A stretch of DNA of 64,000 bases from Candidatus Thiothrix sulfatifontis (lineage in GTDB: Bacteria > Pseudomonadota > Gammaproteobacteria > Thiotrichales > Thiotrichaceae), in the NCBI GenBank assembly GCA_022828425.1, contig CP094685.1, positions 1,798,001 to 1,862,000 on the forward strand, written 5' to 3'. Of this stretch, positions 1-64,000 are shown piece by piece. The notes under the pieces are model-generated. The model made no database searches and was not told the DNA's origin. It saw nothing but the letters and a program-made list of their open reading frames with translations. Each line of letters opens with the position of its first letter. Within the stretch, counting starts at the first letter, position 1. A program made the translations under genes and the position numbers.

Positions 1-813
1 ACGTATATCTATGGCGTAGATGCTCTTTTTCCTTCCTTGAGGATTAGAGAAAACTGGGGTGTCGTTGGGGATTTTTTTGGTGGTATTCTGAATCCGGTTT
101 TTGCGTTTTTAGGATTGATAATGTTGCTTGCGACGCTTTATCAATCTCAGAAAGAGCTATCACTGACTCGTAAAGAATTGGCAAATTCAACCGAAGCATT
201 AAAAGATCAGGCACTAACTCAACGGCAACAGAGGTTTGAAAATACTTTCTTTGAATTGCTGAATCAACATAATCAATTGATTAGGGATATGAATGCTTTG
301 ATGCACAAGCCAGATATTAGTTGGATGAATCTTCATGAAAGCGAAAAAATTAGCAGTGATGTAAGAGAAGAGCTAGAAAAATACTTGCGGTCAAATGATG
401 GCTCTAATCTAAGGAGTTATTTTATTGTCTTGTTTCAAATGCTAAAAATGCTTTATATTTATTTTAACGGCAGTGAAAATTTCAGCAAGGCTGGTGTATT
501 GAAACTAGATAGTTTAACTGATGATGAAAAAAGATATTCAAACATTGTTCGTGCATTTGTTGATGCTCGCTTAGGTTGTTTGCTTGCAGTTAATTGCTTG
601 TCAGGTGAAAAAGGGAAATATCCAAATTATCGAAGATTTAAGTCTTTACTCGAAAGGTATGCTTTTTTTGAACATATACCAATCAACTATACTGAGCATG
701 GGAAAAAAGAATTTTTTGAATACGTAGTCGATAAAAACTTATTCAATAAGAATGTTTTTGGTTATGGTTACTATTATGAAAAGGTTAAAGATCGTTCTTT
801 AGGATATGATTGA
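1..813 (+). CDS. Putative phage abortive infection protein, 5' end outside window
   Basis: The reading frame is open back to base 1, so the real start probably lies upstream; the first in-window start is a TTG at 37. The visible part has a hydrophobic segment after the GDFFGGILNPVFAF motif, a basic coiled stretch, then a soluble domain beginning FENTFFELLNQHNQLI. The combination of GDF-GG-NP, one membrane helix and FE-FF-LL is what I know from the putative phage abortive infection family (PF16872-like). The usual second N-terminal helix would be upstream of the window. Family members are thought to act at the membrane in phage defence; the mechanism is not established. The gene is much more AT-rich than most of the window, which suggests transfer. 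It overlaps the next small gene by 8 bp and opens a toxin-antitoxin island. Confidence 0.7.
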   Translation, partial: TYIYGVDALFPSLRIRENWGVVGDFFGGILNPVFAFLGLIMLLATLYQSQKELSLTRKELANSTEALKDQALTQRQQRFENTFFELLNQHNQLIRDMNALMHKPDISWMNLHESEKISSDVREELEKYLRSNDGSNLRSYFIVLFQMLKMLYIYFNGSENFSKAGVLKLDSLTDDEKRYSNIVRAFVDARLGCLLAVNCLSGEKGKYPNYRRFKSLLERYAFFEHIPINYTEHGKKEFFEYVVDKNLFNKNVFGYGYYYEKVKDRSLGYD

Positions 814-1003
814 AATGTTAGCAGAAAACTCTTTATTAGAACGTTTAGTAGAAGACATTAGCCAGATGCCCGATACCAAATTTGCTGAAGTGCTGGATGA
901 GTTAAAACATTGCATCCGTCAACCAAACCCCGCACCTGTCGGTGATTTTTGCCTAGACTTAAGGAATTACCGCTTTGATCGGGAGGAAGCCAATGCCCGC
1001 TAA
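806..1003 (+). CDS. Small acidic protein, possible antitoxin-like partner
   Basis: A 65-residue acidic, helical protein overlapping the upstream abortive-infection-like gene by 8 bp and the downstream nucleotidyltransferase gene by 11 bp. This tight packing suggests one transcript. The alternative start ATG 815 is better spaced from the AGGA at 801-804. I do not recognise a family; the size, charge and position are what one expects of a small antitoxin or accessory subunit. Codons for its NPAPVGDF segment coincide with a 26-bp sequence that recurs at 3336-3361. Confidence 0.5.
   Translation: MIEMLAENSLLERLVEDISQMPDTKFAEVLDELKHCIRQPNPAPVGDFCLDLRNYRFDREEANAR
926..951 (+). repeat. 26-bp direct repeat, left copy
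   Basis: The sequence starting AACCCCGCACCTGTCGGTGA and ending ATTTTTG is present here and again, with no mismatch, at 3336-3361. Here it is inside a coding sequence. It contains a short CACC-TGTC-GGTG dyad followed by five T. The two copies flank the MNT-HEPN, VapBC and TumE-TumA modules. Confidence 0.85.
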
Positions 1004-1304
1004 CCAACGCACGCTAAGCATCGTTGAACTCCGCGCTCTGCTGTCTGCTTTCAAACAACAGCACGGCGCGGAATACAGCCTACGCGCTTTAGGCTATTTC
1101 GGCTCTTACGCCCACAATACCGCCACCCCAGACAGTGACGTGGACATCGTATTCGAGACCGACAACCCCAACCTGTTCCTGACCGCCATGATGAAACAAG
1201 ACTTGGAAGCCGTGTTGGAAAAACCCGTGGATGTATTGCACCTGCGCGGACTCACCAACTCACGCCTGAAAGCCCGTATCGAACAGGAAGCCGTTTATGT
1301 ATGA
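993..1304 (+). CDS. MNT-type nucleotidyltransferase (antitoxin of a HEPN-MNT pair)
   Basis: A 103-residue minimal nucleotidyltransferase with the complete GS-x10-DxD signature (GYFGSYAHNT then PDSDVDIVFE). In known HEPN/MNT pairs this antitoxin inactivates the HEPN RNase by transferring AMP to a tyrosine near its active site. Start ATG 993 is chosen because a strong GGGAGGA sits seven bases upstream; a longer in-frame start at 975 has no such site. The next gene begins eight bases before this one stops, the usual arrangement for the pair. Confidence 0.88.
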   Translation: MPANQRTLSIVELRALLSAFKQQHGAEYSLRALGYFGSYAHNTATPDSDVDIVFETDNPNLFLTAMMKQDLEAVLEKPVDVLHLRGLTNSRLKARIEQEAVYV

Positions 1305-1683
1305 CCGTGAACTGCTGATTGAAAAGCTGCAAACCTTGCTGGCAGCGCTGCGCCGCATCCCTCGCCGTTTTGCTTCAATTACTGAACCTTCCGATTTCTA
1401 TCTGACGGAAGACGGCGAGGATAAGCTAGATGCCATTTGCATGATTTTAATTGCAGCAGGTGAAGAGCTGAAAAATATCGACCGTAAAACTGAAGGTAAA
1501 CTTTTCCCGCAATACCCAGCGGTAAGATGGCGCGGCGCAATGGGAATGCGGGATGTGCTGGCACACACCTATTTTCATGTTGACGCAGAACAGTTGTTCA
1601 ATATCTGTAAAAATGACATTCCCACCATGATTGCCACATTGGAAACTATGCTCGGTGATCTTCAGCAGGTTGAACGCAATTGA
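1297..1683 (+). CDS. HEPN domain RNase toxin (DUF86 family)
   Basis: A 128-residue protein, mostly helical, with the HEPN catalytic motif Rx4H in RDVLAHTYF, including the neighbouring Tyr that MNT antitoxins AMPylate in characterised systems. The DUF86-type hallmark GEELKNI precedes it. Both the RNase motif and the partner's transferase motif are intact, so the module looks functional. It ends facing vapC on the other strand with a 77-bp gap in which I see no clear terminator. Confidence 0.88.
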   Translation: MYDRELLIEKLQTLLAALRRIPRRFASITEPSDFYLTEDGEDKLDAICMILIAAGEELKNIDRKTEGKLFPQYPAVRWRGAMGMRDVLAHTYFHVDAEQLFNICKNDIPTMIATLETMLGDLQQVERN

Positions 1684-1760
1684 GGACGGTGACTGTATGT
1701 TTTTGAATGAGTGAAACAACAGCGAGTAAGCAGGTGAAAATGGTAGTGGTATAATCACCG

Positions 1761-2198
1761 TTATAACGTAGCGCAATCCTTCAACTGAATAATATTTCCC
1801 AAGTGCTTGGTCTTCTCGTAATGTCGCTTATCTGCCGTAACAAGTATGGCATCGTTACACATTGCCATTGCATGGAAGACACTATCGTAAATGGAAGGAT
1901 AGCCGCTTTGTGGATGACCTTGTTGGGTGATTTCGATGGCTTTTTTCATTTCCGCCCGTGTGAGTGTCCGCAATGGCAATAAGTGACGGGTTTGAAAATC
2001 CAGCAATTGGCTAACAAAATCAATCGGTACGTGATAATGGTTAGCCGTGCTGATCACTTCCAAATACAATAAATCCGGTGCTTGCAGATTAAATTCACGA
2101 TTGGTGGCACGAGCAAAGAGTACTAACGCCTGTTCGCTGTCGGCTTCTTCCAAATACAGCTTGTTGAAAACAGAGGTGTCAATGATCAAGGATTTCAC
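1761..2198 (-). CDS. vapC: PIN-domain ribonuclease toxin, VapC-like
   Basis: A 145-residue PIN domain protein. The acidic residues expected to hold Mg2+ are visible: Asp in LIIDTSVF, Glu in LYLEVISTAN, Asp in SIYDSVFHAMA and Asp in LVTADKRHY. VapC toxins cleave tRNA or rRNA and are blocked by their cognate antitoxin. It follows the antitoxin gene with a 4-bp overlap. The module points left, opposite to the other toxin-antitoxin genes here, so it was probably acquired separately. Confidence 0.88.
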   Translation of the reverse strand: MKSLIIDTSVFNKLYLEEADSEQALVLFARATNREFNLQAPDLLYLEVISTANHYHVPIDFVSQLLDFQTRHLLPLRTLTRAEMKKAIEITQQGHPQSGYPSIYDSVFHAMAMCNDAILVTADKRHYEKTKHLGNIIQLKDCATL

Positions 2199-2455
2199 GG
2201 TTGTGATTCCGGTTGATGCCGCGCTGCCAAATATTCTCCCCGTTCTTGACGAATATGACGCAAGGTTTCCACTGAGTCTTGGTCAACTTTGAAGCGAGTT
2301 ATGTTCTGTAACATGGCGAGTGCTTGCTGCCGATGCCAGTTCTCCAACGCTTGCTGGATGGCTTCGGCAACAAAGCGGGCGCGTTCCCCCTTGGGGATGG
2401 TATTGTCCAGTTGATCTTTTAGTGCGTTGTCTATGGTAATACTAATACGCTGCAT
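2195..2455 (-). CDS. vapB: Ribbon-helix-helix antitoxin, VapB-like
   Basis: An 86-residue protein starting MQRISITID with the ribbon-helix-helix pattern: beta strand, then DNALKDQLD and a second helix FVAEAIQQALENW. The C-terminal part (RHIRQERGEYLAAR) is the expected toxin-binding tail. A good AGGAG ribosome site precedes ATG 2455. Such antitoxins repress their own promoter as a complex with the toxin; a palindrome over the ribosome site is listed separately. Confidence 0.83.
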   Translation of the reverse strand: MQRISITIDNALKDQLDNTIPKGERARFVAEAIQQALENWHRQQALAMLQNITRFKVDQDSVETLRHIRQERGEYLAARHQPESQP

Positions 2456-2460
2456 AGTGC

Positions 2461-2474
2461 TTACTCCTGAGTAA
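2461..2474. promoter_or_regulatory. Palindrome over the vapB ribosome binding site, possible operator
   Basis: TTACTC-CT-GAGTAA is a perfect dyad that includes the AGGAG ribosome site of vapB. A second, looser dyad ATACT...AGTAT follows at 2474-2490. Autoregulation by the VapBC complex at such sites is typical of the family; binding here is an inference. Confidence 0.4.
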
Positions 2475-2513
2475 TACTATTAGTGAGTATAGCGTGACAT
2501 GACTGGCGGTTCA

Positions 2514-2618
2514 TCAACGAAACGGCGGAAATCCATCAAAAAACGGGGCAAATCCAAAGTCTGGTTCAGGTAGTCGGAAGCTTTTCAGCCATGCTTTAAG
2601 GTTTTTCACATCCTTCAC
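2514..2618 (-). CDS. Possible 34-residue ORF or gene remnant
   Basis: Between vapB and tumE the minus strand has an open frame from GTG 2618 with GAGGA seven bases upstream, ending in TGA TGA. The product is basic at the start and ends in a Phe/Pro-rich tail (PDFGFAPFFDGF). It could be a short gene, or the 3' end of a lost one. No family is recognised. Confidence 0.22.
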   Translation of the reverse strand: MKDVKNLKAWLKSFRLPEPDFGFAPFFDGFPPFR

Positions 2619-2655
2619 CTTGAATTCCTCGTTTATCTGTTGTCATAATGTCAAC

Positions 2656-2952
2656 ATGAAAGCAAAGCTCATCCTGAAAGACAGAATCGTGTACGACGGC
2701 GGGTACATACAAGAAATGGTGATCTGGGAAGTGCCGCAACCCGTGGCAGGCAGTCAGCATCTCTATAAATATCGCCTATTTTTCGGTCTGCCAAATCAAC
2801 GGATTGTCGGTTATGACAATGAACGCCCCAAAGGTGATCACAGGCATTACGGTGAGCGGGAGGAGGCTTATCCTTTCCTTACCATCCAGCAACTTGTGGG
2901 GGATTTTTTGGCGGATGTAGAAGAACAACGGAGGCAATATTATGCAGAATAA
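2656..2952 (+). CDS. TumE-type toxin (DUF6516)
   Basis: A 98-residue protein starting MKAKLILKDRIVYDGG. The patterns YKYRLFFG, RIVGYDNERPKGDH and YPF match what I know of the TumE toxin family (DUF6516), where an H-x-Y-rich centre is conserved. ATG 2656 is preferred over the TTG at 2620 because the family begins at the first strand. The next gene, a winged-helix protein, overlaps by 11 bp, which is the standard TumE-TumA order. Confidence 0.75.
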   Translation: MKAKLILKDRIVYDGGYIQEMVIWEVPQPVAGSQHLYKYRLFFGLPNQRIVGYDNERPKGDHRHYGEREEAYPFLTIQQLVGDFLADVEEQRRQYYAE

Positions 2953-3316
2953 CACTAAACGCACGCTCGAAATCAAAATCCAGTCTGAAAAACAGGCGAT
3001 GCAAGCCTCGGCTGCACGTTTTCTAAATGCCTGGAACAAAAGCGAATACGCAGGCGAATACCTGACGTTTACCTCACCCGGCATGTTTTTTGAGGTGATT
3101 AACGCTCGCCGTTGGGATTTAGTCATCAAACTCCAAACGCTCGGCAAAACCAGCATCCGCGAATTGGCGCGACAGCTAGGGCGCGATGTCCGGCGGGTAC
3201 ACGATGACATTAAAATTCTGATCGACCACGGTATTGTCGAACAAGATGCAGAGGGCATTTGCGTTCCCTTCGATGAAATTCATGCCGACTTCACCTTGAT
3301 GGCAGCGGCGGCGTAA
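2942..3316 (+). CDS. TumA-type winged-helix antitoxin (HVO_A0114/MarR-like)
   Basis: A 124-residue protein with a helix-turn-helix in TSIRELARQLGRDVRRVHDDIKIL followed by LIDHGIVEQDAEG, the pattern of HVO_A0114-like winged-helix proteins. GGAGG stands seven bases before ATG 2942, inside the toxin gene. In TumE-TumA pairs this protein neutralises the toxin and represses the operon. The promoter region upstream of tumE has no conspicuous operator. Confidence 0.75.
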   Translation: MQNNTKRTLEIKIQSEKQAMQASAARFLNAWNKSEYAGEYLTFTSPGMFFEVINARRWDLVIKLQTLGKTSIRELARQLGRDVRRVHDDIKILIDHGIVEQDAEGICVPFDEIHADFTLMAAAA

Positions 3317-3335
3317 TAACCAATTACCTGTTATT

Positions 3336-3361
3336 AACCCCGCACCTGTCGGTGATTTTTG
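3336..3361 (+). repeat. 26-bp direct repeat, right copy
   Basis: Exact second copy of the 926-951 sequence, here in the gap between the TumA and Rpn genes. Flanking bases of the two copies are unrelated, so only this short block is shared. Confidence 0.85.
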
Positions 3362-3412
3362 TTTAGCGGTGATGTGCTGCACCCGCGCCGCGCAGAATGC
3401 TATACTTCCGGC

Positions 3413-4288
3413 ATGGGAAACAAAGACATCATCAGTAAATCAGTGCTAGGTCATCTGGCAGCAGACATCGCCAATCTGCTGTTAGGCTTGGGCGTGGATA
3501 TGGATGCCGTGGAACTGCTCGACACCGAACAGCAACGGGTAGAGCAACGCCGCGCCGATCTAGTGGCACGGATGCGCCGCCAAGCTGACGGTGAAAACTT
3601 CATCCTGCACATCGAAATCCAAAATCAGAACGACAGCACCATGCCGTTGCGGATGTTGCGTTATTTCACCGACATCCAGCTTGCTTACCCGAAAGAAGCG
3701 GTGCATCAGCACTTAATCTACATCGGTAAAGAACGCCTGACCATGCCGGACTATTTTGCTGCCCCAGCGTTCACCTACCGCTATGCCCTGCTCGACATGC
3801 ACACCGTCGATTGCAGCATTCTGTTGGCACAAGATACGCCCGACGCGCTGGTATTGGCGATTTTGTGCGATTTCCGAGGTAAACCTGTGCAGGAAGTGGT
3901 CAACCACATCGTGCTGCGCCTGCGCGAACTCATGGGCGACGACGAAAGCGGCTTCCGCAATTACTTCGAGATGCTCGAAACTCTCGCCGAAAACCGCGAC
4001 CTGCAACCCAACATCAAAGAGGCTGAAGAAATGTTGACACAAGTAGACGTAACCAAGTTCGCCTCCTATAGCTGGGGCATGAGGGATGGCATCGAGAAAG
4101 GCATCGAGAAGGGCATCGAGAAAGGCATCGAGAAAGGCATCGAGAAAGGCAGATTAGAGGGTGAATTCAAGAAAGCTCAAGAGGTTGCCCTTGGTCTGTT
4201 GCAATTGGGGGTTATTGCTGAGGCAGACATTGCCCGCATTGCCGGTTTGTCGTTGGAAGAAGTCCAGAATTTGCGCGTCCAGCACTAG
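3413..4288 (+). CDS. Rpn family recombination-promoting nuclease / PD-(D/E)XK transposase-like protein
   Basis: A 291-residue protein of the Rpn/PDDEXK_2 type. The nuclease core is visible as the acidic strand ENFILHIEIQNQND, followed by MPLRMLRYFTDIQLAYP. Homologues are DNA nucleases that raise recombination and often occur in many genomic copies. The ATG at 3413 is chosen; a longer start at 3359 would run into the 26-bp repeat. A TATACT sits eight bases before the start, so the message could be nearly leaderless. Near residue 226 five repeats of Gly-Ile-Glu-Lys precede a short C-terminal domain. Confidence 0.83.
   Translation: MGNKDIISKSVLGHLAADIANLLLGLGVDMDAVELLDTEQQRVEQRRADLVARMRRQADGENFILHIEIQNQNDSTMPLRMLRYFTDIQLAYPKEAVHQHLIYIGKERLTMPDYFAAPAFTYRYALLDMHTVDCSILLAQDTPDALVLAILCDFRGKPVQEVVNHIVLRLRELMGDDESGFRNYFEMLETLAENRDLQPNIKEAEEMLTQVDVTKFASYSWGMRDGIEKGIEKGIEKGIEKGIEKGRLEGEFKKAQEVALGLLQLGVIAEADIARIAGLSLEEVQNLRVQH
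4088..4147 (+). repeat. Five 12-bp tandem repeats inside the Rpn gene
   Basis: Unit GGCATCGAGAAA (one copy GGCATCGAGAAG) occurs five times, coding five Gly-Ile-Glu-Lys units. Because the unit is a multiple of three, slippage would change linker length without breaking the frame. Confidence 0.95.
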
Positions 4289-4311
4289 CATTGATACGAG
4301 GCAAGCTTTTA

Positions 4312-4743
4312 ATGGAATTTCTCAAACTGTACCTGGATTACGCGGTGCTGGGCACGCTGGGCTTTATGAGCTTCATTATGCTGGCATTTGCAGTGGAGCG
4401 TTATATCTACTTCTGGCGCATTAATCTGCCAGATTTCAAACACATCGAGCTGTTGAAAGTTGCGCTAACTCGCAATCTCACCACCATCGCCAGCATTGGC
4501 TCGAACGCGCCGTATGTGGGGCTGTTAGGCACAGTTTTGGGGATTTTGCTTACCTTCCACGAAATGGGGCAGGGCAATAAACTGGATGTAAACAGCATTA
4601 TGCTAGGGCTGGCAATGGCACTGAAAGCCACTGCTGCCGGGCTACTGGTCGCGATTCCTTCTATCTTGTTTTACAACGGTTTAATGCGCAAAGTGGACGT
4701 ACTGGTATCGCGTTGGACTGCTTTGCAGGATGGCTTTGCATGA
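4312..4743 (+). CDS. exbB: ExbB/TolQ/MotA-type proton channel subunit
   Basis: A 143-residue inner-membrane protein with three hydrophobic segments: near residues 10-28, then GSNAPYVGLLGTVLGILLTF, then ALKATAAGLLVAIPSILFYN. This is the short TonB-system energizer ExbB. With ExbD it uses the proton gradient to drive TonB-dependent transport. ATG 4312 is preferred over 4291 because the short ExbB family starts at this point. The gene ends in an ATGA overlap with exbD. No tonB is seen in the window, so the partner is elsewhere or the pair serves another function. Confidence 0.83.
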   Translation: MEFLKLYLDYAVLGTLGFMSFIMLAFAVERYIYFWRINLPDFKHIELLKVALTRNLTTIASIGSNAPYVGLLGTVLGILLTFHEMGQGNKLDVNSIMLGLAMALKATAAGLLVAIPSILFYNGLMRKVDVLVSRWTALQDGFA

Positions 4744-5120
4744 AACGTTTCGACCAGATTAATATGATTCCTTTCATCGACATTATGCTGGTGTTGCTGG
4801 CGATTGTGCTGACGACAGCAAGTTTTGTGTCGCAAGGGTTGATTCCGATTAATCTGCCGACTGCCGAGCAAGCCAGTGAAGCGTCGAATGACGAGACACC
4901 GCTCGAAATTGCCATCAATGCGCAGAATGAGTTTTTCCTTGGTGAAGAAAAAGTCACGCTGGAACAAATGGCTGAAAAGCTCAAACTGCAAGCCAAGCCA
5001 GAAACGTTGATTGTATTGCGCATTGATAAGGCGACTGTGTTTGAACATTTCGTCAAGCTGATTGATCTGCTGAAAGCACAGGAACTCAACAACTTGTCGA
5101 TACAGGCACAGCAGGAGTAG
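4740..5120 (+). CDS. exbD: ExbD/TolR-type biopolymer transport subunit
   Basis: A 126-residue protein with one N-terminal membrane helix carrying the conserved Asp in IPFIDIMLVLLAIVL, then a periplasmic domain (TLIVLRIDKATVFEHFVKLIDLL) of the ExbD/TolR type. ATG 4740 overlaps the exbB stop as ATGA, indicating translational coupling. An AT-rich hairpin follows 30 bp after the stop. Confidence 0.83.
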   Translation: MKRFDQINMIPFIDIMLVLLAIVLTTASFVSQGLIPINLPTAEQASEASNDETPLEIAINAQNEFFLGEEKVTLEQMAEKLKLQAKPETLIVLRIDKATVFEHFVKLIDLLKAQELNNLSIQAQQE

Positions 5121-5149
5121 CGCTCTGTCAATTCCTCTCTGTTTTTGAA

Positions 5150-5172
5150 AAAACGAATGATACGTTCGTTTT
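5150..5172 (+). terminator. Inverted repeat between exbD and katG
   Basis: AAAACGAA-TGATACG-TTCGTTTT: a perfect 8-bp dyad with a 7-base loop. It may be a weak terminator for exbBD (ending in four T) or an operator upstream of katG. The stem has only two G:C pairs, so termination would be inefficient. Confidence 0.4.
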
Positions 5173-5235
5173 AATCATCTGGATAGATTGATGCGAAAGG
5201 ACTACAACTATAAAGGTGAGTCAACAATGTCATAA

Positions 5236-7431
<2,196 letters not shown>

Positions 7432-7460
7432 AGTCAGATAGTCATTTCCCCCGATGCGTT

Positions 7461-7504
7461 GCCAGCCATCAATGCGGTTATTAATACCGCTGCGAGTGGC
7501 TGGC
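7461..7504 (+). terminator. Imperfect hairpin downstream of katG
   Basis: GCCAGCCA...TGGCTGGC with an inner GCGGT...ACCGC stem, 30 bp after the katG stop. The long stem with internal bulge is terminator-like, though no run of T follows directly. Confidence 0.45.
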
Positions 7505-7617
7505 AGTTAGTTAATATTAATATTATTTGCCCGATAAGCATTTTTCAGATTTTTTATAATTGATGCTACTACACTACGTACTGGATATTTTGTTAATGAT
7601 AACCAAAGGATAGTGTC

Positions 7618-8523
7618 GTGGAAAAAAATAGTTCGTGCTGTTGCGGTACCCTGCCCGCCATGTGGTGGTGGTTGCTGACATTACTGGGATTACCCTTGTT
7701 GTTTTTCCTGATGACGTGGACGCGTCAGGAAGCGGTTGAGGCGGATTTGGCAACTCGCAGTACCGCCGCATTGAAAGCGGCTGGGATGGATTGGGCAACC
7801 GTGAATCTTGATCAACGTGGACGCGATGTGCAACTGACTGGCACGGCGGCGTCTGTGCAAGCGCGTGATGCTGCGCTTCAAGTTGTCCAAAATGTGTACG
7901 GGGTACGTGATGTGCAGAATCGCCTGCAAATGTCTAATGTTTCAACGCCGCAACCATCGCAAACACTTCAGGAACCCGCAGCAGCGTCTGTTCCGCAAAT
8001 GCCAGTGCCTGTCGCAACGGTGGAACCTGAACCTACGCCTGCTCCTACTCCAGAACAGCAATTAGCCACTGCTGAACCTGTGCCTGCTCCAGAACAGCAA
8101 TCAGCCGTTGTTGACGCTGCGCCTTCCCCGGAACAACAAGCCGTCATGAATTGCCAACAGCAATTAAATGATGCGATGGCAGGTAAAACTGTTTTATTTG
8201 AAACCAATAAGTCGGCGATTAAGCGCGACAGTTTGGCATTGTTAGATTCGCTCGCTGGCATTATTTCCGACTGTAAAACCGTCATTGCCGGTCGCGGCAT
8301 TCAAGTGAGTGGGCACACCGATAATGTCGGTAATGATGCTTATAACCAAACATTGAGTACACAACGTGCCAATGCAGTGAAAGAGTACCTTGTCAAAAAA
8401 GGCGTTGATGGTGCGTTAATTAAAAGCGCCGGGTTTGGTGAAAGCCAGCCGATTGCTTCAAACGATACGGAAGCAGAGCGCTCGCGGAATCGCCGCATTG
8501 CTTTTGAAATCAACCCTGAGTAA
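7618..8523 (+). CDS. BON-OmpA envelope protein
   Basis: A 301-residue protein with start GTG 7618 (AAGGA about ten bases upstream). Order: Cys-rich N-terminus, one membrane helix near residues 14-34, a BON domain near 40-100, a Pro/Glu/Gln-rich linker with repeated PEQQ, and a C-terminal OmpA-like peptidoglycan-binding domain (GHTDNVGNDAYNQTLSTQRA, then GFGESQPIASNDT). It should be anchored in the inner membrane and reach the peptidoglycan. The next two genes follow within 13 and 4 bp, so this heads a small envelope operon. Confidence 0.85.
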   Translation: MEKNSSCCCGTLPAMWWWLLTLLGLPLLFFLMTWTRQEAVEADLATRSTAALKAAGMDWATVNLDQRGRDVQLTGTAASVQARDAALQVVQNVYGVRDVQNRLQMSNVSTPQPSQTLQEPAAASVPQMPVPVATVEPEPTPAPTPEQQLATAEPVPAPEQQSAVVDAAPSPEQQAVMNCQQQLNDAMAGKTVLFETNKSAIKRDSLALLDSLAGIISDCKTVIAGRGIQVSGHTDNVGNDAYNQTLSTQRANAVKEYLVKKGVDGALIKSAGFGESQPIASNDTEAERSRNRRIAFEINPE

Positions 8524-8535
8524 AGGAGAAATGTT

Positions 8536-8634
8536 ATGTGGTATTTATTTTCTGAATTATTCGTGTGGCTGTTGCTGATCTTTATTTTCGGCTTGCTCAT
8601 GGGTTGGTTTTCACGCTCAGGGAAAGAGGATTAA
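8536..8634 (+). CDS. 32-residue single-span membrane peptide
   Basis: ATG 8536 lies 5-10 bases after AAGGAGAA and four bases before the next gene starts. The product is almost entirely one hydrophobic helix (LFVWLLLIFIFGLLMGW) with a short charged tail SRSGKED. Its ribosome site, spacing and helix make it a credible gene. It could be a small regulator or assembly partner of the envelope proteins on either side. No family is recognised. Confidence 0.65.
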   Translation: MWYLFSELFVWLLLIFIFGLLMGWFSRSGKED

Positions 8635-8637
8635 ATC

Positions 8638-10050
8638 ATGACAATGTTTTTGTTACAGGCGTTGCTCTGGCTGCTGATTGCGTTTTTGTTGGGGTACGGC
8701 ATTGGTCGTTTCCTGAAATCATTATTTTGTCGCCCTGTCGAGGATGCGGCGATTCCGCGTTATGAGACGACGCCTGCGCGGGTTAATATGCCAGTGACTG
8801 CAACGGTGTTAGGGGGTACTGCCGCTGCTATTGGCGCGGTAGCCGCTGCTCGTTCCAAGTTTGAGGCTAAAGTCGATGTACCGGATACGTCATGGAATGC
8901 GCCAACAGCGCCGGTGATGGATTGGAGCGGTATCGACCCACACAAGCCGATTCTGAATCCGCCGGATAGGGATATTAGCTTGCCAGCGGTTGATATTAAT
9001 TTGCCGAAAGTTGATTTGCCGCCGGTATCATTGGATGTACCGGCAGTTGATTTGCCGCCGGTATCATTGACTGCACCGAAAGTTGATTTGCCGGAAATGT
9101 CTTTAACAGTACCTGATGTTGATTTGCCAGCAATGTCATTGGATGCTGGCTTGCCAACGGTTGATGTGAAAGCGCCGGTGATGGATTGGAGCGGTATCGA
9201 CCCACACAAGCCGATTCTGAATCCGCCGGATAGGGATATTAGCCTGCCAGCGGTTGATATTAACTTGCCGAAAGTTGATTTGCCGACGGTATCATTGACT
9301 GCATCGGCAGTTGATTTGCCGACGGTATCATTGACTGCACCGACAGTTGATTTGCCGGAAATGTCTTTAACAGTACCTGATGTTGATTCGCCAGCAATGT
9401 CATTGGATGCTGGCTTGCCAACGGTTGATGTGAAAGCGCCGGTGATGGATTGGAGCGGTATCGACCCACACAAGCCGATTCTGAATGCGCCGGATAGGGA
9501 TATTAGCTTGCCAGAGGTTGATGTGGAGCTACCGGAGGTGTCACCGCAAATGCCAGATTTTAGCATGGATGGCGCCAGTAGCAGTTTTCTGGATGTTGCG
9601 AAGGTGGCGATTGTTGCAGCCGGAGCAGGCTTGACCGCCAAAGTTGCATCGGCATTGACAAGCGATGATAAGGAATTGGTAACAGTTGACCTACCGGATA
9701 TTGCGGTACAGGCTCCCGATGCCTCTTCTGATTGGCTATTGTCGTTAGTGGAGCAAACCAAGAAAACTTACCGTGGGCACAACGCGCGTGCAGTTAGCCG
9801 CTTGTGGGGCAGCGATAGCCACTATGATTGCACCACACTGGATGACCACGAATCCATTAGTTTACAACCTGCTACGTATGACAAACTCGGCTCAAGCCAT
9901 TGCGGTGTGCCAAGAGCTGGCTTTGTCGCAGTGGGGGGCGATGTCGGCAATATCGAGCAAGGCGGTGGCATCCTGTTCCATTATTGCAATATCGTGGTAT
10001 GCCGTGGCACTGATGATACCCATCATTTTATCCGTGTCCTGGCTGACTAA
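8638..10050 (+). CDS. Membrane-anchored repeat protein with 88-residue repeats
   Basis: A 470-residue protein with an N-terminal membrane helix (LLQALLWLLIAFLLGYGIG). The middle, residues about 90-300, is built of two full 88-residue repeats and a partial third, each starting APVMDWSGIDPHKPILN. Inside each are many shorter VDLP-x-VSL units with strictly alternating hydrophobic residues, suggesting an extended beta structure. A region predicted helical (VAKVAIVAAGAGLTAKVA) and a Cys-containing C-terminal domain follow. I know no named family for it. The repeats recall elongated structural or adhesive proteins, so an envelope or sheath role is possible but unproven. Confidence 0.75.
   Translation: MTMFLLQALLWLLIAFLLGYGIGRFLKSLFCRPVEDAAIPRYETTPARVNMPVTATVLGGTAAAIGAVAAARSKFEAKVDVPDTSWNAPTAPVMDWSGIDPHKPILNPPDRDISLPAVDINLPKVDLPPVSLDVPAVDLPPVSLTAPKVDLPEMSLTVPDVDLPAMSLDAGLPTVDVKAPVMDWSGIDPHKPILNPPDRDISLPAVDINLPKVDLPTVSLTASAVDLPTVSLTAPTVDLPEMSLTVPDVDSPAMSLDAGLPTVDVKAPVMDWSGIDPHKPILNAPDRDISLPEVDVELPEVSPQMPDFSMDGASSSFLDVAKVAIVAAGAGLTAKVASALTSDDKELVTVDLPDIAVQAPDASSDWLLSLVEQTKKTYRGHNARAVSRLWGSDSHYDCTTLDDHESISLQPATYDKLGSSHCGVPRAGFVAVGGDVGNIEQGGGILFHYCNIVVCRGTDDTHHFIRVLAD
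8908..9520 (+). repeat. 264-bp tandem repeats in the repeat-protein gene
   Basis: Unit starts at 8908, 9172 and 9436, exactly 264 bp apart; the third copy breaks off near 9520. Long blocks are identical, for example GCGCCGGTGATGGATTGGAG at each start, indicating recent duplication or gene conversion. Confidence 0.93.
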
Positions 10051-10100
10051 AGCGCATTAATCTCCATGCTGTTCTTCAGCGACGCATAGTCGCTTTAACG

Positions 10101-10133
10101 ATGCCCAGCGCTGTGGTGGCGCTGGGCATTTGT
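10101..10133 (+). terminator. Strong hairpin after the envelope operon
   Basis: ATGCCCAGCGC-TGTGGTG-GCGCTGGGCAT: perfect 11-bp stem, 7-base loop, followed by TTGTT. It lies 50 bp after the repeat-protein gene and should end that transcript. Confidence 0.7.
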
Positions 10134-10168
10134 TATGATGCGCGATTGTTGGTACTTTAGGAAATCGC

Positions 10169-10507
10169 GTGAACCCTAACCCTTGTATGACTTGCGGCGC
10201 GTGTTGCGCCAGTTTCCGCGTCTCGTTTTATTGGGGCGAAACCGATGCTGCCCCCGCTGGGACTGTGCCTACCCATTTGACTGAAGCGATTGCCCCGCAC
10301 CACGTCGCTATGCTGGGCACAAACCAATCCAAACCCCATTGCATTGCCCTGCAAGGCGTGGTGGGTGAATGCGTCAATTGCATTATTTACCCGCTACGCT
10401 CTTCTACCTGCCGTGAGTTCACGGCGTCATGGGAATACGGTGAACATAACCCTGTTTGTGATCGCGCGCGTGCCAATTATGGTTTGACGCCGCTGTTGCC
10501 GTTGTAG
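10169..10507 (+). CDS. YkgJ family cysteine cluster protein
   Basis: A 112-residue protein starting GTG 10169. The N-terminal [12 protein letters not shown] is the CxxCGxCC signature of the YkgJ family, with further Cys at [15 protein letters not shown] and the final PVCDRA. The eight or so Cys are thought to bind zinc or an iron-sulfur cluster; the cellular role is unknown. It stands alone after a strong terminator. Confidence 0.85.
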
Positions 10508-10631
10508 AGCGGATTGAATGCCGTAAATCTTCTGCCGCGAGTCGGTGGATTTGCCTCGCTAGTCTGGTAGTATGCGAATTGCTAATTAAATATACTTTTA
10601 TACCACGCTGCGCACTACGGGAAAGGGCTTT

Positions 10632-11513
10632 ATGACGATTAGACTCGCAATGCTAGGTTTTAATGACGCGACGGAATCCGCCCGCTTAGCGGCTTTATTC
10701 ACCCATGCCCGTCATTGGCAACAGCCGTGGGAAGTGGTTGAACAAGTCGCGGATGCTGAATTTGTGTTGCTGGCAGCGGATGATGAAACCACACACTATC
10801 CGCCGCATTTTTCACCCGACAATATTATTCTGTACGCCAATCAGCCAAGCCAGCAGGCGAAATGGCACTTGTTGCGCCCTGCGAATGCGCAAGCGCCATC
10901 CCCTTTGGACTTCACGCTGTTATTGAAAAATATTACGCAAAGTCGGGTAACGCCAGCGCCGGTTATTCCCGTAAAGACAGCAGCCAAATCTGAGAGTTTG
11001 AAAGTATTGATTGTCGGCAGCGTTGGCTCTGGCAAAACCACCGCCGTCAAAACGCTAGGTGGAAGCAGTGCGATTTCCACCGAGGCGAAACCCAGCGATC
11101 AAACGCAATTGCAGAAAAGCACCACCACGGTGGCGATGGATTTCGGCACTTTGCGTTTGGATGATGCGACACAGGTGCGTCTGTACGGCTCACCGGGGCA
11201 ACGGCGCTTTGATTTTATGGGCGATATTTTGCTGCACAAAGCGGCGGGACTTATTATTTTGATTGGCAATGACCGCAGCGATTGCCTGTCAGAATTGAAC
11301 TACTACCTGAATGCTTACCACGATTTTTTGCGCACCCATCCGGCGGTGATTGGGGTGACGCACAACGATATTAGCCCAACCCCGGCATTGCGGGTGTACG
11401 CCGATTTTATTCAATCGCGCGGGCAGTCTTGGCCGGTTCGCAAAGTCGATGCCCGCAATCACCTAGAGATGAAGGGGCTGGTTGACTTATTAATCGAGAC
11501 GGCTAAGATTTAA
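10632..11513 (+). CDS. Ras-like small GTPase with N-terminal extension (partner of Roadblock protein)
   Basis: A 293-residue protein. Residues 1-110 form a domain I cannot name, perhaps receiver-like. The GTPase domain follows with P-loop VGSVGSGKTT, switch-II-like LYGSPGQRRFDF and a diverged base-recognition loop GVTHNDIS in place of NKxD. AAAGGG precedes ATG 10632. Bacterial GTPases of this kind (MglA-related) are controlled by Roadblock/LC7 proteins, and such a gene follows 30 bp downstream. A polarity or signalling switch is the likely role, possibly related to the gliding or filament biology of Thiotrichales. Confidence 0.78.
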   Translation: MTIRLAMLGFNDATESARLAALFTHARHWQQPWEVVEQVADAEFVLLAADDETTHYPPHFSPDNIILYANQPSQQAKWHLLRPANAQAPSPLDFTLLLKNITQSRVTPAPVIPVKTAAKSESLKVLIVGSVGSGKTTAVKTLGGSSAISTEAKPSDQTQLQKSTTTVAMDFGTLRLDDATQVRLYGSPGQRRFDFMGDILLHKAAGLIILIGNDRSDCLSELNYYLNAYHDFLRTHPAVIGVTHNDISPTPALRVYADFIQSRGQSWPVRKVDARNHLEMKGLVDLLIETAKI

Positions 11514-11543
11514 TGGTTTTTTAACTTCTCAAGGATGGTTAGC

Positions 11544-11900
11544 ATGGCAACAGTGGATACTTTAAAAAAATTAGATGGATTTTTAGCCGCAGCGTTGGTT
11601 GATGCCGGTAGTGGTATGATGTTGGAGTCCATCAATGTGAGTAATTTCCCGATTGAAATTGCCGCTGCTGCCAATACCGAAGTGGTGCGTGCCAAGCTGA
11701 AAGCGATGGATGCGATTGGCATGGGCGATGATAACATTGAAGATATTCTCATCAGTCTGGGGACACAGTACCACTTGATTCGCCCCTTGAGTTCAAACCG
11801 TGAAATTTTTTTGTACGTCGCTTTGGAACGTAGCCGTGCGAATCTGGCGCTGGCACGTTTGGAGTTGAAAAAAATGGAAGTTAGCATCAAGCGGATTTAA
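11544..11900 (+). CDS. Roadblock/LC7 domain protein
   Basis: A 118-residue protein with a Roadblock/LC7 pattern: LKKLDGFLAAALVDAGSGMM, central helices, and a hydrophobic strand near IFLYVALERSRANLALAR. ATG 11544 is chosen because AAGGA lies eight bases upstream. Roadblock proteins regulate the nucleotide cycle of MglA-type GTPases, and the GTPase gene is directly upstream. The last 23 codons are duplicated, with only silent differences, at 12720-12791. Confidence 0.8.
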   Translation: MATVDTLKKLDGFLAAALVDAGSGMMLESINVSNFPIEIAAAANTEVVRAKLKAMDAIGMGDDNIEDILISLGTQYHLIRPLSSNREIFLYVALERSRANLALARLELKKMEVSIKRI

Positions 11901-12112
11901 GTGGCTTACTTCATTAATTTTAAATAACTTTCGATAAATTTAATTTATTAAAAATTTGATAAAAAATTTACATTAAACAAATAAAGTTATTTGACTAATA
12001 GTTGATCATTCTGGTAGGTTTCTGCTCAGCGTATTGACTCATGCTTTAATGCAGTATGAGTTCACTACATTTAATTTGAGTGCAAAACAGCACTACAGCG
12101 AGGAAAATACTG

Positions 12113-12682
12113 TTGAGTCAAGTTGATATGGTGTCATTGTGTGAATATGCAAAGCAATTTGCTGGATTAGATGATGCACAACTCCAAATTTTACATAAAA
12201 TTTATCCTCAGATCAGTCCAAGATTGTCTGAAGTCACGGATGCTTTTTATGCACATTTAGCACAAATTCCTAAAACACATACTTATTTAGAAGGACGGAC
12301 TGAGACTTTAAAAGCGACTCATCTTGAATGGTTGCATGAGTTATTTAATAGTCAATTTGATGTCACTTACACACAAAAGCTTTACAACGTTGGGCATGTG
12401 CACGTAAAAGTTAATCTTCCTGTCGAATTTATGGCTGGTTCAATAACATTTATGCACAAAGAGTTGACCCAAATTATTAGCGAAGTGTTTGTGAATGACC
12501 CAAGCATGGTAATAAAAAGCATTCATGCCATTAGCGGTGTTTTGGGGTTTTCGTTATTTGTTATGCAAGAATCGTTTCAATCCTCTACACTGGCTGAAGA
12601 GTTAAATAAATTTCTCAGTATCACAGGAATGAGTCGCGCATTGTTTGATAACCTTACCCGTTCTTATCGGAATACTTCGTGA
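12113..12682 (+). CDS. Protoglobin / globin-coupled sensor domain protein
   Basis: A single-domain protein of the protoglobin type (PF11563-like). The helices around FYAHLAQIPKTHTYLEG and the proximal-His region YNVGHVHVKVNLPVEF are characteristic; the heme ligand is probably one of the His in GHVHVK. It has no output domain, so it would bind O2, NO or CO and act through a partner. TTG 12113 is chosen because AGGAAA stands eight bases upstream; GTG 12080 and ATG 12128 lack this. The gene and its upstream 180 bp are strongly AT-rich, unlike its neighbours, which suggests transfer into a Roadblock locus. Confidence 0.72.
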   Translation: MSQVDMVSLCEYAKQFAGLDDAQLQILHKIYPQISPRLSEVTDAFYAHLAQIPKTHTYLEGRTETLKATHLEWLHELFNSQFDVTYTQKLYNVGHVHVKVNLPVEFMAGSITFMHKELTQIISEVFVNDPSMVIKSIHAISGVLGFSLFVMQESFQSSTLAEELNKFLSITGMSRALFDNLTRSYRNTS

Positions 12683-12719
12683 ATTCAAATAAATTCAATA
12701 TGTTATCTACTTACATTAA

Positions 12720-12791
12720 CGTAGCCGTGCGAATTTGGCGCTGGCGCGTTTAGAGCTGAAAAAGATGGAAGTCAGCATTAAACGAATTTAA
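12720..12791 (+). pseudogene. Fossil 3' end of a second Roadblock gene
   Basis: These 72 bp encode RSRANLALARLELKKMEVSI-KRI and stop. The protein is identical to the last 23 residues of the Roadblock gene ending at 11900. Nine bases differ and all nine are silent. No start or upstream part exists: the similarity begins abruptly 37 bp after the protoglobin stop. It is therefore the tail of a paralogue that was long under selection and whose 5' part was replaced. Confidence 0.85.
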
Positions 12792-12894
12792 AAAATCATC
12801 ACATTACCGTATAGCGGCTAGTGCTTGCCATGCTATTGCTTTAAGTCATAGCATGGACAAACGCGATATAAAAACCGATAAATGGCGGTACAAG

Positions 12895-14124
12895 ATGACG
12901 ACAGACACCTTACGTGCTCCGCGCACTTTTTCCGATTGGATTCCGGCAAGTTGGGCGTATCCCGATACGGGGGCAACCCGTGATTTGCGACTCGATTTTA
13001 TGCGCGGCTTTGTTATTCCGCTGTTATTTGCGTCGCATTTTGAATACTTTTCAGCCTTAATGTTCATCGGTTGGGAACGCATTGGGGTGATTTCCACCGC
13101 CGAGATTTTCGTGATTTTATCGGGAATCGTGGTCGGGATGGTGTATGGCAAAAAAGTCAAACAAGCCGGTGTTGCCGCCGCCATGCCGGGGTTAATTAGT
13201 CGCTCGGTGGCGTTATACCGCATTAGTGTCTTGATGATATTAGCGATAGCGGCACTGCGTTTTATTCCTTGGCTGGATACCACCATTGTTACCACGTTTC
13301 ATGACCCTTACGGTGGGAAAACTTTCCAATTATACCCACCAATCGACGCCAGTATTTTTCAAATTATCAGTAAAGCATTATTGCTTCAGATCGGGCCACA
13401 CCAGTTCCAAATTGTCGGCATGTACGTGGTGATGTTTATCCTGTTTACGCCGCTGGTATTTTTTATGTTAGCTAAGCGGCAGCTAGGTTTGTTATTAGGG
13501 GCAAGTTGGGTGTTATACCTGATTAATTTGGGAAGCAACCCGTTTTTCCGCCCAACGAATGCGCAGTTTGAATACGCTTTTCCTATTCTTTCTTGGCAGT
13601 TGCTTTATGTACACGGGATGGTCGCCGGTTATTATAAACAGGACGTGGTGCAATTTTTCTCGGCAACAGCATGGGGAAAACGTTTAGTGGCGCTGTGTAT
13701 TGCCTTGTCATTGGGTTTTATCGTGTTTACCTGGAATCACCCCTTGCAACAGTTTCCTGAGTGGGCGCGTTTACATTTTGTGCCAGCGGATACATTTTTG
13801 CATTGGTATAACACGTATTTTACTAAAAATACTTTGGGTATTGGGCGTTTGGTGAATGTGGTCGTATTGTTTATCGCTATTTACACGCTCATGACACTTT
13901 GCTGGCAGCCACTTAACCGCATGTTGGGCTGGTTCTTTATTCCATTAGGGCAAGCGTCGTTGTATGTGTTTTTTATTCATGTGTTTTTATTGCTGTTGAT
14001 CGCCAATACGCCGTTGCCGAGTTATGAGAATTTCTGGATTAATACGGGCATCCATATTGGATTATTGGCGTTGGTCTGGGTGCTGGTGAAACGGCAGTTT
14101 TTATTCCGCTGGATTCCACATTAA
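12895..14124 (+). CDS. OpgC family membrane acyltransferase-like protein
   Basis: A 409-residue polytopic protein with about ten hydrophobic segments. RDLRLDFMRGFVIPLLFASH is the OpgC-type N-terminal signature, and the C-terminus has ASLYVFFIHVFLLLL with the conserved His. OpgC proteins succinylate periplasmic glucans; related ones modify other polysaccharides. ATG 12895 fits the family start; an in-frame ATG lies at 12853. The location beside polysaccharide genes suggests it decorates that product, but this is inference. Confidence 0.8.
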   Translation: MTTDTLRAPRTFSDWIPASWAYPDTGATRDLRLDFMRGFVIPLLFASHFEYFSALMFIGWERIGVISTAEIFVILSGIVVGMVYGKKVKQAGVAAAMPGLISRSVALYRISVLMILAIAALRFIPWLDTTIVTTFHDPYGGKTFQLYPPIDASIFQIISKALLLQIGPHQFQIVGMYVVMFILFTPLVFFMLAKRQLGLLLGASWVLYLINLGSNPFFRPTNAQFEYAFPILSWQLLYVHGMVAGYYKQDVVQFFSATAWGKRLVALCIALSLGFIVFTWNHPLQQFPEWARLHFVPADTFLHWYNTYFTKNTLGIGRLVNVVVLFIAIYTLMTLCWQPLNRMLGWFFIPLGQASLYVFFIHVFLLLLIANTPLPSYENFWINTGIHIGLLALVWVLVKRQFLFRWIPH

Positions 14125-14137
14125 ATCGAATCCAGCG
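14107..14137. terminator. Hairpin spanning the opgC-like stop codon
   Basis: CGCTGGATTC-(11 bases)-GAATCCAGCG, a perfect 10-bp stem across the stop codon, between converging genes. There is no T run on either strand, so termination is uncertain. Confidence 0.35.
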
Positions 14138-14152
14138 ATAAATGCGTGAGGG

Positions 14153-15265
14153 TTACTTGGGCTTAATCGGGGTGATCATAACGCGCCGATTAGCTGCCCA
14201 TGCGGTTTCATTATCACCGTCTACCAAAGGTTTACGTTTGCCGTAAAAGCGTAGGTCAAATTGTTCTTCATCGACCCCGTTATCGACCAAATAATTGCGA
14301 ATAGCGACCGCCCGACGCGCTGAGAGTACATCATTGTATTCATGGCTGGAACGTTGGTCGGCGTGCGTTTCGATGCGGTAACGGTATTGTGGGCAGGCTT
14401 TCATATTGTCGGCGATTTTGCCTAAAATCCCACCCTTCGCATCACTGATGTCAACGGCGGCGGTTGGGAAGATTTCGGCATACAACAAAATGGCGGTATC
14501 GCAGGCTAAGGCTTCAGCATCGTTGGTTTCGCGCAATTCTACGGGTTTGGCAGTGCTGGCGGGTGGAGTATCTTTTGCGGGCTTATCAGTGCTGATAGCT
14601 GGGGTATCTGTGTCGGGTTTTGCTGGCGTCTGCCCCGATTTTTTCTGCCAGACTTGGTAATCTTTGTCAGCTTTTTGCTTGGCGGTAATGAAATCATCGA
14701 CGGTTTTTAGCACGACTTCGCTGAGCCATTTGCCCACATTGTTGCAATCCGTGGTGTTGTGACCTCCGCCCCACGTTGCCAGTTTGTGGTACAACAGCGG
14801 GTCACGTAGGGTCATGGCGCCTTGGGAGAACGATGTCCAGATACCGGCGGTGCAACAGGCGGCGTTGTATTCGATGCGCGGTTCGCCGGGTTTGAACGGG
14901 CCTAAGTGTTTGGGGTAGGAGGGGAACATGCTCATTTCGGGTTGCCCCGCTGTGGTTTCCATTTCTTCCTTGCTCAATAAGCGCATTCCGGCGGCGCTTA
15001 AGCGTTGTTGGACGGCTTCTTTAAGGTCTTTTTGCAACTTGACGTTTTTGGGTTTGGCGCTGCTGATTACCTCGTCAATATTGATGTAAAGTGCGGTTAA
15101 ACCGTGCAACGCGAGGCTGCTGGGTTGGTAGTCTTCTTTGCCGACGGGTACGGCTGGCGTGTCGCAGACCGGGTAAAGGGCGGGGGTATCGGCGTGTGCG
15201 TGTGGCACGGCTAACCCTGTCATCGCGCACAATATTGCCACTTGCAGCGGGCGTTTCGGGAACAT
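14153..15265 (-). CDS. OmpA family lipoprotein-like periplasmic protein
   Basis: A 370-residue protein. AAGGTG is immediately next to ATG 15271 but six bases from ATG 15265, so 15265 is chosen; a signal peptide follows (PLQVAILCAMTGLAVPHAHA). Residues about 30-210 are an unassigned domain with CC and several single Cys, then a Thr/Pro/Lys-rich linker, then a C-terminal OmpA-like domain (ETHADQRSSHEYNDVLSARR). It should sit in the periplasm bound to peptidoglycan. It diverges from a DUF3131 gene across a 126-bp gap, so the two may share regulation. Confidence 0.75.
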   Translation of the reverse strand: MFPKRPLQVAILCAMTGLAVPHAHADTPALYPVCDTPAVPVGKEDYQPSSLALHGLTALYINIDEVISSAKPKNVKLQKDLKEAVQQRLSAAGMRLLSKEEMETTAGQPEMSMFPSYPKHLGPFKPGEPRIEYNAACCTAGIWTSFSQGAMTLRDPLLYHKLATWGGGHNTTDCNNVGKWLSEVVLKTVDDFITAKQKADKDYQVWQKKSGQTPAKPDTDTPAISTDKPAKDTPPASTAKPVELRETNDAEALACDTAILLYAEIFPTAAVDISDAKGGILGKIADNMKACPQYRYRIETHADQRSSHEYNDVLSARRAVAIRNYLVDNGVDEEQFDLRFYGKRKPLVDGDNETAWAANRRVMITPIKPK

Positions 15266-15391
15266 GGGCATCACCTTTATTGTTATGATTGCTGGATTCG
15301 ATGATAGGGCTACGTTTGTCTGACGGCAATTGACTTCCGACGACTGCACGGTAAAAATCAAGTTCCCCAGTGCAGGAACAATCATAAAACC

Positions 15392-16759
15392 ATGCTGCGC
15401 CTTAGCTTAACCTTAGCCTTGATTATCAATGCGTGTGGCGGACTCTGGCTGAACCCTGCCATTGCCGACGCTGCGCAACCCACTAAACCCACGTATTGCC
15501 CGGCTCGCAAAGCGGAATTAAACGAGCACGATAAAGCAATGGCGCGTGTCGCTTGGCACTATTTTGAGAACAATATTCAAGCTGAAACCGGCTTAGTGAA
15601 TGCTGCGGATCAATACCCCTCCACGACCTTGTGGGATGTTGGTTCATCACTCGCCGCGTTTATCGCCGCCGAAAAGCTTGGCATTATCCCGCGTGAACGC
15701 TTTGATCGCATGACCAACCAGATGCTGGATACCTTAGGGCATTTGGATTTGTTCAATGGCGAAGCCCCCAACAAGGTCTACAACACCAAGACCGCGCAAA
15801 AAGTCGATTACCGCAATCAGCCATCGGCACAGGGTATTGGCGTTTCCACCTTGGATTTGGGGCGCTTGGTGTCTTGGTTAAATATTTTGTCTTGTCTGCA
15901 TCCGCAGCACCAAGCCAAGGCGCAACAAATACTGGAAAGCTGGAATTTTTGCCGTTTGTTGGAACACAATCAAATGTACGGTCTGGCTTTCAAAGACGAG
16001 TCCGGCGAAGTGGAAGTGCAGCAGGAAGGGCGCTTGGGGTATGAGCAATACGCGGGTAAAGCTTTCCAGCAGTTGGGGTTTGACATGAGCCTTTCGGCGC
16101 GTTATCACAACCAATATGCCACCACCACGACAGTATCGGGCGTAGAATTGCTGGTGGATTCGCGGGATGCGTCCACCCTTGGCGCACACAATTACGTGGT
16201 CTCTGAATCCTACGCGATGGATGTGTTGGAGCACGGTTTGGACAAGGAAAATAAAGCGCTGCTCGATGCAATTTACACGGTGCAACAACGCCGTTGGGAA
16301 CAAACAGGCACTGTCACTGCCGTGTCGGAAGATAACCTCGATCGCAAACCGTATTTCGTTTACAACACCATTTTCAGCGATGACATTCCTTGGGCGGCGA
16401 TCACCGATAAGGGTGAAGACATGTCGGCGTTGAGAAGCGTGTCGGTGAAAGCGGCAGTTTCGCTGGCATATTTATTTCCTGAGCGCCAATACAGCAAGCT
16501 GTTGCTGGATACGGTGCAGGAGGCGCGTAGCCCTAAAGGTGGTTGGTATTCCGGCATTTACGAAGACCCGTCTAAAGGTTTCAACAAAGCCAGGACTGCG
16601 AACACCAATGGGGTGATTTTGTCGGTGCTGTTATACAAGTTGTACGGGGCGCTGAATCAGCAATGTGATCAGTGCGGCAAGGGCGTGCAATTGTCTGAAA
16701 AATTTCTGAGTGCCAATCAGAATAAGCGCCAATGTTTGGCGGATGGCAAGTTTGATTAA
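15392..16759 (+). CDS. DUF3131 protein, exported (paralogue 1)
   Basis: A 455-residue protein with a signal peptide (LSLTLALIINACGGLWLNPAIA). The DUF3131 domain covers most of the rest: ARVAWHYFENNIQAETGLVN, PSTTLWDVGSSLAAFIAA, the GEAPNKVYNT block, RLGYEQYAGKAF and VSEDNLD. The family is predicted to be an alpha/alpha toroid like glycoside hydrolases and is often linked to polysaccharide synthases. It resembles the proteins at 18455-19906 and 33535-34851. A CxxC pair near the end (QCDQCGK) is shared with the 18455 paralogue. Its stop overlaps the stop of the opposite gene. Confidence 0.83.
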   Translation: MLRLSLTLALIINACGGLWLNPAIADAAQPTKPTYCPARKAELNEHDKAMARVAWHYFENNIQAETGLVNAADQYPSTTLWDVGSSLAAFIAAEKLGIIPRERFDRMTNQMLDTLGHLDLFNGEAPNKVYNTKTAQKVDYRNQPSAQGIGVSTLDLGRLVSWLNILSCLHPQHQAKAQQILESWNFCRLLEHNQMYGLAFKDESGEVEVQQEGRLGYEQYAGKAFQQLGFDMSLSARYHNQYATTTTVSGVELLVDSRDASTLGAHNYVVSESYAMDVLEHGLDKENKALLDAIYTVQQRRWEQTGTVTAVSEDNLDRKPYFVYNTIFSDDIPWAAITDKGEDMSALRSVSVKAAVSLAYLFPERQYSKLLLDTVQEARSPKGGWYSGIYEDPSKGFNKARTANTNGVILSVLLYKLYGALNQQCDQCGKGVQLSEKFLSANQNKRQCLADGKFD

Positions 16760-18474
16760 AATTGCCAGCTCTTGCTCACCGTAATTGCGCCATCTTTCAG
16801 ATTATCGCCGGGGAAAGCGTTGTTGCCGTAGTTGGAATATTCCACGCGCAACTTGCCCGGTTTGGGGCTGGAATAACCTGCGGAATAGCTCCAACTGGGG
16901 CTGCCGCCGTCAACGGGGACGGTGGCGGTGGTACGCACATTCACATTCGGCTTGGGATTCCATTGCACGGTGGCGCTGGCCTTGGCTTTGCCTTGTGCGG
17001 AAATATTGACGCTGCCGGAGGCGCTGAGTTTACGCTTGGTTAATGCAGCGGATTTCACCTTGTAGCCAATGCTGGCGCTGGCATTTTTTGTGTCCAAGCC
17101 TTGCCCCGGTTTGATGGGGCCGGTATGCCCGACTTGTACCGATACTGTGCCCGGTTTGGGGTTGGCATAGCCGACATTCCAAGCGTAACCGGGTTCCCCG
17201 TCTTTCACTGACGCGCTGCCGTTGATGAACCAATCTTTTTTGGGCGACCAAGTGGCGCTGACCGCGACGTTATTGCTGCCATCTTTAAGTGATACGGTAT
17301 CTGATACCGTTACGGCTACGCGGCGTTTTTTCTTCTGATTATCAATAATGCCGGTGGTGCTGTGCGCTTGCGGTCTAGGTGCATCCTCAAAGTAAATGGG
17401 AATGTCGCCGCCCGCGCTGGTGCTGACAATGGTGGGCAGAATGGTTTCGCCCTCAACGGTTGTATACACTTGCTGTGTAACGGTTGGTTGTTTGGCAGCA
17501 ACCGTGGGTGTGGGTGGTGGGGGCTTGGTTGCGCTATTGCCGACTGCTCCGCTAACACCTTGCACCAGCGGGGCAAGTGTCCGTTGCTGTTGGCGTTGTT
17601 GCCGTGCTGTTTGGCGTAACTCGCGCTGTTTTTTGCGCTCGGTTTTGTTGCTGGTGGGCGCTGGCTTACTGGTTTTGTGCGCGGTAGCAGGCTTGGTTTT
17701 CGAGGCTTTCTGCGTGGTTTCGGGAATAGTGACGGCTCTTTCCGTCACCTTTTTTAAGACTTGGTAGCTAACTTGACACGACGGATTCCATTTAAACGGA
17801 TAAGGTGGTGCGGTGGCTTCCGTAACCATTTGAAAGGGCAGGGCTTGATTGGCAACGGCGGCAGGGGGCGTTTCTGCCTCGCGCACCGTTAAGCCGGTTT
17901 CGGGGTGTGGAAAGCAGCGTTCGCGGTAGGCTTGATGCAATACCAGATGGTACGCATTCGGTGCTAAGCGAATTTCATCCAGCAATTTAGGCACGAAACG
18001 CGCCGCCGGATCAGGGGTCAGAAACCCCCATTCTCGAAACCCACGCCATTGTAACGGTGCATCATCGCCGCTGAGCATTTTGTACAGTTTCTTCTGGCGC
18101 AGGATAAGGTCATGAAAATTCTGATTTTCCATAATCTCGCAATAATCCCATTGCAACGCGATACGTTCGGCTTCTTCGCGCAAGTCGGGGAAACGTTCGG
18201 CAGTGATTTTCAAGGTATGCAGGGCGATGTCCAGTAATCCGGCGTGCAGGGAAGCTTCGGGTTTTTGCCCTAACCATTCATCCGGCCAGCGCTGACCGGG
18301 GGCATTGATGTGATGCAATTCGTTCAATAGTTTTTTAGCAATGTGGGCATCGGTGGCACAGTGCAAGGCTTCCAATTTTTGCTGCAAGGGCGGCGGCTCG
18401 TTCGCCATTACCGGCGCGATTAATACCCCGCCACCCAAAGAAAGCAGCAAAAATTTATTCAGTGGTGCAGGCAT
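16756..18474 (-). CDS. Probable outer-membrane protein of the EPS locus
   Basis: A 572-residue protein of unknown family. It has a signal peptide (FLLLSLGGGVLIAPVMANE), a helical region with several Cys (residues about 30-230), a highly basic Lys/Arg/Gln-rich linker (about 250-300), and a C-terminal part of about 170 residues. That last part is made of alternating strands such as VSVQVGHTGP and ASATVQWNPKPNVNVRTTA and ends in ...SKSWQF. Amphipathic strands with a terminal Phe are typical of outer-membrane beta barrels, so an export or anchoring role for polysaccharide is plausible. It is the last gene of the leftward operon and overlaps the DUF3131 gene before it by 20 bp. Confidence 0.65.
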   Translation of the reverse strand: MPAPLNKFLLLSLGGGVLIAPVMANEPPPLQQKLEALHCATDAHIAKKLLNELHHINAPGQRWPDEWLGQKPEASLHAGLLDIALHTLKITAERFPDLREEAERIALQWDYCEIMENQNFHDLILRQKKLYKMLSGDDAPLQWRGFREWGFLTPDPAARFVPKLLDEIRLAPNAYHLVLHQAYRERCFPHPETGLTVREAETPPAAVANQALPFQMVTEATAPPYPFKWNPSCQVSYQVLKKVTERAVTIPETTQKASKTKPATAHKTSKPAPTSNKTERKKQRELRQTARQQRQQQRTLAPLVQGVSGAVGNSATKPPPPTPTVAAKQPTVTQQVYTTVEGETILPTIVSTSAGGDIPIYFEDAPRPQAHSTTGIIDNQKKKRRVAVTVSDTVSLKDGSNNVAVSATWSPKKDWFINGSASVKDGEPGYAWNVGYANPKPGTVSVQVGHTGPIKPGQGLDTKNASASIGYKVKSAALTKRKLSASGSVNISAQGKAKASATVQWNPKPNVNVRTTATVPVDGGSPSWSYSAGYSSPKPGKLRVEYSNYGNNAFPGDNLKDGAITVSKSWQF

Positions 18475-19906
18475 CGCACGTTTTTGTCGCCATCAGTTTG
18501 GGTTTGAGGCCGCGTTCACAGCGTTTGCAGATGGGGTAAAATTCACCGTATTTTTTGTACAGCAGCAAGCTTAATACAATGCCATTGGTATTGGCGGTAA
18601 TCGCTTTATTGTAGCCGCCGCCGCTTTCGTAGATCCCGGAATACCAGCCGCGTTCCGGGTTATAAGCGGAACTGACGTTGTAAGCGAGTTCTTTGCTGTA
18701 GGGGTCTTCGGGGTAGAGAATCGCCAGCGATAACGCTGCTTTTACCGACACGGTTTTGAGGCTGTCATAGCGCACGCCTTTGTCGGTGGTGGTGTTCCAG
18801 GGCAAGCCTGCGGTGAAAATGGTGTTGTAGAGGAAGTACGGTTTTTGGTCGATATTGTCTTCAGACACGGCGGTGAGGATGCCGGTTTGTTCCCAACGGC
18901 GTTTTTGCACCAGGTAAATATTGTCCAGTAACGGGCGATTTTCTGCATCAATGCCGTTTTCGATGGCATCCATCGCATACGATTCGGTGACGACATAATT
19001 GTATGCGCCCAAATCACGCGGGTCGCGACGGTCATAGGCAATGGGTACGTCGTAGATATTGATGGTTTCGCGAAATTCGTTGTTATAGGTGGCAGCAACG
19101 TGTTGGTCGTAACCGAGTTCGCGGAAGATTTTGCCGCCGTATTGCTCGTATCCGAGACGGCCTTCTTGCGCAACTACCATGTTTTTCGAGGTAGGGTCGC
19201 GGTATAGCCCGAACATTTGCCCGTCTTTGATCAGGCGTTTTAGATCCCAACGTTCAATCACTTTTTGCGCGGGATAAGCGTATTGCGGGTGCATACAGCT
19301 TAGGGTGTTTAGCCACGAAATAATCCGCGCCAGATCCAGTGCGGAAACGCCGATGCCTTCCGGGGCGGGTTGATTGCGGTAATCCACCATTGCGCCGCTG
19401 ACGGTGTGGTAAACCTTGTTGGGGGCTTCTTTGTTAAACAGCTCCATATTGCTCAAGGTTTTGAACATGCTGCGAATGCGGTCATCGAACACTTTGGCGT
19501 CAATCAGGCCGAAATCGTGGGCAGCAATCGTGGCAGCAAGTGCCGAGCCGGTATCCCACATGGTGGTGGAGGGGTATTTGTCAGCCGCGTTATACAGCCC
19601 GGTTTCAGGGTTGTAATTGTTTTCAAAGTATTTCCATGCAATTTGTGCCATTTCCTGACCGGTGCTGCACAAGGCTTGCGGCGAGCCTAAACAACTGTTG
19701 TCGGGGCCGGTGGTCAGGGCGCAAAAAGTGTCATTCCGCCCGGCAGTGGAGCCGCTTGTTAATATCTGCAACAAGCTAGGGGAATCAGACGCTGCTGCCG
19801 GGTTTGCTACGGGAGAGGCGCTGTGGGTAATGAAGAAGATTAAAACACCAGCCAAGACGGAGCCAACCAACCACGCGAGTGCTACCTTGAGGTTATTTTT
19901 GTTCAT
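18455..19906 (-). CDS. DUF3131 protein, membrane-anchored (paralogue 2)
   Basis: A 483-residue protein with one N-terminal hydrophobic helix (VALAWLVGSVLAGVLIFFITH), acting as anchor or uncleaved signal, and a DUF3131 domain (AQIAWKYFENNYNPETGLYN, STTMWDTGSALAATIAA, NKEAPNKVYHT, RLGYEQYGGKIF, VSEDNIDQKPYF). C-terminal CKRCERG and CDAC resemble a small metal-binding knuckle. AGGAGAG lies seven bases before ATG 19906. The start overlaps the preceding coiled-coil gene by 14 bp. Confidence 0.83.
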   Translation of the reverse strand: MNKNNLKVALAWLVGSVLAGVLIFFITHSASPVANPAAASDSPSLLQILTSGSTAGRNDTFCALTTGPDNSCLGSPQALCSTGQEMAQIAWKYFENNYNPETGLYNAADKYPSTTMWDTGSALAATIAAHDFGLIDAKVFDDRIRSMFKTLSNMELFNKEAPNKVYHTVSGAMVDYRNQPAPEGIGVSALDLARIISWLNTLSCMHPQYAYPAQKVIERWDLKRLIKDGQMFGLYRDPTSKNMVVAQEGRLGYEQYGGKIFRELGYDQHVAATYNNEFRETINIYDVPIAYDRRDPRDLGAYNYVVTESYAMDAIENGIDAENRPLLDNIYLVQKRRWEQTGILTAVSEDNIDQKPYFLYNTIFTAGLPWNTTTDKGVRYDSLKTVSVKAALSLAILYPEDPYSKELAYNVSSAYNPERGWYSGIYESGGGYNKAITANTNGIVLSLLLYKKYGEFYPICKRCERGLKPKLMATKTCDACTTE

Positions 19907-20420
19907 TGTTCAGCTCTCCTAGGACGGCTTCCAGTGTTTTGCGCACAGCATCCGGTGCGGTGCTGGTGTCACCGCTTTTCCATGCGGCGCTGAGCTTGTC
20001 GAGCGTACCCATTAACCCTTGCAATTTGTCTTTGTGAGCGGCGAAAGTTTCACCGGCTTGCCAGATGGGTTTTTTGGTGCTGACGAGTTTTTCTGCGGCT
20101 TCGGCACCTTTGCCTTCGGCGCGTAATTGGTTGGCTTGGTTGAGCGTGCCGATCAGTTTGTACAAGTCGAGGCGCTTTTGCAGGGCAGTCAGTTTTTGAT
20201 TGGAGGCGTCATCGGCTTCTTTGCCGATTTTGCTGGTGACGGTATTGATGGCATCAATTTTGGTGGCTAAGGGCGTCAGTGTTTCTGCCAAGACAGCGGC
20301 AGCACTATTTTGCGTGGTGCTAATGACATCAAGTTCTGCCCGTAATTGTTGATTTTGAACGACTAAGTACGCCACCAGTACCAGCAACATGCTGAGTAAA
20401 ATGTGTGAGATGGTATTCAT
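19893..20420 (-). CDS. Membrane-anchored coiled-coil protein
   Basis: A 175-residue protein: one N-terminal helix (ILLSMLLVLVAYLVVQN) then a long alpha-helical, Ala/Lys/Leu-rich region with heptad character. No family recognised. A GGGGGGAAAA ribosome site precedes ATG 20420. It lies 40 bp after the hybrid kinase gene and overlaps the DUF3131 gene, so it belongs to the H-NOX/EPS operon. It could be a scaffold for the DUF3131 protein in the periplasm. Confidence 0.7.
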   Translation of the reverse strand: MNTISHILLSMLLVLVAYLVVQNQQLRAELDVISTTQNSAAAVLAETLTPLATKIDAINTVTSKIGKEADDASNQKLTALQKRLDLYKLIGTLNQANQLRAEGKGAEAAEKLVSTKKPIWQAGETFAAHKDKLQGLMGTLDKLSAAWKSGDTSTAPDAVRKTLEAVLGELNNEQK

Positions 20421-20460
20421 CGGCGGTATTTTCCCCCCTGATTTTTATTATTCGTGGGTG

Positions 20461-22203
20461 TTAGGCTGTAACTGGGCACCATTCCTTGAGCGTGTTGGCC
20501 AGCACATCCAACTGGATGGGTTTGGTCAGGCAGGCATTCATTCCGGCTTGCAGGTATTCCAGCTCATCGCCTTTCATGGCATTGGCGGTTAGCGCAATAA
20601 TCGGAACGGAAGAATCAGGAAATTCTGCCCGGATATGCCGGGTGGTTTCAACACCACTCATGCCGGGCATTTGAATATCCATCAAAATCAAGTCAAACGC
20701 TTGGGTGCGCACTTTATCCAGCGCCTGAAAGCCGTCTTCGGCCAAGGTGACGCGGTAGCCTAGTTTTGCCAGCATCCCTTTTGCCACCAGTTGGTTAACT
20801 TTGTGGTCTTCTACCACCAGTATGTGCGTGCCTCTTTGTAGCACATCGGCCTGTGCTTGGCGTGCTAACTCAACCGGGGATTCACTGAGTAATAGTGGCG
20901 TCTCGGTTGAGGCTTGAGGTATCGCCAGCAAATTCAGGAGTTTGCTTTGCGTAATCGGTTTTAACAAACAATTGCAATGCTTAAGCGTTCTGGGAATGCT
21001 GCACTGCAAACAACTGCTGGTCTGTGAGGAGATGTTGCATAAATGTATCGGCGGCGTTAAGGCGTTTAAGCGCCCTAATAGTTGATCCAGCGCTGCCCGT
21101 TGTGATGTTGGGTAACTGTTGTAGTCGATAAGTAACCAGTCAAAAGTTTGGGTCTCTATTAAGCTATCGACGTTGTTCAAATCACTGAGCACCCAGCATT
21201 TTGCCCCAAGATTGCTTAATTGCTCGGTAATTAATTGGGCATGTAACGCATTGTGGTGCATGATCAAGCAACGACTGGTTAAGCGTGTAGCACAGCTTGC
21301 CTCTGCCTTCGTGATTTTGAAGGGTACTTCAAACCAAAACGTACTGCCTTCATTTGCCTGACTGTCGACACCGATAATACCGCCCATCAGATGCACCAAT
21401 TTGCGACTGATCGCCAGCCCTAAACCTGTGCCACTGCCATTGTGCTGGTCGTAACGGTTAATTTGACTGAAGGCATGAAACAGCGCGTGTTGTTTCTCCA
21501 GCGGAATACCGACGCCGGAATCCTGCACTTCAACACGGATACCTTCAGCCATTTGCGTAGTGGGTAAGATGCGCAACACAATTTGCCCGTGCGTGGTAAA
21601 TTTAATCGCGTTACCCAATAAATTCATCAAAATTTGCCGCAAGCGTAAGGCATCACCACGCAAACAGTTGGTCATGCGTTTGTCGACAATGCTAAACAGT
21701 TCGAGCTGCTTCTGATTGGCGATAACCCCCAATGTTTCAATTACACTGGGTAACGTTTCGCTGAGTTTGAAGTCTTCTTCCAGTAATTCCAGCTTGCCCG
21801 CGTCGAGCCGGGAAATGTCGAGAATGTCATTAATAATCCCCAACAGGGATTGTGCAGAATGCAACGTCATTTCCACTTGACGGCGCTGATTTTGATCCAA
21901 GTGAGTATCTTGCAGCAAGGTTGTCATGCCGATTATGCCATTCATCGGCGTGCGGATTTCGTGGCTCATCGCGGCTAAAAATGCGCTTTTGGAACGGCTG
22001 GCGGAGAGAGCCTGATCGCGTGCTTCGACCAGTTCGCGAGTACGTTCCTCAATAATATGTTCTAAGGAATCCGCTTGTGCCCGTAATTCTAGGTTAGCCT
22101 GATACAACGCTAAACTTTTGGTTTCCAGTAATTGTTCCGCCTGCTTGCGGGCGGCACGTTCACGCGCTAAGCGGCGTTCTAAACGCGCTACTTCGTCGCT
22201 CAT
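20461..22203 (-). CDS. Hybrid sensor histidine kinase partnered with H-NOX
   Basis: A 580-residue cytosolic protein without membrane helices or its own sensor domain. It has an N-terminal coiled coil (residues 1-75), HisKA with [15 protein letters not shown], HATPase with [13 protein letters not shown] and [14 protein letters not shown], a degenerate receiver-like segment (about 310-430), and an intact C-terminal receiver with [13 protein letters not shown]. It starts on the last base of the H-NOX gene, the typical arrangement for H-NOX-controlled kinases. It lacks an HPt domain; a separate HPt gene lies two genes upstream in the same operon. Confidence 0.9.
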
Positions 22204-22751
22204 TATGCCGCCATCCGGGTGATGTGGAATTCAACATGTGTGCCTTGCCCCGCAGAACAATCAACCGTTTCAATGGTTGCGCTCACTTGGTAATGTGCCA
22301 AGCAACCTTCGATTAAGCCTGCTGCCAAAGTCGCGAACGGGTGTTTCGAGCGGTAAATCATGATTAATTTATCACTGCCTTCACGCGCGGTTTCAAAGCT
22401 TGGTAATTGTGCATCGGGATACAGTTTGAGCACTTCCACATGAATATGGTTTTCAATGGAATCCAGAAAGTCAAATACATCCGGTGCTTCAGTAAAAAAA
22501 CTGGGGTACAACACCACGAATCGCCCAAAGAAATAATGCCCAAACGCTTTGATCAATTCGGGGACTGCTATGCCGGTTTTAATGGCCAGTTGTTGCACCA
22601 AGGCAACGATTTCGGCGTGCGAGTAAGTGCCGACAGCAGTGTATGCACCGCCAGAAGGCAAGTCGGAGGCTTCGATAATGTCATCTACCATGTCAGCGGA
22701 AAAGCGTTGTTCCACCATGTCCAGAAATTCTGTAAACACTAAACCTTTCAT
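22203..22751 (-). CDS. H-NOX heme nitric oxide sensor
   Basis: A 182-residue heme NO/O2-binding protein starting [14 protein letters not shown]. The proximal His is His104 in [12 protein letters not shown] by spacing to the conserved YP. The propionate-binding YxSxR motif reads Y133-R-S135-K-H137, so the usual Arg is His. In characterised gammaproteobacteria, NO-bound H-NOX inhibits the adjacent kinase and affects biofilm formation. Here the adjacent kinase gene overlaps by one base. The same operon continues into DUF3131 and a probable outer-membrane protein, which links NO to surface polysaccharide. Confidence 0.9.
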
Positions 22752-22796
22752 GCATTATTCCTGTTGTTATTGGGGCGGTTTGCTTGTGTTGTAGCG

Positions 22797-23147
22797 TTAA
22801 GCGATAGCGGGTTGTTGCTTGAGCCAGGTGAGTACGCGTAAGAATTCCTCACGCATTTGCTTGACGTGCAAAGACGCACTTGTTTGATTCTGATGATCTT
22901 TGTAGGCTTCAAGTAGGTGTGTGATTTCTGCTAATTCAAACGCACCAATAATCTTACTGCTGGATTTAAGTTTGTGGCAGATCGTACCAACTTGGGCGCT
23001 GTCTTGGGTGTCAACGCAGTGTTGCAGCAGTGCTAAGGAACTTTCGGTGTCAGTGATGAAAAAATCAATGATTTCCAAAAATTCATCCGCCATGATTTCT
23101 TGAAGTTCCGCGTAGGTTGTTGCATCGATAGGGCTATGCGCAGTCAT
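22797..23147 (-). CDS. Stand-alone HPt phosphotransfer protein
   Basis: A 116-residue helical protein with the HPt signature ICHKLKSSSKIIGA; the His is the phospho-acceptor. It is first in the leftward operon, 45 bp before H-NOX. It is the natural relay between the receiver of the hybrid kinase at 20461-22203 and a response regulator, the nearest of which is the divergent PP2C regulator at 23302. The 154-bp divergent gap is AT-rich. Confidence 0.87.
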   Translation of the reverse strand: MTAHSPIDATTYAELQEIMADEFLEIIDFFITDTESSLALLQHCVDTQDSAQVGTICHKLKSSSKIIGAFELAEITHLLEAYKDHQNQTSASLHVKQMREEFLRVLTWLKQQPAIA

Positions 23148-23301
23148 TTGTATACCTCAAGCGCTCGATTGTGCTTAGCCGGTAGCAGCAAAGTGCACCA
23201 CTTACCGGAATTGTATTTTTATCATTTTTATCTATATAGACAATTTATAATTTGATGGTAGCATATCTCTATCCGAGTGTTAATAACATCATAAAAATAA
23301 G

Positions 23302-24540
23302 ATGCAGCCAATGAATATTCTAGTTGTCGACGATGCCAGAGACATGCAGTTGATTTTGCGCCGTATTCTCACCCTGATGGGTCATCGGGTGATGCTGGCG
23401 GACAATGGTCGAATCGCTTGGGAGTTGATCCAGCAACACCATTTCCAACTCGTGATCAGTGATTGGGTTATGCCCGTCATGGATGGGCCAACGCTCTGCC
23501 GTACTGTGCGTATCGCTGAATTGCCTTATTACGTTTACATTATTCTATTAACCGGCATGTCGGGTAAGCAAAATTTGATTCAGGGTATGGATGCGGGCGC
23601 GGATGATTTTGCGACCAAACCGATTGTGCGCGAAGAGCTAGAAGTGCGCTTACGTGCTGCCCAACGGGTGTTGGGTTTAGAGCGCACCTTGGAAGATAAA
23701 AACCGCCATCTGGAAAGTGTGAATGGCTCGCTCTCCGCTGCCCAACAATTGATCCAAAACGATTTGCAACGCGCCGCCGTTTTACAAGCAGGGGTGTTGC
23801 CTAGCCAGAAAATGTTCGGGCAGATTCGAGTGGATTGGTTTTTCCAACCGGCTCAATACATCGGCGGGGATACCTTTAATTACTTCCCAATCAATGATGA
23901 TTTATTGTTCTTTTATTCGATTGATGTCTCAGGTCACGGAATTGCGTCGGCGTTGTTGTCGATGTGTTTGCAAACCTTGCTGAGTGCTACCAGTGAATTG
24001 CATTGTTTGGATGATTTGTCGCCGCAAGCGGTCGCAACCTTGCCGTCGCGTTTAGCGGAACGCTTGAATCATCACCTGCATTATCAATTGGACACGGGTG
24101 ATCATTACCTGACGCTGATTATGGGGGTGGTGGATACCCGCCAAGAGCAATTGTATTTTGTGCAAGCCGGTCATCCGCAACCGTTTTTGTACAGCCCCGT
24201 TAGTGATGAATGGGAGCAACTGGATTGCACCGGCTTTCCGATTGGCTTATTGCCGGATATGGAGTACGACACCATACGCTTGCCGTTTCCCAGCGGAAGT
24301 CGCTTGATTTTGTATTCAGACGGTTTGCTGGAGTTGCATGAAGCAAACGGTGCGATGATGACCGAGCTTGCTTTGAAAAATTACTTACAGCCCTTGCGCC
24401 AGCAACCTGCTCAGCAGCTCATTCAGCAATTAGCTATCACCTTGGGGTTGGATAATGATGCCAAGGAAAAGCCGGATGATATTTCGCTACTCATCATTGA
24501 TTTCTTTAACGGGACAAACGCGCATCAACACATCCAGTAA
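23302..24540 (+). CDS. Response regulator with SpoIIE/RsbU-type PP2C phosphatase
   Basis: A 412-residue protein: receiver domain (residues 3-120, Asp in LVISDWVMPVMDG), coiled-coil linker, and a SpoIIE-type PP2C phosphatase (about 190-405) with metal-binding Asp in FFYSIDVSGHGIASALLSM and DDISLLIIDF. Phosphatases of this kind remove phosphate from STAS anti-anti-sigma proteins. A STAS gene and an RsbW-like kinase gene lie 3-5 kb to the right, so this should be the upper arm of that partner switch. Its last 54 bp overlap the end of a convergent kinase gene. Confidence 0.9.
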   Translation: MQPMNILVVDDARDMQLILRRILTLMGHRVMLADNGRIAWELIQQHHFQLVISDWVMPVMDGPTLCRTVRIAELPYYVYIILLTGMSGKQNLIQGMDAGADDFATKPIVREELEVRLRAAQRVLGLERTLEDKNRHLESVNGSLSAAQQLIQNDLQRAAVLQAGVLPSQKMFGQIRVDWFFQPAQYIGGDTFNYFPINDDLLFFYSIDVSGHGIASALLSMCLQTLLSATSELHCLDDLSPQAVATLPSRLAERLNHHLHYQLDTGDHYLTLIMGVVDTRQEQLYFVQAGHPQPFLYSPVSDEWEQLDCTGFPIGLLPDMEYDTIRLPFPSGSRLILYSDGLLELHEANGAMMTELALKNYLQPLRQQPAQQLIQQLAITLGLDNDAKEKPDDISLLIIDFFNGTNAHQHIQ

Positions 24541-26154
24541 ATCTTGTACGTTAAAGGGTTTGCTGAGGAAATCATCCATGCCGCTGTTGAGGCACTGTTC
24601 GCGGTCACTGCTCATGGCATTGGCCGTGAGTGCAACAATCGGGGTGTGAGGCAATTGTTTTGCGTGCTCTTGCGCCCGAATCAGGGTGGTGGCTTCCAAG
24701 CCATCCATAATGGGCATTTGCACATCCATTAAGATCACATCAGGGCGATTGTTTTCCCAAGCTTGCACGGCATCGCGCCCGTTTTCAGCGACTTTGACGT
24801 GATGCCCGGCTTTGTTTAACAGGCGCACTGCCAGCATTCGGTTCACGGCATTATCTTCCGCCAATAAAATCGACAATACCCGCTCAGCACGTAGCAGCGC
24901 CTGCGGTGCAACGGGTGCTGTCGGTTTGACGTGAGCGACGATGGCGAAGGGCACGCTGAAGTAGAAAATGCTGCCGTCACCCACATCACTGTCTACCCGC
25001 AAAGTGCCGCCCATCATGGCGATCAATTGCGAGGAAATCGTTAAGCCCAAGCCCGTGCCGCCATAGCGTCGGGTGATGGAGCTGTCCGCTTGCTGAAAGG
25101 GTTGAAAAATGCTGGCTTGCTTGTCACGCGGAATGCCAATGCCGGTATCACGCACGGCAAACATGACACACACTTGCCCCGTGGGAGCGCCGCTTTGCAG
25201 GCTGATAGTGACGCTAACATCGCCTTGTTCGGTGAATTTAATGGCATTGCCGACTAAATTGATCATCACTTGACGCAAGCGCCCGATGTCACCAGCTAAC
25301 GCATCCGGCACATCAGCCAGAATGTCCCACTGAAACTGCAAGTGCTTGGCGCGGGCGCGTAAGGCCAGTGGTGCAAACGTGTCTTGCAATAAAGCTCGTA
25401 ATTGGAAGGGAGCGGTATTGAGCGTCAGCGTTCCGGCTTCCATGCGTGAGAAATCGAGAATTTCATTGATAATATCCAGCAAGGCACTCGATGAGGATTT
25501 GATCATGCCCAAGTGTTCGCGTTGCGATTCCGATACCTCGCTGTACAACATTAAATCGGTTAAGCCGATAATACCGTTCATGGGGGTGCGTATTTCGTGG
25601 CTAATCATCGCCAGAAATTCGCTTTTGGCTTTGCTGGCTTGTTCTGCCATTTCCTTGGCTTGCAAGGCTTCTTTGCGGGCATCTTCTAAATAGGCGTGCT
25701 GCAAACAGGCCAGGCACGCGGTTTCTAAACGCCTGAGCACCAAACCTAAAGCGAGTATGTGGGCTTCCGGCAATGGCGGCTCACGCACGACCACCAATAA
25801 ACCGTTATCGCCGAGCGGCATGAAATGGTAATGCATGTCTTCTATGAGGATGGTTTCGCCCGGCTTTTTGATTGACCAGCCTTGGTTGGCGAGTCGCAGG
25901 ATGTGTGTGGCTAACAGGGGTTGATCCGTTTCCAATGTGCCGCGCAGGGTCGGGTAGCTGTAGCAAGGGAGTGGGGCTTGTGCCGCATTATCCAGCGTGA
26001 TGCCTTTGTGCAACCAAATGTAACCGCTGCGGCAATTCAGCAGCTTTAAGGCGGGTGGCAAAAATTTGCGTAACATGGTGCGCAAATCCAGATCTTGCCC
26101 AATCAACAAAGCCAGTGCGTATTGGATGGAGACCAGTTCCAGCGTTGGACTCAT
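24487..26154 (-). CDS. Hybrid histidine kinase paired with FIST protein
   Basis: A 555-residue protein: N-terminal GAF-like sensor region (residues about 1-150), coiled coil, HisKA with [20 protein letters not shown], HATPase with NLVGNAIKFTEQG and GGTGLGLTISSQL, and a C-terminal receiver with VILMDVQMPIMDG. It starts in an ATGA overlap with the FIST gene. FIST proteins are thought to bind small ligands and signal through adjacent kinases. This is a second input into the same region, possibly onto the same HPt or PP2C regulator. Confidence 0.88.
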   Translation of the reverse strand: MSPTLELVSIQYALALLIGQDLDLRTMLRKFLPPALKLLNCRSGYIWLHKGITLDNAAQAPLPCYSYPTLRGTLETDQPLLATHILRLANQGWSIKKPGETILIEDMHYHFMPLGDNGLLVVVREPPLPEAHILALGLVLRRLETACLACLQHAYLEDARKEALQAKEMAEQASKAKSEFLAMISHEIRTPMNGIIGLTDLMLYSEVSESQREHLGMIKSSSSALLDIINEILDFSRMEAGTLTLNTAPFQLRALLQDTFAPLALRARAKHLQFQWDILADVPDALAGDIGRLRQVMINLVGNAIKFTEQGDVSVTISLQSGAPTGQVCVMFAVRDTGIGIPRDKQASIFQPFQQADSSITRRYGGTGLGLTISSQLIAMMGGTLRVDSDVGDGSIFYFSVPFAIVAHVKPTAPVAPQALLRAERVLSILLAEDNAVNRMLAVRLLNKAGHHVKVAENGRDAVQAWENNRPDVILMDVQMPIMDGLEATTLIRAQEHAKQLPHTPIVALTANAMSSDREQCLNSGMDDFLSKPFNVQDLLDVLMRVCPVKEINDE

Positions 26155-27299
26155 GCAGCGGATTCCTTGGTTTGAGCGAGGATGCCCAAGACGATGGTTT
26201 TGTTAAAAAATTCCAAACAGGTGTTGCCTGCATCGGCGATTTCACCCAAGGATAACGCCCCGATCAATGGCACTCCGGCAGGCAAATGCGCGTGAATATT
26301 GTCGATCTCTTCCGCAAACCGTTCTTGTAAAAACAAGGTACGGCTGATGCAATCGAACAATAATCCCAATACCGGGGGCGTTGGCACGCGGATGGCGGTG
26401 GTAGCGCAAGCACGTGATGCTGCCAGCAAGTCATCGGCCTCGCCTTTGAGGATGTAAATAATGTGATTGGCAGGGACTTCTCCCACACAGATTAATTTAT
26501 TACCGTCGACGAACAGCGGATCACGCACCACGACATCGCTGCTTAAACGTTCCAAACCAAACGGGTAAGCTTTGGCAAGGTCGAAAAATGTACCATCTGC
26601 GAAGCGTTTACCGCTGTCGGCTTCGACGACTTTGCGATACACCTCAAAAGCCGGTTGGTAATCGAGCGTGGTAATCGTGTTGTTGTAAGCGCCGGTAACA
26701 AAAAATGGCCCGGCGAATTTGCGCCAGCCGTGTTCGATACCGATGCTGAGCGGCAGATGAATGCAGGTGATTTGAGCGCAATCCATGCGCAAGCCTTGGT
26801 TACTGAACAGACAGGGCTTTTGCTCGAAACTGAGTGAGCCAGCGCCGCCGCCGATATATTGATAATGCCCGCCAAAGATTTCATACAGGCTTTCTAACAG
26901 TGAGCTGATACGTTTGCTTAAGCCATCAACCAACGTTACCAGGGTGGCATTGGTGGGTGTTAGTGCGGATAGGGCTTCTATTGCGGAAAAATAATCCGCA
27001 TCAGGGTCAGATAAGTGTTCGATATGGTACACCTCACTGACAATGGGTAAGGCGCAAACCACACTGCCTTGTTGCAGGATTTGCCCATTGGCAATGATTT
27101 CAGGAAAAATACCGCCAAAGATGGGGATGGAAAGTGCTTGTAGGTAAGTATCCAGTTGCGCGGGCGTGAAGCCATTCGCATCGGCGGCGAAGACCAAGAC
27201 ACTTTGCGCTCCCGCCGCGATAGCTTTATCCAGCGATTGCAGCAAGCCCTCGCAGCTTCCACTCTGATCAACAAAGATTTGGGCAGGCGTTAGGTGCAT
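26151..27299 (-). CDS. FIST domain signal-sensing protein
   Basis: A 382-residue protein with FIST-N features (GAQSVLVFAADANGFTPAQL, PIFGGIFPEI) and FIST-C features (ALSLGEIADAGNTCLEFFNKT). FIST stands for F-box and intracellular signal transduction; bacterial members are proposed to sense small molecules such as amino acids. AGGAACG precedes ATG 27299 at a good distance. It is translationally coupled to the hybrid kinase downstream and diverges from the STAS-EPS operon. Confidence 0.85.
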   Translation of the reverse strand: MHLTPAQIFVDQSGSCEGLLQSLDKAIAAGAQSVLVFAADANGFTPAQLDTYLQALSIPIFGGIFPEIIANGQILQQGSVVCALPIVSEVYHIEHLSDPDADYFSAIEALSALTPTNATLVTLVDGLSKRISSLLESLYEIFGGHYQYIGGGAGSLSFEQKPCLFSNQGLRMDCAQITCIHLPLSIGIEHGWRKFAGPFFVTGAYNNTITTLDYQPAFEVYRKVVEADSGKRFADGTFFDLAKAYPFGLERLSSDVVVRDPLFVDGNKLICVGEVPANHIIYILKGEADDLLAASRACATTAIRVPTPPVLGLLFDCISRTLFLQERFAEEIDNIHAHLPAGVPLIGALSLGEIADAGNTCLEFFNKTIVLGILAQTKESAA

Positions 27300-27424
27300 G
27301 GGTAAGCGTTCCTGTCGTTGGTTTATTATTTTTACAAGATTAGCTAGTCATTATATTTAACAATTAGCAGATAAGAAAGTTATATATTTATACGAATCGC
27401 GCATGACCGTTTAGGCAACTTTTG

Positions 27425-27452
27425 TTGCGGTTTTTTCTGATTGGTGTATACA
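27425..27452 (+). promoter_or_regulatory. Candidate sigma70-type promoter of the STAS-EPS operon
   Basis: TTGCGG at 27425-27430 and TATACA at 27447-27452 with 16 bp between, in the AT-rich gap before the STAS gene. No alternative sigma factor consensus was recognised. Confidence 0.33.
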
Positions 27453-27511
27453 ATAATTTTATATAAAAATAATAAGCCGAAGCCATTTCCCTAATCATGA
27501 GGACAACAAGA

Positions 27512-27850
27512 ATGAAACTTTCTACGCATGTTCAAGGCGATTTTACTATTGCAACCATTGACGAAACCCGCATGGATGCTGCCATTGCTCCCGAATTTAA
27601 GTATCAAATTGTGCAACTGCTCGAAGACGGTGCAACCCGTATTGTCTTGGATTTGAGCACCGTCAAGTTCATGGACAGTAGCAGCCTCGGCGTACTGGTC
27701 AGCCTGTTGAAAATGGTGGGCAATCGTGGCGATTTGATCATTGTTGGTGCGAAAGGTGTTGTGGCGGATCTGTTTAAGCTGACCCGCATGGAGCGCGTAT
27801 TCCGCATGGCTGATAGCGTTGAAGCCGCATTAGGTGCCGTTGCTGCCTAG
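27512..27850 (+). CDS. STAS domain anti-anti-sigma factor
   Basis: A 112-residue STAS protein with the phospho-acceptor region VKFMDSSSLGVLVSLL. GAGGA lies nine bases before ATG 27512, so this is preferred over 27497. In partner switching the unphosphorylated form binds the RsbW-like kinase and frees its target. It opens the EPS operon; the matching kinase is two genes downstream and the matching phosphatase is at 23302-24540. Confidence 0.88.
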   Translation: MKLSTHVQGDFTIATIDETRMDAAIAPEFKYQIVQLLEDGATRIVLDLSTVKFMDSSSLGVLVSLLKMVGNRGDLIIVGAKGVVADLFKLTRMERVFRMADSVEAALGAVAA

Positions 27851-27885
27851 TTGACCGCGTATCACCCAATTGAGGAGGGGTTTTC

Positions 27886-29076
27886 ATGAAAGCGATGATT
27901 CTGGCAGCCGGTAAAGGCACGCGCGTGCGCCCAATTACCAACGAAATGCCCAAACCGATGATTCCGATCTTGCGCAAGCCGGTCATGGAATCCATTGTGG
28001 AATTGCTGCGCACTCACGGTGTCGAAGACATTGTGGTCAATACCAGCCACCTTGCCCCCGTGATCGAAAACTATTTTCGTGACGGGAATCAGCTAGGCGT
28101 GCAGATTGCGTATTCCTACGAAGGCTACATGACCGAAGAAGGCTTGGAAGGCAAAGCGCTGGGATCAGCAGGCGGCATGAAGCGCATTCAAAACTTTTCC
28201 GGGTTTTTCGATGAAACCTTCATTGTGCTGTGTGGCGATGCGTGGATTGATCTTGATCTGACCGAAGCTTTGCGCCAACACCGTGAAAAAGGCGGGGTGG
28301 CGACCATTATCTTGCAGGAAGTCCCCCGCGAGGAAGTACACAAATACGGCGTGGTCAAATTGGATGCGCATCAACGCATCGTGCAGTTTCAGGAAAAACC
28401 TAAGCCCGAAGCTGCGGTTTCCAACCTGATCAATACCGGCATCTACTTGTTTGAACCGGAGATTTTCGACTATATCCCTGCTGGCGTGGAATACGACATT
28501 GGCAGTCAGTTGTTCCCGGCATTGGTTGCGGCGGGTGAGGAATTCTACGGCATCAAAATGGATTTCCAGTGGGTGGATATTGGTTCCGTGCCGGATGTGT
28601 GGGAAGCCACGCGCAAAGCCTTGCAAGGGGATATTCACGGCTTTCAAATGCCCGGCAAACAAGTGCGCCCCGGCGTATGGGCAGGGATCAATGTCAGCGT
28701 GAATTGGGAGCGTGTCAACATTATCCCGCCTGTCTACATTGGCAGCAGCACGCAAATCGAAGCAGGCAGCAAGATTACCGGCCCGTGCATGATTGGGGCT
28801 AACTGCCTGATCGAGTCTGGCGCAGAAATCAGCGAATGCCTGATTAGCGATTATACCCGCATCGGTGGCATGGCAACCTTGGACCACAAACTGATCTTTG
28901 GCGGCGACTGCATTGCACCGGATGGCAGTGTGTTGAATGTGGGTGAAACGCAAATTCGCTGGTTAGTGGATGACAGACGCCGGGCGCTCAACCCTAGCGA
29001 CATTCACGACATGCTGCTGTTTAATAATATGCACAGTTTCTATGGCGAATTGTCACGGGAAACGGAGGCGGCCTAA
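27886..29076 (+). CDS. NDP-sugar pyrophosphorylase
   Basis: A 396-residue nucleotidyltransferase. The N-terminal signature MILAAGKGTRVRPITNEMPKPM and the metal-binding CGDAWIDLDL are clear, and IPAGVEYDIGSQLFPALV with FQWVDIGSVPDVW is typical of mannose-1-phosphate guanylyl or glucose-1-phosphate transferases. A C-terminal left-handed beta helix (PVYIGSSTQIEAGSKITGPC) follows. It should make the activated sugar for the cellulose-synthase-like enzyme three genes downstream; which sugar cannot be told. Its position between the STAS and kinase genes is unusual. Confidence 0.87.
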   Translation: MKAMILAAGKGTRVRPITNEMPKPMIPILRKPVMESIVELLRTHGVEDIVVNTSHLAPVIENYFRDGNQLGVQIAYSYEGYMTEEGLEGKALGSAGGMKRIQNFSGFFDETFIVLCGDAWIDLDLTEALRQHREKGGVATIILQEVPREEVHKYGVVKLDAHQRIVQFQEKPKPEAAVSNLINTGIYLFEPEIFDYIPAGVEYDIGSQLFPALVAAGEEFYGIKMDFQWVDIGSVPDVWEATRKALQGDIHGFQMPGKQVRPGVWAGINVSVNWERVNIIPPVYIGSSTQIEAGSKITGPCMIGANCLIESGAEISECLISDYTRIGGMATLDHKLIFGGDCIAPDGSVLNVGETQIRWLVDDRRRALNPSDIHDMLLFNNMHSFYGELSRETEAA

Positions 29077-29507
29077 TGGAAACGGCTTACAAACACTATG
29101 ACATTCGGCTCTCTATCGACAGCCGTTTGGAGCAAGTACGGGTATTGTCAGGTGCATTACGCGGAATCGGCAAAGAGCTGGAACTGTCCGATGATAAGCT
29201 GGGGCAACTCGAATTAATGATGGTGGAAGCCGTCAATAATGTGATCGAACACGCCTACGAAATGCAGGGTGGCAACGATGTGCGGGTGCGGGTGGAGTAC
29301 AGCCCTGACGTGGTGAATCTGATCATTTCTGACAGCGGTCGCACCATGCCAGACGCGGTACACGCCGAGACGCATGAAATGCCTGACCCGGAAGACTTGC
29401 CAGAAGGCGGTTGGGGCATGGGTTTGATTCACTTGCTGGCAGATTCCATTCGCTATATCCGTGATGCCAAAGGCAACCATCTGCACGTCAGCAAGCAGTT
29501 GGCTTGA
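29076..29507 (+). CDS. RsbW/SpoIIAB-like anti-sigma serine kinase
   Basis: A 143-residue HATPase_c_2 protein with N-box EAVNNVIEHAYE, LIISDSGRTMP and GGWGMGLIHLLAD. Such proteins phosphorylate the STAS partner and otherwise hold a target, classically a sigma factor. The start overlaps the preceding stop by one base. No sigma factor gene is in the window, so the target may be elsewhere or may be an EPS enzyme. Confidence 0.87.
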   Translation: METAYKHYDIRLSIDSRLEQVRVLSGALRGIGKELELSDDKLGQLELMMVEAVNNVIEHAYEMQGGNDVRVRVEYSPDVVNLIISDSGRTMPDAVHAETHEMPDPEDLPEGGWGMGLIHLLADSIRYIRDAKGNHLHVSKQLA

Positions 29508-29509
29508 AT

Positions 29510-31705
29510 ATGAAGCGGTTGGTTTGGGCAGTCATCATGGTGTGGGTACTGCTCTTGCAGGGGTGCAGCAGCATCCCGTCCAGTCAGCCTGATTCTGTTA
29601 GCAAAACGGGTTCGTTGGCGGGGCAGTGGGAGTTTCTGCCATCTGGTTCGGAGGCGATGCCCGCCGCCAAAGCTGTATGGCAAACCATCAATGTTCCCGG
29701 CAACTGGTACACGCAAGGCTATGACCATCATGGCGTGGCGTGGTATCGGCTCAAGTTTAACGCGAATACGTCCCCTGAAACGGTATCTACCCTGCATTTT
29801 GACGAGGTGGACTACTTTGCGGCGGTGTGGTTGAACGGGCAAAAGCTCGGTGCGCACGAAGGCTATTTTCAAGCCTTTGCCTTTGATGTTTCGCAGCATT
29901 TGAAGGCTGGCGAGAATATTTTACTGGTGCGCGTGAACAGTCCGCAGGAAAAGGCGGAAGATTATTCGCTGCGTAAGCGACTGATTAAAGGAATTTTTTC
30001 GCACCACGATACGCGCCCCGGTGGTGCTTGGTCGGATCGGGGGCAGGAACAGAATACCGGCGGTATTTGGGGTGAAGTGCGTTTGCAGCAATCTCCGCAG
30101 GTACAGCTTGCGCCGCAACGTGTGCAGGTGCAGCCAGTGCAGGGGCTGGAGCAGTGGCAGGTGTTGGTGGATTTGGATACGCTGGGAGCGTTGCCAGCCG
30201 ATGCAGAATTGCAATGGTCTGTAGAGCCGATGGGGTTTGTGGAAGAGGGCGTATGCAATACGCCCCTACAATGCCCGCGTAGGGGCGTATTGCATACGCC
30301 CTCTTCAACTATTCTTATTCATAACCCCAAACTCTGGAATCCGCACGGCTATGGTGATCCCAACCTCTACAAGCTAACCGTCAACGCCGTACACAACGGC
30401 ACAGTACTTGACTCCTTCGAGCGCACCATTGGCTTCCGCAAAATCCGCCGTTCGCCGCAAGAAATCTGGCGCATCAACGATCAGCGCATCCAGCTCAAAG
30501 GCACGAATTACATCGCTAACCAGTGGCTCAGTGACATGACATCGGCGGATTTTCGCCGCGATATTCAATTGATGCTGGATGCGAATATCAACACCGTGCG
30601 GGTTCACGCGCATGTGACATCCCCTGAATTTTACCGTTTGTGCGATGAAATGGGCTTGATGGTGTGGCAGGATTTCCCGCTGCAATGGGGCTATCAAGAT
30701 ACGCCCGAATTCCATCAGCAAGCGGTGTCGCAAGTCGGCGATATGATCCGTCAATTCGGGCAATACACTTCCATCATCCAGTGGACATTGCACAATGAGC
30801 CTCCGTGGGATGCGGATTGGATGAAGTGGAAATACAAAGATTACAACCCGCAGCAAAACAAAATGCTGGATAACAAGCTGCATCGTACTGCTCTGGCGTT
30901 GGAAAAAAATCGTCCAATCAGCATGATTTCCTCCACTAAAGAACACCCGTGGTTGGGCTGGTATTCGGGGCATTGGCTGGATTATGCCAAGCCGACCAAG
31001 ACTGCCACCATTGCCGAATTCGGGGCGCAAGCCTTGCCGGATAAGGCAACCTTGCGCAAGATTTTGGGGCATGAAGCAGAATTGCCTACGACGGATGCGG
31101 CATGGGAGGAATGGGCGTTCCACAACTTCCAGCGCAAGGAAACCTTGGAGATTGCCAAAGTTCCGCAAGGCAAAACGTTGGATGAATTCATTGATAATAC
31201 TCAGCAATACCAAGCGCGGTTAAATCAGCTTGCAGCAGAATCCTACCGTCGCCAAGCGTATCGTCCAGTCGGGGCGTTGTTCCAGTTCATGCTGGTGGAA
31301 GACTGGGCTTCGATGAACTGGGGCATGGTGGATTTTTGGCGTAAACCCAAGCCGGGGTATTACGCTTTGCAACGTGCTTACCAGCCCATTTTGCCGAGTC
31401 TGGCGTGGAACAAGGTGGATTATGCCGTCGGTGAAACCATTACTTTTGGCGCATGGGCGTTGAATGACAGCACCGCGAATTACCCGAATGCACGTTATGA
31501 CATCAAGCTGTTACGCGGCAAGCAAACGCTGGATGCGCAAACATGGGCATTCAACCTGACGGCGGATATGCACCAGCACTTGCGCGACTACACCGCGCCT
31601 GTACTGGATGCGGGCGAATACCGTCTGGAAACCGCTATCCACGACGCGCAAGCCAAGCTGTTAAGCACTAACGAATACCGTTTCACCGTTCAACCACAAC
31701 AATAA
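29510..31705 (+). CDS. Glycoside hydrolase family 2 lipoprotein
   Basis: A 731-residue enzyme starting ATG 29510, two bases after the kinase stop. A lipobox LLLQGCSS predicts a lipoprotein. Then come the GH2 sugar-binding jelly roll (VPGNWYTQGYDHHGVAWYR), an immunoglobulin-like domain and the TIM barrel. Catalytic residues are probably acid/base Glu430 (WTLHNEP) and nucleophile Glu503 (IAEFGAQ). It probably trims or edits the exopolysaccharide in the periplasm. Residues about 245-266 are encoded by an inserted palindrome and fall in the second domain, not in the active site. Confidence 0.87.
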   Translation: MKRLVWAVIMVWVLLLQGCSSIPSSQPDSVSKTGSLAGQWEFLPSGSEAMPAAKAVWQTINVPGNWYTQGYDHHGVAWYRLKFNANTSPETVSTLHFDEVDYFAAVWLNGQKLGAHEGYFQAFAFDVSQHLKAGENILLVRVNSPQEKAEDYSLRKRLIKGIFSHHDTRPGGAWSDRGQEQNTGGIWGEVRLQQSPQVQLAPQRVQVQPVQGLEQWQVLVDLDTLGALPADAELQWSVEPMGFVEEGVCNTPLQCPRRGVLHTPSSTILIHNPKLWNPHGYGDPNLYKLTVNAVHNGTVLDSFERTIGFRKIRRSPQEIWRINDQRIQLKGTNYIANQWLSDMTSADFRRDIQLMLDANINTVRVHAHVTSPEFYRLCDEMGLMVWQDFPLQWGYQDTPEFHQQAVSQVGDMIRQFGQYTSIIQWTLHNEPPWDADWMKWKYKDYNPQQNKMLDNKLHRTALALEKNRPISMISSTKEHPWLGWYSGHWLDYAKPTKTATIAEFGAQALPDKATLRKILGHEAELPTTDAAWEEWAFHNFQRKETLEIAKVPQGKTLDEFIDNTQQYQARLNQLAAESYRRQAYRPVGALFQFMLVEDWASMNWGMVDFWRKPKPGYYALQRAYQPILPSLAWNKVDYAVGETITFGAWALNDSTANYPNARYDIKLLRGKQTLDAQTWAFNLTADMHQHLRDYTAPVLDAGEYRLETAIHDAQAKLLSTNEYRFTVQPQQ
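30242..30306. repeat. Palindromic element inserted in frame in the GH2 gene
   Basis: Two arms of 28 bp (30242-30269 and 30279-30306) are perfect reverse complements around a 9-base loop. The arms contain GGGCGTATGCAATACGCCCC. It codes residues such as EEGVCNTPLQCPRRGVLHTP without breaking the frame. The composition and symmetry suggest a small mobile palindrome of the REP/MITE or RPE kind, not an evolved part of the enzyme. Confidence 0.9.
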
Positions 31706-31717
31706 GAATGCACAGTT

Positions 31718-33538
31718 ATGGGATTCTATTTCGACAAGTTTGAAGACCGCAAACCCGAACCGCCGTTGGAATATTCAGCGGTAACGGAAAGCATTTGGCA
31801 ATTTCTCGCCGTCATCGCCCTGACCTTGGGAGCGTGGTATTTGTGGTGGCGGTGGACGGCTTCGCTTAACCCGGATGCGCTGTGGTATGCGATTCCGCTG
31901 GCATTTGCGGAAACTGCCTCCTATTTTGGGCTGGGCTTGTTCGTGTTCAACTTGTGGAAAGTGCAGGATTACGAGCAATTGCCGCCGCCTGCCAGCTTGA
32001 GTGAAGTGGTGCGCCCTGATCATGGCGAAGAACGCCCGCTGAAAGTGGATGTGTTTTTCCCCAGCTACAACGAAGACGTGGAGCTGGTGCGTTTGAGTAT
32101 TCGCGATGCCAAAAAGGTCACGTATCCGCATTCGATTGAGCTGAAAATTTTCGTGCTGGATGATGGCAAACGCGCCGAAATGCGCCAAGTCGCCGAAGAG
32201 GAAGGTGTGGGTTACATTACCCGCACCAGCAATATCGGTTTCAAAGCGGGCAATTTGCGCAATGCAATGGAGCAAACCCACGGCGATTTCATCGTGATTT
32301 GCGATGCGGATACGCGCCCGTTTCCGACAATTTTGGAACACACGCTCGGTTATTTCCGTGACCCGGATGTGGCATGGGTACAAACCCCGCAATGGTTTTT
32401 CGACCTGCCGGAAGGCAAACGTTTACCCGATGTGTTGGGTAAATACTTGAAAGCACCGGGACGTTGGCTGGGCAAAGGCGTGGAAGCGGTGATCGGTGAA
32501 ATGCGCGTCGGCGAAGACCCGTTCGTGAATGAGCCAAAAATGTTCTACGACATTATCCAACGCCGTCGTAACTGGGCGAATGCGTCGTTTTGTTGCGGGG
32601 CAGGCTCGATTCATCGGCGTGAAGCGGTGATGGAAGCGGCGCTCAAAACCTATTCCGATACCATCGAAAAGCAAGTCGATAAGCAATCCAAAGAGTTGCA
32701 AAAGCTGATGGGCGGGGAAGAGCTAGACAGTGGTTTGGTGCAGGAAATGCGCCATCAGGTAGCGGGTGAGGAGGAATTTACCCCGTACCGTTTTCACGTT
32801 TCCGAAGATATTTACACCTCGATTGTGCTGCATTCGGATGAAGATCGGCATTGGAAATCGGTGCTGCATCCGGCGGTTGAGTCCAAAATGTTATCGCCGC
32901 AAGACTTGCTGAGTTGGACAGTGCAACGCTTTAAATACGCAGGCGGTACGTTGGATATTGTCATGCACGACAATCCGATGACGCGCAAAGGCATGAGTTG
33001 GGCGCAACGCTTGATGTATGGCGCAACGGCATGGTCATACCTTGGCGGTATCTGGAACATGATGTTTTTGGCTGCGCCTTTGGTTTATTTGTTTAGTGGG
33101 ATTGCGCCGGTGAGTGCGTATACCGGCGATTTTTTCCTGCACATTTTGCCGTTCCTGATTGCGATGGAATTGGCGTTTATGGTGGGGACGTGGGGGATTG
33201 CGGGCTACCGTTCCAAGGCTAGTTATTTGTCGTTTTTCCCGGTGAATCTTCAGGCGATTTGGACGGTGTTGAAGGGTGAACAGATCAAGTTTCCGGTGAC
33301 ACCAAAAGATCGTCAGGAAGGTAATTTTTTCCATCTGGTGCTGCCGCAATTTGCGGTGATTGTGTTGACGGTGCTGGGGATTGCGTATGCCAGCGTGCAG
33401 TTTTTTGTGCTGGGTAATAGCGATTATTCGATGGGTGGGATTTTGACCAATCTGTTTTGGGGGCTGAATAATATTTTGGCGTTGAGTGGGATTGTGATGG
33501 CGGCATTTTGGCGACCAGAAGAAGAGGTGACAGTATGA
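31718..33538 (+). CDS. Cellulose-synthase-like family 2 glycosyltransferase
   Basis: A 606-residue membrane glycosyltransferase. Two N-terminal helices, a cytosolic GT2 domain and at least four C-terminal helices are visible. Catalytic motifs: D148-D149-G, D196-x-D198 (CDADTR), the general base D364 (VSEDIY), and Q403-R-F-K-Y at the place of the QxxRW motif, with Arg and Trp replaced by Lys and Tyr. A long insert (residues about 300-350, Gln/Lys/Glu-rich) lies in the catalytic domain. No PilZ domain is seen, so control by c-di-GMP is not obvious. It should polymerise and export a beta-linked glycan. Confidence 0.9.
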   Translation: MGFYFDKFEDRKPEPPLEYSAVTESIWQFLAVIALTLGAWYLWWRWTASLNPDALWYAIPLAFAETASYFGLGLFVFNLWKVQDYEQLPPPASLSEVVRPDHGEERPLKVDVFFPSYNEDVELVRLSIRDAKKVTYPHSIELKIFVLDDGKRAEMRQVAEEEGVGYITRTSNIGFKAGNLRNAMEQTHGDFIVICDADTRPFPTILEHTLGYFRDPDVAWVQTPQWFFDLPEGKRLPDVLGKYLKAPGRWLGKGVEAVIGEMRVGEDPFVNEPKMFYDIIQRRRNWANASFCCGAGSIHRREAVMEAALKTYSDTIEKQVDKQSKELQKLMGGEELDSGLVQEMRHQVAGEEEFTPYRFHVSEDIYTSIVLHSDEDRHWKSVLHPAVESKMLSPQDLLSWTVQRFKYAGGTLDIVMHDNPMTRKGMSWAQRLMYGATAWSYLGGIWNMMFLAAPLVYLFSGIAPVSAYTGDFFLHILPFLIAMELAFMVGTWGIAGYRSKASYLSFFPVNLQAIWTVLKGEQIKFPVTPKDRQEGNFFHLVLPQFAVIVLTVLGIAYASVQFFVLGNSDYSMGGILTNLFWGLNNILALSGIVMAAFWRPEEEVTV

Positions 33539-34851
33539 GTTTTAAACAGGGCTTGGTGCGTGCGCGTAGCCATTTGATTTTCTTGACAGGATTAGTCACC
33601 GCGTTTGGTTTGGTGGGCTGGTTGGAAGGGCTTAGTGTGGGCAATGCGAATACGCCTGAGGCAATGATCGAAATCAGCACTGAGGTGAATATTGCGCCGC
33701 CGCGTGCCTTAACCGCGCAGGAAATGGCATGGGCAAAAACCGCGTGGAAGTATTTCCAGAACAACACGATTCCTGAAACGGGGCTGGTGAATTCGGTTGA
33801 TAAGTATAACGCCTCCACGTTGTGGGATACTTCGTCGTATTTGATGGCGGTGATTGCGGCGCAGCGTTTGGGGATTATTGATCAGACCGAATTTGATGCG
33901 CGTATTTTCAAAGCCTTGGATTCCTTGACGAAAATGGCGTTGTTTGAGGGCAAGTTGCCGAATAAATCCTACAACACCATTTCCTTGCAAATGGTGGATT
34001 ACAACAATCAGCCGAGTGAAAAAGGCATTGGTTGGTCGGCAATCGACATTGGGCGCGTGCTCGTGCCGCTCAATGTGTTGGCGTGGCATTACCCGCAACA
34101 CACGGCTTCCGTTAAAAAGGTGATGGAACGTTGGGATACGCAGCCGATGCTGGTCAACGGTGTGTTGCAGGGGGCGGTGGTCGATGGTGATGGCAAAACC
34201 GAATACCTACAGGAAGGACGTTTGGGCTATGAAGAATATGCTGCCAAATCCTTCAATTTGATGGGGCTGGATGTCTCTAATTCACTGCGTTACACCGATT
34301 TCCTCACGTTCGTGGACATTGGTGGTATTCAGGTAGCGACCGATAGCCGCAGTGCGCAGCAATACGGGGCGCACAACTACGTGGTGAGTGAACCGTACAT
34401 TTTGGATGGCGTGGAATTCGGTTGGGATCATCTGTCGCAAGAATTGGCGTGGCGTGTGTATAAGGCACAGGAAAAGCGCTTTGCCGAAACGGGCATTCTC
34501 ACCGCTGTGTCCGAAGACAATATCGACCAGCCGCCGTACTTCGTTTACAACACCGTGTTTACCGATGGCAAAATCTGGAACGCCATCACGGAGAAGGGCG
34601 AAGATGCCAGCCAGTTTAAAACCTTGAGTACCAAAGCGGCGTTCGGTTGGCACGCACTGTATGAAACCGACTACACCCAAAAGCTGGTGGAGAAAGCCGC
34701 GACTTTGGCTGACCCAGAACGCGGTTGGTATTCCGGCGTGTATGAAGTCGGCGGTCAACCGAATAAAGCGATTACCGCCAACACCAACGGCATCATCTTG
34801 GAAGCGTTGGCGTATAAGCAGGGCGGTAAGCTGATGAAGTTAGGGAAATAA
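33535..34851 (+). CDS. DUF3131 protein (paralogue 3), coupled to the glycosyltransferase
   Basis: A 438-residue protein starting ATG 33535 in an ATGA overlap with the glycosyltransferase gene. It has a hydrophobic N-terminal helix (SHLIFLTGLVTAFGLVGWL), then DUF3131 (AKTAWKYFQNNTIPETGLVN, STLWDTSSYLMAVIAA, RLGYEEYAAKSF, AVSEDNIDQPPYF, RGWYSGVYEVGG, ITANTNGIILE). It lacks the C-terminal Cys pairs of the other two paralogues. Coupled translation with the synthase suggests it acts directly on, or with, the nascent glycan in the periplasm. Confidence 0.85.
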   Translation: MSFKQGLVRARSHLIFLTGLVTAFGLVGWLEGLSVGNANTPEAMIEISTEVNIAPPRALTAQEMAWAKTAWKYFQNNTIPETGLVNSVDKYNASTLWDTSSYLMAVIAAQRLGIIDQTEFDARIFKALDSLTKMALFEGKLPNKSYNTISLQMVDYNNQPSEKGIGWSAIDIGRVLVPLNVLAWHYPQHTASVKKVMERWDTQPMLVNGVLQGAVVDGDGKTEYLQEGRLGYEEYAAKSFNLMGLDVSNSLRYTDFLTFVDIGGIQVATDSRSAQQYGAHNYVVSEPYILDGVEFGWDHLSQELAWRVYKAQEKRFAETGILTAVSEDNIDQPPYFVYNTVFTDGKIWNAITEKGEDASQFKTLSTKAAFGWHALYETDYTQKLVEKAATLADPERGWYSGVYEVGGQPNKAITANTNGIILEALAYKQGGKLMKLGK

Positions 34852-35928
34852 TCAGATTTCCCGATTCAACACGCGTTTGAGGGCGGCGGGGTCAAACTCC
34901 GCCGTCACGATGGATTCGCCGAGTGACTTCATCAGGATGAGGCGTAATGTGCCATCCAACACTTTTTTGTCTACTGACATATAGCGGGTGAAGTCTTCGC
35001 CCGTCATTTGCGCGGGCGGGTCAACCGGCAAGTTAGCGCGTTGCAAAATGTGGCGCGTGTAAGCCACGTCATCCGCCGCTAACCAACCCATTTGCTGCGA
35101 CAATTCTGCCGCCATTACCATGCCTGTGGCGACGGCTTCGCCGTGTAACCAGTTGCCGTAACCCATTGCGGCTTCAATCGCGTGCCCGAAGGTGTGCCCC
35201 AGATTCAGCAAGGCGCGTTGCCCAGACTCACGTTCATCTGCTGCGACGACTTCGGCTTTGTGTTCGCAGGAGCGGAAAATCGCGTAGGTCAACGCTTCGG
35301 GGTCACGCGCCAGCAGCCGATCCATGTTGGTATCCAGCCATTGCAGGAAGGCAGGGTCACGGATCAAACCGTATTTCACCACTTCCGCAATACCTGCGCT
35401 GAGTTCGCGGTCAGCCAGCGTATTCAAGCTGTCGGTGTCGATCAGTACGCATTGCGGCTGGTGGAATGCGCCGATCATGTTCTTGCCAAGTGGGTGGTTT
35501 ACGCCAGTTTTGCCGCCGACGGAAGAATCGACCATTGCCAATAGCGTCGTTGGAATCTGGATGAAGTTGATGCCGCGTTGATAGCTGGCTGCTGCATACC
35601 CCGTCATATCGCCGACCACACCGCCGCCGAGTGCAATCAGCGTGGTTTTGCGGTCAGCTTTGTTTTCCAACAAATGGGTGTAAATCTGGTTGAGTACGTC
35701 GAGGTTTTTGTATTCCTCGCCGTCGGGCAAGATCGCGGCGGAATGTTTCAAGCCGGTCAGCAAGCGTTGCGTCGCTTCCAGATACAGCGGCGCAACGGTG
35801 GTGTTGGTGACGACGACCGCGCTTTTGCCTTTGATGTGCGGCGTTACCAATTCAGACTGTTGCAATAAGCCCTGCCCGATGTGAATCGGGTAGCTGCGCT
35901 CGCCAAGGTCGAGGTTAAGGGTTTGCAT
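34852..35928 (-). CDS. aroB: 3-dehydroquinate synthase
   Basis: A 358-residue enzyme of the shikimate pathway converting DAHP to 3-dehydroquinate with NAD and a divalent metal. [39 protein letters not shown] and the metal-binding [12 protein letters not shown] are intact. It overlaps aroK by 14 bp, the common gammaproteobacterial arrangement. Confidence 0.97.
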
Positions 35929-36451
35929 GGGTAACTTCCTGTAATTGTTTGAGTTTGTTGTGGATGTCGCGCAGGATAACGTTCACTTTTTGTTTGCCCG
36001 TTGGCACGACTAAATCAGCGACTTCCAAATAATACGGTTCGCGGGCTTTTAGCAAGTTGCGTAAGGTTTGCAAGGGGTTTTCGGTTTGCATCAAGGGGCG
36101 GCTGCGGTCGTGTTTGATGCGCTGAAACAGTTGGTCGGCAGAAGCCCTTAAGTAAATCACACACCCGCCGGTTTTGAGATGTTGGCGGTTGGTTTCGCGC
36201 AAAACACTGCCGCCGCCGGTGGCGAGTAAAATGTCGGGGAGGGCAGTGAGTTCGGCGATGACTTGTTCTTCGCGCTCGCGAAAGCCATCCTCACCTTCAA
36301 CTTCAAAGATGGTGGGGATGCTGACGCCCGTGCGCTCTTCGATCACCCGGTCGGAATCGTAGAAGGTTAGGTTCAGTCGTCGCGCAAGTTGTCGGCCTAT
36401 GGTGGATTTTCCCGCGCCCATCAATCCCACCAGAATGATACTGTTTTGCAT
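35915..36451 (-). CDS. aroK: Shikimate kinase
   Basis: A 178-residue kinase with P-loop [17 protein letters not shown], shikimate-binding [13 protein letters not shown] and GGGSVLRE, and a lid region [12 protein letters not shown] 36451 gives the family start; the open frame extends further upstream without support. It lies 52 bp after pilQ in the same direction. Confidence 0.96.
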
Positions 36452-36503
36452 GGGGGATTTATGCCAGCACTGGGCGCGGGAATCAAGCAGCTTGTGGGTT
36501 GCT

Positions 36504-38888
36504 TTAGCGTTTACTGTCCACAATCTTCGGGGTAACAAAGATCAGTAGCTCACGATTCTTGTTGCTGTTGTTGTCGGTGCGGAACAGTCGGCCTAACACC
36601 GGCACATCGCCTAACACCGGAACTTTGGTCGTGCCGCTCAGGTTTTCTTCCTCATGCACGCCACCGAGCACCACCGTTTGCCCGTTTTCTACCAACACTT
36701 TGGTTTGCACTTCACGGGTGTTGATGCTAGGGACGCCGGAGAAGATTTGCCCCACGGTGTCCTGATTCACTTTCAAATCCATGGAAATGTGTTCGTCCGG
36801 GGTGATTTGTGGCGTGACTTCAAGGCTGAGTACCGCTTTTTTGAAGGCCACGTTCGCCGCACCGCTGGAAGATGCTTGCAGGTAAGGAATTTCCACCCCT
36901 TGCTCAATCAACGCTTTGGTTTGGTTGGAGGTAATCACCCGTGGGCTGGAAATGGTCTCGCTCTTGCTTTCGGCTTGTGAGGCAGAGAGTTCGAGATCGA
37001 CCAAAAAGTCCTTACTCAAAATGGAGAAGCCGTAGCTGCCAATCGCGCCGGTGACAGGCAGGTTGACGCTGAGGCGGTCGCTGAGGCCGGGAATTGTCAC
37101 GGTATTGTCGCCGGTAGGGTCAGCCAGTGCTTTGGTCGCACTTTCCCAGTAATCGTCAGTGCCGGAGCCAAGATGCCCCGTGCCAATGCCAATGCTGTCT
37201 TGATTGATCCAGTTTGGCGTAATGCCGAAGCGTGCGCCGAGTTCTTTGCCGAAGGTGTCATTGGCAATAACGATGCGTGATTCGATTAGGACTTGTTCGA
37301 CCGGCACGTCCAGCACTTTGATCAAATCGCGGATGGCGCTGACCTGTGCAGCAGTGTCTTGTACTAACAAGGTGTTCGTGCGTTCATCCACCGATACTTT
37401 GCCACGTGAGGAGAGCAGGGATTGTTTGTCATTTTGCTTGTCATCACCCTTGGATTTTTCGATGATCGCTACCATGTCGGTAGCTTTGGCGAAGTTGATG
37501 GCAATGTATTCTGTCACTAAGGGTTCCAGTGCCTGCTTGGACTTGATGGATTCCAGTTCTTGTTGTTCCTTGGCTGCCAGTTCTGTGGCAGGCGCAACCC
37601 AAATGACGTTGCCGTTTTCGCGCATCGCCAGATTTTTGGATTCGAGCACGATGTCGAGCGCTTGATCCCACGGCACATCTTTGAGGCGCACCGTAATATT
37701 GCCCGCTACAGTGTCACTGACCACGATATTTTTGTCGGTGAAGTCAGCCAGCAATTGCAATACCGCCCGCACTTCGATGTCTTGGAAGTTGAGCGAGAGT
37801 TTTTCGCCGGTAAAGGTTTTCTTTTTCTGTTCACTCGCGAGTTTTTCTTCGGGCGATACTTTGAGTTTGTCGATGTAAACGGTGTATTCATTGCCGTTGC
37901 GATTGGTGCGGTATTCAAACCCTTCGTGGCTGGAAAGGCGAATTCGTGCGCCATCGTTGCGTTGTGCCACGTCGATGCTGCTCACGGGCGTGCCGAAGTC
38001 CATCACATCCATGCGTTTTTGCAAATTCGCGGGCACGTCAACGTCCGCCAAGGTAACGGTAATGGTGTTACCGCTTTTGCTATCGCTAACATTGGTATCG
38101 GCGGAAGGTAAATTAATGATCATCCGTCCGCTACCGTCGGGTTCACGCCGGAAGTCTACGCTTTGTAATTGCGACACAGTGTTGGCTGGTGCGGCTACTG
38201 GCATCGGTGCCGGGGTAGCGACACTTGCTAACGGTGCGGGTTTTGCTGCCATCGGTGGTGTGAGCACGGGTTTAGGTGCAGGCGTAACCACGGGTGCTGG
38301 CGGGGTGACAGCATCCGGTGGCGTATACCAAGCGTAATCTTTCGGCAATGCTTGTGGAACGGGCAATTCCGGCAATGGCAACGCTTGGCTGGCTGGCGTC
38401 ACGGTTGGTACGATGGAGGGGGACGGTTTGGGCGCGGGGGTAAAATTGTCGGCGCTGGCTTTGCCGCTGCGCTGCACGTTGGGCGTTGTTTGCTGTTTGC
38501 CGTTATTGTCGAATAACATGACAACGGTGTTGCCACGGGATTCTAGCGTGTGGTTGACCAAGCCATTCAGGTGTACCACCACCCGTGCTTTGCCTTGGTT
38601 ATTGGCGGCATCAACGGTTTGCACATTCCCCAAATTGACCGCTTTGCTGCGGGTATTGGGGGCAACGTCGGTCGCAGGAAAATCAAAGACTAGCCGTGAA
38701 GGGTTTTCCATGAGAAAACCTTGGGGCAACTGCACAGGGGAGCTGAATTGCAATTGAACTTCGGTTTTATTGCCTGCTGCTTGCGCGGTGATATTTTGCA
38801 GTTGCTTATCGGCTGCAAACACCAAGCTGCTGGCAGGGGTGCAGGCCACGAGAATTGCCAACGCAACACTTTGCTTTATTGTTTTCAT
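36504..38888 (-). CDS. pilQ: Type IV pilus secretin PilQ
   Basis: A 794-residue outer-membrane secretin: signal peptide, two AMIN domains (QLQFSSPVQLPQGFLMENPS and the second from about 235), a long Pro/Ala/Thr-rich linker between them, an STN domain (LSLNFQDIEVRAVLQLLADF), a secretin N0/N1 region (QSLLSSRGKVSVDERTNTLL) and the secretin core (VPVLGDVPVLGRLF). It forms the channel for the pilus. Last gene of pilMNOPQ. Confidence 0.96.
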   Translation of the reverse strand: MKTIKQSVALAILVACTPASSLVFAADKQLQNITAQAAGNKTEVQLQFSSPVQLPQGFLMENPSRLVFDFPATDVAPNTRSKAVNLGNVQTVDAANNQGKARVVVHLNGLVNHTLESRGNTVVMLFDNNGKQQTTPNVQRSGKASADNFTPAPKPSPSIVPTVTPASQALPLPELPVPQALPKDYAWYTPPDAVTPPAPVVTPAPKPVLTPPMAAKPAPLASVATPAPMPVAAPANTVSQLQSVDFRREPDGSGRMIINLPSADTNVSDSKSGNTITVTLADVDVPANLQKRMDVMDFGTPVSSIDVAQRNDGARIRLSSHEGFEYRTNRNGNEYTVYIDKLKVSPEEKLASEQKKKTFTGEKLSLNFQDIEVRAVLQLLADFTDKNIVVSDTVAGNITVRLKDVPWDQALDIVLESKNLAMRENGNVIWVAPATELAAKEQQELESIKSKQALEPLVTEYIAINFAKATDMVAIIEKSKGDDKQNDKQSLLSSRGKVSVDERTNTLLVQDTAAQVSAIRDLIKVLDVPVEQVLIESRIVIANDTFGKELGARFGITPNWINQDSIGIGTGHLGSGTDDYWESATKALADPTGDNTVTIPGLSDRLSVNLPVTGAIGSYGFSILSKDFLVDLELSASQAESKSETISSPRVITSNQTKALIEQGVEIPYLQASSSGAANVAFKKAVLSLEVTPQITPDEHISMDLKVNQDTVGQIFSGVPSINTREVQTKVLVENGQTVVLGGVHEEENLSGTTKVPVLGDVPVLGRLFRTDNNSNKNRELLIFVTPKIVDSKR

Positions 38889-38908
38889 TTTGTTGCTAGT
38901 CCTGTGTA

Positions 38909-39466
38909 TTATTTTTTTACATCTTTAAGGTCAGAGAGGGCGATGGCATTTTCCCGTTCTTTGAAACCACCAAAACCGTTTTCGACAATTTCCTGAACCA
39001 TCACTTTGGTTTCTTCAACTTTATTGATTTTGCCGTGATTTTTACCGAGGTAATTGCCTGCGCGAGCGCGGTGAATAGCGCCATCCGGGATGCGGATAAG
39101 CGCCCACAATGCACCATTTTGGTTGAGCGTGCCAACCATGCGCAGGCTGTCCAACGGAAAACCTTCCAAAAATTCAGGGACACGATTCGCGTCGGGCATA
39201 ACGGCGCTGCCGGGGTCTGCCACGGTATCGGGGGCAAGAATCTTGGAATCAAACGGATTTAATTCGTGTCCAGGGTAAATAAACCGTACATAAGGTTTTA
39301 TTTCGGGAATCGGGTCAATTGGCGCGGCTGGTTTCGCCTTAACACTTTGTACGTATTGTTCTAAATCACTCATGTCACTATTACAGGCCGTCAATAAGAA
39401 TACTAAGCTAAAACTTGATATTAACTTAATAGATGCGACGAATGGGGTGGGTGCGGGTGTTTTCAT
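38909..39466 (-). CDS. pilP: Type IV pilus lipoprotein PilP
   Basis: A 185-residue protein with lipobox FLLTACNSD and a PilP domain (LRMVGTLNQNGALWALIRIP, HRARAGNYLGKNHGKI). It links the inner-membrane PilMNO complex to the secretin. It starts within an ATGA-type overlap with pilO. Confidence 0.95.
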   Translation of the reverse strand: MKTPAPTPFVASIKLISSFSLVFLLTACNSDMSDLEQYVQSVKAKPAAPIDPIPEIKPYVRFIYPGHELNPFDSKILAPDTVADPGSAVMPDANRVPEFLEGFPLDSLRMVGTLNQNGALWALIRIPDGAIHRARAGNYLGKNHGKINKVEETKVMVQEIVENGFGGFKERENAIALSDLKDVKK

Positions 39467-40107
39467 CCTTTATTCCCCTTGGTGCTGCTGGCAACTTTAT
39501 TAGTGGGTTTAACAGGTGCATCACTCTCGGCACCGTCTTCTAAATAACGATAGGTTTTTAAAGTCGCTTCTAAACGCAAGCGTCCGCTTTGCTCTTCGGG
39601 TTTTAGGTCGATATTGTTGATGGTCACAATGCGTGACAACCCGGAAATATCACTGACAAAAGTCGCCAGTTCGCGGTATGAACCTTTGGCAATAATTTTA
39701 ATGGGTTTTTCCGCGTAAAACTCCATTTGCACTTCATTTTGTGGCTCAAAGAGTTCCAACTCCAAACCATTGGATAAGCCTTTTTCGGAAATATCCAGAA
39801 TCAAGCCCGGTATCTCGGTATCGCTAGGCAATTGACGCAACAAGACGCTGAAAGAGCGCTGCATTTCTTCCATTTGGGCTTGGTATTGTGGCAATTGGCT
39901 GGCGCGTTTTTGTTTGGTTTCCAAGTCGGTACGCAATTGTTGCTCTTTGGCTTCGACATTGGCGAGTGCCTCCAATTCATCCACAATCACCAGTTGGTAG
40001 CCCAGCACTAAAATAACGATCATGATGACCCCTAGCGCCAGCGCCTTGATTGACCAAGAGACGCTACCGGGATCATCAGCTAAATTATTAAGCTCGTGCA
40101 GCTTCAT
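39463..40107 (-). CDS. pilO: Type IV pilus inner-membrane protein PilO
   Basis: A 214-residue protein: N-terminal membrane helix (ALALGVIMIVILVLGYQLVI), coiled coil, and the PilO ferredoxin-like domain (ELFEPQNEVQMEFYAEKPIKI). Overlaps with pilN and pilP by 4 bp each indicate coupled translation. Confidence 0.95.
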   Translation of the reverse strand: MKLHELNNLADDPGSVSWSIKALALGVIMIVILVLGYQLVIVDELEALANVEAKEQQLRTDLETKQKRASQLPQYQAQMEEMQRSFSVLLRQLPSDTEIPGLILDISEKGLSNGLELELFEPQNEVQMEFYAEKPIKIIAKGSYRELATFVSDISGLSRIVTINNIDLKPEEQSGRLRLEATLKTYRYLEDGAESDAPVKPTNKVASSTKGNKG

Positions 40108-40751
40108 TGACTACCCTCCTGTTTTTTGTTGGGTTTCTTGGCATCGGGCGCTGCATTTGTTGCGGGTTTACCCGGTTCGACGTTGGCCTCATCTTGCGTT
40201 TGACGCAGCAATTGGGTCACATCCAGTTTGAAATCCCTGAGCACCAATTCCCCGTTGTCGCCTTCTTTTTTGGTGGAAATAATGTTCAAGTTGGATGAGC
40301 TCAACCAGGTTGAAGCATCCAGCCGGTTCATGTAACTGGAAACCCGTGCATAGGATTCGGCCTTGCCTTCGAGTTCCACTTTGGTGCCATCTTGTTTCAG
40401 GTGCAGCAGGTACATGCCTTTGGGGAGGGCGTTCACCATTTCATCAAACAAATGCACGATAGCGGGGCGAGTGCTTTGCAAATCTTCGATGACTTGCATC
40501 CGATCCAGCAAGGCTTGGCGGGTGGCGTCGAGTTGCTCAATTTCTTTGATTTGCCTATCCAACTCGGCAATTTGCGTGGTCAAATATTGGTTGCGCTGCT
40601 CTTGGTGTTCGATCGCGTATTGCATGTATTGGTGCGCACCAAACACTGTTGCCGCTGCCAATAAGACACTGCCACCCACGAGGGCAAAAAATTGCTTTTT
40701 ATTTTCCTCGCGGGCTTTTTCTCGCCAAGGAAGGAGGTTTAGGCCAGCCAT
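40104..40751 (-). CDS. pilN: Type IV pilus inner-membrane protein PilN
   Basis: A 215-residue protein starting MAGLNLLPWREKAREE, the conserved PilN N-terminus that binds PilM, then one membrane helix, a coiled coil and a C-terminal domain (LLHLKQDGTKVELEGKAES). It shares one base with the pilM stop. Confidence 0.95.
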   Translation of the reverse strand: MAGLNLLPWREKAREENKKQFFALVGGSVLLAAATVFGAHQYMQYAIEHQEQRNQYLTTQIAELDRQIKEIEQLDATRQALLDRMQVIEDLQSTRPAIVHLFDEMVNALPKGMYLLHLKQDGTKVELEGKAESYARVSSYMNRLDASTWLSSSNLNIISTKKEGDNGELVLRDFKLDVTQLLRQTQDEANVEPGKPATNAAPDAKKPNKKQEGSQ

Positions 40752-41803
40752 TATTCCAATCCTCGCAGTGATAGACCCGCTGCAATCAGCAAGGCTTGCA
40801 TATCATTGGTGAAACGCACCGGGCTGACACGCGGCCCCAATGCTACCCGTGTGAAGGGATTAATGACCCTGACCGGAATGCCGATGGTGGATTGAATTTG
40901 TTCGTCCACACCGGGGATACGGGCGCAACCGCCACAAATCAGGATTTGTGCCACGCTGTCTTTCTGGCTGGAGGCGTAGTAAAACTGAAGAAAGCGGTGC
41001 AATTGGCGCACCATATTGTCTTTAAACGGTTCCAGCACTTCGGACACGTAGTTTTCTGGCAGATTGCCTTCTTTTTTGGCTAAGCCTGCTTCCTGCCATG
41101 TCAGCCCGTAGCGGTGCATGATCTCTTCGGTGAGTTGACGTCCGCCGAACGCTTGTTCGCGGGAAAACGTGAGGCGACTGCGCTCGAATACGCTAATGCC
41201 GGTCATGGTTGCGCCAAAGTCGACGATCGCCAGTGAATCGTGTTGTTCCAATTCGTTGGTCAGGTGGCGTAGGACTTTTTCCAGCGCGTGGGTTTCGGTA
41301 TCGACAATATCCACGGTTAAACCGGCCATTTCCGCAGCGGCTACCCGGACTTCGACGTTTTCTGAGCGGGTGGCAGCCAGCAATACATCCACGGTTTCCG
41401 GCGAATTGGCGGACGGCCCCAGAATTTCAAAGTCGTAATTGACCTCGTTCATGGGGTAGGGGATGTGCTGCTCGGCTTCCATCGACATTTGCGCTTCCAA
41501 TTCCGCTTGGGGGATGGAGGCGGGCATGGGAATAATTTTGCTAATAGCCATCGACGTCGGAATCGCCAAAGCGCAATGCTTCAGTTTGGAGCGGCTATCA
41601 CGCAAGGCTTTGCGGATGGCTTCGCCCACGGGTTCCGGTTCCACGATGTCTTTTTCATTGGCAACGCCCTCCGGTAGCGGGGCAACGGCATAACTTTCAA
41701 TCCGGTAGTCGCGACCCTTGCGGGTCATTTCCACCAGTTTTATGGCGGAAGAGCTGATGTCCAGACCGAGTAAGCTTTCTTTTCGGGGATATATTGAAAA
41801 CAC
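40751..41803 (-). CDS. pilM: Type IV pilus actin-like protein PilM
   Basis: A 350-residue actin-fold ATP-binding protein (LLGLDISSSAIKLVEM, LAIVDFGATMTGISVFE, ILICGGCARIPGVDE). GTG 41803 is chosen: GGA lies seven bases upstream and the protein then has the usual length; a longer frame to 41890 has no supporting site. It is cytosolic and docks on PilN. It diverges from the penicillin-binding protein gene, the classic order. Confidence 0.95.
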   Translation of the reverse strand: MFSIYPRKESLLGLDISSSAIKLVEMTRKGRDYRIESYAVAPLPEGVANEKDIVEPEPVGEAIRKALRDSRSKLKHCALAIPTSMAISKIIPMPASIPQAELEAQMSMEAEQHIPYPMNEVNYDFEILGPSANSPETVDVLLAATRSENVEVRVAAAEMAGLTVDIVDTETHALEKVLRHLTNELEQHDSLAIVDFGATMTGISVFERSRLTFSREQAFGGRQLTEEIMHRYGLTWQEAGLAKKEGNLPENYVSEVLEPFKDNMVRQLHRFLQFYYASSQKDSVAQILICGGCARIPGVDEQIQSTIGIPVRVINPFTRVALGPRVSPVRFTNDMQALLIAAGLSLRGLE

Positions 41804-41973
41804 AGGCAATTCCGAGGTTATTGTTATTATTAAACGTTGTAAGGTGTATCTTTTAATTATTTTCAGGGCAATGGTAGCGTCGAATCCCAAAATAGTCTAC
41901 TCTGCCCATCTTGGGTGGCGTGCTTTCAGATAAACGGGAGCCGTGCGTAAATGAATAAAAGTCCAATGTAGTC

Positions 41974-44532
41974 ATGCGGTTCATCTATAAGTTTTTTCAG
42001 CTCGTTTTTGGTGCTTTCTTCGCACTCCTCACATTAGGGGCGGTGGGATTATTTGCACTTTATTCTTACTATTCCCCGCAGTTACCTGATGCAGCGGAAT
42101 TGCGTAAAATCGATATTCAAGTGCCATTGCGCATTTATGCACGCGATGGCGCACTGCTGGCTGAATACGGCGAACACCGCAGTCGCCCAGTGAAATTGGA
42201 TGATGTGCCTAAAAATCTGCAACAAGCCTTTTTAGACATTGAAGACGCTCGCTTTTATGAACACCAAGGGGTTGATATAAAAGGGGTGTTGCGGGCATTG
42301 CGCAGTGTTGTTTCCACGGGTTCTGCCAGCCAAGGTGCCAGCACCATTACCATGCAGTTGGCGCGAAATTCCTTCCTAGATTCCGGTAAAAATTTCGAGC
42401 GTAAGCTTAAAGAAACGCTATTAGCCATAAAAATGGAACAGACGCTGGATAAGCCCCAGATTCTGGAGCTCTACCTCAACAAAATTTACTTGGGCAATCG
42501 CGCGTATGGCATTGCGTCCGCTGCGGAAATTTATTACGGCAAAACCTTGGCGGAACTGACCTTGGCGCAGAGTGCGATGATTGCCGGATTGCCCAAAGCG
42601 CCGTCGCGTTATAACCCGCTGGCTAATGCTGAACGCGCCATGATCCGCCGCAACTACATCCTCAAGCGCATGTTGGAACTCGGTCATATTTCCCCCGCTG
42701 ACTACCAAACCGCCATCAACGAACCCAACACCGCGCAACGCCATAAAACCGAGATTGATGCGGATGCACCGTACCTTGCCGAAATGGTGCGTGCAGACAT
42801 TGTAAAGCGTTTTGGTGAAGCCAATGCTTATACCCAAGGTTATCATGTGTACACCACCTTGGATTCCGCTACCCAAAAAGAAGCCGCTGAATCGTTACGT
42901 AAATCCTTGTCCGCCTATGACCAACGGCACGGTTATCGCGGTGCTGAAGACAAATTGTCCTTGAGTGAATTGAAAAATGAGGATGAGATGCGCGACAAGC
43001 TCTCGTCTTATCCCACGTTTGGCGATTTGCAGCCCGCCTTAGTGCTGCAAGCCGGAGCCAGCAGCGCTGAATTATTGGTGGGTGAAACCCGTGTGACGCT
43101 GGGCTTGGACGCGGTGAAGTGGGCGCGGGCGTTTAAAAGCGAAGATCGCCGTGGCTCCTTCCCGAAACGGGTAAGCGATGTCGTGAGTCCGGGTGAGATT
43201 GTGCGCTTGCGTCAAACAGACAAAGAAAAAAATACTTGGGTGCTTTCGCAAGTGCCGACCGTTGGCGGGGCATTGGTTTCACTGGATCCGACTGACGGTG
43301 CCGTCCGTGCGGTGATGGGCGGCTTTGATTTCCAACATTCCAAATTCAATCGGGCGACGCAAGCCATGCGCCAGCCGGGTTCCAGCTTTAAGCCAATTGT
43401 GTACGCGGCGGCTTTGTCGAAAGGCTTTACCCCCGCCAGTGTGGTGAATGATGCGCCGATCGATATTCCGGGAAGTGATTGGAAACCTGAAAACTTCGGC
43501 GGCAAGTACATTGGCCCGACCACGTTACGCGAAGCGTTAGCAAAATCACGTAATCTGGTTTCTATCCGTTTATTGCGCAGCATTGGGATTAATTACACCA
43601 TTGATTTTGCGCACGAGTTCGGTTTTCCCAAGGAAAATTTGCCCCCCAATTTGACGCTGGCTTTAGGCACTGCCATGACCACGCCGATGGAAATGGCAAC
43701 GGCTTACGCGGTGTTTGCGAATGGCGGCTATAAAGTCGACAGTTACTTTATTACCAAAATTGAAGACCGCAACCATCAGGTATTGTTTAAAGAGACTTCA
43801 CCCAGAATTTGCGTCGGTGAAACGGACGTGTGTGTGGTCGAAAAACAAGCCGCAGACAACACTGGCCTGCCCGAAAAAGACTACGAAGGCAAGGATGGCA
43901 AGACGGCTGCGCCTGCTGAAGTGGCTGATGATAGACCCATTTGGGAAACGGCGGCTGTTGAACGCCCCAAAGTGGGCGAAGAGGGGGTTTATCCGGCGGC
44001 TAAACGCATTCTGAATAACAGAACTCACTACCAGATCGTGAGCATGATGCAAGACGTTACCCAGTCAGGAACAGCAGCGCGTGCGGGACGCAGTTTGAAC
44101 CGTAAAGACATTGCGGGTAAAACCGGCACCACCAATGATCAAAAAGATGCGTGGTTTTGCGGATTCACGCCCAGCGTTGTGACGGTCGCTTGGGTCGGTT
44201 TTGACGACATGGCGAAGTTAGGCGAGGGCGAAACGGCGACCAATGTGGCGTTACCGATGTGGATTGATTTCATGCACCGTGTCTTGAAGGGTGAGCCGTC
44301 GAAAGAATGGGAAAAGCCGCTGGATATGAAAGAAGCGGATTTGGATTTGGGTATTGAGAACGATAAACCCCGGCGGCGTGCGTCGCGTGCGGACGATGCA
44401 AGTGCTGGCTTTCAGTACAAGAGCGAGCGTGACATTGCGCCGCGTCAAGCCCCACAAAACGGTAGCGCACCGCGTGCACCCGCCCCGCAACGGACACCGG
44501 AACGGGTAGAAATTCCTGAGCAACTGTTCTAA
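41974..44532 (+). CDS. mrcA: Penicillin-binding protein 1A
   Basis: An 852-residue bifunctional peptidoglycan synthase: N-terminal membrane helix, GT51 transglycosylase (EDARFYEHQGVD, GASTITMQLARN), an inserted OB-like domain, and a transpeptidase with active-site Ser in RQPGSSFKPIVYAAAL, KSRN, and KTGTTNDQKDAWF. The tail is Arg/Pro-rich. It is also named ponA. Confidence 0.96.
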   Translation: MRFIYKFFQLVFGAFFALLTLGAVGLFALYSYYSPQLPDAAELRKIDIQVPLRIYARDGALLAEYGEHRSRPVKLDDVPKNLQQAFLDIEDARFYEHQGVDIKGVLRALRSVVSTGSASQGASTITMQLARNSFLDSGKNFERKLKETLLAIKMEQTLDKPQILELYLNKIYLGNRAYGIASAAEIYYGKTLAELTLAQSAMIAGLPKAPSRYNPLANAERAMIRRNYILKRMLELGHISPADYQTAINEPNTAQRHKTEIDADAPYLAEMVRADIVKRFGEANAYTQGYHVYTTLDSATQKEAAESLRKSLSAYDQRHGYRGAEDKLSLSELKNEDEMRDKLSSYPTFGDLQPALVLQAGASSAELLVGETRVTLGLDAVKWARAFKSEDRRGSFPKRVSDVVSPGEIVRLRQTDKEKNTWVLSQVPTVGGALVSLDPTDGAVRAVMGGFDFQHSKFNRATQAMRQPGSSFKPIVYAAALSKGFTPASVVNDAPIDIPGSDWKPENFGGKYIGPTTLREALAKSRNLVSIRLLRSIGINYTIDFAHEFGFPKENLPPNLTLALGTAMTTPMEMATAYAVFANGGYKVDSYFITKIEDRNHQVLFKETSPRICVGETDVCVVEKQAADNTGLPEKDYEGKDGKTAAPAEVADDRPIWETAAVERPKVGEEGVYPAAKRILNNRTHYQIVSMMQDVTQSGTAARAGRSLNRKDIAGKTGTTNDQKDAWFCGFTPSVVTVAWVGFDDMAKLGEGETATNVALPMWIDFMHRVLKGEPSKEWEKPLDMKEADLDLGIENDKPRRRASRADDASAGFQYKSERDIAPRQAPQNGSAPRAPAPQRTPERVEIPEQLF

Positions 44533-45137
44533 TGCGTAATACCCGTGAAGAAACCCGCCATTTGGTGGCTGAAGAAGCCGCCCGCCTGATTTACGAAGAG
44601 GGAATGCGCGATTACCGCTTGGCTAAGTTGCGTGCAGCCGAACAATTAGGCGTTTCTGCCCACGGCAGTTCCCAGCCAACCAATGAAGAGATTGAGGCGG
44701 CAATTCATCAACGCATTCAATTGTTCGACGCGGAGACACAACCTGCGTTGTTGCGCCAGCACCGTGAAGTGGCGTTGGAAGCGATGGATTTTTTGCAAGC
44801 CTACAACCCTTATTTGACAGGTGCAGCGTTGGAGGGGACCTCCAGCCCGCATTCGGCGGTGACGCTGTATTTGTCAGCCGATGGGGTGGAACAGGTGATA
44901 TTTTTTCTCGAAGATCAACACATTCCGTTTCAAGTGCACGAGCGCCGTACCCGTTTGGGTAACAAAAAGCAGGAATATTTTCCGCTATTGCGCTTTTATG
45001 TGGATGATGTGGAAGTGGAGTTGATGGTATTTCCGCATGATGATCGCTTTGCGAGTGCGCCGATTAGCCCGATCACGGGCAAGGCGATGAAACGGGCGGA
45101 TCGGAAGAAAGTTGCCGCGTTGTTGAATGTAATTTGA
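44532..45137 (+). CDS. Conserved hypothetical protein downstream of PBP1A
   Basis: A 201-residue protein whose start overlaps the PBP1A stop by one base. The first half is helical and charged (REETRHLVAEEAARLIYEEG), the second has an alpha/beta pattern (EQVIFFLEDQHIPFQVHERR, VDDVEVELMVFPHDD). The second half loosely recalls nucleotidyltransferase folds, but no catalytic signature is clear. I assign no function. Confidence 0.7.
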   Translation: MRNTREETRHLVAEEAARLIYEEGMRDYRLAKLRAAEQLGVSAHGSSQPTNEEIEAAIHQRIQLFDAETQPALLRQHREVALEAMDFLQAYNPYLTGAALEGTSSPHSAVTLYLSADGVEQVIFFLEDQHIPFQVHERRTRLGNKKQEYFPLLRFYVDDVEVELMVFPHDDRFASAPISPITGKAMKRADRKKVAALLNVI

Positions 45138-45254
45138 CCATCAATATTTAAACACCAATAGACCTTGACTCATTCGAGTGTATTCAAATAGGTAGTGTCT
45201 GCGTCGTGATTATGGCTTTATTCTGTAGGGAGAAAAACTTACAGGACGTATGTT

Positions 45255-45422
45255 ATGAGCACCGACACGGCAAGACCATCTGTTAATCCTTTGTTGTCTT
45301 CTGTTCCCGCTGATCAGCTTTTGCACGTGCGCGATGGTATCCGTCGGCGGCAAGCTTTTTCGATTTTTGCAAATAACTTTACCGATCTTAACTTAGTCTT
45401 TAATTCAGGAGAAAAGAAATGA
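45255..45422 (+). CDS. 55-residue peptide gene coupled to the MNIO cluster
   Basis: ATG 45255 has AGGA eight bases upstream. The product begins MSTDTARPSVNPLLSS, has a basic centre GIRRRQAF and ends LVFNSGEKK. Its TGA overlaps the ATG of the 413-residue gene as ATGA, so the two are translationally coupled. It has no Cys, so it is not a typical MNIO substrate. It may be a leader, a small partner protein or a translation-coupling ORF. Confidence 0.6.
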   Translation: MSTDTARPSVNPLLSSVPADQLLHVRDGIRRRQAFSIFANNFTDLNLVFNSGEKK

Positions 45423-46660
45423 GTAAAATTTGGCAAGATAAAATGAAAAACATGACACGTTCGATTTCGCCTGGTGTTAGTGGTGATGAAGATCTTGGTC
45501 CTTTTAAATGGTTACCACAAGGAGTTTGGCAAAATAATGGGAAGCAATTCGGATTTAATATCATCGCACTTCCCTTTAAAGATGCCGACCAAGCAGAATC
45601 CCGTGGCTATCGTGTGTTGACGAATAAATATTTGGAAGCGTTAGAGTTCACGACGGTTGATAAAGCCGTACCAAACCGTGGTGTTGAACCGGCAAGTGAG
45701 TGTGAAAATGACACTGATTTAGTCGAAAAATGCCATAAAAGCGATAATATCGAACCCGGAAAATTCACAACTGTAGATCAAAGAGTACTCACTTTGAATT
45801 ACATTCAGATGATTTCGCAAGTAGAAGCAATTAGTTTTCCTGATGTTCCAACAGAAGATGGTTCAAAAGAAACAGGAACAGTTTGCAAAAAAATTCATCA
45901 TGAACCTGGTTTGTTTCTGCGTACGACAAATCCTGTCGAAACAATTATCCAAAGAAAACCAACGGTGCGAAATATCCCTCTAAATTTGGCTCGATTGGCA
46001 ACGATTCCACACGGTAATTCCGTGTTAGCGCTAGGTAGCTGTGAAATTTTGGAGTATTCAAAAAAGGAACTCAAAAAAATCACAGATGCAATCAATGGTG
46101 ATGAAGCAGATGACGCAATGCGTGAATACCTTGCAATTCCTGAAGACAGTATTCTTATGGGAATGCCGCAAGGAACCACGCAAGATTTAGTGAACGCTGG
46201 GTATTTGGAGCCATATCGAGAAACAATAATTGATAAAGGTACAGATGATGAATTTAATCCAGTAGTGCCTCAAGCAAGATTGTTCAAAGATCTCAAGAAA
46301 GCACTTGGCGTTGAGAATTTTAAAATTAACGGCGATTTTCCAATAAAAAGGACTACTAAAATATATTTTGATACTGACTTCGGTACGGGGGGGATTCTCA
46401 ATATTCCATTTGTCACTAGGCAAGCAAATGCTGCTGCAATGCGAGCCACATTTTGGATTCATGAATTAGACGAACCTGTAGGTGATACTGAACCTAAACT
46501 AATTTTGCAGTATCTACAAACTGTAATTTTAGATTTCCATGTCATTCGTTCTGATGACTTGCCTGGTCGAATTCGCTGGCCTCACATATCCATTAACACA
46601 ATGATCAAAGGCGTCCACAAACCTAGAGATCCTTGCGAGGAAACACAAAGTAAAATCTAA
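45419..46660 (+). CDS. Unassigned 413-residue protein of the MNIO cluster
   Basis: AGGAGA lies six bases before ATG 45419. The N-terminus, LGPFKWLPQGVWQNNG-KQFGFNIIALPF, and the later IPHGNSVLALGSCEI and LQYLQTVILDFHVI blocks give a strand-rich pattern that weakly recalls lipocalin or nitrobindin-like heme-binding barrels. This similarity is only an impression. No signal peptide is seen. It is separated from the ferritin-like gene by 60 bp and shares that gene's low GC. It likely acts with the ferritin-like enzyme, for example as a small-molecule or heme-binding partner. Confidence 0.7.
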   Translation: MSKIWQDKMKNMTRSISPGVSGDEDLGPFKWLPQGVWQNNGKQFGFNIIALPFKDADQAESRGYRVLTNKYLEALEFTTVDKAVPNRGVEPASECENDTDLVEKCHKSDNIEPGKFTTVDQRVLTLNYIQMISQVEAISFPDVPTEDGSKETGTVCKKIHHEPGLFLRTTNPVETIIQRKPTVRNIPLNLARLATIPHGNSVLALGSCEILEYSKKELKKITDAINGDEADDAMREYLAIPEDSILMGMPQGTTQDLVNAGYLEPYRETIIDKGTDDEFNPVVPQARLFKDLKKALGVENFKINGDFPIKRTTKIYFDTDFGTGGILNIPFVTRQANAAAMRATFWIHELDEPVGDTEPKLILQYLQTVILDFHVIRSDDLPGRIRWPHISINTMIKGVHKPRDPCEETQSKI

Positions 46661-46720
46661 TGATTTCAAGTTTTTACAAATAACATATTGGTTGCCACAT
46701 CATCTAGGAAAGTAATATTT

Positions 46721-49330
46721 ATGCTTACTAATAGAAACCCCAAGCACAAAGAAACCGACAAAGCAGCATTAATTGCTATCATACAAATGGCAGTTAATGT
46801 TGAATTGTTTACCATTCCGCTATACATGAGCAGCATGTATTCTATCAAGGGCTTTCACCAAGTAACATTTGGGAATAAATTCGATGTTTACAAAAACCGT
46901 CAGTGGCCCGGCATCAAACCTTTAGCTAATGAAGTTAATGAAAACCAAAAAGCATTTAATGCTATGTTTGGGATTTTTATTCAAGAAATGTTTCATCTTG
47001 AATTGGTTGCTAATATTTCGTCGGCTATTGGCATAAAACCTTGTTTTACGCATTCTGCCTTGCAGGACGGTGATCACGGTTGGACATGCTATGGCAGTGA
47101 CAAAACTATGATTCCGGGCATTGTTGATTTACGTGATACAACACGTTACTCGCATGTGAAAGTTAATTTAGGACCATTAAATTTGGAAATGGTCAGTCTC
47201 ATGCTTGCTATTGAACAACCAGAGGAACAGGCAAAAAGCTCGATAAAGCCAGAGGCGTTAGAGCGTTATTTTCCCACTGTACCGTTTGACGGATGGAGTG
47301 CCTGCGACCCGCTGCCTTTGTTTGGCTCCATTGGGCATATGTACGAATGTTTGTTAAAATATGCTTGCATCAAGTATTCGGATGATCCTAGTAAAACCCT
47401 GTTCCAGATACTGTATGAAGCAGCAGAGCCAACCAGAATCCAAAACTTCATATTCAATAAGGAAATTCCACCGGATCACCTTGGCATAGAATTCCCAAGT
47501 ATAAAAACCACATTTAATTGTGTAGCTCCAGAAGATTCTAACGATCAACTGCAAGACATGGTTAATGCAATTGTTGATCAAGGGGAAGGGCATTCCTCCG
47601 AGGGGATCTCACTATTCCCCCTAACATCAGATACTGAATGTTCATCGGTTTACAGTAGTGATTTCGTTTACAGGTTGCGCTGTGAATACTTGATTTATCA
47701 GATTTTTGGGATTTTTATTAATCCGCCTTGTGATTCTACCAATGGCTACAATATGAATGGTTTTGGAGAACATTTCTTGGTTACTTTGATGAAATCTCAT
47801 CCAGACGAAAAGAGCCTTAAAGAAAAAATGGTGTTTGATGCAGATAATATTATTAAAAACAGTACAAAATTTGAACAAAAACAAAGTAATCATGGTTCAA
47901 ACAGATTAAAGAACCATATTGTTTACATGCAAAAACGCGCACAAAGAGAAAATTGGAACATCAATTTTGATGAGGTTGAAAAGCTGCTCGACGTAAAATA
48001 TCTCAATGAACACTTAAGAGATGTTAGCGACAAGTTAGATGAGAAGGATATAACTGATATTGTCAAATATTATGGAACGCCAAAATGGAAAGATTTTTCC
48101 TCGAAGGCTCCTATAGTAAAATATTTCGGAAAACTTTATTTATTGCAACGTTTATCGGCATACCTAGAGGGTCGCAGCAATTTCAAAATGACTCAGTATG
48201 ATGTTTGTTGTTGGGAAAATTTTGTTTTTGCTGCGCACCAACCCGACAAAAATGCCATGAATACAAATTACCCCTCTTTCGATGCATGTGGGATAAAAGA
48301 ACCGCAATCTGCTGATGCTGAAGCACGGTGTGATTACGCTCGTTTTACGCACTATAAACGTCTCCAAGAAATTCGCGAGAACTTGTGCGATATTGAAACA
48401 TGGGTCGATTGGCATAAAGCAGGGAACTGCTGGACGAGTGACATGCTGGAAACCAACGATGACTGCGACTATCCTGTCCGACAGCCTAACTTGTGTAATC
48501 CCTCGCCTCTGCCATCAACCAAGGCAATTGCTGCTGCGATGAACGAACTGAAAGCACTGCGCGGCACCTCATCTGACCGTTTTGATGACCTGAATCGCGT
48601 TGCCGTCGGTGGTATCTACGGTATTGTTCAATCACTGCGCGAGTTTTGGAATAAGGATAATGTAGACGCTAAAGGTAATGTAAATTTTACGCTGCCTTTA
48701 GGTGCTATGCGTGCCTCACACGGACGTATGTCCATTATCTGGGCAGTTTATGGTGAAACTCCAAATCTGAGCCTGGGTATTGGCAATCCTGACAAGCTGG
48801 CTACCCTCCACAATGCTTGTCAAGGGCTGAGCTTTGATAATCCGGGTAACAGTTGTGCCGCACGAGAGGCTTACCACACCTGTGCCGGTGCCAACTCATG
48901 CAGAACGCAAGGCGCTTGTGGAACGGTAGCAAAAGACTGCGAAACTTTGGTCACTGAGCCGTTAGAATGCGCTAAAAAAGCTGCTGATATATATTCCCCT
49001 CCTGCTGACAACCAGTGTAAATCATTAGGAGGATGCGCTGTGCCTATATCCGCATCACAGCTCCTACGTGTTAGTAGACAAGATTTCCGGGACGAATCAG
49101 GCAAGCGTATCGACGCTGATTTCACTATGAAACTGTACGACTTTGTTAGTGCAGCAAATAATCCGCCCAATCAACCACGCTACTTGGAGCAAACTATCAC
49201 CTTCAAGCAAGGTGAATCGGTTTACGACACAGCTTGGAAAGCCTACACGAAGGTGATGGAGACCAGAAGCAAAGATCCGGGGACAAAACCGGAAACTGAC
49301 CTGATTCGTTTGGTATTGGCTCCCGTGTAA
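46721..49330 (+). CDS. Ferritin-like (VioB-type) protein with Cys-rich C-terminal domain, probable MNIO substrate
   Basis: An 869-residue protein. The N-terminal domain matches the ferritin-like iminophenyl-pyruvate dimer synthase (VioB) type: Glu28 in NVELFTIPLYM and E89-M-F-H92-x-E94, the acidic/His ligands of a di-iron site. A long middle region (about 250-690) is not assigned. Residues 700-772 hold nine Cys, with CAGANSCRTQGAC (CX5CX5C) and CKSLGGC (CX5C); CxGxNxCxGxGGC-like blocks are what I associate with DUF692-linked proteins. ATG 46721 follows TAGGAA by 10 bases. A terminator and then an MNIO gene follow. The 3' third is visibly richer in GC than the 5' part, so the protein may be a fusion. 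Confidence 0.78.
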   Translation: MLTNRNPKHKETDKAALIAIIQMAVNVELFTIPLYMSSMYSIKGFHQVTFGNKFDVYKNRQWPGIKPLANEVNENQKAFNAMFGIFIQEMFHLELVANISSAIGIKPCFTHSALQDGDHGWTCYGSDKTMIPGIVDLRDTTRYSHVKVNLGPLNLEMVSLMLAIEQPEEQAKSSIKPEALERYFPTVPFDGWSACDPLPLFGSIGHMYECLLKYACIKYSDDPSKTLFQILYEAAEPTRIQNFIFNKEIPPDHLGIEFPSIKTTFNCVAPEDSNDQLQDMVNAIVDQGEGHSSEGISLFPLTSDTECSSVYSSDFVYRLRCEYLIYQIFGIFINPPCDSTNGYNMNGFGEHFLVTLMKSHPDEKSLKEKMVFDADNIIKNSTKFEQKQSNHGSNRLKNHIVYMQKRAQRENWNINFDEVEKLLDVKYLNEHLRDVSDKLDEKDITDIVKYYGTPKWKDFSSKAPIVKYFGKLYLLQRLSAYLEGRSNFKMTQYDVCCWENFVFAAHQPDKNAMNTNYPSFDACGIKEPQSADAEARCDYARFTHYKRLQEIRENLCDIETWVDWHKAGNCWTSDMLETNDDCDYPVRQPNLCNPSPLPSTKAIAAAMNELKALRGTSSDRFDDLNRVAVGGIYGIVQSLREFWNKDNVDAKGNVNFTLPLGAMRASHGRMSIIWAVYGETPNLSLGIGNPDKLATLHNACQGLSFDNPGNSCAAREAYHTCAGANSCRTQGACGTVAKDCETLVTEPLECAKKAADIYSPPADNQCKSLGGCAVPISASQLLRVSRQDFRDESGKRIDADFTMKLYDFVSAANNPPNQPRYLEQTITFKQGESVYDTAWKAYTKVMETRSKDPGTKPETDLIRLVLAPV

Positions 49331-49340
49331 CCTCTCCCGG

Positions 49341-49378
49341 CATTACCCGCTGCTTGTGTTAGCGGGTAATGCTTTTTT
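49341..49378 (+). terminator. Intrinsic terminator between ferritin-like and MNIO genes
   Basis: CATTACCCGCT-(9 bases)-AGCGGGTAATG then CTTTTTT: perfect 11-bp stem, 9-base loop, six T. It lies 11 bp after the ferritin-like stop and 19 bp before the MNIO start. Read-through would give a lower level of enzyme than of substrate. Confidence 0.88.
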
Positions 49379-49396
49379 AACAGAAAAACCAAATTT

Positions 49397-50317
49397 ATGG
49401 CAACTTCCACTAAATTATCGCGTATGGGTTATCCCAACTTGGGTTATGGTGTTGGCTTAAGAAATAAGCACTTAAAGCATATTCTTTCGCACGGCGCTGG
49501 GGTCGATTGGTTTGAAATCATCAGTGAAAACTTCATTGGTAATTATGGTTATGCCCGCTATGCACTGGATAGTATCCGCGAACGCACTCCGCTTGTCATG
49601 CATGGCGTGTCGCTTTCCATCGGCAGCACAGACCCTTTAAATATGACTTATTTGAAGCAATTAAAAGCACTTGCGGCGGAATTATCACCAGTATGGATTT
49701 CAGATCACCTGTGCTGGACAGGCGTTTCAGGCATCAATTCACATGACCTTTTACCGTTACCACTAACAGAAGAAGCTTTGTATCATGTGGCAACCCGACT
49801 CAATATCGTGCAAGATTATCTAGGGCAGCCTATTATTTTGGAAAATCCTAGCACATATCTGGAGTTCACACATTCCACCCTCCCTGAATGGACATTTTTA
49901 GCAGAATTAACACAGCAAACAGGTTGTGGTCTGTTATTGGATTTGAATAATATTTATGTTTCTAGTCATAATCATGGTTATGATCCATTTGATTATCTTA
50001 AGGCAATACCGCTGGATAAAGTGGTTCAAATTCACTTGGCGGGTCCTACGTATCACGCCCCCTATCTTATTGATACCCATGACCAACCAGTTCCAACAAT
50101 TGTATGGCAACTATACGCTCGTTTGATTGAACTCACAGATGGCGTCTCAACGCTATTGGAGTGGGATTCTAATATCCCTAGTTATCCTGAGTTATTAAAA
50201 GAACTGTATAAGGCAAAAATGGTGAGAGATGGTCACATTCCTGACCATTCACCGTTACTAATACCGTCTAGCCCTCCCGTCTCGACACCCTTAAATTATC
50301 AGCTTGGTGGCGTATGA
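49397..50317 (+). CDS. MNIO (DUF692) multinuclear iron oxidase
   Basis: A 306-residue TIM-barrel protein of the DUF692 family, which modifies Cys (or Asp/Asn) residues of ribosomal peptides using two or three irons. Conserved ligand regions are visible: MHGVSLSIG, WISDHLCW, ENPSTYLEF, LLDLNNIYV, IHLAG and LEWDSNIP. The name BufB is used when it acts on bufferins. The ribosome site is weak (no AGG before ATG 49397). The DUF2063 gene follows in an ATGA overlap. The substrate is not a nearby small Cys peptide; the nearest Cys-rich protein is the ferritin-like gene upstream. Confidence 0.93.
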   Translation: MATSTKLSRMGYPNLGYGVGLRNKHLKHILSHGAGVDWFEIISENFIGNYGYARYALDSIRERTPLVMHGVSLSIGSTDPLNMTYLKQLKALAAELSPVWISDHLCWTGVSGINSHDLLPLPLTEEALYHVATRLNIVQDYLGQPIILENPSTYLEFTHSTLPEWTFLAELTQQTGCGLLLDLNNIYVSSHNHGYDPFDYLKAIPLDKVVQIHLAGPTYHAPYLIDTHDQPVPTIVWQLYARLIELTDGVSTLLEWDSNIPSYPELLKELYKAKMVRDGHIPDHSPLLIPSSPPVSTPLNYQLGGV

Positions 50318-51177
50318 CAATGCCTGAATTGCAACAAATCCAAGCATGGATGATAACCGCTTTAGCAAATCCAGTCGGTTTGAACCAAGGACTCACACAC
50401 GCAACGTTACGCCACGATTTGTTGGCAAACGACATTATCCGGGGGGATTACCAAGGGCGTTTGAGCATTTACTTCAATAGCTACTCCCTAAGATTATTAC
50501 AATGCCTCGAAGCTGATTTTCCTGCCTTAAAAAATGTGATGGGTAAAGAATTATTCGACTTTTTCGCTTTGACGTATATTTTGAATCATCCCTCACAATC
50601 AACCACCCTATTTGATTTAGGTGCGAGTTTTGCTGATTTTCTTGGGCAAACCCAAACTAAAGACAACACCATGCCTTTTGAATGGGATACACACCTGCAA
50701 TTACCGCTAGATTTAGCTAGACTGGAAAGAAAAAGAACCGAAGTCATGCGAGAAAGAGGTTTGGAACACACACAGTCTATTTATTTTATTGAACCACACA
50801 ATTATCTCCAGCAATCTGACATCATATTAGTTACCCCCCCTTGCCTACGGCTGCTGGAACTTTCCTTTCCACTGATTCCTTTTTTGCAAGCTATTGATAA
50901 AGGAGATGCCTCACCCGCCATTCCTTTGCCACAAGAGAGTTTTGTTGCGATTACCCGGCTGAACTTCCAAGTTTCATTATACACCTTGCAACCTTGGCAA
51001 TACCATTTTCTAATGACGCTTCAGAAAACACCCGATATTCACCAAAACATAGATATTATTGCACAGATAACGGGATTTTCTGCTAACTCTTTACAAGATG
51101 CATTAATATATTGGTTGCCGATTGCTGTAGAGACAGGGCTAATTCATCCAACCCGATCACTAGAAAAGACATGGTGA
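50314..51177 (+). CDS. DUF2063 MNIO partner protein (BufC-like)
   Basis: A 287-residue protein. The N-terminal part (LQQIQAWMITALANPVGLN, YQGRLSIYFNSYSLRLLQCL, DFPALKNVMGKELFDFFA) is the DUF2063 domain that accompanies MNIO enzymes and is thought to bind the substrate leader. The C-terminal part has a winged-helix look (IIAQITGFSANSLQDALIYWL). It is translationally coupled to the MNIO gene and ends facing a histidine kinase gene 72 bp away. Confidence 0.87.
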   Translation: MTMPELQQIQAWMITALANPVGLNQGLTHATLRHDLLANDIIRGDYQGRLSIYFNSYSLRLLQCLEADFPALKNVMGKELFDFFALTYILNHPSQSTTLFDLGASFADFLGQTQTKDNTMPFEWDTHLQLPLDLARLERKRTEVMRERGLEHTQSIYFIEPHNYLQQSDIILVTPPCLRLLELSFPLIPFLQAIDKGDASPAIPLPQESFVAITRLNFQVSLYTLQPWQYHFLMTLQKTPDIHQNIDIIAQITGFSANSLQDALIYWLPIAVETGLIHPTRSLEKTW

Positions 51178-51249
51178 ATATTGTACTTATTTCATCGAGT
51201 ATCCGATTGCCAATGCAGTGATATGACAATTAACGCACGTTTACCTAAA

Positions 51250-53430
51250 TCACTTGCCGAGGTTGGTAGCGTACAGCGGCACATTCAACAATACCTGTAT
51301 TTTCGCCTTAGGCAAGCTACTCAACCGAAATTGAATATTTCCACTCAATCCATGCACTCGCTTTTGCATGGTATTCATCCCAGTCCCCGCTCGCCACGTT
51401 GCGGGCAGGGAAATTTTTCCATCATTAACGACACTAACATGCAAACGCCGCTCTTTAACCGAAATTCCAATCTCCAACACCTCCGGCAACGCATGGCGCA
51501 ACGCATTACTCACTGCCTCGCGCAGAACCTGCGACAACTCCAGCACCTGCTTGGCATTCAACGTAAACCCATTCAACTCCCCCTGCTGCCACACCAATTC
51601 GACCCCTGCCGCCTCCGCTCTTTCCGCAATCTCCACCCGCCAATCCGCCACCTGATCGACCAAGCGCAGCGGGCTGGTTTTTTGCGACAAACGAATCGTA
51701 TCCCGCAACGTCGTCAATGCCAGCCGTGCCGCCTGCTTGTGTTCCGGGTTTGGCAATTTGTGCATCAGCGTCATCAATTGCGCTCCCACGCTGTCATGCA
51801 AATCACCCATAATGCGCTGCCGTTCTGCCATTACCGTTTGTTGGCGGGTTTCACTGGCAACACTCGCCATGCGAGCAATCGTCAACAGCGATTCGGTTTG
51901 CTGCCTATCGGCTTTATTGAACAAATGCGCCGCCATCTGTTTGCCACTCAGCCGATAAGCATGGTGATTGCCAAGGCTCGGTACGGTTAGGTGCAAGCCA
52001 TTATCCGCCAACATCACCGCGCTACTTTGTTCCGCCAAACGTTCCAGATGCAAGGGGTGAAAGCGTTGTTGCAATGCCGCCTGCCAACGCTGCTCAAAGC
52101 CTTCTTTGGACGTGGCATCTGCCATGCTTTGGCTAAACACCGGCAAAAATGCCTGCAAAGATTGCCGCTCATCCGGCATGATTTTTTCAAATAACCACTG
52201 CCGCAGGGGGAAGTACACAAAACCCGCTAAGATCACTGACCCGCCCAACGCATAAGCGGCTGAAGCCTGAAACGTCGCTGCCAATACCAAATCCAATATC
52301 AGCACCACGCTGCCACCCACCAACCACAACAGCGACCGAAACCACCAATACTCGATTTCAAACAACCGAAACCGCAGAATCCCGACCGCCCACCCCGTAA
52401 ACGTAGCGACCAGCAACGCACGGGTTGTCACTTCTGAGATGAAAGGTTGCACCTCGAACATCAGCGGAAATCCGTATAACAGCATAATCAGCCAAGCCGG
52501 TAACAACGCCGAGAATTGCAAAATCCATACCGTGGTGCGGTCAACCGGGTTGCCCTGCGTCTGTTGCCATTGTTTGTAAAATAGCCATGTGCCAGTCATG
52601 ATAAGCGGCGTGATGGGGGTGATGTAAATATGTAAAGGCATCGCAACCCATTGAAAATAATAGTTAAGCGTCAACAGCAACATGATGCCAGCGATTGCCA
52701 GCATTCCCCACTTGGGGGCTATTTGCCGAGGGTAATAGCACAAAATGGTCAATAAACTACCCAGAAACACATTCATGGCTAATGCCTCGGTCGGTATCAT
52801 CACCTTAAGCCAAGCAGGTGGCAGGTAAAACTCACGGCTAATCAGCAAGCGAAAAATGCTACCGGCACAGTAATAACTCAGGCAAGCCAACAACAAACAG
52901 GTGGATTCCAAGGTATGCGGCTTATACGTCCACACCACCACGCCAACCAATAATCCAGCAATATTGGCAAGTGCGAACCACCAAAAGAAAGCGGGTATCT
53001 GCGCCAGCGGCGTGCGGGGTTTGATAGCTAACGCAATGCGTTGTTGTTCCGCCGTGATGAGATTGACCGGCACATCACCAGTGAATGCCTGTGCTAACTG
53101 CGCTTGCAGGGCGATGTATTGGTTGAGTTCCGCATAGGTTGGAATGGACAAGGGTTCTAGCAACAATATGGGTTGTAACTCAACCCGCGCCGTCGGGGTT
53201 TCAATAGCCTGCAAAGCGCTGGCATTGGTTAATTGACCCGCAACAGGTGAATTGTGCGCGACCAATCCAATCACCTGCCGCTCTTTGACGGCAAGTTGTA
53301 CGCCTGTCCAAGGCAATTGCAGGCGTAGGTACAACGTCAGCGCTTCAACCAAACAGATAAATACCAAACCCAACAGCAAGGCATTCGCGGGTGACGCTTT
53401 GGGCGGGGGAATCGCCGCTAACCAGCGCAT
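51250..53430 (-). CDS. NarL-type sensor histidine kinase
   Basis: A 726-residue membrane kinase. It starts at ATG 53430, sharing one base (TAATG) with the regulator's stop; an alternative ATG at 53466 would overlap more. The first helix is followed by a periplasmic region of about 140 residues, then about seven membrane helices, a coiled segment, HisKA_3 with AERQRIMGDLHDSVGAQLM and HATPase with REAVSNALRHALPE and GTGMNTM. It pairs with the LuxR-type regulator. The stimulus is unknown. Confidence 0.85.
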   Translation of the reverse strand: MRWLAAIPPPKASPANALLLGLVFICLVEALTLYLRLQLPWTGVQLAVKERQVIGLVAHNSPVAGQLTNASALQAIETPTARVELQPILLLEPLSIPTYAELNQYIALQAQLAQAFTGDVPVNLITAEQQRIALAIKPRTPLAQIPAFFWWFALANIAGLLVGVVVWTYKPHTLESTCLLLACLSYYCAGSIFRLLISREFYLPPAWLKVMIPTEALAMNVFLGSLLTILCYYPRQIAPKWGMLAIAGIMLLLTLNYYFQWVAMPLHIYITPITPLIMTGTWLFYKQWQQTQGNPVDRTTVWILQFSALLPAWLIMLLYGFPLMFEVQPFISEVTTRALLVATFTGWAVGILRFRLFEIEYWWFRSLLWLVGGSVVLILDLVLAATFQASAAYALGGSVILAGFVYFPLRQWLFEKIMPDERQSLQAFLPVFSQSMADATSKEGFEQRWQAALQQRFHPLHLERLAEQSSAVMLADNGLHLTVPSLGNHHAYRLSGKQMAAHLFNKADRQQTESLLTIARMASVASETRQQTVMAERQRIMGDLHDSVGAQLMTLMHKLPNPEHKQAARLALTTLRDTIRLSQKTSPLRLVDQVADWRVEIAERAEAAGVELVWQQGELNGFTLNAKQVLELSQVLREAVSNALRHALPEVLEIGISVKERRLHVSVVNDGKISLPATWRAGTGMNTMQKRVHGLSGNIQFRLSSLPKAKIQVLLNVPLYATNLGK

Positions 53431-54116
53431 TAGTGCGAATCCGTATTGACCAACCCCATGCGACAAGCTTCCACCGCTGCTTCGGCGCGGCTCGAAATGT
53501 TCAGTTTTTGATATACGTCGCGGATGTAACGCGCCACGGTATTGTTGGAAAGCGCTAATAATTTCGCCACTTCATTGCGGCTCAAGCCTTTTGCGACCAG
53601 TGTTAGCACTTCCTGTTCCCTTGGGCTGAGTTGATTGAGCTGGCTTGCTTCGGCGTGTGGGGAATTAACCACCGCAGGTTGGGGCTGTTCGGTGTTTACT
53701 TCCGTGAAATAGCGCAAGATGCGCCGTGAAATACTCGGTGATAATGGCGGGTCGCCGCTGAGAATGCCGCGCAATTTCTGAATAAACCGTGCATCGGGCG
53801 AATCTTTCAATAAATAGCCATGCGCCCCCGCCCGCAATGCCTTGAGAATATGCTCTTCATCGTCAAAAATGGTGGTGATTACGATGTAAGCATCGGGGCA
53901 GCGTTGGCGCACACAACTGATCAAGTCGATACCGCTGCCATCGGGCAAGTTGAGATCCAGCAAAGCTAAATTGAAATACTGGGTTTGCAGGGCATCACGC
54001 GCTTGCTGGCAGGTCATGCTTTGCGTGGTGCGTATGTCTCCAAACGTTTGGGTAAGAATATCACGGAGCCATTCGCTAGTTTCTGGCACATCTTCGACAA
54101 TTAATGCATGTTGCAT
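53430..54116 (-). CDS. NarL/LuxR-type response regulator
   Basis: A 228-residue regulator: receiver with the phospho-Asp in LALLDLNLPDGSG, a linker, and a LuxR helix-turn-helix (LSPREQEVLTLVAKGLSRNE). ATG 54116 is chosen because AGGGAA lies eight bases upstream, whereas the extension to 54158 adds nothing conserved. It diverges from the glycerate kinase pseudogene, a possible target. Confidence 0.9.
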   Translation of the reverse strand: MQHALIVEDVPETSEWLRDILTQTFGDIRTTQSMTCQQARDALQTQYFNLALLDLNLPDGSGIDLISCVRQRCPDAYIVITTIFDDEEHILKALRAGAHGYLLKDSPDARFIQKLRGILSGDPPLSPSISRRILRYFTEVNTEQPQPAVVNSPHAEASQLNQLSPREQEVLTLVAKGLSRNEVAKLLALSNNTVARYIRDVYQKLNISSRAEAAVEACRMGLVNTDSH

Positions 54117-54229
54117 AAACGATTCCCTGTTCTGTGGTGCTGTGAGGAGGCTGAACATCGGCTTTCAGGTGTTGTATAGTAGATTGATCACCTTATTGCT
54201 CCCATGTACTTAGGAATGAGCACGACAAA

Positions 54230-55396
54230 ATGACCGATCACCGTACCCTGTTATTAGAAATGTATGCTGCTGGCCTAAGCGCCGTCAATGGCGAAATGGC
54301 TGTTTACCAAGCATTGCTTGCCAAGGGTAAACGCGAGACTTGCCATGTCGTGGCGATTGGCAAAGCGGCGGAAGCGATGTTTATCGGGGCAAGTCGCTAC
54401 CTAACCACGCAGATAAACAGCGCCTTGCTGATCACCAAACACGCTCATGCCACTGTTCCACTGCCATCTTATGTGCAAGTTGTTGAAGCGGCGCATCCGG
54501 TGCCTGATGAATCGTCATTAGCGGCGGGTCAAATTTTGCTGAATTACTTGCAAACCCTGCCTGATCATGCGCCGGTGCTATTTCTGATTTCCGGTGGCAC
54601 TTCCAGTTTGGTCGAAGTGTTGGATGTGGGCTGGAACCTGCCGCGTTTGCAACAAGCGACCCAAGCGATGTTGGCAAACGGGGCGGTTATTAGCGACATT
54701 AATGCAATGCGGCGAGCGCTGTCTTTAATTAAAGGCGGCAAATTATGGGAATATCTGGGGTAACGTCCAGTCAGTTGTTTACTGATGTCTGATGTACCCG
54801 GCGATGATCCCGCAGTAATTGGTTCGGGATTACTGTTTCCCGCACCGCATGACAGGTTTGATTGGCAAATTGTCGCCAGCAATCGCCAACTGCTGGCGGC
54901 AATGGCTGCCGCCGAATCAGCCGGTTTGCCGGTGCAGCTAATGCCTGATTTCATCGAAGGTGATGCGGAAGTAATTGCACAATGGTGTGTGGAACAGTTG
55001 CAAGCGAGCGCTCCCGGTCTTTACCTGTGGGGGGCGGAAACCACGGTGCAATTGCCGTTGAATCCCGGTCGCGGCGGGCGCAATCAGCATTTGGCCTTGG
55101 CAGCGGCGCTTTGCCTAAACCCAGACGCTGACATTTACCTATTGGTTGCCGGGACGGATGGTTCGGACGGGGTGACAGCCGATACCGGAGCGTTGATCGA
55201 TAATGGCACTATCCGGCGTGGTAAATCGCAAAATCTTGACCCCTGGGCTTGTTTACGTGCCGCTGATGCCGGTACATTCCTTGAAGCCAGCGGCGACCTG
55301 ATTCACACAGGGCCGACGGGTACGAATGTTATGGATGTCATTATCGGTTTAAAATTACCATGCAAAACCTCTACCGAGCAGCTCACGCCTGCTTAA
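54230..55396 (+). pseudogene. Glycerate 2-kinase (MOFRL family) split by an in-frame TAA
   Basis: Bases 54230-54763 encode the N-terminal half (VVAIGKAAEAMF, LLITKHAHATVPLP, FLISGGTSSLVEVL, RRALSLIKGGKLWEYLG) and stop at TAA 54761-54763. The same frame continues at once with RPVSCLLMSDVPGDDPAVIG and the whole MOFRL half (LNPGRGGRNQHLALAAAL, LLVAGTDGSDGVTADTGALI). One sense codon changed to TAA explains everything. Translation could restart at ATG 54785 to give a separate C-terminal piece. The enzyme phosphorylates D-glycerate to 2-phosphoglycerate. It is probably inactive unless the stop is read through. Confidence 0.88.
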
Positions 55397-56175
55397 TGCA
55401 AGCGGATATTGACCAGAAATTGGTCGGTGCGCAGCAACTCTACACCGCTTGGCAACAGGGCGACTTATTGCGCGATAATGAGTCGAGTTTTCCGGTGCAA
55501 TCTATTTTGATTCCCGGTCGCCCTGCCAAGCCGGAGTTGGTGCACCCCAAGCATGTCAAACAGCGCAAACTCAGCACCCCAGAAGGGCGGCGGGCATTAT
55601 TACACGCGGTTGCGCACATTGAATTTAATGCGATTAATTTGGCGCTGGATGCAGTCTACCGTTTTCGCGAATTACCGGATGCTTATTACGGCGATTGGTT
55701 ACAAGTCGCGGCGGAAGAGGCTTACCATTTCAGTTTATTACGCGCCCGGATGCAGGATTTTTCCTGTGTTTATGGTGATTTGCCTGCGCACAATGGCCTG
55801 TGGGAACAAGCCTGTAAAACCGACCATGACGTGTTGGTGCGCATGGCGTTGGTGCCAAGAGTGCTCGAAGCACGCGGGCTGGATGTTACCCCCGGTATGA
55901 TGCAGCGCTTACGCGAAGTCGACGATGCCGAAACCGTTGAAATTCTAACAATTATTCTGCGAGATGAAATCGGGCATGTGCGGATTGGCTCGCGTTGGTT
56001 TCATTACTGCTGTGCGCAACGTGGCTTAGAACCCGATGCCACTTTCCGGCAATTACTCCGTGAAGCTTTGCCCGCGCCGTTGCGTGGCCCGTTTTATACC
56101 GAGGCACGTTTGCAGGCGGGTTTTAGTGCTGAAGAATTGGAGCAGTTGGTCGACATGGAAAAAAATTGGGTGTAA
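55360..56175 (+). CDS. DUF455 ferritin-like protein
   Basis: A 271-residue helical protein with the DUF455 pattern: AVAHIEFNAINLALDAVYRF, AAEEAYHFSLLRARM, and LRDEIGHVRIGSRWF. The repeated E and ExxH groups are those of a di-iron ferritin-like site. Some homologues are linked to tRNA or RNA hydroxylation, but its own substrate is unknown. The start at 55360 overlaps the glycerate kinase end by 37 bp; ATG 55396 would give a TAATG junction but loses conserved N-terminal residues. Confidence 0.85.
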   Translation: MQNLYRAAHACLMQADIDQKLVGAQQLYTAWQQGDLLRDNESSFPVQSILIPGRPAKPELVHPKHVKQRKLSTPEGRRALLHAVAHIEFNAINLALDAVYRFRELPDAYYGDWLQVAAEEAYHFSLLRARMQDFSCVYGDLPAHNGLWEQACKTDHDVLVRMALVPRVLEARGLDVTPGMMQRLREVDDAETVEILTIILRDEIGHVRIGSRWFHYCCAQRGLEPDATFRQLLREALPAPLRGPFYTEARLQAGFSAEELEQLVDMEKNWV

Positions 56176-56301
56176 AACACCGCTCATCGGCTTAACTGGC
56201 CACTGCCTGAATCGTTACAAGTATTTTTGGGAATTTTCCGGCAGAATTAGGGTCATTAAACTATATTAATGAGCGGGCATTTCAGTGAGTACCTTATTGT
56301 C

Positions 56302-57993
56302 ATGAGAAAAATAGTGAAGAAGCTTGGCTTAGTGTGGCTGACCGTGGGTTGCTTGTGTCTGCCACTCAGTGTATTTGCGGCAGCAGAACCGGCAAGTTGC
56401 TCGGGTTTCAATGAGAAAACACTTAATCAGCACGCTAACGCGTATCAAGCAGAAATCAAAAAAGCCGCCAACCGTTACAGCGTCAATCCATCGCTGATCA
56501 AGGCGGTGATTGCTACCGGGAGTTGCTTTAATCATGCGTATGTCGCGCCCACGGGGACGGTGGGTTTGATGCAATTGCAGATGGATACCGCTAAGCGCTT
56601 TGGGGCGTTGGATGTATTTAACCCGGAAGCCAATATTGATGCCGGAACCCGTTACCTCAGTTATTTGCTCCGGCGTTACCAAGGCAGTGTGGCGGAAGTA
56701 TTAGCGGCCTATGTTGCCAATAGCGGCACGCTTTGGCATGAGCCGGAGTTACCCGTGGCGTTTGAGCTGATTCAGGAACCTGTTAAGCAACACTTGACGA
56801 CCCTGCTCAAGCTTGATGGCAATAAAAAAGCCAATCGTCAAGCGGCGGCATTATTGAAAAAATGGGCGAATTCCACCAAGGTCTATCACACAGCGTTGGC
56901 GGTGTTGCCGCGCCCGGATATTAAAGCCGCTAAAACCTGGTTTCAGTCGCGTTTAACCAAGGTGCATTACCCGCGCACACCTGACGCTAGGGGTTGCGGT
57001 GGTTTCAGTGCCAAAACCTTGCAAACGAAAGCTGCGCCTTATGATGACATTATCCGACAAGCGGCTAAACGCCACGGAGTGAACCCTGCGCTTGTTAAAG
57101 CGGTAATTGCTGCTGAAAGTTGCTACCGGGAAATGGTGGTGTCGTACAAAGGCGCGTCGGGTTTGATGCAATTAATGCCGGAAACGGCAGCAGAGCTGGG
57201 CGTGCTTGATATATTTGATCCGCAAGAGAACATTAATGCTGGCACGCGTTATCTCAGTTGGTTATTGCGACGTTACGACGGTAGCGTGCCTCATGCGATT
57301 GCGGCATACAATGCGGGTGCGGGCAGGATAGAGCAGGGTGCACCCATTACGATTGCGTTTACCGAAACCCGTGGTTATATCCGTAACGTGCTGACTAATT
57401 TGAATAAACTGGAACAGGGTAAAAAATCGATTGAAGACGCCCGTTTGCTGTTAGCGGGGTGGGAACAGACAGAGTTGGAATACCAAGCGGCGTTGCGTGG
57501 TGAAACGCTGGCAGTGGCTGAGCCGGAATTTGCTCCCGTTCCAGAAGAAAAAGCCATGTTCGACCCCGAAATGACGTTGGCATTCATGCGCACTGAAAAA
57601 GCTTTGCCAACGGTGACAGATACTGGAACTGCTGCGGACGATGTGCAATTGATCACCGCCGCAGCAGTTGACCAAGGCATTGTGCGCGTAAAGCATGTGA
57701 GCACTGTTGAGTTAGCACCGGCAGAAGCGGTAGAACAACCACAACCTACAACACAGGGTTTGCAAGCTTGTGAGGAGGTGCCAGCGGCTTTGCTGGCGCA
57801 AACGGCGCAGCGTGGCAGCGGGCGTTATGGTGCATTTTTTTACGCTGTCCAAGCGGGTGATACTTTGGAACAGGTGGTGGTGAAGCTTGGTGTTAATGCC
57901 GAAGCGGTTATGCAGCTCAATAATGTTGCATGGGATGAGCCTTTGCGGGCAGGGGGGCAATTGAAGGTTGCGGAGTGTGCGCGGGGGTTGTAA
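56302..57993 (+). CDS. Lytic transglycosylase with two SLT domains and LysM
   Basis: A 563-residue exported protein. ATG 56302 opens a signal peptide (LVWLTVGCLCLPLSVFAAA). SLT domain 1 (residues about 50-140) has Gly73 in AVIATGSCFN where the catalytic Glu belongs. SLT domain 2 (about 250-350) has the intact Glu272 in AVIAAESCYRE and GLMQLMPETA. A linker and one C-terminal LysM (YAVQAGDTLEQVVVKLGV) follow. Domain 2 should cleave peptidoglycan; domain 1 may only bind glycan. Confidence 0.88.
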   Translation: MRKIVKKLGLVWLTVGCLCLPLSVFAAAEPASCSGFNEKTLNQHANAYQAEIKKAANRYSVNPSLIKAVIATGSCFNHAYVAPTGTVGLMQLQMDTAKRFGALDVFNPEANIDAGTRYLSYLLRRYQGSVAEVLAAYVANSGTLWHEPELPVAFELIQEPVKQHLTTLLKLDGNKKANRQAAALLKKWANSTKVYHTALAVLPRPDIKAAKTWFQSRLTKVHYPRTPDARGCGGFSAKTLQTKAAPYDDIIRQAAKRHGVNPALVKAVIAAESCYREMVVSYKGASGLMQLMPETAAELGVLDIFDPQENINAGTRYLSWLLRRYDGSVPHAIAAYNAGAGRIEQGAPITIAFTETRGYIRNVLTNLNKLEQGKKSIEDARLLLAGWEQTELEYQAALRGETLAVAEPEFAPVPEEKAMFDPEMTLAFMRTEKALPTVTDTGTAADDVQLITAAAVDQGIVRVKHVSTVELAPAEAVEQPQPTTQGLQACEEVPAALLAQTAQRGSGRYGAFFYAVQAGDTLEQVVVKLGVNAEAVMQLNNVAWDEPLRAGGQLKVAECARGL

Positions 57994-58193
57994 TGGATAT
58001 TGTAGTTGTCGCGCCTATCAGTGCTGTGCAAAATGGTTCGATTGAAGAGAAGCCAGTTTTGTTTTCACCAACACCACGGAAAGGTTTTGGAACGCGATTA
58101 CACCAGCGTGTGATGGTGTTGACGGGTGGGGACGATTTACAGACTCCGGTTCGTTCTCTTCCGCGTGTTGCCCCTGATTTTGCCGATGATTAG
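57993..58193 (+). CDS. Possible 66-residue hypothetical protein
   Basis: ATG 57993 shares a base with the transglycosylase stop (TAATG). The product starts MDIVVVAPISAVQNG and ends RVAPDFADD. No family is recognised. It directly precedes an Uma2 remnant and may be part of the same decayed sequence. Confidence 0.35.
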   Translation: MDIVVVAPISAVQNGSIEEKPVLFSPTPRKGFGTRLHQRVMVLTGGDDLQTPVRSLPRVAPDFADD

Positions 58194-58385
58194 GTTCGAG
58201 AGTATTTGTGATATGTTTGTCACGGCATCCCTGAATATTGGTTGGTTAACCTGAAGGAAAATTGCCTTGAAGTGTTCCAGCAGCCGGAAAATGAGCGCTA
58301 TACCAGCTATCGGAGTTTGAAGGCGGGAAGTGTGTTTGTTTGTGGGAATGGTAAACAGGTGATGATTGGTTGTGTGTTGGTGTAG
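58194..58385 (+). pseudogene. Decayed 3' end of an Uma2 family endonuclease gene
   Basis: In frame, the DNA reads VREYL, a TGA stop at 58209-58211, then YVCHGIPEYWLVNLKENCLE and VFQQPENERYTSYRSLKAG before a final TAG. GIPEYWLVNL and the LEV-QP-Y pattern are hallmarks of the Uma2 (DUF820) C-terminus. The 5' two thirds with the catalytic residues are missing. Confidence 0.75.
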
Positions 58386-58455
58386 TCATTCAGATCGCAT
58401 TAGAGAGCCACTTTTGATAATATTTTAAGGTAATCAAATAGAGTGCAGCCCAACC

Positions 58456-58872
58456 ATGCCAGCCAGAGACATCTACCACAACACCGTCAAACATGCCCTA
58501 GAAAAAAGCGGCTGGAATGTTACGGCTGACCCATTTTTGTTACGCGCTGGCGCAATATCCATGTATGTGGATTTGGGGGCAGAACGTTTACTGGCAGCGA
58601 ATAGAAATGAAGAGAAAATTGCGGTAGAAATTAAATGCTTTTTACAAGCCTCTGATATTTCTGAGTTCCATGCGGCGCTGGGACAATTCATGAACTATCG
58701 CCTTGCTTTGAGTAAGCAAGAACCCGATCGTGTTTTGTATCTTGCCGTACCTGCTGACACCTATGATTCATTTTTCACCCAACCATTCATTCAAGATGTA
58801 TTGCATCAGTATCAAGTTAAGCTGATTGTATTCATGCCTAATCAAGAGGTTATCACGCAATGGATAAGTTAA
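58456..58872 (+). CDS. XisH family protein
   Basis: A 138-residue protein starting MPARDIYHNTVKHALEKSGW. The strands VDLGAERLLAA and KIAVEIKCFLQASDISEF carry a D...ExK arrangement as in PD-(D/E)XK nucleases, and the rest matches XisH (ALGQFMNYRLAL, PDRVLYLAVP). XisH was named for heterocyst fdxN element excision in cyanobacteria. In a bacterium without heterocysts it more likely belongs to a mobile or toxin-antitoxin-like pair. The XisI gene starts 13 bp before its end. Confidence 0.85.
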   Translation: MPARDIYHNTVKHALEKSGWNVTADPFLLRAGAISMYVDLGAERLLAANRNEEKIAVEIKCFLQASDISEFHAALGQFMNYRLALSKQEPDRVLYLAVPADTYDSFFTQPFIQDVLHQYQVKLIVFMPNQEVITQWIS

Positions 58873-59195
58873 TGCTGTATCGTCAAGCTATTAAAAATCT
58901 GCTTAAAGAATATGCTGATCTTTCCGCAGCGGATAAAGATGTGGACACCCAACTGCTGTTTGATGAAACTCATGACCACTATCAACTCATGCATGTTGGT
59001 TGGATAAATGGGCAGCGAATCTACGGTTCAGTTATTCACTTGGATTTGATCAATGGTAAAGTTTGGCTGCAACACAATGGCACGGAAGGCGATATTGCTC
59101 AGGAATTGATGGCTGGCGGTGTGGCACGGGAAGATATTGTGCTGGGCTTTCGTTCGCCTGCGGTGCGCGTGCATACGGGGTATGCGGTTGCTTGA
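58860..59195 (+). CDS. XisI family protein
   Basis: A 111-residue partner of XisH: LYRQAIKNLLKEYADLS, HYQLMHVGWINGQRIYG, HLDLINGKVWLQHNGTEGDI and AREDIVLGFRSPAVRVHTGYA are family blocks. Overlap with xisH shows the two are made together. Its biochemical role is unknown. Confidence 0.85.
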   Translation: MDKLMLYRQAIKNLLKEYADLSAADKDVDTQLLFDETHDHYQLMHVGWINGQRIYGSVIHLDLINGKVWLQHNGTEGDIAQELMAGGVAREDIVLGFRSPAVRVHTGYAVA

Positions 59196-59702
59196 ACTCA
59201 TGCGTTATTATGATTCCACTGGGTAGTTACCACGCAATGTCCATCCAAGTGATGGCAGATTATATCCCGTAACCTGTTTGAGTTTGGTCATCGTGTGCGT
59301 ATATATGCGGAATGGTGGGTAGAACCCTTGTCGAGTAGCCCCGAAAAAGCAATCGGGGCTTCATGTTCTATACTAAGTAGTTTTCATTAATTTAGTAAGA
59401 AATACATGCACATTGGTCAGGTTCAAACCCAAGAATCCCCGCAGCCGAGACTATTGACCATAGCAGAGAAACAAGTAATGCTTTCCACCATGTTATATCA
59501 GAACTTGGATATGCTATTAAGAAAACAGCAAATGTTCAATATATTCAAAGCACCATTAATGGATTGTTTTCATTTTCCAAATCCATGTCTGTTCCTTTTT
59601 ATTCTTAGGTAATAATGAGATAGTTTCATGTAACTGTCAGGTTTTTTGGTCGTTAAATATTTGAATCTACCGAAGCTTCATGTGAAGCAGTGTATTAATT
59701 TA
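59196..59702. other. AT-rich stretch without a convincing gene
   Basis: 507 bp between XisI and a minus-strand peptide gene. One open frame (59406-59612) has no ribosome site, and a second frame reads more protein-like (GYAIKKTANVQYIQSTING, ending at about 59606) but has no start codon, so a decayed gene is possible. The only clear structure is the hairpin at 59337-59360. Confidence 0.5.
59337..59360 (+). terminator. Hairpin downstream of xisHI
   Basis: AGCCCCGA-AAAAGCAA-TCGGGGCT: perfect 8-bp stem with an 8-base loop, 140 bp after xisI. Only a weak T tract follows. Confidence 0.5.
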
Positions 59703-59825
59703 TCATATATTAAAAGCTAGTGTTGCAACTACTAATCCAATAGCAACAGTGTATTCAACACCAAGAGTAACTGTAATAATTCCACCAAGAATAGTGATAG
59801 TGACAGGTATAACAGCTTTTTGCAT
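59703..59825 (-). CDS. 40-residue hydrophobic membrane peptide
   Basis: On the minus strand ATG 59825 has AAAGGAA about eight bases upstream. The product starts MQKAVIPVTITILGG and is hydrophobic throughout, with one Lys and one Glu, ending in ATLAFNI. It looks like a small membrane protein such as a type I toxin, holin-like or signalling peptide. No family recognised. The GATAACTT repeats lie 73 bp upstream of its start. Confidence 0.5.
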   Translation of the reverse strand: MQKAVIPVTITILGGIITVTLGVEYTVAIGLVVATLAFNI

Positions 59826-59897
59826 TTTATGTTTTCCTTTATTGTACTTGGGGTTTAGGTAAACTATTTGTCGGGTTGTGATTAGCGATTTACTAAT

Positions 59898-59945
59898 GAT
59901 AACTTGATAACTTGATAACTTGATAACTTGATAACTTGATAGCTT
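59898..59945. repeat. 8-bp tandem repeat, six units
   Basis: GATAACTT five times, then GATAGCTT, without gaps. It sits between the divergent 40-residue peptide gene and prfC, about 42 bp before the prfC -35 box. Confidence 0.97.
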
Positions 59946-59987
59946 GCTACTGCCACTCGTCGGACGGTAGTTTGTCGAATGGCTTTC

Positions 59988-60016
59988 TTACACCTGTTGG
60001 TCGTTTCCGCTATAAT
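59988..60016 (+). promoter_or_regulatory. Probable prfC promoter
   Basis: TTACAC (59988-59993), 17 bp, TATAAT (60011-60016). The -10 is consensus. Transcription would begin near 60023, giving a short leader of about 30 bases without a clear ribosome site before ATG 60052. Confidence 0.55.
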
Positions 60017-60051
60017 CACCCCCTTTCCAATAGCCCAACCCCGTGGACACC

Positions 60052-61644
60052 ATGACCGACCGCCTAACCGAAACCGCCCGCCGCCGCACTTTCGCCATCA
60101 TTTCCCACCCGGATGCCGGTAAAACCACCATGACCGAAAAGGTGCTGCTATTCGGGGGCGCAATCCAGCTTGCAGGCACGATCAAAGGGCGCAAAGCCGG
60201 TCGCCATGCTACTTCCGACTGGATGACGATGGAAAAAGAACGCGGCATTTCCGTCACCTCATCGGTGATGCAGTTCCCCTACAATGGGCGCATCGTCAAC
60301 CTGCTCGACACGCCGGGGCATGAAGACTTTTCGGAAGACACCTACCGCGTCTTAACCGCTGTCGATTCCGCCCTCATGGTCATCGACGTGGCAAAAGGGG
60401 TCGAAGAACGCACCATCAAACTCATGGAAGTGTGCCGCCTGCGCGATACGCCGATCATGACCTTCATCAACAAGCTCGACCGCGAAGGCAAAGAACCCAT
60501 TGAGTTGCTGGATGAAGTCGAAACCGTCCTCAATATCCAATGCGCCCCGATCACCTGGCCTATCGGCATGGGCAAACGCCTCAAAGGGATTTACCACCTC
60601 TACGAAGACAAAGTAATCCTCTACAAACCCAGCACCGAACGCCGTCAGGATTACGACGAAATCCAAGGGCTGGACAACGCCGAACTCGACAAACTGCTCG
60701 GCACACAAGCCGACGAATTACGCGAAGAAATCGAGCTGGTGAAAGGCGCAAGCCACGAATTCGACCTGCAAGCCTACCTCGACGGCAAGCTCACCCCAGT
60801 CTATTTTGGCACAGCTCTAAACAGTTTCGGCATCCGCGAATTGCTGGATGGTTTCGTGGAAAATGCCCCCGCGCCGCAAGCCCGCCCAACCACTACCCGC
60901 AAAGTCGAAGCAGCGGAAGAGCCTTTCACTGGCTTTGTCTTCAAAATCCAAGCGAATATGGATCCGCAACACCGCGACCGCATGGCATTCATGCGCATCT
61001 GTTCCGGCAAGTTTGAAAAGGGCATGAAGGTTAAACACGTGCGCATCGGCAAAGAGGTGAAAATCCCCGACGCGCTCACCTTCATGGCATCCGACCGTGA
61101 ACATGTCGAAGACGCTTACCCCGGCGACATTATCGGCTTGCACAATCACGGCAGCATCCGCATCGGCGACACCTTCACAATGGGCGAAAACCTGCAATTC
61201 ACCGGCATCCCCAACTTTGCGCCGGAACTGTTCCGCCGTGCGCAATTACGTGACCCGCTGAAAATGAAGCAGTTGCAGAAAGGCTTGGAGCAGTTGTGCG
61301 AAGAGGGCGCAACCCAGCTTTTCAAACCCGTCAACAACAACGACCTGATCCTCGGCGCGGTCGGTGTATTGCAGTTCGATGTGGTGGCGCAACGTCTCAA
61401 AGACGAATACAAAGTCGATGCGCTGTTTGAAGGCGTGAACGTGCAAACCGCGCGTTGGGTCACATCCACCAACGAGAAAAAGTTCGAGGAATTTAAGACC
61501 AAAGCCGCGCAGAATTTAGCTTACGACCATTCTGGGGAGCTGGTGTATATCGCACCAACCCGCATCAACCTGCAAATGGCGCAGGAAAAATGGCCTGACA
61601 TTAAGTTCCATTCCACCCGCGAGCATGGCGTGGCAACAGGTTGA
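60052..61644 (+). CDS. prfC: Peptide chain release factor 3
   Basis: A 530-residue translational GTPase that recycles RF1/RF2 after termination. G motifs: [39 protein letters not shown]; the RF3-type domains II and III follow. ATG 60052 gives the normal family length; GTG 60043 is an alternative. No strong ribosome site precedes either. Confidence 0.97.
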
Positions 61645-61674
61645 TCTTTTAGGAAAAGCGACACATCGTTACCG

Positions 61675-63210
61675 TTAGCGCAGGGGGAGGTGCGACCAGA
61701 TTTGTTGGATAGTGCGGTTCATTTGCTGTGGGAAATCGTGTATCAATTTGCGGCTGGTCTGCGCAAAATTAGGGTGTTTATTTTGCAACTGCCGGTATTC
61801 CTTTGTTCCCTGTTCGAGTCGTTGATTACATTGATAAAATGCCGTGCGTAGCAGCGGTGTCCAGAGGTGTTTGAGCCTGACCTTGTTAACCTCTTGCATG
61901 GCTGCGAGGTAGCGACCTTCTCGATAATGGCAAACGGATAAGGGAAGGTGATACCAGTCAGCATAGGTTGGGCTAATGTTGATGCTGTTCTGTATAAGTT
62001 GCGCCCCGGTTTGCCATTCACTCAAGCCGATGTAAATCAAACCGAGGTGGATATTCAGGTAACTGTCTAGTGCGTTGATCGTCTGTGCTTGTTCTGCTGC
62101 TGTCTGGCAGCGTTCGTTGTCCCCATTAAACAAGCAGGCTGCTGCGTAGTATGCGTGTGAATAGGCATTAGCGGGAGCGAGTTGCAGCAAGGTATCGGCA
62201 GCATGAGCCACCTTGGTTTCTATGGATTCAATGACCTGGTGTTTCAAGCCATATTCTGCAAGACAATGATTGATGTAGACAAATAAAGCTGGTACATCAT
62301 TGGGGGCTTGTTCAAGCCGCTGTGTGCAGGCTTGCCAACTGGTTCGGAAGGTTGTGGGGGATGGATTCCATAGGTACTGGCGTACTGCAACCAATACTTG
62401 GTGTTGGGAAGCAATGGGTTTACCTGAATCTAGTTGCTGACGCACCCAATAGTGATGTGCCACACCTGTTTCATAGTTGAGGGTATCGTGAGCGATACGC
62501 TTGAATATCGGGTTAATGCTTGCAGGTGTTGGGTAGCTTTTTTCCAATGGAAAATTGTGCCCCCAGATAATCTGTTGGTTTACCCCATGCACCAAACTGC
62601 ATTTGAGGCTATAGCCGGATTCTGTGGGGTAAAGGTCAAAAAATAGAATGAAATCTGCACCGTATTGTTGCCAGACATCAGACTGCCAAGATGCGTTGGC
62701 CAATGTCACCTGACAAAAACTGAATTTTGCCAATGCAGCCACATAATCATTCGTCAGACGGGTGATGAAGGAAGTTCCCACATTTTCATCGGTCACGAAA
62801 TGGCGGGGGATGCACATAATGCTGGGGCCTTGCGATTGGCTTACCGCCGCGTTTGCCCGTTCCAGCGGGAAAACAGGGTGCTGGTGGCTGAATTCAGGGC
62901 AGTAACTGCCCATTGGCAAGTCGATGCGAATGGTGTCAAAGCGGCCTTCTGTCGCGTAATACTCACCCAGTTGATCCCGCAGCCGTCGGGCTTGCACGCG
63001 CACCAAAGGGCTTTCCAAGGCACTAAAATCCGTTGATCTTCCCAGTGCGTGAAGAGCGATAGCGTGTTGTGTGATCTGCGTTTGTTTTCCTGCCAGACTT
63101 TCCCGCACAATATAGCGCAAAAATTGGCTCAATATTTTGCGGGCGCGAAAACAGCGGCTGGTCAGAATGCGTTCAAGTTCAGCCTCTATTGCGGGGCGAT
63201 CGAGTTCCAT
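61675..63210 (-). CDS. TPR-type protein with regulatory N-terminal domain (paralogue A)
   Basis: A 511-residue protein. The N-terminus (LSQFLRYIVRESLAGKQTQI, then SPLVRVQARRLRDQLGEYYA and IDLPMGSYCPEF) is a conserved winged-helix-like module found in front of adenylate cyclase-type or TPR proteins. The middle resembles the TolB-like N-domain (DFILFFDLYPTESGYSLKCS). The C-terminal 200 residues are TPR-like helices (ANAYSHAYYAAACLFNGDNE). No enzyme domain is visible, so a regulatory role is likely. The gene to its left on this strand is close kin. Confidence 0.7.
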   Translation of the reverse strand: MELDRPAIEAELERILTSRCFRARKILSQFLRYIVRESLAGKQTQITQHAIALHALGRSTDFSALESPLVRVQARRLRDQLGEYYATEGRFDTIRIDLPMGSYCPEFSHQHPVFPLERANAAVSQSQGPSIMCIPRHFVTDENVGTSFITRLTNDYVAALAKFSFCQVTLANASWQSDVWQQYGADFILFFDLYPTESGYSLKCSLVHGVNQQIIWGHNFPLEKSYPTPASINPIFKRIAHDTLNYETGVAHHYWVRQQLDSGKPIASQHQVLVAVRQYLWNPSPTTFRTSWQACTQRLEQAPNDVPALFVYINHCLAEYGLKHQVIESIETKVAHAADTLLQLAPANAYSHAYYAAACLFNGDNERCQTAAEQAQTINALDSYLNIHLGLIYIGLSEWQTGAQLIQNSINISPTYADWYHLPLSVCHYREGRYLAAMQEVNKVRLKHLWTPLLRTAFYQCNQRLEQGTKEYRQLQNKHPNFAQTSRKLIHDFPQQMNRTIQQIWSHLPLR

Positions 63211-63228
63211 GCGTTACCTTTAATGCGG

Positions 63229-64000
63229 CTACTGGTCGTCTGGCGCAGGCGTATTCCCCGTAACACGCGACCATAAGTGACGGATGATTTGATTGTTTTT
63301 ACGGCTAAATCCTTGCGCCAGTTTGTGACTGTCCTGCGCAAATTTAGGGTATGTCTGTGTTAGGTGTTGGTATTCTTGTTTGCCTTTTTCCTGCCACCCG
63401 CCCTGATGGTACAGCGCGGTGCGCAGCATGGTTGACCACAAATGCTTGAGTTTTATTTTCTTGGCCTCTTGCGCAGCGGCGAGGTAGCGCCCTTCGTGGT
63501 AATGGTATACACACAAGGGGATGTGATACCAATCCGGGTAAATGGGGCTGATATTAATACAATCCTGTATCAGTGCTGCCCCCCGCTCCCATTGGCCTAG
63601 CCCTATGTAAATCAAACCCGCAAGATTGTTAAGATGGCTGTCGAGCGGGTTAATGGCTTGCGCTTGGGTGATGCTATCGGCACATTGCCCGTATTCTTCT
63701 TGGAGTATGTAGGACATGGCTTGAAACAGGTGCGTGTAAGCATTATTGGGTGCTAGTTGAAGTAAACGTTCCACGGTTTGGGCAGTACGAGCGTGCAGCC
63801 GTTCAATTTCATGATATTTCAGTAAATAATCCCCACGGCAGTGGTCAGCAAACATAATCAGTGCCGGTATATCATCTGGAAATTGCTCCAGTCGCTGCTC
63901 ACAAGCACGTAACGTGGTACGAAAATTATCGTGAGAAATATTCGAGCAATACTGGCGAAATGTCACCAATACCTGATGTTGTGAACGGATGGGTTTGCCC
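63229..64000 (-). CDS. TPR-type protein (paralogue B), 5' part outside window
   Basis: The frame stays open to the window end (GKPIRSQHQVLVTFRQY at the edge), so the start lies beyond 64000. The visible 250 residues align along their length with the C-terminal half of the 61675-63210 protein, for example AQAINPLDSHLNNLAGLIYI against the same stretch there. They form TPR-like helices. The two genes lie 18 bp apart in tandem, a recent-to-moderate duplication. Confidence 0.75.
   Translation of the reverse strand, partial: GKPIRSQHQVLVTFRQYCSNISHDNFRTTLRACEQRLEQFPDDIPALIMFADHCRGDYLLKYHEIERLHARTAQTVERLLQLAPNNAYTHLFQAMSYILQEEYGQCADSITQAQAINPLDSHLNNLAGLIYIGLGQWERGAALIQDCINISPIYPDWYHIPLCVYHYHEGRYLAAAQEAKKIKLKHLWSTMLRTALYHQGGWQEKGKQEYQHLTQTYPKFAQDSHKLAQGFSRKNNQIIRHLWSRVTGNTPAPDDQ

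Follow-up and report, generated by a model that had tools for sequence, protein, structure and literature searches.

A recurrent gene cassette with a very probable MNIO precursor domain fused to a ferritin-like enzyme

MNIO enzymes are known for acting on short precursor peptides, the bufferins act in the periplasm, and in borosins of the OphMA type the precursor forms the C-terminal end of a methyltransferase that acts on itself. As far as the available sections of the relevant papers go, the MNIO-PME1 systems studied install 5-thiooxazole, with copper binding (PMC13097082), copper binding is described for bufferins and fontiphorin, the former also aiding growth under copper stress (PMC12452194, PMC13097082). 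DUF2063-type partners go with precursors bearing Sec signals, and the modification of proteins by MNIO enzymes has been raised as a possibility in a field survey (PMC12452194). The fusion section of that survey also reports bufferins joined to other domains (Buf1|Cytochrom_C|FGE-sulfatase, MerC|Buf1 and MerC|Buf2), with few instances, of which at least the MerC ones are on the periplasmic side, and borosins are described in both fused and split architectures (PMC7878506, PMC8429565). A fusion with the ferritin-like family PF12902 is absent from that section, the main text of the survey does not contain the word ‘ferritin’, and no PF12902 bufferin fusion is found among the open PMC literature matches listed, subscription papers and supplements being outside that scope.

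The cluster considered here lies in a window of 64 kb, the whole stretch of DNA that was analysed, and has very probably such a fusion at its center. A preliminary description of this DNA placed here five co-directional, AT-rich genes, and all five are present on the plus strand, with a GC content of 39-44% against 49.5% for the whole window. They are a 55-aa ORF (45255-45422), the gene for a 413-aa protein (45419-46660), that for the 869-aa fusion protein (46721-49330 counted from its ATG; the longest ORF is of 880 aa with a TTG start), that for an MNIO (DUF692) of 306 aa (49397-50317) and that for a DUF2063 partner of 287 aa (50314-51177) resembling BufC and type 1 PME. In the fusion protein the PF12902 enzyme part (residues 1-684, 46721-48772) is followed, at a sharp boundary, by a tail (residues 685-869, 48773-49330) that has homologues among the free-standing Cys-rich ORFs of split clusters and that has its Cys core at residues 700-772 (48818-49036).

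The fused gene was examined in 82 copies from five phyla. A search with an alignment of the window protein and a Pseudoalteromonas relative gave 95 loci, of which the best 80 of 95 by tblastn E-value were kept, in most cases with about 6 kb of DNA to each side and in some with less. The MNIO gene directly follows the fusion gene in 80 of the 82 loci, the two misses (L016, L069) being at contig ends, and the DUF2063 gene is present in 79, in two of them cut by the contig end (L024, L081), with all three misses (L016, L069, L056) again at a contig end. Cys pattern, gene order and partner genes are found together again in five phyla, which makes the cluster more than a chance association. Selection by tblastn E-value favors full-length members with a tail, and PF12902 places were also surveyed without that bias, in genomes sampled evenly across three groups. 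All seven of the 21 places with a tail or a separate precursor have both MNIO and DUF2063, and none of the 14 without a tail has, in the DNA fetched, an MNIO gene or an ORF like the split precursors (Fisher 8.6e-6, a value that assumes independent genomes). The finding of Cys tails where there is no MNIO gene, which the preliminary description had named as a possible refutation, did not materialize in this survey. No recurrent fourth gene emerged among ORFs of at least 70 aa compared by BLAST at 1e-8, where no neighbor family extends to more than 11 of the 82 and most of the listed neighbor clusters reflect local synteny among Sphingomonas and Mucilaginibacter species; nor is there a conserved protease or transporter gene in the 82. 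A scan of genome contigs with the single window protein gave nothing, and a search of 56 further genomes from its genus, family and class brought up no relative of that protein.

The enzyme part matches PF12902 with 72.8 bits (gathering cut-off 22.3). Its candidate di-iron ligands, E28, E89, H92, E165, E289 and H544, are present in all 82 fused members and in 21/21 rows of a mixed alignment of fused, split, MNIO-less and VioB-like members, while C123 and H46 are invariant in the fused group only. The closest solved relative of the predicted model of residues 1-684 is CC_0557 of Caulobacter vibrioides (PDB 3hl1; chain 3hl1_A by VIA-align: Z 27.4, rmsd 2.6 over 280 residues, 24% identity), which has the same fold but is a chain of 317 residues without a Cys tail; the bacterioferritin match is far weaker (Z 8.4-8.5). 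An insertion at residues ~297-500 (47609-48220), AT-rich with 33% GC and modelled mostly with low confidence, corresponds largely to gaps in the rows of the other fused members. The label ‘VioB-type’ given to the protein earlier is apt at the level of the PF12902 domain and of candidate ligands common with a VioB-like protein, but not at that of the equivalog: VioB, the iminophenyl-pyruvate dimer synthase (TIGR04492), has an N-terminal part of ~590 residues that the fusion protein lacks and does not have the Cys tail, and the score of 11 bits is nowhere near the cut-off of 1250.

The tail is present in every one of the 82 copies. Its nine Cys are at 700, 712, 721, 727, 733, 740, 750, 766 and 772, all within the stretch where they had been reported, with the CX5CX5C block at 721/727/733 and the CX5C block at 766/772. 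In the alignment of fused members C700, C721, C727, C733, C766 and C772 are kept in 82/82, C740 in 81, C712 in 72 and C750 in only 4. In the AF2 model the core mostly has pLDDT below 50, and the residues after it, 771-869, are partly folded (59-86 when averaged by tens). A CxGxNxC[K/R] motif occurs once in the fused tail (C721-C727; K/R after C721 in 78/82 and after C727 in 67/82), twice in the BufA2 proteins seen, and the split precursors have two copies of CxGxN/CxxLN type. Direct likeness to BufA2 is weak: the tail alone scores 10.5 bits (E 0.53) with NF050166, short of the cut-off of 60, and its hhalign comparison with 12 BufA2 proteins covers only 19 columns at probability 64, a score that none of 200 permuted profiles reached. 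The tail profile does match a plain BufA2-like ORF that has its own MNIO (L184, E 2e-6 to 2.4e-5).

The most telling evidence is the existence of the tail as a gene of its own, and it is independent of the preliminary description. In seven split loci (L158, L167, L169, L170, L172, L182, L183) a gene of ~200 aa corresponding to the tail stands beside a stand-alone PF12902 gene, MNIO and DUF2063. The alignments of split precursors and fused tails (A4 and A3) match in hhalign with probability 98.0 and E 2.3e-13. All five split precursors scored against BufA2 NF050166 appear at E up to 10, the best with 7.5e-5; the first, with E 7e-4 and 19.8 bits, does not meet the 60-bit cut-off. A profile of the split precursors in turn finds BufA2-like proteins at E 1e-5 to 5e-2, and a split-precursor query against plasmids found no match. 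Because these genes are related to the tail and remotely to BufA2, and because the MNIOs of fused clusters form one clade near the split ones, it is very probable, to judge from sequence comparison, that the tail is an MNIO precursor which became joined to the neighboring enzyme and then spread.

The MNIO itself exceeds the cut-offs both of PF05114 (351.2 bits, 25) and of NF050167, MNIO_BufB (351.8 bits, 310). In the numbering of P0003, H69, H104, E149, N150, D182, N184, H213, D226, H228, E255 and D257 are present in all 83 fused rows and 25/25 others, and D103 in 83/83 and 23/25; these twelve positions we take to be metal and base residues. In the fused clade 78 of the 83 MNIO rows have Ala directly behind the catalytic-base motif, and the window's enzyme has Ser there. 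In the MNIO tree the enzymes of fused clusters form one group (99/93, 98% of bootstraps) near the MNIOs of split clusters. The DUF2063 partner (P0004) meets PF09836 with 61.4 bits (gathering cut-off 27.2), and P0008 and five others scored have 52-68 bits with the same family. Signs of a C-terminal RRE-type domain are matches under the cut-offs: P0008 matches NGO1945_C at E 0.0027, and P0004 reaches 33.4 bits of the 142 set for HvfC. P0004 is also below the cut-off of NF050145. Among the closest described parallels are the bufferin 2 systems or Cys-Lys captophorins (BufA2-BufB2-BufC2), with which the cassette has in common an enzyme of MNIO_BufB type and DUF2063, the CxGxNxC[K/R] motif being there in a single copy in the fused tail. 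It differs in a precursor that is below the BufA2 cut-off, has no evident signal peptide and is fused to, or in split form beside, a ferritin-like enzyme, and in having Ala or Ser in its MNIO where, according to the relevant part of PMC13097082, BufB2-type enzymes have Asp. Like the reported bufferin fusions it joins an MNIO precursor domain to a larger functional domain, but the one with PF12902 turns up repeatedly, in five phyla, and its MNIOs belong to a single clade. The expectation that a fused enzyme and substrate would be a departure from known pathways needs qualifying to this extent: large precursor fusions have precedent in that part of PMC12452194, while none with PF12902 was found.

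The proposed explanation is of a portable three-gene cassette of ferritin-like/Cys fusion, MNIO and DUF2063, in which a ferritin-like di-iron enzyme would have acquired a bufferin-2-like precursor at its C-terminus. With the DUF2063 partner presenting the Cys core (about residues 700-772) to it, the MNIO would oxidize several Cys there, most likely to 5-thiooxazoles if the analogy with MNIO-PME1 systems holds. The matured domain would probably remain attached in the cytoplasm, as no signal peptide, protease or exporter is evident in the conserved unit, and it would equip the enzyme with a copper site or another bound metal or redox site. The proposal of the preliminary description that the Cys-rich domain is the region modified has computational support in the linkage, the split forms and the failure to find another precursor, though modification is unmeasured. 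That the tail is an MNIO substrate is held with considerable confidence; that it is retained after maturation and serves the enzyme as a working site is an inference for which the chances are about even, and the explanation taken whole, with MNIO-oxidized Cys and an attached metal or redox site on the enzyme, is favored only moderately. The family identities, the fusion boundary, the Cys conservation, the co-occurrence, the split homologues and the clade structure rest on tool results. There are no mass or metal data, and the modification itself, its chemistry, the metal, the retention and the function of the enzyme are all inferred. Counting against the explanation are the weak scores between tail and BufA2, the lack of Asp after the base motif and the lack of a Sec signal evident by eye. 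A more ambitious and tentative version, which we doubt rather more than we believe, has a copper-loaded thiooxazole tail, a ribosomally encoded prosthetic group made by the MNIO, staying attached and joining the di-iron site in catalysis, a case of cofactor biogenesis and not of a secreted metallophore; C123 and H46 would then perhaps be involved, and in split clusters the group would come in trans.

We know of no self-modification by a ferritin-like part, and the presumed modifier here, in contrast to borosins, is a separate MNIO enzyme; yet with a precursor C-terminal on an enzyme, in both fused and split forms, the likeness to borosins is such that another role for that part has to be considered. 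It may be a second modifier, tailoring in cis its own MNIO-treated tail to a modified and perhaps released peptide, with no working cofactor as the outcome. Borosins of both architectures are a precedent (PMC7878506, PMC8429565, in the parts available), the ferritin-like gene accompanies the precursor in the seven split loci as in the fused form, as expected of a pathway enzyme, and no aligned class has lost the candidate di-iron ligands. Nevertheless, release would be without a conserved protease or transporter gene and without an evident signal peptide, the Cys core is followed by the partly folded stretch 771-869 (pLDDT 59-86), and since PF12902 proteins are without any precursor in 14 of the 21 places surveyed, peptide tailoring is not their general role. 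We regard cis tailoring as unlikely.

Still less probable is that the matured tail is merely a cytoplasmic buffer for copper or another metal and that the ferritin-like part only oxidizes or stores metal. The fold of the latter and the copper binding of bufferins and fontiphorin, together with the growth benefit of bufferins under copper stress (PMC12452194, PMC13097082, as far as available), lend it something, but the resemblance to CC_0557 far exceeds that to bacterioferritin, and bufferins are periplasmic while no signal peptide is evident, by eye only, in the fusion protein (or in the split precursors). The tail might even be unmodified, a plain Cys metal or disulfide domain, with the MNIO acting on an unlinked peptide. 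Nothing measured excludes this, and two further MNIO genes in the source genome each have a likely precursor nearby, so that the genome can hold several. It is nevertheless hardly credible in view of the strict linkage of tail and MNIO, the separate MNIO clade of fused clusters and the homology of the tail to stand-alone precursors that are themselves remotely related to BufA2. Furthermore, the 82 fused loci and the source genome yielded no further ORF resembling the tail or BufA2, in keeping with the earlier remark that no short Cys peptide is encoded at the present locus, and the check for an unlinked short Cys peptide as true substrate, a tail-profile search of the source genome with 12 of 17 first-look candidates scored, returned the 869-aa protein alone. 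What recommends the cassette for experiment is that one protein combines a folded enzyme of di-iron type with a conserved Cys core beyond a sharply defined junction and has a dedicated MNIO and partner; the natural split versions and MNIO-less relatives can serve as controls. Should the tail prove to be modified and to remain attached, an enzyme cofactor would be built in a new way, from a protein's own Cys.

By blastn, two sister species within the genus (L205, L206) lack the stretch 45297-51238 (plus strand) with the cassette and have 1681 bp in its place between collinear flanks of 91-94% identity. The start of the 55-aa ORF is in the flank common to these species; with no Cys, no family match, no specificity to the cassette and no match in the other fused loci, it is ruled out as a precursor. 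The 413-aa protein, previously left unassigned, can be assigned to the heme-binding family NF040572 (heme_bind_FMP; 203.8 bits, cut-off 150), though a PDB sequence search gave only chance-level matches (E at least 0.88). A profile from this one sequence matched nothing in the DNA fetched for the other 81 fused loci, and neither gene can be upheld as a member of the conserved unit. The heme-binding protein, considered as a possible pathway member, is deemed accessory, since among the 82 fused loci its gene is beside the window's cluster only and is also beside split cluster L183 and an MNIO-less PF12902 gene (L168).

Between the fusion and MNIO genes there is a hairpin resembling an intrinsic terminator (49339-49378, plus strand; -23.9 kcal/mol, z -5.36, with none of 200 shuffles as good), although the region as a whole is not enriched for terminators (6 found, 5.6 expected). 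It is not a general trait, as only three (L043, L048, L064) of 11 other loci with more than 110 bases from the stop codon to the MNIO domain have a stem (-12 to -16 kcal/mol) close to a run of T, at L064 some 16 bases ahead of it. At the present locus the hairpin possibly serves to set substrate at a higher level than enzyme.

The five co-directional genes claimed in the preliminary description are present as it described them and are AT-rich, with 39-44% GC per gene against 49.5% for the window, and domain matches bear out the identities it gave to the last three products. These are an 869-residue protein with a PF12902 ferritin-like domain (46721-49330, + strand), an MNIO (DUF692) protein above the NCBIfam cut-off for the bufferin maturase BufB (49397-50317, +) and a protein with a DUF2063 domain (50314-51177, +). 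The 413-residue protein that it had left unassigned matches the heme-binding family NF040572 at 203.8 bits (cut-off 150). The gene segment is a cassette: in two sister species the DNA on either side, as far as 45296 and again from 51239, is collinear at 91-94% identity, and the interval 45297-51238 is missing from both. A search of 56 further genomes, 15 of the same genus, found no relative of the 869-residue protein. The site is occupied in the two sister species by 1681 bp (12138-13818 of L205, one such locus), and a 483-residue ORF there, in the sister species read, presumably resembles a vanadium-dependent haloperoxidase; this position may vary in which oxidative enzymes it carries.

A plasmid search gave relatives on two Pseudoalteromonas replicons, and the one fetched (L006) has the same three genes in identical order. 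One genome per species was scanned with patterns derived from the N-terminal ferritin-like domain alone, which yielded 95 confirmed loci; the best 80 of these, with the window and L006, make up 82 fused loci, with the tail on the PF12902 protein, in Pseudomonadota, Bacteroidota, Actinomycetota, Acidobacteriota and Ignavibacteriota. The preliminary description took the Cys-rich tail for the MNIO substrate and proposed counting adjacent DUF692 genes; an MNIO gene is directly downstream in 80 of the 82, and DUF2063 was found in 79, contig ends having cut L016 and L069 (both genes missed) and L056 (DUF2063 missed). The tail is in all 82, as is each of C700, C721, C727, C733, C766 and C772; C740 is in 81 and C712 in 72, while H719, G723, N725 and a GGCAVPISAxQ stretch are in 81 or 82. 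Lys or Arg follows C721 in 78 and C727 in 67, in which the fused tail is like the Cys-Lys class. Any further gene family is shared by at most 11 of the 82 loci (BLAST, 1e-8), and a search of them for a separate ORF resembling BufA2 or the tail found none.

A control survey of PF12902 covered 274 genomes of the window's class, 289 of the Sphingomonas class and 296 of the Chitinophaga phylum, each set an even draw from a larger group, and with three centre genomes excluded it gave 21 PF12902 places, all fetched. Seven have the tail, fused in L140, L141 and L164, or a separate tail-like ORF (precursor), the split form, in L167, L169, L170 and L172. All seven have MNIO and DUF2063, and no tail without MNIO appeared in the survey; such tails, if common, would according to the preliminary description refute it. 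The other 14 (L137-L139, L142, L143, L161-L163, L165, L166, L168, L171, L173 and L174) are, in the DNA fetched, without tail or precursor and without MNIO and DUF2063, and a recheck at E 0.1 found in them no MNIO and no ORF like a split precursor. Fisher's p for co-occurrence of tail or precursor with MNIO is 8.6e-6 over the 21 places, and 2.0e-5 without L143 and L174, both below the Pfam cut-off; genomes are taken as independent, which is not quite met, L170 and L172, for example, being relatives. Four stretches are short (L137, L142, L162 and L165; 3.9-8.6 kb), the separate ORF of L167 was matched by a whole-protein profile and missed by the tail profile at 1e-3, and L164 and L035 are apparently one locus (contigs equal in length, identical MNIO). 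One genome, G773, has two PF12902 places, with MNIO only at the precursor-bearing one. Five extra PF12902 places lie in genomes chosen because they carry the cassette: precursor, MNIO and DUF2063 accompany the one in Saccharothrix (L158), and the other four lack all three.

Six split loci (L167, L169, L170, L172, L182 and L183) share the order PF12902 (457-533 residues, stop to stop), Cys-rich ORF (208-235 residues), MNIO, DUF2063; in L158 it is precursor, MNIO, DUF2063, PF12902. The Saccharothrix genome holds both fused (L013) and split (L158) clusters, which would permit comparison within one host. By hhalign the Cys-rich proteins of the split loci can be aligned to the fused tail, its C-terminal part included (probability 98.0, E 2.3e-13, 108 columns). 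A profile of five precursors matches in 7 of 395 genomes of the Chitinophaga phylum, four of which had supplied its rows; the remaining three are G950 and G927 (L182 and L183), with PF12902, MNIO and DUF2063 beside a split precursor, and G799 (L184), where a plain BufA2-like ORF, also matched by the tail profile (E 2e-6), has its own MNIO and no PF12902. All five split precursors tested match BufA2 (NF050166) at E <=10, the best at 7.5e-5, below cut-off, and their profile finds BufA2 proteins at 1e-4 to 5e-2. On its own, the fused tail gives only a weak match to BufA2: 10.5 bits (E 0.53), and by hhalign 64% over just 19 columns, with none of 200 permuted profiles scoring as high.

Among 108 MNIO rows placed in a tree, 104 of them different, the 83 from fused clusters group together (99/93, 98% of bootstraps), neighboured by the Saccharothrix split enzyme (99/91), then by six Bacteroidota split MNIOs (96/77, not starred), and beyond these by L184, other BufA2-type and Buf1-type enzymes; the tree program flagged long branches, including L003, L158 and L184. 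On sequence grounds this grouping fits a single fusion of adjacent genes followed by wide transfer. The residue after the catalytic-base motif, a position linked to substrate choice in PMC13097082, is Ala in 78 of 83 fused rows and Ser in the window, against Asp in 9 of 11 BufA2-type rows (among which three pairs are one gene twice), and so the fused clade may have its own specificity.

An AlphaFold2 model of the 869-residue protein, built with 51 sequences, has 349 residues with pLDDT of at least 90, nearly all in the ferritin-like part, pLDDT below 50 over the greater part of the Cys core (693-713, 720-732, 741-754 and 762-774) and 59-86, by tens, over 771-869. By VIA-align, residues 1-684 match a stand-alone ferritin-like protein (PDB 3hl1, Z 27.4), and the enzyme part therefore ends where the tail starts. 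Residues ~297-500 (47609-48220; AT-rich, 33% GC) are a stretch of ~200 residues mostly missing in other members. E28, E89, H92, E165, E289 and H544 are common to all 21 rows of an alignment of fused, split, MNIO-less and VioB-like members, and plausibly are the di-iron set, iron binding being inferred. The main rival to a matured tail that stays with the enzyme is that the ferritin-like domain tailors the tail in cis. All 82 fused proteins have C123, which lies in the ferritin-like part, and H46; both are missing from the five split and six MNIO-less relatives aligned and, being fused-specific there, may work in concert with the tail.

The fusion cassette is filed as of the MNIO-PME1 kind, PME1 being the DUF2063-type partner; Cys modification itself is still to be shown. 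As described in PMC13097082, an MNIO with such a partner makes 5-thiooxazoles on Cys, with copper binding, and whether this is the sole modification needs more work according to its authors. Since no evident signal peptide, protease or exporter was seen, the matured domain would remain with the enzyme in the cytoplasm. In this the cassette, a fusion protein without evident signal peptide, departs from the DUF2063-type systems linked with Sec-exported precursors in PMC12452194, which also describes a handful of bufferin fusions (cytochrome c/FGE-sulfatase, MerC) and allows that MNIOs may modify proteins; 'ferritin' and 'peroxidase' do not occur in its main text. VioB, PF12902 and ferritin go unmentioned in the MNIO-enzyme literature among the matches listed, supplements and subscription papers lying outside the search. 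In the window a terminator-like hairpin between the fusion and MNIO genes (-23.9 kcal/mol, z -5.4) would suit a product that must outnumber its maturase; in most other loci the gap there is too short to hold one.

The window's genome has two further MNIO genes (L002, with a single TAA within the match, and L003), one adjoining what we take to be a Buf1-like precursor and the other a protein with DGSCGAKK repeats, presumably HvfA-like. FMP-type heme protein genes (NF040572/NF040571) adjoin PF12902 genes or clusters at three loci (45419-46660 of the window, 3641-4627 of L183 and 4147-5682 of L168), one of them without MNIO, a hint of a heme/ferritin-like partnership.
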